NCBI RefSeq assembly: GCF_900115615.1
Contig: NZ_FOXB01000021.1
Coordinates: 1 to 38,752, forward strand
Source: Hydrogenimonas thermophila
Lineage (GTDB): Bacteria; Campylobacterota; Campylobacteria; Campylobacterales; Hydrogenimonadaceae
Length of the DNA: 38,752 nucleotides
Direction of reading: 5' to 3'
Under the pieces are notes generated by a model. It did not search any database and had not been told where the DNA came from. It was given only the letters and a program-made list of their open reading frames with translations. Both the position numbers and the translations under genes were made by a program. How positions within the stretch are numbered: the first letter of the stretch is position 1; the number at the start of each line of letters is the position of its first letter. Of this stretch, positions 1 to 38,752 are shown piece after piece.

Positions 1-169
1 ATGACAAGAATCAAGTATGGACTTATTAAATGAATATTAGGGTTGGAATGGGCTATTATACTAGGTTACAGTTAGATAAAAATAAAAGTTCAGGTAATTT
101 TTATTTAATATAAATAGAGATAGAATAGTTTTCAAAAATAGTGCTTATGTTAAAACAAAGGTTGAAAAT

Positions 170-715
170 ATGAAAAAAATTGTTATGATTTTTATTTTTG
201 TAGCTATATTATTCAATATCTCTTTTTCAGAGTCTATCAAATACAATAATGAGAATGGAAAAAATAGTTCAATATATGTTAGAGAAATTGCATTATCTAT
301 AGCAGATCAATTTAATAAAGATAAAATCAGTGAGTATATAAAAAGTAAAACTTTAGTCATTTTATCTATAGTAAATGTAAATAACTATAGACAAGCATCA
401 AATTTTGGAAGATATATTAGTGAAGATCTTATTCATGCTATGAAGATTAATGGTTTCAATATCTTAGATTATAAAGCAACTAACTCAATTATAATGAACA
501 AAAAAGGAGAGTATCTTTTTTCACGTGATATAAAAAATCTTAAAAAAGAGAGAAATATTACTTATGCGCTATCTGGAACATATACAATTTATAAAGATAG
601 TGTCACAATTAACTGTAGAATAATTGATATATCTTCTGGAGTTGTAGTGTCAACAGCACAAATCACTGTGCCAAAGATGATACTTAAAAAAATGGATTAT
701 TACTACTACAATTAA
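170..715 (+). CDS. FlgO-family exported protein
   Basis: The 181-residue product starts with a lysine pair and a hydrophobic stretch (about residues 4-19) ending near SFS-E, a typical Sec signal peptide with no lipobox cysteine. The rest resembles the FlgO domain: an N-terminal helix with IADQF, a strand (LVILSIVNV), then a GRYISEDLIHAM helix and a closing strand pair around YALSGTYTIYKDSVTINCRIID. FlgO proteins were described as outer-membrane proteins tied to the Vibrio flagellum, but many homologues lie outside flagellar loci, as here, where no flagellar gene is visible. An AAAGG element lies a few bases upstream of the ATG. It converges on the UbiD-type gene. The domain call rests on pattern recognition; the cellular role is open. 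Confidence 0.7.
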   Translation: MKKIVMIFIFVAILFNISFSESIKYNNENGKNSSIYVREIALSIADQFNKDKISEYIKSKTLVILSIVNVNNYRQASNFGRYISEDLIHAMKINGFNILDYKATNSIIMNKKGEYLFSRDIKNLKKERNITYALSGTYTIYKDSVTINCRIIDISSGVVVSTAQITVPKMILKKMDYYYYN

Positions 716-723
716 TTTTGGAG

Positions 724-758
724 TTTGAGAAGAGTTATAGGTAAAACCTCTTCTCAAA
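724..758. terminator. Convergent hairpin between the FlgO-like gene and the UbiD-type gene
   Basis: An 11-base perfect stem (724-734 pairs with 748-758) encloses a 13-base loop. The right arm lies inside the last codons of the minus-strand decarboxylase gene and its stop codon sits in the loop. Neither side has a long T run, so it may work as a weak bidirectional terminator or as a 3' end stabiliser. Confidence 0.45.
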
Positions 759-2555
759 ATTCTCATCTATATCTATAAGACCTTTTTGTTTAAGCTGATT
801 TAAAACATCTTTATCACAAAGAACATCTCCTGGCCATTCTCTATTATAGCCGTCTAGCTCATTCTTATTTGTTGCATCAATCATAATAAATGGATCTACT
901 CTAATGTCACGACCTGCATCTATATTGTTTGTTACACGCCAAACAAGCATATATGGATTTTCTATATCATTACACTCTTCATCAACAACAACAAGGATTT
1001 TAATATGAGAACTCAAGTTAGATATTTTGTCAAAAAGCTCTTTAACTGCCCTATTCTTTTTATATGCTATTACACAAACAGGATTTTTAGTATGTATTCC
1101 ATACTGCTTAAGAGCTTTAACATCAGTATCAAATGAGCGTATCTTTTCTAAAAGTGCCGCATCATCAAGTAAATCATCTACACTACTTGATACTTCTGCT
1201 CCTGTACAATCACAACCTAGTTTTCCGCCTACTAATGTTTCAGGACTAGAGTGATCCAAAGCATCTACAATACCTTCTGAAATAAGAAGATTTTTTGGAT
1301 CTATTCTATTAAGAATATACTCGGTTATCTTTTCATAATCTGTAAGTGCAGGAGCATCTTTGCCTACAAATATAGCATGCTTTACAAAACTCATCTGTCC
1401 CACACCCCAAAAAGCGTGCATGAACTGTTTTGCATGCCCTTTGTAATGAGGCTCCATCTGTGCTAGAATGAGGTTATGAAATACTCCATTTTCTGGCATA
1501 TGATAATCAATAAGATCTGGTGCTGTAGTTTTAAGAAGCGGTAAAAATATACGCTCTGTTCCCCAACCCATATATTTGTCTTCAAGAGGCGGTTTACCAA
1601 CAACAGTTGCCTGATAAACTGGATTTTCTTTCATTGTTATAGCAGTCACTTCCATAACAGGATATGGCTCTTTAAGCGTATAATAACCTGTATGATCACC
1701 AAAAGGGCCCTCAATCTCCAGCTTATTTGGATCCACCATACCTTCTATGACAATATCGGCATCTTCAGGAACCCAAATGTCATTGGTAATAGACTTTACA
1801 AGTTTTGCAGGTTCATTTCTTACAAAACCATATAAAAGCAGTTCAAAAATTCCATGCGGCAGTGGTGCTTGTCCACACCAAATGTAAAGTGGATCACCGC
1901 CGATAGCAACAGAAACTGGCATCATTTCGCCTGCATCTTTGTACTGATCAAAAAAGTGACTGGCATCTTTATGGATTTGCCAATGCATTCCTAAATGGTT
2001 TTTATCATACTGTTGCAGACGATACATGCCTAGGTTTTGCATCTTCCCATCTAGTGAGCGTGTATATACCTGTCCCATTGTTATAAAAGGACCACCATCT
2101 TCACTCCATGTTTTTAAAATAGGCAATTCATCCAAATCAATCTGTGATGTAGTCTTTATGATTTGTTGACAAAGTCCCCTCTGTTTAAGTCTTTTTGGAA
2201 AAACATTTTTTAGTGCAAAGAGTTTTGGAATTAAAGAGAGCTTCTCCATAAACCCTTGTGGTGGTTTCATATGCATTAACTCTTCTATCTCTTTAGCTAT
2301 TGCATCAGGATGACGACCAAATATCTTTTGAGTTATCTCAAAATTTGCAAACATATTCATAACAACAGGCATACTATACTCAATGCCCTTTTCACGATTA
2401 ACTGGCCGTTTAAACAGTAAAACCTTGGAATTATCTTTTTTAACTTCTACATAAGCAATATGAGCTATCTCAAGATTAATATCACAAGGCTCTTCAATTA
2501 TTTTTAGATCGCCATCTCTCTCTAATCTATCCAACCACTCCTGCATTGTTGCCAT
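735..2555 (-). CDS. UbiD-family decarboxylase, probable menaquinone biosynthesis
   Basis: The 606-residue protein belongs to the prenyl-FMN-dependent UbiD decarboxylases. Visible hallmarks are NLGMYRLQQYDKN near residues 174-186 followed by a conserved His-rich helix, and EGPFGDHTGYY at 282-292, the motif carrying the catalytic acid and the prFMN/metal region. It is longer than E. coli UbiD (about 500 residues), as is usual for the menaquinone branch of the family. Campylobacterota make menaquinone by the futalosine route, where a UbiD homologue is thought to decarboxylate a prenylated naphthoate, so I infer that role rather than ubiquinone synthesis. The ATG directly follows the hemC stop codon, with AGAGG upstream as ribosome site. 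It is the last gene of the heme/quinone cluster. Confidence 0.88.
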   Translation of the reverse strand: MATMQEWLDRLERDGDLKIIEEPCDINLEIAHIAYVEVKKDNSKVLLFKRPVNREKGIEYSMPVVMNMFANFEITQKIFGRHPDAIAKEIEELMHMKPPQGFMEKLSLIPKLFALKNVFPKRLKQRGLCQQIIKTTSQIDLDELPILKTWSEDGGPFITMGQVYTRSLDGKMQNLGMYRLQQYDKNHLGMHWQIHKDASHFFDQYKDAGEMMPVSVAIGGDPLYIWCGQAPLPHGIFELLLYGFVRNEPAKLVKSITNDIWVPEDADIVIEGMVDPNKLEIEGPFGDHTGYYTLKEPYPVMEVTAITMKENPVYQATVVGKPPLEDKYMGWGTERIFLPLLKTTAPDLIDYHMPENGVFHNLILAQMEPHYKGHAKQFMHAFWGVGQMSFVKHAIFVGKDAPALTDYEKITEYILNRIDPKNLLISEGIVDALDHSSPETLVGGKLGCDCTGAEVSSSVDDLLDDAALLEKIRSFDTDVKALKQYGIHTKNPVCVIAYKKNRAVKELFDKISNLSSHIKILVVVDEECNDIENPYMLVWRVTNNIDAGRDIRVDPFIMIDATNKNELDGYNREWPGDVLCDKDVLNQLKQKGLIDIDENFEKRFYL

Positions 2556-3518
2556 TTAAAACCTCTCGCACCGTTCCTCTTTAAATGCCATTGCCTCAGC
2601 ACGAGCCAAAAGCTCTTTAGCACCCTTTTCAATCATAATATCTGCCAATTTAGACCCTAAATCTTCAGCACTATTTTTATCAGCTTCCAGACTCTCTTCT
2701 AATATTTCAGTACCATCTGGTAAACCAACTTGAGCTCTTACTACAACATTATCATCATCTACTTTTGCATTAATTGCTATAGGAACTTGGCAACTGCCTT
2801 CTAACCTTGAAACAAAGTCTCTCTCAATTTTAGCAGCCAATGCAGAGTTTGGATCATTAAGTGTCTCAGCAATTTTTGCAACTTCAGGATCATCAATAAT
2901 TTCTATTCCCAAAGATGCCTGTCCAGATGGAGGAATCATAATATCATCGCTAATAGGTTCTGCAAATGGTACACTTTCTAGCAGTCCTAAACGCTTCATT
3001 CCAACATATGCCAAAATAATAGCATCATACTCACCATCTGCTAGTTTACGAAGGCGCGTATTTACATTCCCTCGAAGATTTTTTATGCATAAATCAGGTC
3101 GCATACTTCGTAACTGCATCTGTCTGCGAAGACTTGTTGTTCCAACAACAGCACCTTCAGGTAAATCTTCTATATTTTTATATTTATGCGATAAAAATAC
3201 ATCTCTTACATCATCACGCTTTGTAATAGCAGCAAGTTTTAAGCCTGATGGTAACTCTGTTGGTACATCTTTAAGGCTGTGAACTGCTAAGTGTGCACCA
3301 CCTGATAACATTACATCTTCTATCTCTTTAGTAAAAAGACCTTTCCCTCCTATAAGAGCTAGAGGTTTATCTAAAATCTTATCTCCTGTTGCAGTTATGA
3401 CAGAAAACTCTATACTCATGTCAGGGAATTTTTTTTCCAACTCACTTTTTACATACTCTGCCTGCCACATTGCAAGCTGGCTTCCACGTGTTGCTATTAT
3501 AAGTTTTTCCATTGTCAT
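2556..3518 (-). CDS. hemC: Hydroxymethylbilane synthase (porphobilinogen deaminase)
   Basis: HemC joins four porphobilinogen molecules into hydroxymethylbilane in cytosolic heme synthesis. The 320-residue product has the normal length and landmarks: ATRGSQLAMWQ at the N-terminus, HSLKDVPTELP with the catalytic Asp84, the arginine-rich TSLRRQMQL and NLRGNVNTRLRK substrate-binding segments, and Cys243 in EGSCQVPIA, which anchors the dipyrromethane cofactor. Its ATG overlaps the stop of the upstream thiol-protein gene by one base (TAATG), so translation is probably coupled. A second ATG two codons in is an alternative start. hemA lies three genes upstream, so the cluster holds two heme-pathway steps. 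Confidence 0.96.
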   Translation of the reverse strand: MTMEKLIIATRGSQLAMWQAEYVKSELEKKFPDMSIEFSVITATGDKILDKPLALIGGKGLFTKEIEDVMLSGGAHLAVHSLKDVPTELPSGLKLAAITKRDDVRDVFLSHKYKNIEDLPEGAVVGTTSLRRQMQLRSMRPDLCIKNLRGNVNTRLRKLADGEYDAIILAYVGMKRLGLLESVPFAEPISDDIMIPPSGQASLGIEIIDDPEVAKIAETLNDPNSALAAKIERDFVSRLEGSCQVPIAINAKVDDDNVVVRAQVGLPDGTEILEESLEADKNSAEDLGSKLADIMIEKGAKELLARAEAMAFKEERCERF

Positions 3519-4360
3519 TACTTTTTAATAAATTGTTTATATTTATCGCGGGTAACATCTTTTTTACCATCAACAAAAATTGTTGGTGTACCTGTAACCA
3601 AAAGCTTACGAGCTGTAAGTCTATCTTTTAAAATTCTTTTATCTACCCAAGGTTCATGTATCTGTTTTGAAGATAGTTTATAACCTGTCTGTTTAGCAAC
3701 AATATCTAAAATCTTTTTTTCATCTTTCAATTTAGCATCTATTTTTATTTTATACATTTTATCAATTATCTCATATTTACCCTCTTTTTGTGCCACTTCC
3801 ATTATACGTACCAATGTTTCTGATGCTGGATGAATAGCTTTAAGAGGCAAGTGATAGTAGTAAAGTGCCATCTTTTCAGGATTATTTTTAACTGCTTTTA
3901 AAACTTCAGGTACATACATTCGGCAGAATGGACAAAGTGGATCTGAAAACAAGATCAATTTGTGAGCAGCATTTTCATTTCCATAAATAAGATTTGATTT
4001 ATTATAAATATCTTTAGGCAATTTAGGTTGAATCATAGAGCGTACATCACGACCTGTTTTTCTATCTATAAGCTCAGAAGTGATCAAATTTTTACTAACA
4101 AAGAGTATATCTTCAAAATTGATTTGTCTTGTCTCTTTACCTCTTGTAAGGTTTATATCTAATCCTATGACATAAGCAGACCAACCTTTTATGCCAGGTA
4201 TTGGAAGCTTGTCTACAACTTCAGCACTATTAATCTTTACATTTGGATTTCTATCTAGTTTCTTTTTTACATAATTTATAACATCACTGTCACCGCCTGC
4301 AATCGCTAGACTACTTGCGATCATCATGACGCTCAATGATTTCAACATCGATGACATCAC
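3518..4360 (-). CDS. DsbC/DsbG-like periplasmic thioredoxin-fold protein
   Basis: The 280-residue product has a signal peptide (roughly residues 5-21), an N-terminal region of about 100 residues resembling the DsbC/DsbG dimerisation domain, and a thioredoxin-fold domain with active site CPFC at 143-146 (FSDPLCPFCRMY) and a cis-proline segment TGTPTIFVDG near the C-terminus. This suggests disulfide isomerisation or reduction in the periplasm, possibly for c-type cytochrome or other envelope proteins. CPFC is not the classical DsbC CGYC, so oxidase versus isomerase activity is uncertain. The long start overlaps fxsA by 50 bases; the Met at residue 5 (4348) gives a cleaner signal peptide but still overlaps by 38 bases. 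As I recall, the C. jejuni equivalent cluster lacks this gene. Confidence 0.82.
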   Translation of the reverse strand: MMSSMLKSLSVMMIASSLAIAGGDSDVINYVKKKLDRNPNVKINSAEVVDKLPIPGIKGWSAYVIGLDINLTRGKETRQINFEDILFVSKNLITSELIDRKTGRDVRSMIQPKLPKDIYNKSNLIYGNENAAHKLILFSDPLCPFCRMYVPEVLKAVKNNPEKMALYYYHLPLKAIHPASETLVRIMEVAQKEGKYEIIDKMYKIKIDAKLKDEKKILDIVAKQTGYKLSSKQIHEPWVDKRILKDRLTARKLLVTGTPTIFVDGKKDVTRDKYKQFIKK

Positions 4361-4736
4361 ACTCTCCTTCTTGAAATTGATCCGTTTTAATATTACTATT
4401 TTTCTCTCGTTTTGAAAGTCTGTTTACTATTAGGTTGGTAAATACTCCAAAATATAGCAGTATTCCTATAAAGTCAGTAAAAAAACCTGGAACAATAAGT
4501 AGTATTGCTCCAATAAGTGCAGACAAATTTTGTTTCTGAAATGTCTCAGGAGTAATTTCACCTTCTACCATAGCCCTGACATTTTCAAAAAAAGTATATC
4601 GAAAGTTTGTTAATAAAAGTAAACCTGCAAACGCACTTACAACAATTTCTATAAAGGTCCAAAAAGGACCTATAGCAGAGCCTATTTCAACAGAAACAAA
4701 TGTTTCCAAAAAAAGGTAAATAAAAAAATAGATCAT
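4311..4736 (-). CDS. fxsA: FxsA-family inner-membrane protein
   Basis: The 141-residue hydrophobic protein fits the FxsA family: an N-terminal hydrophobic segment, the region around [14 protein letters not shown], a polar stretch rich in Glu, then [21 protein letters not shown], the family's most recognisable piece, followed by a charged cytoplasmic tail. E. coli FxsA is known for suppressing F-exclusion of phage T7; the biochemical role is unknown. Its ATG overlaps the proS stop by four bases (ATGA), and its 3' end overlaps the next gene by 38-50 bases. C. jejuni has an integral membrane protein gene at this position (Cj0544, from memory), so the placement is ancestral. Confidence 0.82.
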
Positions 4737-6496
4737 TGCATACTTTCTATAACACTATTTACAATATCATCAACCATCACATCTTTACGATTCAGTGTTG
4801 ACCTTTCAATAAGCTCAACACACCCATCAGCCAATTTTTTACCAATAACTACAGCATAAGGAATACCTATAAGCTCAAAATCTTTCATTTTAAAACCAAA
4901 TCTTTCTTTACGATCATCAAGAAGAACATCTACTCCCTTGGATTTTAAATCATTATAGATTTTCTCTCCTACCTCTTTTTGCTGTTCATCTTTTATATTC
5001 CCGATAATTACAACAACTTCAAATGGTGCAACTGGTACAGGCCAGATAGAGCCTTTCTCATCATGATGTTGTTCTATAATAGCAGCAAGAAGACGACTGA
5101 CACCAATACCGTAAGTTCCCATAATAAATGGTCTATTCTTGCCGTTTTGGTCTAAAAACTCTGCCTTCAAAGGTTCAGAATAGCGAGTACCTAATTGAAA
5201 AATATGACCTACCTCAATCCCTTTTGTAAATTTCAGCTTTCCACCACATTTAGCACATTGGTCACCCTCTTTTGTCTGTGCAATATCTGCAAAATGCAAA
5301 TCTTTTAAATTGGTTAAATTTGCACCAACTATATGGTAATCTTTTTCATTTGCACCACATATCATATGACTTGCATTTTTAAGTGTCTCATCAAACACCT
5401 TTTTTATATTTGGATGAGCAATCTCTTCATGAAATGGAGGTGTATCTTCCAATACTTTTGCATTTCGAATCAACTCTACCGGTCCCATAAATCCAGGAAC
5501 CAATCCTGCTGCTTCAAGCTCTTCTTCAGATACATCTATTAGTTCATTTGCACCTACACTATTAGTAGCTTTAACCTCTTGAAGTTCATCACTTCCACGC
5601 AGGAAAAAGAGAATAATTTCACTCTTTCCTTCATCATAAAGAGCTTTTTTTGCAACTGTTTTGATTAAATAGTATGGATCAACACTGAAAAACTCAGATA
5701 AATCTTCAATTGTTTTAATATCTGGTGTACGGAACCGATTGAGTAGTGCTTCTGGTGCTTCAGCTTGTGAATCAGGTGTTTTACGCTTTGCAGCTTCAAT
5801 ATTAGCTGCATAATCACACCCATCACATACTACTATTGTATCTTCACCACTGTCAGCGAGAACCATAAACTCTTTACTTCCTTCACCGCCAATAGCTCCA
5901 CTGTCAGCTTCAACAACACGAAAATCTAGCCCCATACGAGTAAAAATTTTTCTATAAGTCTCTTCCATCAGGTTAAATTCTCTAACCATATCTTCATGGC
6001 TATCATGAAAACTATAGCCATCTTTCATAATGAATTCTCGACCACGCATCAAACCAAATCTAGGTCTTGCTTCATCACGAAATTTAAGATTTATTTGGTA
6101 GAGATTTAGAGGAAGCTGTTTATAGCTATTTACAAACTGTTTTGCTAATTCTACCATCATCTCTTCATGTGTAGGTCCCAAAACAAACTCATTTGATTTT
6201 CTATCTTTAAAACGCAAAAGTTCAGCACCATACTTTTCATAACGACCACTCTTTTTCCAAAGCTCAGTTGGTGTTACAAACCCAAGTTGAACCTCTTGGC
6301 AACCTGCATTGTCAAGCTCTTCTTTAATAATTGTTTTCACTTTATCCAAAACTTTTTTTCCAAGTGGTAAAAAATCATACACACCACTGGCTACTTGGTA
6401 AATAAATCCACCTCTTACCAAGTAAATATGACTAGGAAGTACAGCATCTTTTGGTGCTTCTTTAAGTGTTGGAATCAAAAGTTTTGAAAATCTCAT
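4733..6496 (-). CDS. proS: Prolyl-tRNA synthetase, bacterial type
   Basis: ProS charges tRNA-Pro with proline. The 587-residue protein shows class II synthetase structure: the N-terminal catalytic half with GPTHEEMM and the motif-2 region [21 protein letters not shown]-like segment (about residues 138-158), an editing/INS domain in the middle with a CDGC cysteine pair near residues 224-227 and a second CAKC pair near 412-415, motif 3 ([11 protein letters not shown]), and a C-terminal anticodon-binding domain beginning around [13 protein letters not shown]. The length fits the bacterial form. Start and stop both overlap neighbours by four bases (hemA upstream, fxsA downstream), so it is embedded in the operon. 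Confidence 0.97.
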
Positions 6497-7800
6497 CTTA
6501 CATCATCCTTCATAATAAATTCGCATTTATATTTATCCATCATTTTTACTTCAGTATCTATATTAAAAACATATTTCATAGCTTCAATGACTGTATCGGC
6601 ACGAGGTTGTTCAGCAACTTCTCTTAACTGTTTTGTAGGAGTATGTAAAAAATTATTAAATGCATTGTGAACAAGCTTTTCTACATTTTTTCTTGTTTCA
6701 GGTGGTATGAACCCTTTTTTTATAGCCCTTTCAACTTCTTTCATTGCTGACTCTTTTGCACGTTCTCTTATATCTTTAATTAAAGGATCTATCATTAATG
6801 TTTGTAACCACTTGAAAAAATCCATTGTATAGCGGCCTACAATTTCATACGCTTTTCTTGCCTGTTCTCTACGCATAGAGAGATTTGTATTTACAATCTC
6901 CTGCAGATCATCTACAGCATAAATATTGATACTTTTATCCTTGACTATTTCAATATCTCTTGGTACTGCAAGGTCAAACCAATAACGCTCAAATTGAGAC
7001 TCATCTACCATTTCATCTGTAATAATAGGGTGAGGCGCACCTGTGGCACTAAAAAGAAGCCTATATCTGTTTATATATTCAGGCAGAGAATGAAATGGTT
7101 CTACATCAATTCTCTCTCCAATTGACTTGGCAATATTTTTTGCTCTCTCCATAGAACGATTAAAAATGATTACATTACAGCCACTAGCAACCAAATGTTT
7201 TGCTACAATTTCACTCATCTCACCGGCACCAACTACCAAGCCTGTATACCCCCCAAGGTTCCCACCCATAACCTCTTTTGCTTGAGAAACTGCAGCACTT
7301 GCAACAGAAACAGGACTTTTAGATATGCTTGTACAGTTTCTAACTTCTGCAGCACATTTAAAAGCAAAATGAATGAGTCTTGAAAGCTTTTGAGAACAAA
7401 ATCCATTTTCATATGCAAAACGAAATGCATCTTTAAGCTGTCCGGCAATCTGTGTCTCTCCCACAACGAGACTATCTAAAGAAGATGCTACTGCAAAAAC
7501 ATGATGCACAGCACCTTCATCTTCATAAACATCAGCTCGACCTTCAAGCTCTTCAATTGAGAGACCGCTATGTAAATGAAGAGTTCCAAATACTGCATGC
7601 AATGCTTCTGAAGGATTTGAGGTACTTATAATAAATTCAACACGGTTGCAAGTTGATAGCAATATAGCTTCGTTTATACTCTTTACATTTAATACTTTTT
7701 CAAGTGATTTTTTCTTTTGCTCATCATTTGAAAATGCAAGTTTTTCCCGTACAGCTATATCTGTATTTTTATGAGAGTAGCTAACAACAATATACTGCAT
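6493..7800 (-). CDS. hemA: Glutamyl-tRNA reductase
   Basis: HemA reduces the glutamate on Glu-tRNA to glutamate-1-semialdehyde, the first committed step of C5-pathway heme synthesis. The 435-residue product has the catalytic Cys51 in [11 protein letters not shown], a nucleotide-binding fold with [13 protein letters not shown], the [10 protein letters not shown] segment, and a C-terminal helical dimerisation domain. Its ATG overlaps the stop of the polyprenyl synthase gene by one base (TAATG) and its TGA overlaps the proS start by four. The order polyprenyl synthase, hemA, proS is the same in H. pylori and C. jejuni as I recall. No dedicated promoter is visible directly upstream. Confidence 0.97.
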
Positions 7801-8696
7801 TAAAAATCCCTTTCAATCATAGCAGTAACAATATCAGCCAGTGAATCTTGACATTCGTTTTTCATTAGAGTTACTGCTTCATCACCCAATTTTTTGGCAT
7901 AAGAGTAAGATTTTTTCAAAGCACCTGTCTCTTCCATTACTTTACGTATCCATATCTTTTGATCTTCTGTAAGTTTTGCTCCGTGTAAGCTTAGAAGTTT
8001 TGCTTTATTATTTTCATCTAAAGCTTCATAAAGATAGATATATGGTAAAGTAGTTTTACCCTCTTCATAATCTGCCATAGCCGGTTTTCCAAGCTGTTCA
8101 GAGGTGCTTGTTATATCAAGAATATCATCAATTATTTGAAATGCTATTCCAAGATTACGACCATATGTTGCATAAACCTCTTTATCTTTCCCAGCTAAAA
8201 TTGCAGCAGATGAGGCACTAGCTTCAATCAATGCAGCTGTTTTTTGATAAATCATTTTCATATAAGCATCTATGTCAGGATTAAATTTGTCAGAAAGTCT
8301 TACATCCATGAGTTCACCAATACTTAATTGAGTAACAGCACTAGCAATAATGGATGAAATATCTTTTTTAAATGAGACAAGCTCTTCAAAGCCTTTTGAA
8401 TAGAGAATATCTCCCATCATCACCGCTTGTTTGCTTCCTTCGGTAGCATTCAGTGACGTTACACCTCTTCTTGTCATTGCCTCATCTATAACATCATCAT
8501 GAAGCAAACTTGCAGCATGAATCATCTCTATAACAGCAGCAAGCTTGATAGACTCATCACTCATTCCAGCAACTTTTAAAACTAGTTTTGCCCTTAATCT
8601 TTTACCTTTGGGTAGTAAAGAAAAAAGCTCTTTGATAGTTTTATTCTCTAATTCATCTATCCATAGTTGCATTTGTGACTCAACACGTTCAAGCAT
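7800..8696 (-). CDS. ispB: Polyprenyl diphosphate synthase (octaprenyl type)
   Basis: This 298-residue trans-prenyltransferase would extend farnesyl diphosphate with isopentenyl diphosphate to make the quinone side chain. Both aspartate-rich motifs are present: DDVID at 67-71 and DDILD at 190-194, which bind magnesium and the diphosphates. GKRLRAKLVL near residues 31-40 is the usual substrate-binding segment. The small residues five and four positions before the first motif (AASLLHDD) suggest a long-chain product. Placement beside the UbiD-type decarboxylase fits a role in menaquinone side-chain synthesis. Exact chain length cannot be read from sequence, so the ispB symbol is by family and synteny. 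Confidence 0.9.
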   Translation of the reverse strand: MLERVESQMQLWIDELENKTIKELFSLLPKGKRLRAKLVLKVAGMSDESIKLAAVIEMIHAASLLHDDVIDEAMTRRGVTSLNATEGSKQAVMMGDILYSKGFEELVSFKKDISSIIASAVTQLSIGELMDVRLSDKFNPDIDAYMKMIYQKTAALIEASASSAAILAGKDKEVYATYGRNLGIAFQIIDDILDITSTSEQLGKPAMADYEEGKTTLPYIYLYEALDENNKAKLLSLHGAKLTEDQKIWIRKVMEETGALKKSYSYAKKLGDEAVTLMKNECQDSLADIVTAMIERDF

Positions 8697-8699
8697 TAC

Positions 8700-9131
8700 T
8701 TACTGTCCTTGTTTAAAATAAATTTCACTATTATCAAATGTTTGCATTAACAAGTCAAACCATGCTTCTTTCTTTTCCTCATCATATGCTTTAAAGACTA
8801 AAAGGGCATATGGAGTCTCAAGAGGTTTATATAAAGCATCTTTTGGCTTTGGAAAAAGATCAAATCTAAATGCATTGCGATGGTATGTCAAATATAAAAG
8901 TGGCTGAAACTTATGTTTATCATATGAAACATACATTACAAGCCCACCATTTATATAAAGAGTCCAGCGAAAGGCTAATTTATGAACTTGACCTGTTCGT
9001 TCAACTATCTCAACATGTTGAATTTGATCTTTTTTCAAAGCAAAACTGACATTGTGGGTCCACCATTCTGGTGACAACTCCGCAAAAAGAGAAGTCACCG
9101 AAAAAAAGATCCACAAAAAAATTTTACTCAT
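8700..9131 (-). CDS. Conserved exported protein, unknown function (Cj0540-like position)
   Basis: The 143-residue product has a clear signal peptide (MSKIFLWIFFSVTSLFA) followed by a soluble, aromatic-rich domain with several predicted strands (HVEIVERTG, LAFRWTLYINGGLVMYVSYD, PLLYLTYHRNAFRFDLF). I recognise no enzyme motif. A small exported-protein gene occupies this place between DUF2018 and the polyprenyl synthase in C. jejuni and H. pylori as I recall them, so it is probably a lineage-conserved envelope protein. Its start overlaps the DUF2018 gene by 8 bases and it ends 3 bases before the polyprenyl synthase start. The function is unknown. Confidence 0.75.
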   Translation of the reverse strand: MSKIFLWIFFSVTSLFAELSPEWWTHNVSFALKKDQIQHVEIVERTGQVHKLAFRWTLYINGGLVMYVSYDKHKFQPLLYLTYHRNAFRFDLFPKPKDALYKPLETPYALLVFKAYDEEKKEAWFDLLMQTFDNSEIYFKQGQ

Positions 9132-9405
9132 TTTGAGTTAAAATGTTTGCTGTCAACTCAATATATTTACTTACTTTACAGTTATCAAGTTCACTTGATT
9201 GAGTAACTGCACGAGTTTTAATCTCTCTTTCAATAGTATCTTCATCAATATGCTCTTCTAACATCATTTCAAGAAGACAAACTCTCTCTACAAGCTTATC
9301 AAGCTCAAGCTCTACCAAATTACGATTTGCGTTATATACAATATCGAAAAATTTTTTCTTAGGTGAGCCACCAGAAAAGATATCCTCTTCATCTTCAAAT
9401 AGCAT
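9124..9405 (-). CDS. DUF2018 family protein (HP0242-like, knotted-dimer fold family)
   Basis: The best start is the ATG at 9405, preceded by an AAGGGGG ribosome site six bases away. A longer reading to 9459 would begin inside the promoter and is rejected. The 93-residue product opens with an acidic MLFEDEEDIFSGG segment followed by helical sequence rich in Leu and Glu (LVELELDKLVERVCLLEMMLEEHI). It resembles DUF2018, represented by H. pylori HP0242, whose crystal structure is a small all-helical dimer with intertwined chains. The cellular function of the family is unknown. It is the first gene of the heme/quinone cluster, in the same position as HP0242 relative to the polyprenyl synthase and hemA. 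Confidence 0.78.
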   Translation of the reverse strand: MLFEDEEDIFSGGSPKKKFFDIVYNANRNLVELELDKLVERVCLLEMMLEEHIDEDTIEREIKTRAVTQSSELDNCKVSKYIELTANILTQNE

Positions 9406-9445
9406 AATTCCCCCTTTGATTATTTGAATTATTATAAAAGTAGCT

Positions 9446-9454
9446 ATTATAGCA
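9446..9454 (-). promoter_or_regulatory. Extended -10 promoter for the DUF2018-heme-quinone operon
   Basis: Read on the minus strand this is TGCTATAAT, a perfect extended -10 element. It lies about 40 bases upstream of the chosen DUF2018 ATG, giving a plausible leader of about 35 bases. No good -35 hexamer sits at the usual distance, which is normal for Campylobacterota promoters. Confidence 0.65.
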
Positions 9455-9554
9455 TGCATACCTTAGAAGCGATAAAACCGTATGTCAAACATAAACTAGT
9501 TTCTTTCACTTCATGTTTCAGTATAAAAATACTTATTGAATATATTCTTATTTT

Positions 9555-9574
9555 AAAAATGTAAATTCTTACAT
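9555..9574 (-). terminator. Weak AT-rich hairpin with T run after the RND gene
   Basis: A six-base stem (9559-9564 with 9569-9574) with a four-base loop is followed on the minus strand by a T run, just past the RND stop codon. The stem is weak, but it lies between the RND gene and the next promoter, so it may separate the two transcripts. Confidence 0.35.
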
Positions 9575-9582
9575 AATTCTTC

Positions 9583-12500
9583 TTAAATTTTTATACGATA
9601 CAAAACAGAATAGAGAAGTGGAACATAATAGAGATTTAAAATTGTTGCCCAGATCAAACCAAATCCAAGAGTAATTGCCATTGGCTGTAAGATAAGTGCT
9701 TGTCCTGAAGCAAAAAATATTAGTGATGATAGCCCTAAAACCGTTGTTAATGATGTAAGTAAAATTGGACGAAGTCTGAGTTTTGCTCTCTCAAGCAATT
9801 CATCCAAAGATTTTGCATTTTTAATAAAATCGATCATAATAAGACCATCATTTACAACAACTCCACAAAGACCAACTATACCAATAAGACTAGGCATTGT
9901 AAGGTTTATCCCCATAACTTTATGACCTACTAAAACACCTAAAATAGATAAAGGTATAGTTGAAAGTGTAATAAGAGGCAAAGCAATTGAGTCAAACATC
10001 CAAACAAGTGCAACAAAAATAAGAAATATAGCAATAACCGCTGATCGTATAATTTCAGTTTTTACTCTTCTATTCTCTTTCTCTTCACCTTTTATATCAA
10101 CAGATATACCATTTTTTTCAAAATCTTCAAAAATTGGAGAGAGTTTTTCCATCACTTCTGCTGATGTAATAAACTTTTTATCTAATGATGCATAAACAGT
10201 ACTTACTCGTTTACCATCTACTTTAAATATTTTTGCCAAGCTTTCTTTTCTCTCAATATCTACAATATCTTTTAAAGATACAAAACGGAACTGACCTGGT
10301 ACTTGCAATTCAAAATGTTCAAATCTTTTCAGACTATCTTTGTTACTATCTTGGAGTCGAATACGTACAAGACCTTCATCATTAAACATTTTGGCATACT
10401 CACCCTCTAAAAAGAAAGGTTGTAGTGCCTGAACTAAAGCTCCTTCTGTAAATCCAAGCTCCTGACCATATCGGTTGATTTTGAGTTTATACTCATCAAC
10501 TCCAGGCTTTGCATCATCTGTAATATTCTCTACTCCTTTAATCTTTCCAAGAGCCTTTTTAACACGTTCAAGAGCAACTGCTACTTTTTTGCTTTCTCCT
10601 CCAAAAGAGAGTTCTATATCACTTTTTACAATTCCAGCTTGCGGAACAATGACATTAATCTCTTTAAAAAGCTTACCAAACTCATCACTTCTTTTCTTAA
10701 ATGGCTCAACAAGCTTTTGAATCTGAGCTGCAATCTCTTGAGCTGAATGTTTACGAATCATATCGCTACTGTCATATTCAGGGCTTAAATATGGATTTAT
10801 ATATTTATCAAAAAAGTTTTTAGGTACCGGTTCGTGCAAATTGACAAAAAGATGAAAAAGATTGTCAGCATGTTCACCTTTATTATTGCTGTCAACCTTA
10901 AGCCCTATAACAGCAGTAACAGAAGACACATCCTCTTTTGATAGATTATCTAAAAGTATTTTCTCAAGTTTAGATACAATTTTTTCATTATCTTCAAGGT
11001 CATTGTTAATATCAACTTCACCATTTACATAGATTTGTGTAGTATCAAATTCAGGAAAGAGTTGAAAACGACTCTGCGAAGCAAAAACCCATGTAGTAAA
11101 TAGTATAGAGCCAACAAGTAAAGGAAGAGAGATGTACTTATAGCGAATTAATGGTGAAAGAATTGCACGATAAATCTGATAATTTTTTTGCCAAAAACGC
11201 TGAGAAAATCCTAACTCTTTTGTAGGTTTAAGCATATCTTTTGCATGAAGTGGCAGAAAATAGAATGCTTCAAAGAGTGAGCTTAGTAACAAAATTGTAA
11301 TCATAACAGGTAATACTTTTATAAACTCACCAAGTTTTCCACTTAGCATCAAAAGTGGTAAAAATGCAAACACTGTTGTCATAGTTGCCGTTAAAACAGC
11401 CGGGAACATCTCAACTGATCCCTTGACGGCAGCCTCTTTAGGCTCCATACCCTCTTCAATGTACCTGTATATATTTTCAGCTACTACTATTGCTTCATCT
11501 ACCAACATTCCAAGAGCTATTAAAGCTCCAAGCAGTGTAAGCATATTTAAACTGTAGCCAAGTATTTCAGATGCTACAAGACCTATCATAAAACTGACAG
11601 GTATTCCTATTGCTACAACTAAAGCAATACGGGCATTGACAAAAAGAAGCATAGATAAAAAGACTAAACCAAGACCAAAAATGATGTTTGAAACTACAGT
11701 ATTAAGGCGGTTTTTTATCCATATAGATGTATCAGTATAAACATCAAATGTAAACTCAGGGAACTTTTCTTTGTAGTTTGCAAGTAATTTACGAATATCT
11801 TTTGAAAGGGCAATTGCATTACCCTCTTCTGATTTGCTTACAGAAATAGATACATTTTTTATGCCGTTGTAGTGTGAAATCTCCGTTGGATCGCTTAATT
11901 GAAATTTCACTTCTGCAATATCTTTTAGAAATAGAGTTTTACCATCAATATGAAGTATTGTATTTTTTAACTCTTTTAAATCTTTTTCACCATTTATAGT
12001 ACTTATAAAAAGATGTTGACCGCGTTGTTTGACTGCACCCACAGGAAAAATGGAAGCAAGTTGCGAAAGAACACTCACAACAGAATGTTTTGAAAGTCCA
12101 AGAGCATCAACTTTTGCACTATTTATGAATATATCCAATTCATCATCTGCATCACCATAAATGACAATATCACTTAAATCTTTGAAACCGGCTAAATCAC
12201 TCTTTATGGCATCAGCAACTTTCAATAACTCTTTTTTGGGTTTGTCTGCAGCAACAGCTATTATGACAAGCGGAAAGTTTCTTTTAGCTATTTTTGCTAC
12301 TGGCTCATCCATATCACTTGGAAGGTCACGCCGTATATTTGAGATGATATCTTTTGCATCACTTAGTGTTATATCTGGATCATTGCCAGGTTTGATGTCT
12401 GCACCTATTATGAATGATCCATTTTTTATAACAGACTCTATGACATCTATTTCACTTAAATTTTTCAGACCATCTTCTATGGTATGGACTGCCATTTTAT

Positions 12501-12684
12501 CTAGCAGATCAGCACTTGCACCTGTGTAGTGTCCTGTAATAGTTACCCTATCAAGATTGCCCGGAGGAAAAATCTCTTTTGGAATGTTGATATATGCAAA
12601 AACTGAAAGAGCTAATAAAAAAGTCAAGAAGATATGGTTTAGGATCGGTTTTTCTATTGCAAATCTTATAAATTTTTCTATCAT
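9583..12684 (-). CDS. RND-superfamily efflux permease without adjacent partners
   Basis: The 1033-residue protein has the duplicated RND layout: an N-terminal membrane helix, a periplasmic loop (about 40-325), a helix bundle (about 325-480), a second loop, and a final bundle (about 880-1030). Transmembrane helix 4 carries GMLVDEAIVVAEN, with Asp396-Glu397 where AcrB has the Asp-Asp proton-relay pair; the second bundle has GVVVNDGLIMIDF in the matching helix. It resembles the hydrophobe/amphiphile pumps more than the heavy-metal class. No membrane-fusion or TolC-type gene is adjacent, so it must borrow partners, act alone, or transport lipids or other envelope substrates. It begins 9 bases after the FtsL-like gene and probably shares its transcript. 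Substrate unknown. Confidence 0.88.
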   Translation of the reverse strand: MIEKFIRFAIEKPILNHIFLTFLLALSVFAYINIPKEIFPPGNLDRVTITGHYTGASADLLDKMAVHTIEDGLKNLSEIDVIESVIKNGSFIIGADIKPGNDPDITLSDAKDIISNIRRDLPSDMDEPVAKIAKRNFPLVIIAVAADKPKKELLKVADAIKSDLAGFKDLSDIVIYGDADDELDIFINSAKVDALGLSKHSVVSVLSQLASIFPVGAVKQRGQHLFISTINGEKDLKELKNTILHIDGKTLFLKDIAEVKFQLSDPTEISHYNGIKNVSISVSKSEEGNAIALSKDIRKLLANYKEKFPEFTFDVYTDTSIWIKNRLNTVVSNIIFGLGLVFLSMLLFVNARIALVVAIGIPVSFMIGLVASEILGYSLNMLTLLGALIALGMLVDEAIVVAENIYRYIEEGMEPKEAAVKGSVEMFPAVLTATMTTVFAFLPLLMLSGKLGEFIKVLPVMITILLLSSLFEAFYFLPLHAKDMLKPTKELGFSQRFWQKNYQIYRAILSPLIRYKYISLPLLVGSILFTTWVFASQSRFQLFPEFDTTQIYVNGEVDINNDLEDNEKIVSKLEKILLDNLSKEDVSSVTAVIGLKVDSNNKGEHADNLFHLFVNLHEPVPKNFFDKYINPYLSPEYDSSDMIRKHSAQEIAAQIQKLVEPFKKRSDEFGKLFKEINVIVPQAGIVKSDIELSFGGESKKVAVALERVKKALGKIKGVENITDDAKPGVDEYKLKINRYGQELGFTEGALVQALQPFFLEGEYAKMFNDEGLVRIRLQDSNKDSLKRFEHFELQVPGQFRFVSLKDIVDIERKESLAKIFKVDGKRVSTVYASLDKKFITSAEVMEKLSPIFEDFEKNGISVDIKGEEKENRRVKTEIIRSAVIAIFLIFVALVWMFDSIALPLITLSTIPLSILGVLVGHKVMGINLTMPSLIGIVGLCGVVVNDGLIMIDFIKNAKSLDELLERAKLRLRPILLTSLTTVLGLSSLIFFASGQALILQPMAITLGFGLIWATILNLYYVPLLYSVLYRIKI

Positions 12685-12693
12685 ACTTCTACT

Positions 12694-12975
12694 TTAAAAG
12701 AGAGTATCTAAAATTTGATTTTTGACTTTTATCTCCTCAACTTTACGACTTAAAAGCTTGTTTTCTTCAATTAAAGCTTCATATTGTGTCTCTAATCTGT
12801 CAATAGCCCTACTCTCATAATAGATGGAATTTCGCAAATAAATTTTTGGCAGTGTCAACATCAATATTATCATAATTGAAATAATGACAATAAAAAGAAA
12901 TTCCCATTCTGCTACAGGATCATGCTGTGAAGCATCAAGAGCTTCAATCAACTCTTGCTTGTCATTAGCAGGCAC
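12694..12975 (-). CDS. FtsL-like bitopic coiled-coil membrane protein (putative divisome)
   Basis: The GTG start at 12975 has an AAGGAG site five bases upstream. The 93-residue product has a short polar N-terminal tail (about 1-24), one transmembrane segment (about 25-47, starting EFLFIVIISIMIILML), and a charged helix with regular Leu/Ile spacing (about 53-91) that looks like a coiled coil. This is the architecture of FtsL and FtsB, periplasmic partners of FtsQ in cell division. It lies directly downstream of rsmH, where ftsL lies in most bacterial dcw clusters, and a small membrane protein holds the same place in C. jejuni (Cj0692c, from memory). Sequence alone cannot separate FtsL from FtsB. 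Confidence 0.62.
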   Translation of the reverse strand: MPANDKQELIEALDASQHDPVAEWEFLFIVIISIMIILMLTLPKIYLRNSIYYESRAIDRLETQYEALIEENKLLSRKVEEIKVKNQILDTLF

Positions 12976-12987
12976 TATATCTCCTTG

Positions 12988-13050
12988 AATTTAGAGTTGG
13001 AAATTTAGAGTTCAGAGTTAGAAAAATATCAAACTCTAACTCTAAATTCC
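12988..13050. repeat. Direct and inverted AATTTAGAGTT repeats forming a bulged hairpin
   Basis: AATTTAGAGTT occurs at 12988-12998 and 13002-13012 in direct orientation, and inverted at 13038-13048. The second and third copies pair over 11 bases, then continue past one bulged base for six more (13014-13019 with 13032-13037), leaving a 12-base loop. The first copy could pair with 13038-13048 instead, giving two exclusive folds. The element lies between rsmH and the FtsL-like gene, ending next to the latter's ribosome site. Confidence 0.8.
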
Positions 13051-13053
13051 TAG

Positions 13054-13983
13054 TCAATTAAATTTAAAAGCTCTTAGCTTTGCGCTCCGACTTCTTGGGT
13101 TCTGTCTTAGCTCATTTTCGTTTGCTATTAAAGGTTTACGATTTAAGGGCTTTCCTATATTATGATCATTTCCACATTCACAACGAAAGCTATCTGGTGG
13201 ACATATACAAGAGGTGTTCCACTTTTTGAACCTTTGTTTTACTAATCTATCTTCTAGTGAATGGAATGTTATAAGTCCAACCACTGCACTGTTTGGTGGA
13301 TTTTTTTCAAGTGCATCTAACAACCTTACAATCTCTCCAAGTTCATCATTAACCTCTATTCGAATCGCCTGAAAAAGTGGCGTAGCAGGATTTGTTTTGC
13401 CACGTTTTGGCAAAACCTTTCCAATTATGTCTGAAAGCTCTATACCGCTTTCAATAGATTTCTTTGATCGTGCATCTACTATAGCTTTAGCTACTTTTTT
13501 ATATGCTTTTGTCTCTGCATACTCTTTAAAAATACGTTCAAGCTCTTCTTGAGAATATCCATTTACAACATCATATGCACTAAATTCAGCTTCAGGATTC
13601 ATCCTCATATCAAGATTTTCTGAGAGAAAACTAAAACCTCTCTCTTTTTTATCCAACTGAAGAGAGGAGACTCCAAAATCTGCTAGAATTCCTGAGATTT
13701 CATATTTTTGTAAAAGTTTAGGAAGCAAATCGGAAAAACGTCCCTTGCGTGCTTCAAAACGATCTTTAAAAGACTCTAATCGTTTTGTAGAAAAATCTAT
13801 TGCTTCAGGGTCTTGATCTATTCCAATTAAATGAATTTCTGGGAATTTTTTCAAAATAGCTTCACTATGCCCTCCATATCCAAGTGTACAGTCAATAAAA
13901 ATACCATCTTTTTTTGGCATCTCTTCAAAAGATTGCAATACTTCATCCAACAATACAGGGATATGGGGAGTTTCTTTTTTCAT
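13054..13983 (-). CDS. rsmH: 16S rRNA m4C1402 methyltransferase
   Basis: RsmH (MraW) methylates N4 of cytidine 1402 in 16S rRNA using S-adenosylmethionine. The 309-residue product begins with HIPVLLDEVL, then the SAM-binding DCTLGYGGHSEAIL, and shows DFGVSSLQLD, FLSENLDMRMN and the C-terminal FHSLEDRLVKQRFK followed by a Cys-containing segment (CICPPDSFRCECGN), all typical of the family. The ATG has GAGGT four bases upstream. In most bacteria it opens the division/cell-wall cluster; here the FtsL-like gene follows it, and the rest of that cluster is replaced by the divergent ftsAZ operon two genes away. Confidence 0.97.
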   Translation of the reverse strand: MKKETPHIPVLLDEVLQSFEEMPKKDGIFIDCTLGYGGHSEAILKKFPEIHLIGIDQDPEAIDFSTKRLESFKDRFEARKGRFSDLLPKLLQKYEISGILADFGVSSLQLDKKERGFSFLSENLDMRMNPEAEFSAYDVVNGYSQEELERIFKEYAETKAYKKVAKAIVDARSKKSIESGIELSDIIGKVLPKRGKTNPATPLFQAIRIEVNDELGEIVRLLDALEKNPPNSAVVGLITFHSLEDRLVKQRFKKWNTSCICPPDSFRCECGNDHNIGKPLNRKPLIANENELRQNPRSRSAKLRAFKFN

Positions 13984-14042
13984 TTTACCTCGTTTGATTT
14001 ACATAATTAGTTAAAAAGATTATATCAAATTCCCTTTTAAGC

Positions 14043-15341
14043 TTATTTCAATAACTTAACAGCATTATATACAGTTTCAATCATTTTATGCATTTCATCA
14101 TAAGTAATTATGTAAGGTGGCATAAAATATACGACATGCCCCAATGGACGCACAAAAACACCATTTTTTAGACAAAATTCAAAAATTTTCAAGTTTACTC
14201 TATCTTCAGGCTTATATCCTTTAAGCTCAACAGCAGCTATCATTCCTGTTTGACGTACCTCTTTGACATTTTCAAGAGATTCAAAAGGTTTTAGTAACTC
14301 TTCCATCCAAGATGCTTTTTTTCTATTTGCTCTTAAAACATCTTCATTTTCAAATATATCAAGTACTGCATTTGCACAACTGCATCCCAATGGGTTTCCT
14401 GTGTAGCTGTGTGAGTGTAAAAATGCTTTATACTCTAAATAGTCACAATAAAATGCGCTATATATTTCATCATTTGTCATTACAACAGCCAATGGCATAT
14501 AGCCACCAGTCAAACCTTTTGAGAGTGTCATAAAATCTGGAACAATACCAGCTTGCTCACAAGCAAACATAGTGCCTGTTCTTCCAAATCCAACAGCAAT
14601 TTCATCTGCTATAAAATGAATTTTGTAAGATTTGCAAAGTTCGGAAGCAAGTTTTAGATAAACAGGGTGGTACATATGCATATATCCTGCACACTGCACC
14701 AAAGGCTCAACAATCATAGCAGAGATTTTGTCTCCTTGTGCTTTCAAAATCTCTTCTAATTTTTTGATTGCTTCATAAGCAGCCTCTTCACTTATATCCT
14801 CAGGTACTGGTGTTTGAATAGATTTTATCAAAATAGGCTCATAAGTTTTTTTGTATAGTTCAACATCACCTACAGACAGAGCGCCTATTGTTTCACCATG
14901 ATAACTATTAGTTAAAGATAAAAAAAGCGGACGACTTTCACCTCTGTTTAAATGGGCATGATAACTCATTTTCAATGCCACTTCTATTGCACTTGAACCA
15001 TTATCAGCAAAAAAGACTTTATTCAAATTACCTGGTGTTATTTTTGATAATCTTTCTGCCAAACGTACAGCAGGTTCATGTGTAAACCCTGCAAGTAAAA
15101 CATGTTCAAGAGTGTGAGCTTGCTCTGAAAGTTTTTTTGTAATATACTCATTTGAGTGACCAAAAAGATTGACCCACCAGCTACTTATACTATCTATATA
15201 GCGATTTCCATCAAAATCTTCAAGCCATATACCTTTTGCAGATTTTACAGGTATAAGAGGAAGAGTTTCATGATCTTTCATTTGAGTACAGGGATGCCAA
15301 ATATATTTTAAATCCCTTGAAGTAATTTCACTATTTTTCAT
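14043..15341 (-). CDS. bioA: Adenosylmethionine--8-amino-7-oxononanoate aminotransferase
   Basis: BioA transfers the amino group of S-adenosylmethionine to KAPA, forming DAPA in biotin synthesis. The 432-residue protein is a class III PLP aminotransferase: IWHPCTQMKDH at the N-terminus, SISSWWVNLFGH near residues 51-62 (a BioA hallmark), NGSSAIEVALKM for phosphate binding, NSYHGETIGA, Asp246 in IADEIAVGFGRTG, and the PLP lysine Lys275 in LSKGLTGG. No other biotin gene is in the window. It precedes rsmH by 59 bases on the same strand and starts the minus-strand run; the 220-250 bases before it form the divergent intergenic region with the PpiD-like gene. Confidence 0.95.
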   Translation of the reverse strand: MKNSEITSRDLKYIWHPCTQMKDHETLPLIPVKSAKGIWLEDFDGNRYIDSISSWWVNLFGHSNEYITKKLSEQAHTLEHVLLAGFTHEPAVRLAERLSKITPGNLNKVFFADNGSSAIEVALKMSYHAHLNRGESRPLFLSLTNSYHGETIGALSVGDVELYKKTYEPILIKSIQTPVPEDISEEAAYEAIKKLEEILKAQGDKISAMIVEPLVQCAGYMHMYHPVYLKLASELCKSYKIHFIADEIAVGFGRTGTMFACEQAGIVPDFMTLSKGLTGGYMPLAVVMTNDEIYSAFYCDYLEYKAFLHSHSYTGNPLGCSCANAVLDIFENEDVLRANRKKASWMEELLKPFESLENVKEVRQTGMIAAVELKGYKPEDRVNLKIFEFCLKNGVFVRPLGHVVYFMPPYIITYDEMHKMIETVYNAVKLLK

Positions 15342-15591
15342 ACTAAAACCTTTTTATTTATTAAAATTGTATAATTTTATATTTTAAACAACAGACAACT
15401 CTATTCTGTTTACTTATAGCTTTGTCAATAACATTCATCAAACTTGACAGATTGTAAAGTATCAAGAAAATATCGATAAAATCGGAACTTCCATAGCCTA
15501 ATTTAATCCGGAATTAATTTCGAATTCAATAAAATCATTAAAGTAATTATAGCGCATACTCTTGCGTAATTTTAAAAATTTAAGGCAAATC
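15342..15591. other. Divergent intergenic region, bioA / PpiD-like gene
   Basis: This 250-base AT-rich gap must hold promoters for the minus-strand bioA run and the plus-strand division operon. A TTGACA occurs on the plus strand at 15444-15449 without a good -10 at normal spacing, and TATAAT occurs at 15370-15375. I see no gene or strong hairpin. Confidence 0.5.
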
Positions 15592-17064
15592 ATGATTAGT
15601 TGGATGCAAAAACACAGAAAATATCTTGTTGTAACAATTTGGATTAGTACTATTGCTTTTGTAGGTGCAGGATTTGTAGGATGGGGAACATACCAGTATG
15701 GAAATAAAAGCAACAGTGTAGCAAAAGTAGGTGATATTCCAATAACAGTAAAAGAGTTTCAAATTGCATATAATAATACTTACCAGCAATATAATCAAGC
15801 ATTAGGTGGTAAACTTGATGAAGCTACTGCGAAAAAATTAGGTTTACAAAAACAGGTATTACAGTCATTAATTTACCAAGCACTACTTAAAAATTTTGCA
15901 AATGAATATGGTATTGTTGTCAGTGACGAAGAGGTTCAAAATACAATATTGTCAATACCTGCGTTTCAAAAAGATGGAAAGTTTGATAAAGCAACATATA
16001 CAGCAATACTGCAAAGTATGAGAATCAAACCAAAAGCTTTTGAAGAAAATATAAAAAACGATATTTTAATAAAGAAAACAATCTCTTTATTAACACCAGG
16101 TGTTGGAGAATTGGAACTTGAAGCTTTTGGAGCAGCTGTTTTTATGGCTGACAAATTAAAATATAAAGTTTTTACAGCAAAAGATATAAAAGTAAATGTA
16201 AATGAGGAAGAGTTAAAGAAATACTGGGAAGAGAATAAAAACAGATATATGACCCCTAAAAGATATAAACTCGCACTTACTTGGGTAAAAGCATCTAACA
16301 AACTTCCAGATGAAAACTCAATTGAAAACTACTATAAAGAGCACCGTACAGACTTTACAGATAAAGATGGAAAAATTATTCCATTAGAAGAAGCTCGTAG
16401 CTCAATAATTAAAAAGCTTCAACTTAAAGCATCGAAAAAGAGTGCTCAGTTAACATATATTGATATGAAGAAGGGTAAAAAATCTCCTGAAGAAGAGAGA
16501 ATAGTAGATAGTGGTGATCCTGTTTTTTCTGTTGAAATCTGGGAAAGCATCGAAGGAGCTACTCTTGGAACAGTACTTAAGCCAAAAGTCTCAGATGACA
16601 AATATATTGTCATTAAGGTTGTCGAAGTCATACTCCCTCAGCCAAAAACATTTAAAGAAGCATACAATGAGGTAAAAGAAGATTATATTTCTAAGAAACG
16701 ACTTGAGCTTTTACAAAAGAAGGCTGAAGAAGCAGTTAAAAACCTTAAAAATGCACAAGTCTCTGATTTTGTTACACGTGACAGTGTTGACAAACTTCCT
16801 CCATTGACAAAAGATGAAGCTTCTCAATTTTTACAGAAACTCTTCTTAACAAATTTGTCAAAAGGGACGATATTACTTGACAATAAAGCTGTCAGTTATG
16901 AAGTAGTGGAACAAAAGTTGCTTGATTTAGATAAGTTAAATGAGAAAAAGTCACTTATCGAAGATAATATTAAAAAGGTAAAATTAAGTCAAATTGAAAG
17001 CAACTTAATCACTAAGCTACAGCAAAAATATGCAATTGAAATATATTTAAAGGAAACCGAGTGA
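15592..17064 (+). CDS. PpiD/SurA-like periplasmic folding factor
   Basis: The ATG at 15592 is preferred: TAAGG lies about seven bases upstream, and a TTG ten codons earlier has no ribosome site. The 490-residue product has a short cytoplasmic tail, one membrane anchor (about residues 9-31, ending FVGWGTYQYG), a SurA-N-type helical domain (about 40-170), and a PpiC-like parvulin region (about 210-390) that looks degenerate, then a helical C-terminus. E. coli PpiD, a membrane-anchored chaperone for outer-membrane proteins leaving the translocon, is longer (about 620). A SurA-like gene sits next to ftsA in C. jejuni (Cj0694, from memory). Its stop overlaps the ftsA start. Confidence 0.85.
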   Translation: MISWMQKHRKYLVVTIWISTIAFVGAGFVGWGTYQYGNKSNSVAKVGDIPITVKEFQIAYNNTYQQYNQALGGKLDEATAKKLGLQKQVLQSLIYQALLKNFANEYGIVVSDEEVQNTILSIPAFQKDGKFDKATYTAILQSMRIKPKAFEENIKNDILIKKTISLLTPGVGELELEAFGAAVFMADKLKYKVFTAKDIKVNVNEEELKKYWEENKNRYMTPKRYKLALTWVKASNKLPDENSIENYYKEHRTDFTDKDGKIIPLEEARSSIIKKLQLKASKKSAQLTYIDMKKGKKSPEEERIVDSGDPVFSVEIWESIEGATLGTVLKPKVSDDKYIVIKVVEVILPQPKTFKEAYNEVKEDYISKKRLELLQKKAEEAVKNLKNAQVSDFVTRDSVDKLPPLTKDEASQFLQKLFLTNLSKGTILLDNKAVSYEVVEQKLLDLDKLNEKKSLIEDNIKKVKLSQIESNLITKLQQKYAIEIYLKETE

Positions 17065-18437
17065 GCAGACCACTCCTTGCAATTGACATCGGATCTAGTA
17101 AAATAAGTGTAGTAATTGCTGAACAAAAAGATGATGCTATAAACATAATTGGTTCAGGTGTCGCTAAATCTCAAGGGGTAAGAAAAGGAACTATTACAAA
17201 TATTGAACTTACTTCACGTTCAATACGTCAAGCATTAAGCGATGCCAAAAGAGTAGCAGGTACAACATCTAATAAAGCAATTATCTCAATATCAGGTGCA
17301 TACACTAGATCTATAAACAGCTCTGGAATTGTAAATATTCCACAACAAGAGATAGGTACAAAAGAGATCAATCGTGTAATGCAAACAGCACTATATAATG
17401 CAAATATTCCAAATGAGTATGAAGTTTTACATGTACTTCCATACAACTTTAAAGTAGATGAACAAGAGTTTATTGAAGATCCATTTGGAATGAATGCAAG
17501 TCGCCTTGAGGTAGATACACATATCATAACTACTCAAAAATCAAACCTTAGCAATTTGAAAAAAGCAGTTAAATCTGCAGGAATTGAGATAGAAAATGTT
17601 GTACTTGCCGGTTATGCCTCTGCAATCTCAATTTTAAATCAAGATGAGAAAGAGTTAGGAGTATGTGCCATAGATATGGGAGCATCAACATGCAATATGG
17701 TTGTACACTCTGGCAACTCAGTGAGATTCAATACATTTCTTGCAGTTGGTTCAAACCATATTACAAACGATCTTTCAATGGCACTTCATACACCATTGAA
17801 TATTGCTGAAAAAATAAAAATAGATTATGGTTCTCTTAAATCCCCTTCTAATGATTTGATAGAGATACCTGTAATTGGTGATGAGAATGAAAAGCATGAA
17901 ATATCACTTGAAATTGTTTACAATGTAATACAGGCACGAGTGCAAGAAACATTAATGATATTGGCTAAAGAGCTAGAAAAGAGTAATTTAAAAGAGCAAA
18001 TAGGTGCCGGTATTGTTTTAACTGGAGGAATGACCAAGCTTGATGGTATTCGCGAATTGGCAATGGCAATTTTTGACAATATGCCTGTGCGAATAGCTAA
18101 AGCACGACCAGTTGATGGTGATTTTGGTCCATTAAATGATCCTGCATTTGCAACTGTAATGGGTCTTTTAGAGTATGCAGCAGGTGAATATACACAATAT
18201 GAAATAGACTCAAATCGTAAAATGATTCATAAAAAGGAGCCAATAGTATCAAGCAATGGAGATTTAAGTGATATTTCACTTGCGTCTACATCTGATACAA
18301 CTGCAGATGAGACTCCTCCTAAGCTGAATGATGGAGATATAAAACAGCAACTTGCTGAGATTACACAAGAAGAAAATAGAGAGACATTAGGTCAAAAAAT
18401 AAAAAAGATGTGGCATTGGATGACACAGATATTCTAG
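17061..18437 (+). CDS. ftsA: Cell division protein FtsA
   Basis: FtsA is the actin-like protein that tethers FtsZ filaments to the inner membrane and recruits later division proteins. The 458-residue product starts with GTG at 17061, overlapping the upstream TGA by four bases, with AAAGGA a few bases before. Visible are the phosphate-1 motif LAIDIGSSKISVVIAE, the SHS2/1C domain region (about 85-165), phosphate-2 CAIDMGASTCNMVV, adenosine motif GIVLTGGMTKLDG, and a C-terminal amphipathic helix (LGQKIKKMWHWMTQIF) typical of the membrane-targeting sequence. A polar linker of about 50 residues precedes that helix. ftsZ follows after 13 bases. Confidence 0.97.
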   Translation: MSRPLLAIDIGSSKISVVIAEQKDDAINIIGSGVAKSQGVRKGTITNIELTSRSIRQALSDAKRVAGTTSNKAIISISGAYTRSINSSGIVNIPQQEIGTKEINRVMQTALYNANIPNEYEVLHVLPYNFKVDEQEFIEDPFGMNASRLEVDTHIITTQKSNLSNLKKAVKSAGIEIENVVLAGYASAISILNQDEKELGVCAIDMGASTCNMVVHSGNSVRFNTFLAVGSNHITNDLSMALHTPLNIAEKIKIDYGSLKSPSNDLIEIPVIGDENEKHEISLEIVYNVIQARVQETLMILAKELEKSNLKEQIGAGIVLTGGMTKLDGIRELAMAIFDNMPVRIAKARPVDGDFGPLNDPAFATVMGLLEYAAGEYTQYEIDSNRKMIHKKEPIVSSNGDLSDISLASTSDTTADETPPKLNDGDIKQQLAEITQEENRETLGQKIKKMWHWMTQIF

Positions 18438-18450
18438 GAAGGAGTTGATA

Positions 18451-19614
18451 GTGAATAATAATGAAAAATTTAGTATAGAGGAATCACCTACTTTAGTAGG
18501 AGCAAAAATAAAAGCAATTGGCGTAGGCGGCGGTGGCGGTAACATGATTAACCATATGATTAATAGTGGTATAACAGATATAGATTTAATTGTTGCCAAT
18601 ACAGATGCGCAAGCCCTCGAGACTTCAAATGCACCATATAAGATCCAATTAGGTGAAAAGCTTACAAAAGGACTTGGTGCAGGAATGAAGCCTGAAATAG
18701 GTCAACAATCTGCAATTGAAAGTTATGATGCAATTAAAGAAGTATTAGATGGAGCAGACATTGTATTTGTCTCTTCAGGACTTGGAGGTGGAACAGGAAC
18801 CGGAGCAGCACCTGTTATTGCACAAGCAGCTAAAGAGATTGGTGCACTAACTGTTTCTGTTGTTACAAAACCATTCCGTTTTGAAGGAAAAAGAAGACAA
18901 AAACTAGCTGAAACAGGATTGGAAGAGCTTAAAAGAGAGAGTGACTCGATTATTGTAATACCAAATGAAAAGCTATTAAGTATTGTCGATAAAAACCTGG
19001 GAATCAAAGATAGCTTTAAAATGGTAGACAATATTCTTGCTCGTGCCGTTAGTGGAATAAGTAACGTTATCTTGTCTAGAGGCAAAAATGACATTAACCT
19101 TGACTTTGCTGACGTTAATACTGTTATGAGTCATCGTGGATTGGCACTTATGGGTGTTGGTGAAGCCACTGGACCAAGTGCTGCATATGAAGCTATCAAA
19201 AATGCAATTGAGTCACCACTGCTTGACAATATGGATATTAAAGGTGCAATGGGTGTTCTTGTACATTTCCAAATCCATCCAGACTACCCTATTCTTGAAA
19301 TAAGTGAAGCAATGAGTGTTGTAGAAGATAATGCAGATGAAAATGCTCATGTGATTTTTGGTACAACTACAGATGAAGCAATGCAGCCGGATGAAGTAAA
19401 AATTACAATAGTTGCAACTGGCTTTGAAACAGAAAATAGTGATGAGAATGAAGAGAGTAAAAAAGAGAGTCCAAAACAGCAAATAACTCTCGTAAAACCT
19501 GAAATCAATGAAGAGTCAATTCCTGCTAGTACACCTCGTGTTAAAGTAGTTGGTGGATATGATAATGAGGAGATATTAGATATTCCTACTTGGATGCGAA
19601 ATCAAATGGATTAA
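18451..19614 (+). CDS. ftsZ: Cell division protein FtsZ
   Basis: FtsZ is the tubulin-like GTPase that forms the division ring. I choose the GTG at 18451, with AAGGAG about six bases upstream; a TTG at 18445 abuts that site and cannot use it. The 387-residue product has the tubulin signature GGGTGTG (about 112-118), the early glycine loop GVGGGGGNMINHM, the NTDAQAL segment, and the synergy-loop region around LDFADVNTVM. The C-terminal peptide DIPTWMRNQ matches the conserved tail that binds FtsA, so the linker is short but the docking site is intact. It is the last gene of the PpiD-like/ftsA/ftsZ operon. Confidence 0.98.
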   Translation: MNNNEKFSIEESPTLVGAKIKAIGVGGGGGNMINHMINSGITDIDLIVANTDAQALETSNAPYKIQLGEKLTKGLGAGMKPEIGQQSAIESYDAIKEVLDGADIVFVSSGLGGGTGTGAAPVIAQAAKEIGALTVSVVTKPFRFEGKRRQKLAETGLEELKRESDSIIVIPNEKLLSIVDKNLGIKDSFKMVDNILARAVSGISNVILSRGKNDINLDFADVNTVMSHRGLALMGVGEATGPSAAYEAIKNAIESPLLDNMDIKGAMGVLVHFQIHPDYPILEISEAMSVVEDNADENAHVIFGTTTDEAMQPDEVKITIVATGFETENSDENEESKKESPKQQITLVKPEINEESIPASTPRVKVVGGYDNEEILDIPTWMRNQMD

Positions 19615-19643
19615 ACTCATTTAATAACTATTCAACTCCTTCT

Positions 19644-19670
19644 TATAAATCCGCTTTATGCGGATTTATA
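19644..19670. terminator. Strong hairpin between ftsZ and the ABC ATPase gene
   Basis: A perfect 11-base stem (19644-19654 with 19660-19670) with a five-base loop lies between the convergent genes. It is GC-rich in the centre (ATCCGC with GCGGAT). It probably ends transcripts from both sides, and the plus strand continues T-rich. Confidence 0.75.
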
Positions 19671-19672
19671 TT

Positions 19673-20434
19673 CTACTTCTTCTCTTGAAAATGAATTGGT
19701 CCTTCACTTTTACCATCTAAAAACTGTCTTACATAAGGGTTATCTGTAGATTTAAAGTGTTCAGCATCACCAGTTTCAATAATCTTACCATCATACAGCA
19801 TAGCAAAATAGTCACCAGCTTTAAAACTCTCTTTGATATCGTGAGAAATAAGTACAGATGTTACGCTAAGTCTCTCTTTTAATTGAACTATCATTTGAGA
19901 AATCAAATCACTAGTAATAGGATCAAGCCCACTGGTTGGCTCATCATAAAGAATTATCTCTGGATTTAAAGCTATTGTTCTTGCCAAACCTACACGCTTT
20001 CTCATACCGCCACTCAACTCATCTGGGTAAAGATTTAAAACTTCTGATGGCTTTAATCCAACCATTTCCAATCTCTCTACCACCCTAGACATTATCTCAT
20101 CTTCACTCATATTGGTATGTTCACGTAGTGGAAATGCTATGTTCTCAAAAATATTCATACTATCAAAGAGTGCTCCACTCTGAAACAGAAAACCAACCTT
20201 TTTACGAATTTTACGAATTTGTTCCTCATTTGCTTGGCTTATCTCTTCACCATCAACCCAGATTTCACCACTGTCTGGTTTTAGAAGTCCTACAATATGT
20301 TTGATAATTGTAGATTTTCCACCACCTGACAAACCAAGTATTACTGTAGTCTTGCCTTTTGGAATATGTAAATCTATACCTTTAAGTACCTCTTTTGGAC
20401 CAAATTGTTTCTTTAAACCTTTAATCTCTATCAT
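19673..20434 (-). CDS. MlaF-type ABC transporter ATP-binding protein
   Basis: The 253-residue ATPase has Walker A GLSGGGKST near residues 34-42, a Q-loop in VGFLFQSGALFDSM, the signature LSGGMRKRVGLARTIA, Walker B EIILYDEPTSGLDP and the switch His in VLISHDIKES. The LFQSGALFDSM and MRKRVGLAR forms are typical of the MlaF/Ttg2A branch, which drives phospholipid transport between the two membranes of Gram-negative cells. Neither the MlaE permease nor the MlaD substrate-binding protein is adjacent, unlike most mla operons. It begins 11 bases after the DUF4149-like gene and probably shares its transcript. Confidence 0.87.
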   Translation of the reverse strand: MIEIKGLKKQFGPKEVLKGIDLHIPKGKTTVILGLSGGGKSTIIKHIVGLLKPDSGEIWVDGEEISQANEEQIRKIRKKVGFLFQSGALFDSMNIFENIAFPLREHTNMSEDEIMSRVVERLEMVGLKPSEVLNLYPDELSGGMRKRVGLARTIALNPEIILYDEPTSGLDPITSDLISQMIVQLKERLSVTSVLISHDIKESFKAGDYFAMLYDGKIIETGDAEHFKSTDNPYVRQFLDGKSEGPIHFQEKK

Positions 20435-20445
20435 TTACAATAGCC

Positions 20446-20955
20446 TTAGACAATCTTTCTATACAGATAACGCCCTAACAATACAGTTAATGCTACGATA
20501 AAAATCTTAAAGTCCCATTCAGACATCATATGCGCATTTTGAAACAGCTTGTTATCTAGTATAGACTCACCCTGCTTTTGAAACTCAACTATTTGAGGGG
20601 TATAGTAAAGAGTAAACATAAAACCTGTCCAGACAGTTACAAATGCAGAGTAAAATGTGATCTGATCTCTATAAAAACGTAAAAAATGGTAACCTTCTGC
20701 TACAAGAATGGCAATTGAAGTGATATTAACAAGCCAATTCATTTTAAGAAATATTTGAGTCATTATGAGCCCTTCTTGATAATGGCTTAAAACTCCTCCT
20801 CCAAGCAGATCATCTGCGTGAAAGATAACAGGAGCTGCAAAAACTCCGGCACATAGTCCAACACCAAGTGTTATGCCTAATAGCATCAAATATGGAATCC
20901 AAACCTTTTTTGGCATAGATAACTCAATTGTCGACTTTGGTATCTCTTTATTCAT
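20446..20955 (-). CDS. DUF4149-like integral membrane protein
   Basis: The 169-residue protein has four predicted membrane segments (about 18-42, 72-92, 98-116 and 148-165). Features that recall DUF4149 (TMEM205-like) proteins are the glycine-rich first helix leading into CAGVFAAPVIFH and the short loops between helices. I know no function for this family in bacteria. The coding start has a weak TAGGT ribosome site. The only gene linked to it is the MlaF-type ATPase downstream; a role in lipid or envelope transport is a guess from that linkage. It is too short, and lacks the family pattern, to be the MlaE permease. Confidence 0.6.
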   Translation of the reverse strand: MNKEIPKSTIELSMPKKVWIPYLMLLGITLGVGLCAGVFAAPVIFHADDLLGGGVLSHYQEGLIMTQIFLKMNWLVNITSIAILVAEGYHFLRFYRDQITFYSAFVTVWTGFMFTLYYTPQIVEFQKQGESILDNKLFQNAHMMSEWDFKIFIVALTVLLGRYLYRKIV

Positions 20956-21009
20956 AATTACCTACTCTCTTCTATTTAGTTCTCTTAATTGTATCTAAAA
21001 AACATACAA

Positions 21010-21342
21010 TTAACTAAGTTTTTCTAATAATCTTTTTTCAATCTCATTTTCATCAATATTTTCAATTTCTGATTTAGAATAGATCGCAAGTAGGGTTACA
21101 TCATCATTTTCTATATAAAAGTATATAACTCTATAACCTCCACTTTTACCTTTTTGATTATCACTATTTTTAAGTCTTAATTTATAGCAGTTTTTTCCAA
21201 TTGGAGTACCTATTTGATGTGGTTCATTGATAGATAAAATTTTCAATAAATTTTCATAATCTTTTTTAATACTTCTATACTTTCTTGACAACTTTTTTAA
21301 GTCTTTCCCAAATGAAGGTACATAGTTTATCTTATAATTCAT
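21010..21342 (-). CDS. RelE/ParE-superfamily toxin
   Basis: The 110-residue basic protein has the RelE/ParE fold pattern: N-terminal strand YKINYVPSFGKDLKKLSRKYRSI, two helices, then strands with CYKLRLKN, GKSGGYRVIYFYI and VTLLAIYSKSE. The conserved Lys/Arg residues (KLR, YRVIY) are the usual RNA-contacting positions of ribosome-dependent mRNA interferases, so mRNA cleavage is more likely than gyrase poisoning. Its ATG overlaps the upstream antitoxin gene by 11 bases, the standard type II arrangement with the antitoxin made first. The subfamily (HigB-, YafQ- or RelE-like) cannot be fixed by eye. Confidence 0.82.
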   Translation of the reverse strand: MNYKINYVPSFGKDLKKLSRKYRSIKKDYENLLKILSINEPHQIGTPIGKNCYKLRLKNSDNQKGKSGGYRVIYFYIENDDVTLLAIYSKSEIENIDENEIEKRLLEKLS

Positions 21343-21568
21343 TCAATAATTTCCAAGCATCTGGTAACTCTTTATTGCTTCTTTTAGCCTCAATCATCTC
21401 ATTATATGCATTTGCTATATGCGAAGAAATCTCTTCTATTTTCTTATTTTTATGATTTTCAATATACTCATTTATTGCATTTTTTACTAATGTTTGTGGA
21501 TTTAAATTTAGATTTTTAGCCAAGTTTATTAAAGTATCTTCTGTTTTTTTATCTATTATGATCTCCAT
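21332..21568 (-). CDS. Ribbon-helix-helix-type antitoxin
   Basis: I prefer the ATG at 21568, which has GGAG nine bases upstream; the ATG at 21583 has no ribosome site. The product is 78 residues. Its N-terminal half (EIIIDKKTEDTLINLAKNLN, then a helix ending EYIENHKN) looks like a MetJ/CopG ribbon-helix-helix DNA-binding domain, and the C-terminal half is a charged helix (NEMIEAKRSNKELPDAWKLL) that would wrap the toxin. Such antitoxins repress their own promoter, and an extended -10 lies just upstream. Confidence 0.75.
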   Translation of the reverse strand: MEIIIDKKTEDTLINLAKNLNLNPQTLVKNAINEYIENHKNKKIEEISSHIANAYNEMIEAKRSNKELPDAWKLLNEL

Positions 21569-21605
21569 AAAATTAATCTCCATATGGTATTAAAATTCTA
21601 TAATT

Positions 21606-21633
21606 ATTATATCAAACAATTACAAATTTACAA
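21606..21633 (-). promoter_or_regulatory. Toxin-antitoxin promoter overlapping the sbcC stop codon
   Basis: On the minus strand TTGTAA (21628-21633) and TATAAT (21606-21611) are 16 bases apart, with TGA directly before the -10, making an extended -10. The -35-like hexamer overlaps the sbcC stop codon, so the pair can be expressed apart from sbcDC. Confidence 0.6.
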
Positions 21634-24600
21634 GCCAACCATCTCAATAGCACTAACTCCACCGCCCATCTTTTTGACTCTAATTTGCAAAGGTATATGC
21701 TCTTTTAATGCCTCAACATGAGAGATTACCCCTACCATTTTCCCCTTACTCTCCAACAGATTCAATGCTTCAAGAGCAGTTTCAAGGCTGTTTTTATCAA
21801 GTGTTCCAAACCCCTCATCAAGGAAGAGTGAATCGATGGAGATTCTTTGACTTGCTAATTCAGAGAGTCCAAGAGCAAGAGATAAACTTACCAAAAAACT
21901 CTCTCCTCCTGAAAGTGTTTCTGCCGGACGTATCTCATCTCCTTGGTACTTATCGACTATATCAAGCTCTAATAGGTGATTTTCCACTTTTCGACGAATA
22001 ATGTAGTAACGGTCTGTCAATATTTTCAGATGGTGATTTGCCAAATAGATAAGCTGATCAAGCGTAATGCCTTGAGCAAACTTTGAAAATTTTGCTCCAT
22101 CAGCAGAGCCGATGAGTTCATTTAGTTTTGTCCACTCATCCAACTCTCTTTGCATCTGCTGAATTTTGACAAGTCTCTCTTCTAATCTTAAACGGCTCTT
22201 TTTATCTGTATCAAGCTCTTGTGTAATCTTTCCAATCTCTCTTTGCACAGTTTCTAAACTCTCTTTAATCTCTTTAAGCTTACTCTCCAACTCTTCAATC
22301 TCTCTATCTGTCACAGCTTTTGCTTTATGCTCTTCAAGTCTCTTTTTTGAATCTTGCAGAAGTGCTTTTGTTTCATTAAAGTTTTGCTCTAACCTCTTGC
22401 AAATCTCTTCCAATACCTCTCTTTCATCAGCAGGTAAACTAACTTCACGATAAGCTTTTTCTGACTCAAACCCACTTTCTTTTAACTTATGCTCAAAAGT
22501 TTGCTCGCTACTCTTTAAAGTCTCTTCAAGAGTTTTTAGCTCACTCTCCATACTTTTATGTGATCTCTGCTTCTCTTGTAGTGTAGCTGTTAGAGTAGAA
22601 AACTCTTCTCTTCTATTTGTCATTAACAATCTTTTACTCTCAAGAGATCTATTTATCTCTTCTTCATATTTATCAATATCAATAACGTTAAGAGTCGATG
22701 TCTGCTTCTCTTGAAGCGTTTTAACCTCATTTTTTATCTCTAAAACTCTATTTTTAAACCCGTCAATCTCTTGAATCAATGAAGCGATTTTTGTCTCTTT
22801 CTCTTTTTTTGCAATAGCCTGTTGCTGATAAGTCTGCTCTATCTTACCAAGCCTACTTTTTATCTGCTCAAACCTATCTCCTCTTTTTGTAAGCTCTTTA
22901 AACTCTGCATCAGCTCTCTTTGCATCAAAAGTAAGTCCAAAACTCTCCCACTCTTTACTAAGTTCAGCCTCAATTTCCTTACAATCTTTTTGAAGCTCTG
23001 ACTCTTTTTGATTTATATGCTCCAACTCATTTTTAGATACCCTACAACTCTCTTCTATATCTCTTAAAAGATTCTGTTTCTTTTGAAAATCATCTGTAAG
23101 CTTATCTCTTCTTTTAAGCAACTCTCTCTTTTCATCCCTCTTTGAAGAGATTGTTGACAACTCTACCTCAACACTCTGCAGTGTCTCTTCTAACTCCTTT
23201 TCACTCTCATCACTAACACTAAAGTTCTCTCTTTTAAAGTACCCTTCTATCTCTTCAACTTTTGCTCCAATCTTCTCTATCTCTAAAAGAGAGCTCTCAA
23301 GCTGTGCTTTTAGTGCTGCCATATCTGCCGTAACTCTTGAGAGACTCTCTTCACTCTCTTGCAATGACTTCTCTTTCTCTTTTAACTCTTTTTCTGTCTC
23401 ATCCAAAGAGAGTTTCATATACTCTTCAACATAAGGGTGTTCCGTTGAACCGCATAAAAAGCAGGGCTTACCCTTAACCAATCTCTTCCGATCCTCTTCA
23501 TACTTTTTGATCAAAATCTCTTGTTCTCTCTTCTCTTTAAGAGTAGCGACGTGATCTTTAAGAGCAGTAATCTTCTGCTCCATCTGCTCTGCCAAGCTTT
23601 TGCTTGATGCTATCTTCTCTTCAATCCGAACTTTTTCTTCAAGCTCATCTTTTAAAAGTTTTGTTAACTCCCTATACTCGCTTAAGTACCGTTTTATCTC
23701 TAAATACTCTATCTCTTTATCTCTAAGTTCAGGTTCTTTTCGATCAAGCAGTTCTACTTCATCTTCAATCTTCTTATATCTTTCATTAACTTCACTCAAA
23801 CTCTTCTCAATCGGTTCTATCTCCAACCTAAGACGATTTATCTTCTCATCTTTTTCATTAATCTCATTAACACATCTCTTCTTCTGCTCTAAAACACTAT
23901 TCAAATCTTCCTGACTACTCTGCAATCTTTTTAACAACTGCTCAATTAGACTCAATCTTTTACCAAGATTCTCATCTAAAGCGTGTTCAGATAGGTAGCT
24001 TTTACAATTTTCAATCTCTTCTAAGAGCTTCTCCTCTTCAATCTTTAACTTATCAAGCTCTTTCTCCAACTCTCGTTTTATACCATCTTTTCTTTCCATC
24101 TCATTTTTTAAAGCAGTAATCTCTTTTACTTTATTGCTAGTCTCTACTTTAATCTCCCTTGCCTTCTGTACCTTTTGACTCTCGATTTTATGCCTTTGAG
24201 ACTCTTTCTCATACGCATCTTCAGCCTGCTTACACTCACGCTCAAGCTCATTAACACGCTTTAGTAAAACTGCAATCTCTTCTGAAAGCTCTTTTATCTC
24301 TCTTTCTCTCTTTAATAGACTTGTCTTTGCATCTATCTTTTTAGTATATAAAGCATCAAGCTCCAACGCTTTTAAAGCCAACTTTAACCTATCAAACTTC
24401 TCACTATTTTGCTCTTTTTGTAAGGTAGCTTCATTGAACTTTTTACTATTTTGCTCATACTCTTCAGCAAGCTTTACTAAATCTTTTTTCCATTTAAGCA
24501 CACTCTCTGCAAGTGTCAACTCTTTTTCTATCTTAACTTTCTCATCTTGATTCTTTTGTAGTAACTCTTCAAGCTCTTTACGAACTTCTGGCTCTAAAAC

Positions 24601-25218
24601 CTCTATTCCTTCTAAAGCACTCTTCTCTTTCTCAACATCCTGTTTGAATTGAGAATATTTGCTATATGTAAGTTTAGAAATCTCACTATATATCTTTGTA
24701 CCGGTAATCTTCTCTAACAATGCAGATCTATCTTTCTCCTTTGCTTTTAAAAAGGCATCAAAACTCCCCTGCGCCAGCATCATCGACTGCGTGAAACGTC
24801 CAAAGTCAAGCCCGGTTATTCTCTCAATTTCTTTTGGAACCTCTTTAGTTCCAGAAACAATCACTTTACCTGTATCTACAAGGGCAAGCTCCATCTTAGG
24901 AGTTTGAAACTTTCCATCAGCTCTTTTTCTTGCCCTTCTAAGACTCCAAGAGCTTCGATAAACCTTTTTATCTATTTCAAACTCTACTTCACACATCGCT
25001 TCACCAGTACCGCGGGACATAAGCTCTCTTGGATTTAAGAGTCTTGCCGTACGCCCATATAAAGCACAAGAGATGATGTCAAGCAGTGTAGTTTTTCCGG
25101 AGCCTGTCTCTCCTGTTATGGCAAAGAGCGCATTTCCTTTTAAAAACTCTACAAAATCAATATCTGTCTCACCCTTTAGCGAGTTAATATTCAAAGCTCT
25201 AAGTCGTAAAATTTTCAT
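21628..25218 (-). CDS. sbcC: SbcC exonuclease subunit (Rad50-like ATPase)
   Basis: SbcC, with SbcD, forms the bacterial Mre11-Rad50-type nuclease that opens hairpins and trims DNA ends. The 1196-residue protein has Walker A GETGSGKT at 36-43, long charged coiled-coil arms (roughly 180-560 and 610-1010), a central zinc hook CFLC with cysteines 586 and 589, and a C-terminal half with LSGGESFLVSLSLALGLSEL and Walker B LFLDEGFGTLD. The length exceeds E. coli SbcC (about 1048), mostly in the arms. The ATG overlaps the sbcD stop by four bases. Several long reading frames on the opposite strand are by-products of the Glu/Lys-rich coiled coil. Confidence 0.95.
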   Translation of the reverse strand: MKILRLRALNINSLKGETDIDFVEFLKGNALFAITGETGSGKTTLLDIISCALYGRTARLLNPRELMSRGTGEAMCEVEFEIDKKVYRSSWSLRRARKRADGKFQTPKMELALVDTGKVIVSGTKEVPKEIERITGLDFGRFTQSMMLAQGSFDAFLKAKEKDRSALLEKITGTKIYSEISKLTYSKYSQFKQDVEKEKSALEGIEVLEPEVRKELEELLQKNQDEKVKIEKELTLAESVLKWKKDLVKLAEEYEQNSKKFNEATLQKEQNSEKFDRLKLALKALELDALYTKKIDAKTSLLKREREIKELSEEIAVLLKRVNELERECKQAEDAYEKESQRHKIESQKVQKAREIKVETSNKVKEITALKNEMERKDGIKRELEKELDKLKIEEEKLLEEIENCKSYLSEHALDENLGKRLSLIEQLLKRLQSSQEDLNSVLEQKKRCVNEINEKDEKINRLRLEIEPIEKSLSEVNERYKKIEDEVELLDRKEPELRDKEIEYLEIKRYLSEYRELTKLLKDELEEKVRIEEKIASSKSLAEQMEQKITALKDHVATLKEKREQEILIKKYEEDRKRLVKGKPCFLCGSTEHPYVEEYMKLSLDETEKELKEKEKSLQESEESLSRVTADMAALKAQLESSLLEIEKIGAKVEEIEGYFKRENFSVSDESEKELEETLQSVEVELSTISSKRDEKRELLKRRDKLTDDFQKKQNLLRDIEESCRVSKNELEHINQKESELQKDCKEIEAELSKEWESFGLTFDAKRADAEFKELTKRGDRFEQIKSRLGKIEQTYQQQAIAKKEKETKIASLIQEIDGFKNRVLEIKNEVKTLQEKQTSTLNVIDIDKYEEEINRSLESKRLLMTNRREEFSTLTATLQEKQRSHKSMESELKTLEETLKSSEQTFEHKLKESGFESEKAYREVSLPADEREVLEEICKRLEQNFNETKALLQDSKKRLEEHKAKAVTDREIEELESKLKEIKESLETVQREIGKITQELDTDKKSRLRLEERLVKIQQMQRELDEWTKLNELIGSADGAKFSKFAQGITLDQLIYLANHHLKILTDRYYIIRRKVENHLLELDIVDKYQGDEIRPAETLSGGESFLVSLSLALGLSELASQRISIDSLFLDEGFGTLDKNSLETALEALNLLESKGKMVGVISHVEALKEHIPLQIRVKKMGGGVSAIEMVGL

Positions 25219-26402
25219 TGCTCTTCCACCTCACTCAAAACCACTTTAAAATGCGAAACAAGTCTCTCTTTAAGTTCATCATCTGCTATCTCATCCATCT
25301 CTAATCGCTTCATAAAGACATCTATAGGTTTAAGCTCATCAAGCGTATCGACTCTCATATCATTAGCAAAAAATGGATTCTCTTTTCTATCTACCTTTAT
25401 CGCCAAAACAGAAAGCCCCAATCCATTTGCATACTCAAAAAGCTCTTGCGTAGTAGCGTGTGGATTATCATCTTTCAAATATATTTCTATCCAGACACTT
25501 TTATCGTTTATTTGCTCCAAATCTTTTTTAATAGATTTTTTATCACCCTTTAAAACCAACAACTCTCTAAATGAGGGAATCTCAACCCTTTCAACAGCCG
25601 CTTTTTTACCCTCAAATGTGACAATATTTACCATCTTCTTTGAATCAGCCTCACTGAAACTAAGCGGTATTGGCGAACCGCTGTACCAGACTTGACCTTC
25701 TCCAACCTTTTGGTTTAGATGCAAATGCCCCAAAGCAACATAATCAAACATTTTGGTTAAAAAGTCACTAGAGATATTTAGAACATTTCCAATGTATATC
25801 TCACGTTCAGACTCACTCGATTTGCTTCCAACAGTTGTAAGATGACCTGTAGCTATAATAGGAACATCCTTCCCACCTACTACCTCTAAAGCTCTTTTAT
25901 AGATATTTTCATAGTAATCTTTTATCCCATCATTTAGAGCTCTCTCTTTCTGCTCAGAAGTCAGCCCTCCAAAGCTTCTTCTTACAACACTGTCTCTAAG
26001 AAAAGGAACAGCACAAACAACACCCTGCAATCTTTTATCTTTATAGATATTAATGATACTCTCTTCATCCTCTTCGCCGCTTGCTATGACATTGATATCT
26101 AAAATTTTCAGAAGTTCACGTGGTGCTTTCAATGTAGCTACAGAATCGTGATTTCCTCTAACGATTACAACATTTTTACAATATGATTGATTAAGACTTT
26201 TTAAAAAGTTATAGTAGAGTTCAAGTGCATAATTTGGAGGTGTACCTGTATCAAAAATATCTCCTGAAACAATTAAAAGATCAATCTTCTTATTATTAAT
26301 CAACTCTATAAGCCATTGAAAAAAGGCTCTATGCTCCTCTTCTCTGCTCTTTCCCATAAAGTTTTGTCCCAAATGCCAGTCAGATGTATGCAAAATTTTC
26401 AA
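25215..26402 (-). CDS. sbcD: SbcD exonuclease subunit (Mre11-like)
   Basis: The 395-residue protein is the manganese-dependent nuclease of the SbcCD complex. Calcineurin-type phosphoesterase motifs appear in order: TSDWHLGQ near the start, SGDIFDTG, the GNHD motif VIVRGNHDS, ATGHLTT, and LGHLHLNQ. A C-terminal domain of about 100 residues follows, with one acidic end (DEIADDELKERL) that probably contacts SbcC. The gene is the first of a two-gene unit and starts about 125 bases from the divergent tamA gene. Confidence 0.94.
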   Translation of the reverse strand: MKILHTSDWHLGQNFMGKSREEEHRAFFQWLIELINNKKIDLLIVSGDIFDTGTPPNYALELYYNFLKSLNQSYCKNVVIVRGNHDSVATLKAPRELLKILDINVIASGEEDEESIINIYKDKRLQGVVCAVPFLRDSVVRRSFGGLTSEQKERALNDGIKDYYENIYKRALEVVGGKDVPIIATGHLTTVGSKSSESEREIYIGNVLNISSDFLTKMFDYVALGHLHLNQKVGEGQVWYSGSPIPLSFSEADSKKMVNIVTFEGKKAAVERVEIPSFRELLVLKGDKKSIKKDLEQINDKSVWIEIYLKDDNPHATTQELFEYANGLGLSVLAIKVDRKENPFFANDMRVDTLDELKPIDVFMKRLEMDEIADDELKERLVSHFKVVLSEVEEQ

Positions 26403-26445
26403 AATATTCTCCTGTCACCCAAGCGTTTGTTTTATTTTACACTAA

Positions 26446-26467
26446 ATTTATCAGTCTATTTATCAGT
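26446..26467. repeat. Short direct repeat upstream of tamAB
   Basis: ATTTATCAGT occurs twice, at 26446-26455 and 26458-26467, with a 12-base period. It lies about 30 bases upstream of the tamA -10 element, in the gap shared with the divergent sbcD gene, so it could be a binding site. It could equally be chance in AT-rich sequence. Confidence 0.5.
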
Positions 26468-26497
26468 TTTCAAAAAAAGTTTAATAATCTATTTTGA

Positions 26498-26503
26498 TAT
26501 AAT
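26498..26503 (+). promoter_or_regulatory. -10 element for tamAB
   Basis: TATAAT at 26498-26503 is preceded by TGA, matching an extended -10. It lies about 25 bases before the tamA GTG codon, so the leader would be short. Confidence 0.6.
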
Positions 26504-26527
26504 AGTACCAAAAACAGGGCATCATCA

Positions 26528-28219
26528 GTGATTCGGTTTATAACAGCATTTATTATATTAACTCATACTCTATATGCTGCTGCATTGCCTGTCAAATTTT
26601 CTGGTAATAAAACTTTTAGCGACCGTACTTTATATGAAGTAATAGGGCTTAAACCTCCACTCTTTTTTGAGTTTTGGAAGAGTGAGCAAAAACTCGATCC
26701 TAACAAAGTTAAAGCACTTACTCCATTGATTGAAAACTTTTACAAATCACACGGCTTTTATAATGCAAAAGCTAAAAGCGATATTAAAGATAACACAATA
26801 GTTTTCTTAATTAAAGAGAATGAACCTATCAAAGTTGCCAAAATATCTGCCATCTCAGCACTAGATATCAAACCTATTATTCCTTTTCATAATCAAGATA
26901 GATTTGATCCAGAAGCTTTTGTAAAAAGCAAAAAAGAGATTAGAAAATTTTACGCCAATCACCAATACTGTAATGTAGAACTAAATGCAAAAGCTTATGT
27001 TGATATAGAAAAAAACTTAGCATACATCGTCTATGATGTAAAACCGAATGAGAAATGTTTTTTTGGAAAAATCAGCATAGAGACAAAAGAGAATATCAGT
27101 CCTGAAATTATCAAATCTCTCCTATACTTCAAACAAGGAGATCCATACTCAACTGAACTTATTAAACGAAGTTACAAAGAGATTTATGCCAATGAAGGAA
27201 TAGATAGAGTTATCATAGATGACAGCAGACACAATGGAAAGAGTGTACCGGTAGATGTAAAAGTATCAGCCTATCCAAAACCGATACACATCAAAGCAGG
27301 TGCAGGTTTTAGCAGTGATGAGGGAATAAACCTGCTGATGGGAATAAAACACCGAAATATTTTAGGAGACTTAAAAACAGTAGGCATTGAGGCACGATAC
27401 TCGCAGATTAAGTCATATATTCAAATATTTACTGATGTTCCGTTGGTAAATCACTATCGACTTGGTGGAAATATTGCTATAAAAAGAGAGATATATGACG
27501 GTTACAATGAAGAGTCTTTGATTACAAGAGTAGATTTGAAACGATCTATATTTCCACATAGGTTTAGAGGAAGCATCTTTTATGAAGATATTGCTACAAC
27601 AGACAGCAATGACCCAATAAATTTTCCAAATGGAAAACTGCAAATTTTCTCACCTGAAGGAAGCTGGGAAGTAGATAGACGTGACTCTATCATCGAACCA
27701 TCAAAAGGGTACAGACTAAATGCAAGAGTGATGGGTTCAATCAAATCACAACTTTCAGATGCTACCTACTATAAACTCTTTTTATCAGGCTCTTACCATC
27801 TGCCTGTATCTTTTGGAGTAACCTCATTTCGTCTAAAATATGGAGCAATAAAACTGCTTCAAGGCCGAATACCTCCATCTTACAGATTTTACGCCGGAGG
27901 AATGAACTCAAACCGTGCTTATAACTTTAGACAATTAGGCCCTCAAAACAGTAACGGTGATCCTATAGGAGCTTTTAGCATTACAGAAGGAAGTGTCGAG
28001 CTTCGCTTTCCATTGAGTGAAAGTTTTAAAGCTGTTCTTTTTACAGATATTACATACCTTGGAGATACAACACTACCTGACTATCAAAAGCCATACATTT
28101 CCATTGGTCCTGGCATACGCTACAAAACACCAATAGGACCTATTGCACTGGATGTTGGATTTGATTTTAATGACTTTAGCCGATTTGCTATCCACTTTCA
28201 TATAGGAGAACTATTTTAA
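26528..28219 (+). CDS. tamA: TamA-like Omp85 outer-membrane protein
   Basis: The 563-residue protein has a signal peptide (about 1-19, ending TLYAAALP), an N-terminal region of about 220 residues with POTRA-like repeats (for example NEKCFFGKISIETKENISPEIIKSLL-type beta-alpha units near 175-230), and a C-terminal beta barrel ending in Phe. The region GRIPPSYRFYAGGMNSNRAY carries the RFYAGG-type motif of Omp85 lid loops. At this length with about three POTRA domains it is TamA rather than BamA (five POTRA, near 750-800 residues). TamA works with TamB in outer-membrane protein insertion and inter-membrane phospholipid transport, and tamB follows with one base overlap. GTG start; AGGG lies upstream. 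Confidence 0.88.
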   Translation: MIRFITAFIILTHTLYAAALPVKFSGNKTFSDRTLYEVIGLKPPLFFEFWKSEQKLDPNKVKALTPLIENFYKSHGFYNAKAKSDIKDNTIVFLIKENEPIKVAKISAISALDIKPIIPFHNQDRFDPEAFVKSKKEIRKFYANHQYCNVELNAKAYVDIEKNLAYIVYDVKPNEKCFFGKISIETKENISPEIIKSLLYFKQGDPYSTELIKRSYKEIYANEGIDRVIIDDSRHNGKSVPVDVKVSAYPKPIHIKAGAGFSSDEGINLLMGIKHRNILGDLKTVGIEARYSQIKSYIQIFTDVPLVNHYRLGGNIAIKREIYDGYNEESLITRVDLKRSIFPHRFRGSIFYEDIATTDSNDPINFPNGKLQIFSPEGSWEVDRRDSIIEPSKGYRLNARVMGSIKSQLSDATYYKLFLSGSYHLPVSFGVTSFRLKYGAIKLLQGRIPPSYRFYAGGMNSNRAYNFRQLGPQNSNGDPIGAFSITEGSVELRFPLSESFKAVLFTDITYLGDTTLPDYQKPYISIGPGIRYKTPIGPIALDVGFDFNDFSRFAIHFHIGELF

Positions 28220-30990
28220 TGGGCAGGCTTTATGCAAAAATAGCCCTATTTTTACAAGCAATCATTATATTTTTTGGGCTATTTTTTTACATAACTCTTC
28301 ACCCTGAAACAACAAAACTTATTGCCCAAAAGGCTCTTAAAGATAATGGTGTTCTTTTTAGCCGTATAGAAGGATGCCTCTTTTGCGGATTTACTCTTTA
28401 TGATGCCTCTTATCAAAAAATATTTAATGCCAAAAAGATTGATATAAAATACTCTATCTTTTCACTAATTTCTGCAAATCCAACAATTAAAGAGATTAAC
28501 ATTGTTGAACCAAACATCTACCCTATGCATCTAAAGAAACAAAAGTCTAAAGAGCAAAATAAGAGTGATATATTGCTGCCGCCTATATTGGTAAAAAAGC
28601 TAAATATTAAAAACTGCACTATTAACCTTCCTAAAAATGAGAAAGTAGCATTCAATTTATATATAAAAAAACTTCTGTTTAAAAACAGAGATTTTGAGAT
28701 AAAGAGTTTTAAAACAGATATAAAGACAGCATATGCATCAGGATCATTCAAAGGTAAGCTTAATAAGCAGACAATAACGGCAAATGGATATGGGACTATT
28801 TCTGAAAAATATAAAAGTTTGGCCAAATCAACTGTAAAAAATCTTCCTGAAAAACTCCCACTCAAGCTTAAAGTAGATATGCATCACCTAAAAGCCTCTA
28901 CAAAGATAGATAAAACCATATTCTTAAAAGATGCAAATCTATCTATTCAAAATCTAACCTTAGATTTTAACTACCTTTTTAAAGAAAACTACTTCACTGC
29001 AAAGTCAAGCTACACTCTAAAACACCCAATAATTACGGCAAACTTAGATCAAAACATTCTCTTTACTCCATCATTAGCCTACTCCATAAAGACAGAAGGA
29101 AAAATAACCAAATCTCTACACCCTCTTCCATCTAAAGATTTTCAAATAGATTTGGCAGGAGATTTAAACACAATTACATCAGAACTATATATGGGACCAT
29201 ATAGATTAAGCATATTCAGCACTGACTATAAACAATTTGCTCTTCAAGCCTCATCAAAACCGCATATACCAAAATATATAAAAAATATGCCAGCTGTTTT
29301 TCTAAATCAAACTATTACACTCGAAGCAAATGCAACGGCAACATTAAAACCAAAACCTCTGTTAAAAGGCATCGTTACACTAGATGGCAACTACTCAAAG
29401 ACAAAAAGCTTTTTTGAAATTGATCCAGATATGGTGTTGGTTAAATCAACAATAAATCCAAAAGTTGGCAATGAGGGAGTTTGGAAAAATATTCCAAAAT
29501 CGATGATAGGAGAGATAAAAAGCTTTCTTTACCTAACAAAAGAGAAGAGAATTTTAAATGTTTCAACTTTAAAAAACTTTTTGACTCTTTTTGAAGAGAG
29601 AGGAAACATAAGTGGATGGGCTAATATTGGCAATCTCTCACTTAGTGCAAAAGGCAAGCTTAAAAAGGATGGAACTACAGATTTAGACTTTATAACCCAC
29701 ATAGAATCTATACAAAAATTGATGGAAGATTTTAACGTAAAATCAAACCTGACAATAGATGCAGAAGTAAACAGCAAATTCAACTTAGTACTGACAGATC
29801 ATATGCAGCTTACATACCAAATAAAAGTTCCTTGGTATATAGTCCAACCAGATTCACAAACCATCTACTATGGACTAGAATCTAAACTCCAAGGAAAAAT
29901 AGATGGAAACATAATAAGCATAGACAACTACACTGTAGGCTTCAATGAGCGTAAATTTATTCAAAAACGAAGCTCAACTTTTCATTTTGATGAAAACTTG
30001 TCGCTATTTATCGACAATCTAGCTATTTTAGATAAAGCGGATTTAAAAGGGTACTTCAACATTAAGCAAAGCAGAGCAAAGCTGTCAATAAAAGGTGTTC
30101 AAGTACACTACAATGGTCCTGAAGGAAATATAACCACAAATATAAATGTAAATGCCTCCATATCTAAAAAAGAAGTTAACATTGAAGGAGATGTTGAGGT
30201 TGTAGATGCAACTATCACTTTCAAACCAATTAAAGAGTACACAGTAAATGATGAAGATATCATCATAATTCAAGATATCAAAGAGCCAAGCAAAACAAAA
30301 AAGAGCATAAATATACACATATATTCTAAAAAACCTCTTCTTTACAAAATCCCAATGGTAAAGGCATATTTTATTCCAGATATCACTATATGGAAAGAGA
30401 GTAAAAAATCAACAGAACTTTTAGGAATGGTAAAAGTAACAGATGGATCAATCAATGTTACAGAAAAACATTTTAACATAGAGCCTTCAGAAATTTACTT
30501 TTACGGAAGTCACCCTATTAATCCTTACTTAGATCTGCATATACTTTATGAACTCAACTTTAACAAATTCCATATTTATGTAAGCCATACACTCTCAAAC
30601 CCTGTGTTTCTCTTCTCATCAGAACCACCAATGAGCCAAAACGATATTATGAGCTATATACTATTTGGTGAACCAGCAGGAGAAGCTTTTAAACAAAATG
30701 GCGGTACTGAAAGTACCATTGGTACAATGCTTTTAGGAACAGGTCTAAAAAATGCCATTGGATCAGCTACAGGCATACGATTTGATACACTAAACATCAT
30801 CAACAGACCAGAAGGTGGATTTGGCATAGAGGTTGGCAAAGACATCAACAAACGGTTACGCATTATCTACAGAAACGACACCATCTCAAGCTTCATAATC
30901 CAATACAAAGCTACAAAAAGTATACGCATAGATGTAGATGTCAGAGATACCGGACAAGGAATTAATGTGCTTTATGTGAAAGAGAGGTAA
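28219..30990 (+). CDS. tamB: TamB-like inter-membrane bridge protein
   Basis: The 923-residue protein has an N-terminal membrane anchor (about 7-29, with IIIFFGLFFYITLHP), a long strand-rich middle with repeated short beta segments, and the C-terminal DUF490/TamB signature (MSQNDIMSYILFGEPAGEAF near 808-827). TamB spans the periplasm as a hydrophobic-groove beta structure for lipid movement or helps TamA insert outer-membrane proteins. It is shorter than E. coli TamB (about 1259 residues). The start overlaps the tamA stop by one base (TAATG), indicating co-translation. Confidence 0.9.
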   Translation: MGRLYAKIALFLQAIIIFFGLFFYITLHPETTKLIAQKALKDNGVLFSRIEGCLFCGFTLYDASYQKIFNAKKIDIKYSIFSLISANPTIKEINIVEPNIYPMHLKKQKSKEQNKSDILLPPILVKKLNIKNCTINLPKNEKVAFNLYIKKLLFKNRDFEIKSFKTDIKTAYASGSFKGKLNKQTITANGYGTISEKYKSLAKSTVKNLPEKLPLKLKVDMHHLKASTKIDKTIFLKDANLSIQNLTLDFNYLFKENYFTAKSSYTLKHPIITANLDQNILFTPSLAYSIKTEGKITKSLHPLPSKDFQIDLAGDLNTITSELYMGPYRLSIFSTDYKQFALQASSKPHIPKYIKNMPAVFLNQTITLEANATATLKPKPLLKGIVTLDGNYSKTKSFFEIDPDMVLVKSTINPKVGNEGVWKNIPKSMIGEIKSFLYLTKEKRILNVSTLKNFLTLFEERGNISGWANIGNLSLSAKGKLKKDGTTDLDFITHIESIQKLMEDFNVKSNLTIDAEVNSKFNLVLTDHMQLTYQIKVPWYIVQPDSQTIYYGLESKLQGKIDGNIISIDNYTVGFNERKFIQKRSSTFHFDENLSLFIDNLAILDKADLKGYFNIKQSRAKLSIKGVQVHYNGPEGNITTNINVNASISKKEVNIEGDVEVVDATITFKPIKEYTVNDEDIIIIQDIKEPSKTKKSINIHIYSKKPLLYKIPMVKAYFIPDITIWKESKKSTELLGMVKVTDGSINVTEKHFNIEPSEIYFYGSHPINPYLDLHILYELNFNKFHIYVSHTLSNPVFLFSSEPPMSQNDIMSYILFGEPAGEAFKQNGGTESTIGTMLLGTGLKNAIGSATGIRFDTLNIINRPEGGFGIEVGKDINKRLRIIYRNDTISSFIIQYKATKSIRIDVDVRDTGQGINVLYVKER

Positions 30991-31033
30991 ATATTCAACA
31001 GAAATAATTTTTACTAATAAGTATGGTTAATTA

Positions 31034-31165
31034 ATGCACCAATCCAGTAAGACCAAAGACGGAAGTGTTAGAAATTTTGTATCAATTATTTTTTCATCTA
31101 AGCTAAATGAGTTTAAATCAATTCCCTACCAAAGCCTTTTAGCCGTTAACCACTCATTAAACTGA
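31034..31165 (+). CDS. Possible 43-residue ORF upstream of trpB, doubtful
   Basis: The gap between tamB and trpB (218 bases) contains one open frame of 43 codons, beginning MHQSSKTKDG and ending VNHSLN. It has no ribosome site, no recognisable family, no signal peptide and no tryptophan codons, so it is not a trp attenuation peptide. It ends just before the trpB -10 element. It may be chance, or a remnant of a lost gene. Confidence 0.15.
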   Translation: MHQSSKTKDGSVRNFVSIIFSSKLNEFKSIPYQSLLAVNHSLN

Positions 31166-31172
31166 CAAATTA

Positions 31173-31178
31173 TATAAT
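31173..31178 (+). promoter_or_regulatory. -10 element for trpB
   Basis: TATAAT at 31173-31178 lies about 30 bases before the trpB ATG, downstream of an AT-rich stretch. A TTTAGGAG ribosome site follows at 31194-31201. No hairpin or leader peptide typical of trp attenuation is visible. Confidence 0.55.
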
Positions 31179-31208
31179 TTATAAGAGAAATTTTTTAGGA
31201 GAAACATT

Positions 31209-32420
31209 ATGAAACACCAGTATCTGAAATCTCAACCAGATGAAAAAGGTTACTTTGGTAAGTATGGTGGTGCTTTTATACCTCCTCAACTTGAAGAAGA
31301 GTTTGAGAGGATAACAGAAGCTTATATGAAGCTTAGAAAGTCTGAAGAGTTTATATCTGAATTGCGTCGAATTAGAAAATATTACCAAGGTCGCCCTACT
31401 CCGGTTTATCATGCAAAACGGCTTAGTGATGCAGTTGGTGGCGCTCAAATATACTTTAAACGTGAAGATTTAAACCACACCGGTGCTCATAAATTAAACC
31501 ACTGCATGGCAGAAGCATTATTGGCAAAAAGTATGGGTAAAACAAAACTCATAGCTGAAACAGGTGCAGGTCAGCATGGTGTTGCATTGGCTACCGCATG
31601 TGCATATTTTGGTCTTGAATGCGAAATTCATATGGGTGAAGTTGATATAAAAAAAGAGCATCCAAATGTTGTTAGAATGAAAATTTTAGGAGCAAAGGTT
31701 GTACCTGCAACTCATGGACTAAAAACATTAAAAGAGGCTGTCGATTCAGCATTTGAATCATATCTTGGACAGTTAGATAGAGCTATGTATGCCATTGGTT
31801 CAGTTGTTGGTCCTCACCCATTTCCTTTAATGGTACGTGATTTTCAGAGTATTGTTGGTATAGAGGCACGAGAGCAGTTTCTTGAGATTACGGGCGATCT
31901 GCCTGATCATGTAGTTGCTTGTGTTGGCGGAGGCAGTAATGCTATGGGAATATTTAGCGGTTTCATAGATGATCCAGTTGAGCTATATGCAGTAGAACCA
32001 TTAGGTAAAAGTACAAATCTTGGTGATCACGCTGCAACTCTTGAGTACGGAAAAGAGGGAGTTATTCACGGTTTTAAATCTATTCTGCTACAAACAGAAG
32101 ATGGTGAACCTGCTCCTGTACACTCCATTGCAAGCGGTCTTGATTACCCTAGCGTTGGACCAGAACATGCACACCTTCACGATATTGGCAGAGTTCATGT
32201 AAAAGGTGCTACAGATGAAGAGACAGTAGATGCTTTCTATGCAATAAGCCAATATGAGGGGATCATTCCAGCATTAGAGAGTTCTCATGCAATTGCATAC
32301 GCCTTAAAACTGGCAAAAGAGGTACCATATGACTCTATTTTGGTAAATCTTTCAGGTCGCGGAGATAAAGATATAGATTATGTTGTAGATACTTTTGGCG
32401 TTAGAGAGTGGAAGCCATAA
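31209..32420 (+). CDS. trpB: Tryptophan synthase beta chain
   Basis: TrpB condenses indole with serine to tryptophan using PLP. The 403-residue product has all main landmarks: [22 protein letters not shown] with PLP Lys95, [10 protein letters not shown] with the catalytic Glu117, the phosphate-binding [21 protein letters not shown] with the conserved Asp of the active site, and the C-terminal LSGRGDKD. The sequence is of the TrpB1 type that pairs with TrpA, not TrpB2. trpA is not in the window and the flanking genes are unrelated, so trp genes are dispersed here. It has its own -10 and a good ribosome site. Confidence 0.96.
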
Positions 32421-32451
32421 TAGTTTGCTAAATAATCTTATATAATAAACT

Positions 32452-32460
32452 TGTTATAAT
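32452..32460 (+). promoter_or_regulatory. Extended -10 promoter of the metal efflux operon
   Basis: TGTTATAAT at 32452-32460 is a perfect extended -10, about 40 bases before the first gene of the efflux operon. A further TATAAT lies at 32441-32446. TTATAA recurs at 32454 and about 32482, a loose repeat around the predicted start that might mark an operator. Confidence 0.6.
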
Positions 32461-32501
32461 CACTCATTAGAATAAACTGACTTATAAAAGAAGGAGAGCG
32501 T

Positions 32502-32807
32502 GTGTTTAAAAAGGCGATTCAAACGTTACTGTTAATGTCGCTTTTTTTAAACATCACACACGCTGCTGTTATTTCATTAATTGATAGATGCGATCATCAA
32601 ACACTGCAAGAATATATTATGGAAATAGACCAAGGAAGTGATTGCGGTGACTTATGTGATGCACACTATATATTTCATCTCAATGCTATTGCTACAACAC
32701 CGATAGTAATTATTCCTAAGTTTTCATACAGTGTAATAATAGACTACTATCAAAAAGAGTATATTCCCCCATTTCTTGAACCATCTTACCGTCCTCCTAT
32801 AGTTTAA
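32502..32807 (+). CDS. Small CzcI-like periplasmic protein heading the metal operon
   Basis: The GTG at 32502 follows AAGGAGAG. The 101-residue product has a signal peptide (about 1-21, ending NITHAA), then a mature part with four likely metal ligands close together: CDH near 29-31, and DCGDLCDAH with Cys and His near 48-56. The C-terminus is proline-rich (YIPPFLEPSYRPPIV). Size, leader, Cys/His segment and the Pro-rich tail recall CzcI-type proteins that precede czcCBA in Cupriavidus and relatives, thought to bind metal in the periplasm. Direct sequence similarity is low by eye, so the link rests on architecture and position. Confidence 0.6.
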   Translation: MFKKAIQTLLLMSLFLNITHAAVISLIDRCDHQTLQEYIMEIDQGSDCGDLCDAHYIFHLNAIATTPIVIIPKFSYSVIIDYYQKEYIPPFLEPSYRPPIV

Positions 32808-32881
32808 CTCTTTATTTAAACCCTAAAAACAGTGTTAAATATCTCCATTCATAAGGAGAACTCTACATAAAAAGGATGGCA

Positions 32882-34054
32882 ATGAAATATTTAATGACAA
32901 TATTTTTATGCACTATTTCAAGCTTTGCTGCAAGTTATATGGAGTTTGAAAAAAGTGTTATTCAAAATGCTCCATTAATGAAAGTATATAGACTTGAAAA
33001 GAGTACTTCTAAACTTAAAGAGCGTATTGCATTACGTTACGACAACCCCTCTTTTGAATGGGAAATAAACAATTTTAGCAGTGACAATAGCAAAAATGAC
33101 AATGGCTTCAAATCTGCAATTTCACAACCAATCAGAACTTTTGGATATGAAAAAAGCCTAAAAGAGTATGCCAATACTCTTAATTTGTTGGCCAAAAAAG
33201 GTTACGAAAAAAACCGTGCAAAATTTCTTGTAGAGCTTCGTCGCTATTTTACAGAGTATGTAAAAGCAGTTCATACAAAAGCTCTTTTAAAAGAGGAGAT
33301 CGCACTTTATAAAAGGTTAGAGTCTATTGCAAAAACACGTTTTGAAAATGGTGCTATAAGCCGTACCAAGTTAATGCAAGCATCATTACAACGAGTATCT
33401 GCAGAAACAAAACTGTTTGAAATTGAAAGAGAGATAGATGCACGATACTATGACTTAATGAGCATTACAGGAGTAAAGAAAAGTATTCCACTTGATGCTA
33501 ATTTTATTTACCCAGTCAACTATGTAACTATTAACGACGTAAATCTACAAAATGCCGAACTAGATGCTCTTGAAGCAGTGCAAAAGCAGTATGAAGCTGA
33601 AGCTAAGATGCAAAATAGAAAACTAAAAACTTACAGACTATTTACTACATATGAAGATGATATAGACCAATCAATCGTAACTTTTGGAGCCGGAATTGAC
33701 TTGCCACTTTTTAATCAAAACAGAGAAGAGTATCAACTGGCAAAAATCAAAGCACAGAAAGCATATTTGAAAAAAGTGCAATTAAAAAACTCTCAACAAA
33801 AGAGACTAAAATCACTCATAGATCAATTATTAATACTAAAAAAAGAGTATATGGCACTAAAAAAGAGAGCCTTGAAAGAGCAAGAGTTACTGACTCTATT
33901 TGAAGAGGGTTACCGTACAGCACAAAGCTCACTGATAGACATCATACAAACACAACGCAGTTTAATTGGTACTAAACGAAAACTGCTAGAGACAGAGTAT
34001 TTGACAAATCTTTACCATATCGAAATTGATTATCTGAAAGGAAGATTAAAATGA
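32882..34054 (+). CDS. TolC-family outer-membrane channel of the metal efflux system
   Basis: I prefer the ATG at 32882, six bases after AAAGGA; the ATG at 32876 lies on that site. The product is about 390 residues with a signal peptide (MKYLMTIFLCTISSFAAS) and two repeats of the TolC/CusC outer-membrane efflux domain, rich in long helices (for example FENGAISRTKLMQASLQRVSAETKL-type and its second copy EEGYRTAQSSLIDIIQTQRSL). The paired GxxSxxDxxxxQ-like pattern is typical. Together with the adaptor and RND genes it forms a complete tripartite exporter. No lipidation cysteine follows the signal peptide. The stop overlaps the next ATG by four bases. Confidence 0.85.
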   Translation: MKYLMTIFLCTISSFAASYMEFEKSVIQNAPLMKVYRLEKSTSKLKERIALRYDNPSFEWEINNFSSDNSKNDNGFKSAISQPIRTFGYEKSLKEYANTLNLLAKKGYEKNRAKFLVELRRYFTEYVKAVHTKALLKEEIALYKRLESIAKTRFENGAISRTKLMQASLQRVSAETKLFEIEREIDARYYDLMSITGVKKSIPLDANFIYPVNYVTINDVNLQNAELDALEAVQKQYEAEAKMQNRKLKTYRLFTTYEDDIDQSIVTFGAGIDLPLFNQNREEYQLAKIKAQKAYLKKVQLKNSQQKRLKSLIDQLLILKKEYMALKKRALKEQELLTLFEEGYRTAQSSLIDIIQTQRSLIGTKRKLLETEYLTNLYHIEIDYLKGRLK

Positions 34055-35139
34055 AACAATTTATTCTTTTACTAACAGCCTTCATATATTTACAAGCCCA
34101 AGAGATAGTTGTTGAAAAAGCAAAACTGCAAAGCTTTGGAAAACTGCTAATTACCAATGCAAAAATAGTACAACTATCCAATCAACAACAGCAAATTGTC
34201 TCACGCCTTGGAGGTCATCTTGAAGAGTATTACGTTAAACCGGGAGAGACAGTAAAAAAAGGTGCTCCTATTGCAAAAATTAAGTCATTAGAGCTTTCAA
34301 AGATGACAGCCGACTTTATAGCAATTGGTAAAAAGATAGATGCGGCTCGTGAAAGATTCTCTTCAACAAAAAAACTGTTTGAAAAAGGGTTGGCATCAAA
34401 GCAAGACTTAAACAAAGAACAAATAGCCCTTGCATCAATTGAAGCAAATAGAAACAGCCTTGCTTCACAACTTAAATCTCTTGGAATAAACCTAAATAGC
34501 TTAAAAGGTGCAACAGATACTCTACTCATTTATGCACACGCCGATGGATTGGTCAGCCGTTTGCTAATTCCACTGCATACAAACCTAAATGCTCAAACAC
34601 CAATTGTTTCATTAGTGCAAAAAAGTGGCTACTATGCCATTGCCTATATCAGTGTAAAAGAGGCATTGAATCTTCCAAAAGATATTCAAGGCAGACTAAG
34701 TATTGGCAATCTAAGTTTTAAGTGCAGATATATGTATCTACTTCCAAAAATAGATGAAGAGACACAACGAGCGCAAATGCTCTTTTGGATTGAAAGCAGT
34801 AACAAACCGCTTCTTTTAAATGCCTTTGCCCAAATGGAGATAAATCTACCGCCATTTAAAAAATATGTTGCCATAAAGCGTTCAGCATTAACAATGTTCA
34901 AAGGTGAGTGGGTTGTTTTCATTCCAAAAAAAGAGGAAGATCACGATGAGCATAATGAAAAAGATGAGCATCATCACGAAGAGATCCCATATGAGATACG
35001 TGTTGTAGATGTCATAGAGAGATTTGAAGATAAAGTTGCCGTAAAAGGGTTAAAAGATGGCGAAGAGTATGTTGCTGACGGAGTCTATTTTGTCAAATCA
35101 GCGCTTTTAAAGTCTGAAATTGGCGGACACGGTCATTAA
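34051..35139 (+). CDS. Periplasmic adaptor (membrane-fusion protein) of the metal efflux system
   Basis: The 362-residue protein has a signal peptide (about 1-16, ending LQAQ), a lipoyl/barrel-sandwich half (VSRLGGHLEEYYVKPGETVKKGAPIAKI), a helical hairpin (about 83-142), the second lipoyl half (YAHADGLVSRLLIPLHTNL) and beta-barrel domains. A segment at about residues 295-311 is packed with His, Asp and Glu (five His), and the C-terminus ends GGHGH; both are likely metal-binding. Its length and lack of the CusB N-terminal methionine cluster suggest divalent metals such as zinc, cobalt, cadmium or nickel over copper or silver, but that is inference. The RND gene follows after 10 bases. Confidence 0.86.
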   Translation: MKQFILLLTAFIYLQAQEIVVEKAKLQSFGKLLITNAKIVQLSNQQQQIVSRLGGHLEEYYVKPGETVKKGAPIAKIKSLELSKMTADFIAIGKKIDAARERFSSTKKLFEKGLASKQDLNKEQIALASIEANRNSLASQLKSLGINLNSLKGATDTLLIYAHADGLVSRLLIPLHTNLNAQTPIVSLVQKSGYYAIAYISVKEALNLPKDIQGRLSIGNLSFKCRYMYLLPKIDEETQRAQMLFWIESSNKPLLLNAFAQMEINLPPFKKYVAIKRSALTMFKGEWVVFIPKKEEDHDEHNEKDEHHHEEIPYEIRVVDVIERFEDKVAVKGLKDGEEYVADGVYFVKSALLKSEIGGHGH

Positions 35140-35149
35140 GGATGCATAA

Positions 35150-38100
35150 ATGAGACAATTTTTTAAATGGCTTATTCGCTACAAATTTCTTGTTATTGCC
35201 CTGTTTGTTGCAATTGCAGGTTTTGGATATCAGGCATATCGTGAAATTCCTGTAGATGCTTTTCCAGATATTACCCCAAAACAGGTTGTAATCTATACTG
35301 AAAGCCAGGGAAATTCAGCTGGGGATATTGAAAAACTAATAACCTACCCCATAGAATCGGCAATGGCTGGATTGCCTGGAGTTAAAATGATATTGAGTAA
35401 CTCTATATTTGGTCTCTCTTATGTCTCAATCTTTTTTGAAGATGATTATGACACTTACCTTCTGCGCCAACTGGTAACTGAGCGTCTAAACAGTGTTGAT
35501 ATTCCAAAAGGTTGGGGAAAACCAGTTATGGGACCTAATACAACAGGTCTTGGACAGGTCTTTTGGTATCAGATAAAAGATAATAGCTCTAAACTAAGCC
35601 TTACGGAGCTTAAAGAACTGCAAGAGTACGTTGTAGCACCGATGCTTAAAGCAGTTAACGGTGTTGAAGAGGTAATTGGCTGGGGCGGATTTGAGAAGCA
35701 GTATGAAGTAGTGATTGACCCTAAACTGTTGCAAGCACTGGGTGTAACATATGATGAAATCATAGAAGCTCTTCAAAGAGCCAACCAAAGTGCCGGCGGG
35801 CAGTACTTGGAAATGAATAGAGAGCAGTATCTCATTCGTGGCAGTGGATTTTACCAGAGTATTAACGATATAAAAAATACAGTAGTAAAAACAAAAGAGC
35901 TTAAAGCTGTTACAATTGAAGATTTAGCAGAAGTGCGCATTGGAAAAGCTCCACGATTTGGTGCTGTAACAATTGATGGTAAAGAGGCAATGTTTGGAAT
36001 GGTACTTCAACGAAGCGGTACAAATGCTGCTAAAGTTGTTGAAAGAATCAAGGAAAAACTTCCTTTAATTAACGCTGCATTGCCTGAAGGGGTGGAGATT
36101 CATACCATCTATGATCGTACCGAAATCACAAATAAAGCAGTTGCTACTATGACAAATGCACTTCTAAGTGGTACAATTCTTGTAGCAATAGTTCTTTTTC
36201 TATCTCTTTTTGAGTTACGAAGCGCATTCATTGTCATCATCTCTCTTCCACTATCACTGCTTATAGCCTTTTTATTAATGAAACAGTTTGGTATTAGTGC
36301 CAATTTAATGAGCCTTAGCGGTCTTGCAATAGCCATAGGAATGATTGTTGACGGAACAATCGTTGTTGTAGAAAATAGCTTTAGGCTTATGCACGACAAT
36401 CCTAAAGCAAATAAACTAGAGATTATTGCCCAAGCTTCAGCAGAAGTAGCTAAACCGGTAGTTTTTGCACTGCTCATCATTGCTGCTGTATTTATTCCGC
36501 TTCTAAGCCTATCTGGACTTGCAGGCAAACTATATGCACCGATGGCAATTAACATAGTCTTTGTAATGCTTGGCTCATTAGCAGTTGCAATGCTGTTGGT
36601 TCCGGTACTTAGTTTTCTTATGCTAAAACCTACAAAGCATAGAGTAAGCCCACTCATAATGGCTATAAAAAAAGTCTATACACCACTACTAAATTTTTCG
36701 CTTAAACACGCCAAAACTGTAACTGCATTTGCTTTCATACTCTTTGGAGTAACTTTCTATCTTCTTAGCCAACAAGGGCGTGAATTTATGCCTGAACTAA
36801 ATGAAGAGTCGATTATGTACCGTGTTATTGCAATTCCAGGTACAGCATTGAGCCAAAGCATACAAAGTTCTAAAGAGATTGAAACATATATACTTCAAAA
36901 CTACCCAAATGAGGTAAAAAGTGTACTTAGTATGATTGGACGAAGTGAAAAGGGTGAAACAGCACAGGCAAACTATATGGAGATTCTGCTTACTCTTCAA
37001 CCAGGCATTAAAAACCTAAAGAGACTTGCCAAGCGTATGACACACGAACTCCAAGAGCATTTTAACTATGTACAATTCATCCCTACCCAACCAATAGGAA
37101 TGCGAATAGAAGAGTTACTTGAAGGGGTTAAAGCTGAACTTGCAGTAAAAATTTATGGAGAGAATCAAAAGATTTTAGAGACTATTGCATCTCAAATTCA
37201 ACAAACTCTAAGAGGCATTGAAGGATTGGAACGTACTGAAGTTGAAACACAACTTGGACAGGCTCAAATTACAATTCAACCAAACTTTTTGGCACTATCA
37301 AGGTATGGAATCGGTGTAGATGAAGTTATGCGCATCATTCGCCACGGCATAGGAGAAGAGCCTGTGACTGAAAAAATCGAAGGTGTAAGACGCTTTGGCA
37401 TTGTTGCAAAAATAGAAGATGCAAAAAAAGATTTCAAAACATTAAGATCCATAATGATTAGAAGTAAAAGTGGAAAAATGGTGCCATTAAATGAAGTGTG
37501 TGAAATAAGCATCGTTCAAGGTCCGTCATTTATCAAGCGTGAAGATTTAAGCAGATATATGGTTATTTCAATGGATGTTGAAGGTCGAGATATCGCCTCA
37601 TTTGTCAAAGAGGCAAATAAAAAGATTCAGCAATCTGTATCTATTCCTAAAGGGTATTACATCCGTTGGGCAGGTGATTTTAAAAATATGCAAGAGGCTA
37701 CAAAAAAGCTGATGATCATCATTCCTATAACCATTGGTCTTATAATCCTTCTTCTATATACAGCTTTTAACTCGTTCAAAAAATCTCTTCTTATTCTAAT
37801 GGGTGTACCACTTGGACTAATTGGCGGCATTATAGCTCTTCTTATTAGCGGTGAGTATCTTAGTGTATCGGCTATTGTTGGTTTTATTGCAATATTCGCT
37901 ATTGCTATACTAAATGGCATTGTGCTAGTCAGTTTCATAGATGAACTTAGAGAAAAATTTCCAGATGTCAAACTTGAAACAGTTCTTAAAGATGCAACAT
38001 TACTGCGTCTTCGACCTGTTTTGATGACAGCTTTTACGACACTATTTGGCATTTTGCCACTGCTCTATGCATCAGGAGTCGGTAGTGAAATTCAGTACCC

Positions 38101-38197
38101 GTTAGCAGTTGTCGTTACAGGTGGGATTATAAGCTCTACACTCTTAACACTGTTAGTACTTCCTTCACTTTACCTTCTTTTTTATAAAAAAACTTGA
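35150..38197 (+). CDS. Heavy-metal RND efflux pump (CzcA/CusA family)
   Basis: The 1015-residue pump has the duplicated 12-helix RND layout and opens like the heavy-metal class (FPDITPKQVVIYTESQG, PIESAMAGLPGV). Helix 4 reads GLAIAIGMIVDGTIVVVEN, with Asp401 and Glu408 matching two of the three proton-relay acids of CzcA; the third (the Asp of DFG in CzcA) is Ala395. In my alignment from memory, of the CusA methionine triad only one Met is retained (YMEILLTL); the others fall on Glu (RIEELLEG) and Ile (RYGIGVDEV). This argues against a standard copper/silver pump. Substrate is therefore a divalent metal by inference. It is the last gene of the operon. Confidence 0.9.
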   Translation: MRQFFKWLIRYKFLVIALFVAIAGFGYQAYREIPVDAFPDITPKQVVIYTESQGNSAGDIEKLITYPIESAMAGLPGVKMILSNSIFGLSYVSIFFEDDYDTYLLRQLVTERLNSVDIPKGWGKPVMGPNTTGLGQVFWYQIKDNSSKLSLTELKELQEYVVAPMLKAVNGVEEVIGWGGFEKQYEVVIDPKLLQALGVTYDEIIEALQRANQSAGGQYLEMNREQYLIRGSGFYQSINDIKNTVVKTKELKAVTIEDLAEVRIGKAPRFGAVTIDGKEAMFGMVLQRSGTNAAKVVERIKEKLPLINAALPEGVEIHTIYDRTEITNKAVATMTNALLSGTILVAIVLFLSLFELRSAFIVIISLPLSLLIAFLLMKQFGISANLMSLSGLAIAIGMIVDGTIVVVENSFRLMHDNPKANKLEIIAQASAEVAKPVVFALLIIAAVFIPLLSLSGLAGKLYAPMAINIVFVMLGSLAVAMLLVPVLSFLMLKPTKHRVSPLIMAIKKVYTPLLNFSLKHAKTVTAFAFILFGVTFYLLSQQGREFMPELNEESIMYRVIAIPGTALSQSIQSSKEIETYILQNYPNEVKSVLSMIGRSEKGETAQANYMEILLTLQPGIKNLKRLAKRMTHELQEHFNYVQFIPTQPIGMRIEELLEGVKAELAVKIYGENQKILETIASQIQQTLRGIEGLERTEVETQLGQAQITIQPNFLALSRYGIGVDEVMRIIRHGIGEEPVTEKIEGVRRFGIVAKIEDAKKDFKTLRSIMIRSKSGKMVPLNEVCEISIVQGPSFIKREDLSRYMVISMDVEGRDIASFVKEANKKIQQSVSIPKGYYIRWAGDFKNMQEATKKLMIIIPITIGLIILLLYTAFNSFKKSLLILMGVPLGLIGGIIALLISGEYLSVSAIVGFIAIFAIAILNGIVLVSFIDELREKFPDVKLETVLKDATLLRLRPVLMTAFTTLFGILPLLYASGVGSEIQYPLAVVVTGGIISSTLLTLLVLPSLYLLFYKKT

Positions 38198-38205
38198 CAA
38201 ATATT

Positions 38206-38231
38206 TTCTGTGGCAGATTAATGCCACAGAA
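38206..38231. terminator. Perfect hairpin between the RND and sulfhydrylase genes
   Basis: A perfect 10-base stem (38206-38215 with 38222-38231, core CTGTGGCA) with a six-base loop follows the pump stop codon. It lies between convergent genes. T-tracts are poor on the plus side; on the minus side a T run occurs about 15 bases after the stem. Probably a bidirectional terminator. Confidence 0.65.
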
Positions 38232-38285
38232 GGTATGTAACAAGTCTAATATCTCCAGTAAAGCCAAAGGTTTAAATAGAGTATT

Positions 38286-38752
38286 TTATTTCGTTTCTAA
38301 AGCAAGTTTCAAATCTTCAATCAAATCATTAGGATCTTCCAACCCTATGCTAAGACGTATAAGTCCTGGTTTAACACCGCAAGCTTTCATCTCTTCATCA
38401 CTCAACTGCTGATGTGTTGTGCTTGCTGGATGGGTGATAATACTTTTACTATCACCTATATTTACTACCAAAGAGAATATTTTAGTTTTATCTACAATCT
38501 GTTTAGCTGTTTCAAAATCTTCAACTTCAAAGCTAAGCAGACCGCTGCTCATACCATCTTTAAAGTATTTCATTGCCATCTCATAGTTTGAGTTACTCTT
38601 AAGACCTGGGTAATTAACTTTTAGTACTTTTGGATGCTCTTCTAAAAACTCTGCCACTTTTTTAGCACTATTAGAGTGAACTGGCATTCTTATTGGCAAT
38701 GTCTCTAATCCTTGAATAAAGAGCCAGCTATTAAAAGGTGCTACTACTGCAC
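38286..38752 (-). CDS. metY: O-acetylhomoserine sulfhydrylase (MetY-like), C-terminal part
   Basis: Only the last 155 or so residues are in the window; the frame is open to the right edge, beginning APFNSWLFIQGLETLPIRM. That segment, the HPASTTHQQLSDEE stretch and the terminal LIRLSIGLEDPNDLIEDL are diagnostic of the Cys/Met-metabolism PLP family, in the form closest to O-acetylhomoserine aminocarboxypropyltransferase, which makes homocysteine from O-acetylhomoserine and sulfide. The PLP lysine lies beyond the edge. A TTG at 38699 could pass for a start but is internal, since the reading frame and homology continue past it. Confidence 0.9.
   Translation of the reverse strand, partial: AVVAPFNSWLFIQGLETLPIRMPVHSNSAKKVAEFLEEHPKVLKVNYPGLKSNSNYEMAMKYFKDGMSSGLLSFEVEDFETAKQIVDKTKIFSLVVNIGDSKSIITHPASTTHQQLSDEEMKACGVKPGLIRLSIGLEDPNDLIEDLKLALETK

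Follow-up and report, generated by a model that had tools for sequence, protein, structure and literature searches.

A short open reading frame (ORF), in the following called the leader, precedes a set of metal efflux genes in Hydrogenimonas thermophila. Within the window, by which we mean the whole stretch of 38,752 nucleotides that was analysed, the locus comprises the following features.

31209-32420: PALP-family (trpB-like) gene, 5' of the leader
32441-32446 and 32455-32460, + strand: two TATAAT -10-like boxes in the gap between trpB and leader (hexamers only)
32491-32496, + strand: Shine-Dalgarno AAGGAG of the leader, read from the sequence
32502-32807 (stop included), + strand: leader gene, 101 aa, GTG start, from ORF reading and homologues
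32502-32564, + strand: Sec-type signal peptide, residues 1-21, by inspection of the sequence, with presumed cleavage after THA
32643-32678, + strand: putative metal site C48xxxC52xxH55xxxH59, with C52/H55/H59 as family core (alignment A2)
32679-32789, + strand: divergent spacer of fixed length from H59 to RPP, delimited by spacing and linker identity
32790-32798, + strand: codons CGT CCT CCT of R97-P98-P99, proposed slow or arrest site ([KR]PP in 57/60 homologues)
32808-32881, + strand: junction between leader and outer-membrane factor (OMF), with the Shine-Dalgarno AAGGA (32872-32876) predicted to be sequestered
32876 or, likelier, 32882 to 34054, + strand: OMF (TolC/CzcC-like), PF02321 1.1e-23
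34051-35139, + strand: periplasmic adaptor (CzcB/CusB-like), HlyD_D23, PF16576 7e-10
35150-38197, + strand: RND pump, ACR_tran, CusA/CzcA family, TIGR00914 6e-276

The leader protein reads MFKKAIQTLLLMSLFLNITHAAVISLIDRCDHQTLQEYIMEIDQGSDCGDLCDAHYIFHLNAIATTPIVIIPKFSYSVIIDYYQKEYIPPFLEPSYRPPIV and is encoded by a single-copy gene in the H. thermophila genome. By inspection, it begins with a hydrophobic signal segment ending in THA followed by A. It contains three Cys (positions 30, 48 and 52) and four His (20, 32, 55 and 59) and closes with the tail YIPPFLEPSYRPPIV, whose end is RPPIV. The original prediction, a short exported Cys/His protein with a Pro tail ahead of channel, adaptor and pump genes, is confirmed for 32502-32807, the genes behind it carrying OEP, HlyD_D23 and ACR_tran domains on the same strand. 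The OMF begins 68-74 nt 3' of the leader stop, 32882 being the likelier start because of the Shine-Dalgarno spacing. The adaptor also hits TIGR01730 (6.8e-24, under the cut-off of that model), and its C-terminal segment is His-rich. A second RND permease in the window (9586-12693, - strand) is 22% identical to the metal pump.

Pfam and NCBIfam scans of the window leader gave no model match, and no solved-structure relatives were found at E values up to 1. The AF2 model shows residues 2-27 as a confident helix, a helix at 49-60 with low confidence and no confident fold of the mature leader (block pLDDT about 56-70, pTM 0.30). The TATAAT boxes 5' of the leader are a possible operon promoter; TATAAT is not more frequent in the window than expected by chance, and a scan for promoters and terminators gave sites no more numerous than in shuffled sequences. 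On the + strand of the leader-OMF gap, no terminator-like site was found.

The leader was found in 10/18 genomes of the taxonomic family of H. thermophila, a conservation that speaks against a chance ORF. In the order Campylobacterales, 398 genomes were searched with a profile built from the nine rows of alignment A1. After removal of one of the 61 leader matches (L077:9180, E 0.0016, without the motif), 60 homologous leader ORFs were retained, and 54/398 genomes were positive. The row G113:930162 (E 0.003) was dropped, the corresponding locus L098 containing no leader, and a second stretch of a single G384 ORF was also removed from the count. Among 84,980 species genomes, one alignment-derived pattern gave 44 matching stretches, 21 of them confirmed; with this one pattern, the confirmed stretches came from records titled Hydrogenimonas, Sulfurovum, Campylobacterales or Epsilonproteobacteria. 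A single-sequence scan of species-genome contigs with the window leader gave no match, and a plasmid collection contained one relative, in Sulfurovum mangrovi. One homologue (L082:904-1266) is without a normal signal peptide and has kept a KPPIA end; it is possibly decaying or misassembled.

Conserved residues were read from alignment A2, which holds 55/60 leaders and omits three near copies (L055, L058, L077) and two leaders with uncertain starts (L075, L082). In these 55 rows L11, H59 (55/55), P98 and P99 are invariant and L10, H20, C52 and H55 near-invariant, with C52 and H55 each kept in at least 90%. Because of these residues, C-x2-H-x3-H together with the terminal PP is the core of the family. 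Conservation of the ligands in homologues, which the original prediction had made a point of, holds for C52, H55 and H59. CxxxC is found anywhere in 39/60 leaders and at the usual 45-47 spacing in 37/60.

The PP ends 2-5 residues ahead of the stop in 60/60 leaders. It is preceded by K in 40, R in 17, E in two and H in one, and by A or G in none of the 60 (the window has YRPP). PP stands in the last seven residues of 60/60 leaders versus 1/480 other genes of the same loci, and 0/480 of these other genes have [KR]PP in the last eight. The distance from H59 to PP is 39 residues in 45/55 leaders, 38 in six, 40 in two and 42 in two, such that the last His lies 38-40 residues from PP in 53/55, with the caveat that profile-based detection could favour a fixed spacing. 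Mean pairwise identity amounts to 12% in the linker (64-96), 43% in the core and 78% in the last four residues; the distance from H20 to C52 varies between 26 and 36 residues. Seven profile matches stop short of PP (G065, G051, G238, G077, G154:C93, G154:C59, G194), and all seven have KPP or HPP at the usual position.

Concerning the genes that follow, the next one on the same strand begins 35-446 nt past the leader stop in 58/58 loci with sequence; the other 2/60 leaders run into contig ends. A BLAST-recognised OMF is located downstream of 49/60 leaders, at some of these loci beyond an intervening small gene. Behind 7/60 leaders come an OMF-sized ORF and then an RND that is less closely related (38-54% identity); Pfam confirms two OMFs and one adaptor among these seven loci. 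Leader L067:11901 heads MFP-RND only, and L054:10856 heads a PepSY-like gene and a P-type ATPase. Since this last leader heads a P-type ATPase, the leader tracks metal export rather than one pump, and it accompanies several exporter types.

Some loci show rearrangements or insertions. At L054:8534-11158, the leader, PepSY-like gene and P-type ATPase adjoin a second leader heading an RND operon. At L067:6929-16468 the leader is duplicated, one copy standing before the OMF and the other before MFP-RND, and the operon is apparently split by an ORF resembling, by eye, a PD-(D/E)XK transposase-type nuclease. An extra small gene lies between the leader and the next large gene in 22/58 loci. An exported PepSY-like protein is inserted between leader and OMF at L054:10460-10771, L072, L091 and similar loci, the two such proteins scanned scoring under the Pfam cut-off. 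The inserted small protein is by eye DUF302-like in L079 and L083 and cytochrome-like in L016.

The association was also approached from the pump. Comparison of the window RND protein with the 398 genomes (E up to 1e-300) yielded 54 genomes, and leader and window-type pump co-occur in 40 genomes (Fisher p 4e-31; the genomes are related). On the same strand, 35/54 pump genes have a profile-detected leader no more than 4.5 kb upstream, and 8/54 lie at contig ends (G006, G007, G008, G015, G056, G197, G223, G372). The other 11/54 have in the same place an ORF overlooked by the profile, which is short (called at about 100-130 aa) and starts with a signal sequence. Each of these contains Cys and His, and the ends are KPP in ten and TPP in one; three of the eleven are near-identical. 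C-x2-[HC]-x3-H stands 38-39 residues ahead of PP in 8/10 scored ORFs, and L153, the ninth, has a His at 39. A leader-type ORF is hereby present at 46/46 readable window-type pump loci, and the link to metal pumps elsewhere that had been anticipated proves to be tight.

At the CusA/SilA Met positions the window pump has R, Y and E. CusA uses these three Met to bind Cu(I)/Ag(I). TM4 of the window pump reads AIGMIVDG versus DFGIIIDG in CzcA. A CusA-like pump type was rejected, the Met triad being absent, and the DFG of CzcA is absent from TM4 as well. Since the pump is without the CusA Met triad, its metal may not be copper, and the residues do not favour copper(I) as the substrate. In Hydrogenimonas relatives a Cus-type RND operon adjoins the leader-pump operon (L011:6-4534, L013, L018, L019, L015); the Met triad was checked in L011 alone, where the neighbouring Cus-type pump keeps all three Met.

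The leader-OMF junction of the window has a predicted fold of -17.3 kcal/mol (z -2.11; 4/200 shuffles as good), in which the PP codons CCTCCT pair with the OMF Shine-Dalgarno. Most junctions measure 35-85 nt; the longest one folded has 223 nt. The mean pairing probability of the Shine-Dalgarno is 0.78 in leader junctions (n=45, junctions up to 120 nt, loci related) versus 0.53 in control junctions (n=41; p=2e-6). With the gap shuffled it is still 0.72-0.73, the observed value being higher in 29-30/45 (p=0.006). Sequestration of the OMF Shine-Dalgarno is predicted to be above control junctions and only modestly above shuffles. Upon removal of a ribosome footprint at PP the pairing falls; the overall mean is then 0.51, and the window value drops from 0.77 to 0.37. 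Shortening any sequence tends to lower pairing, and this result is an illustration, not proof.

Leaders with comparable features are known from other bacteria. CutF of Rhodobacter capsulatus, in the passages of PMC9973294 and PMC8456105 that describe it, has a Sec signal and, each of them required for control by Cu, CxxxC, a spacing of about 45 residues and a C-terminal PP; Cu-dependent CutO is lost when the Cys or the tail is mutated, a stem-loop hides the Shine-Dalgarno of the next gene, and the protein controls a multicopper oxidase. The corresponding passages of PMC9973294 report no strong stalling by the CutF tail alone and count CzcI among CutF-like proteins, though it is without the PP motif. 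The leader resembles CutF in its length below 150 aa with an N-terminal export signal (101 aa; signal by inspection), its PP within the last 15 residues (P98-P99 in the window; 60/60 homologues), its mid-protein CxxxC (C48xxxC52, plus H55/H59) some 45 residues from PP and its same-strand downstream gene within 1000 nt across a short junction. As with CutF-like proteins, the downstream metal genes include OEP/RND. Unlike in CutF, K/R immediately precedes PP and the stop follows after 2-5 residues, its core ligands are C/H/H instead of C/C, and it heads exporter genes, whereas CutF acts on an oxidase. The nearest profile tested for CutF is DUF2946, to which the leader has no detectable homology. 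DUF2946 membership was rejected, as PF11162 matches neither the window leader nor the nine members scanned, and profile-profile comparison with DUF2946-like genes of the same genus gave a probability of 5.5%.

CruR, as characterised in the pertinent part of PMC9426467, needs RAPP and CXXC, tolerates only limited spacing change and represses an importer via Rho termination; arrest by the RAPP peptide in vitro is among the results given in PMC12992588. The leader is like CruR an exported small uORF product heading a metal operon, with a metal-ligand motif, a C-terminal PP and constrained spacing; unlike CruR it has no RAPP/RGPP, and the CruR target is an importer controlled through Rho. SilD (C. 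metallidurans pMOL30, before silCBA-type genes) is an exported CxxxC leader with PP(P) directly before OMF-MFP-RND, as here. In SilD more residues separate PP from the C terminus (RPPPRPLAILHCCFRI), and the profile-profile probability with the leader is 0.5%. By analogy, the leader appears CutF-like in its way of working, though not necessarily in descent. The main text of PMC9973294 does not mention Campylobacter, Helicobacter, Epsilon or Sulfurimonas, while its supplementary lists may hold entries, and our literature search found no paper on this Campylobacterales leader.

From the PP end, the fixed spacing, the link to metal exporters, the Shine-Dalgarno pairing and these likenesses we consider it rather probable that the leader is an exported nascent-chain metal sensor, CutF/CruR-like, which regulates the pump genes. 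The leader would be translated first and its signal peptide would dock on SecYEG. While the ribosome translates [K/R]PP, with 2-5 codons left before the stop, the chain would have its C/H site ~39-50 residues back and, judged by published tunnel and membrane lengths, near the periplasmic side of the translocon. Metal on C48/C52/H55/H59 would alter the pull on the chain and make the pause at PP longer or shorter. A paused ribosome would keep open the junction that is otherwise predicted to bury the next Shine-Dalgarno, and the pump genes would be translated when metal is present, if we infer the sign correctly. The finished leader peptide probably has little further role. Against this sensor reading stand a motif that is [K/R]PP rather than the proven RAPP/RGPP, a CxxxC that is not universal (39/60 leaders), Shine-Dalgarno burial only slightly above shuffles with some junctions long, and sequence comparisons that detect no homology to DUF2946, SilD or CzcI.

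Leaders before metal pumps, such as CzcI and SilD, have so far been poorly explained. Here, an order-wide family preserves exactly the features of a translational sensor and the remainder drifts, and the question is directly testable with few point mutations. If the sensor reading is true, vent and sediment bacteria would set efflux by sensing periplasmic metal during leader synthesis, possibly metals other than copper. More tentatively, the leaders might represent a separate sensor class, with a C-x2-H-x3-H site, a 39-residue ruler and a stop-proximal [K/R]PP brake, as the obligatory head gene of a Campylobacterales CzcA-type pump; we hold this for doubtful. It would be the first such class to respond to a divalent metal, for example zinc, nickel, cobalt or cadmium, and to be tied to an efflux pump, and the CzcA-type pump headed by it would probably not be one for Cu(I).

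The export signal, the conserved C/H ligands and the operon position would also suit a pump accessory that binds metal as a stable periplasmic protein, either a CusF-like chaperone or a CzcI-like quencher, with RPPI docking onto adaptor or OMF; a quenching of CzcCBA by CzcI is reported in the relevant section of PMC10127602. For docking by a flexible tail, however, the spacer would not have to keep its length to about +/-1 while the linker falls to 12% identity, nor would the tail have to finish 2-5 residues before the stop. The AF2 model, with its low scores for the mature part, and the leader heading a P-type ATPase speak in the same direction, and we judge a stable accessory to be unlikely.

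A nascent-chain leader might also act through Rho-dependent termination in the manner of CruR, or might monitor export instead of metal, as SecM, VemP and MifM do according to the passage on them in PMC9973294. The modest excess of Shine-Dalgarno burial over shuffles would fit either; for Rho control, however, the junctions are on the short side. Besides PP, no mature residues are better conserved than the core Cys/His, and the genes that follow the leader encode metal exporters, which makes a pure export monitor unlikely. Altogether, we regard this pair of possibilities as improbable.

The comparison with czcI before czcCBA, drawn in the original prediction, was right as to position and export and wrong as to family. 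CzcI of C. metallidurans shares with the leader the place before czcCBA-type genes, export, CxHE and DCxxCH; unlike the leader it has HxGHHxHxH and no PP end, and from the CzcI signature YCxHE...HxGHHxH only CxH(E) is common to both. The NCBIfam models NF045614/NF045615 recognise genuine CzcI (5.2e-51, 2.1e-6) and gave 0 matches among 9 + 3 leader proteins. Profile-profile probability was 3.5% with a wide alignment and 27.6% with a narrow one, the latter match being confined to the signal peptide and CxHE. With no curated model match, a low profile-profile probability and HxGHHxHxH absent, CzcI membership was rejected; a diverged CzcI, for which the shared place before OMF-MFP-RND, the CxHE after the signal peptide and the narrow-profile value would speak, is scarcely credible, the common stretch being mostly signal peptide. 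The other possibility raised there, a parallel invention, comes nearer than kinship with CzcI. The better parallel is the CutF/CruR/SilD-type leaders, in which the Pro tail is the working part.

Helicobacter pylori, of the same phylum, has CrdA (HP1326, crdAB-czcBA), which is likewise secreted and encoded at the head of a metal pump operon. The description of CrdA in PMC9182242 gives a CopC-like, Met-rich protein without Cys or His; the window leader, unlike this, has three Cys and four His, and on that published description CrdA identity was rejected.

A second exported leader, DUF2946-like, carries HHHxDLKxHxDCxxC and ends in a true RAPP or RSPP. It is present in the same genus and in another family (G032), and the genome to which the window belongs gave no match. 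The DUF2946-like gene of the same genus matches PF11162, over the cut-off in 1/60 genomes. Its loci are L099, L100, L103, L104, L106 and L107 (near 1492-1790, - strand), where this leader mostly heads a porin-like outer-membrane protein (weak PF07396 in L103).
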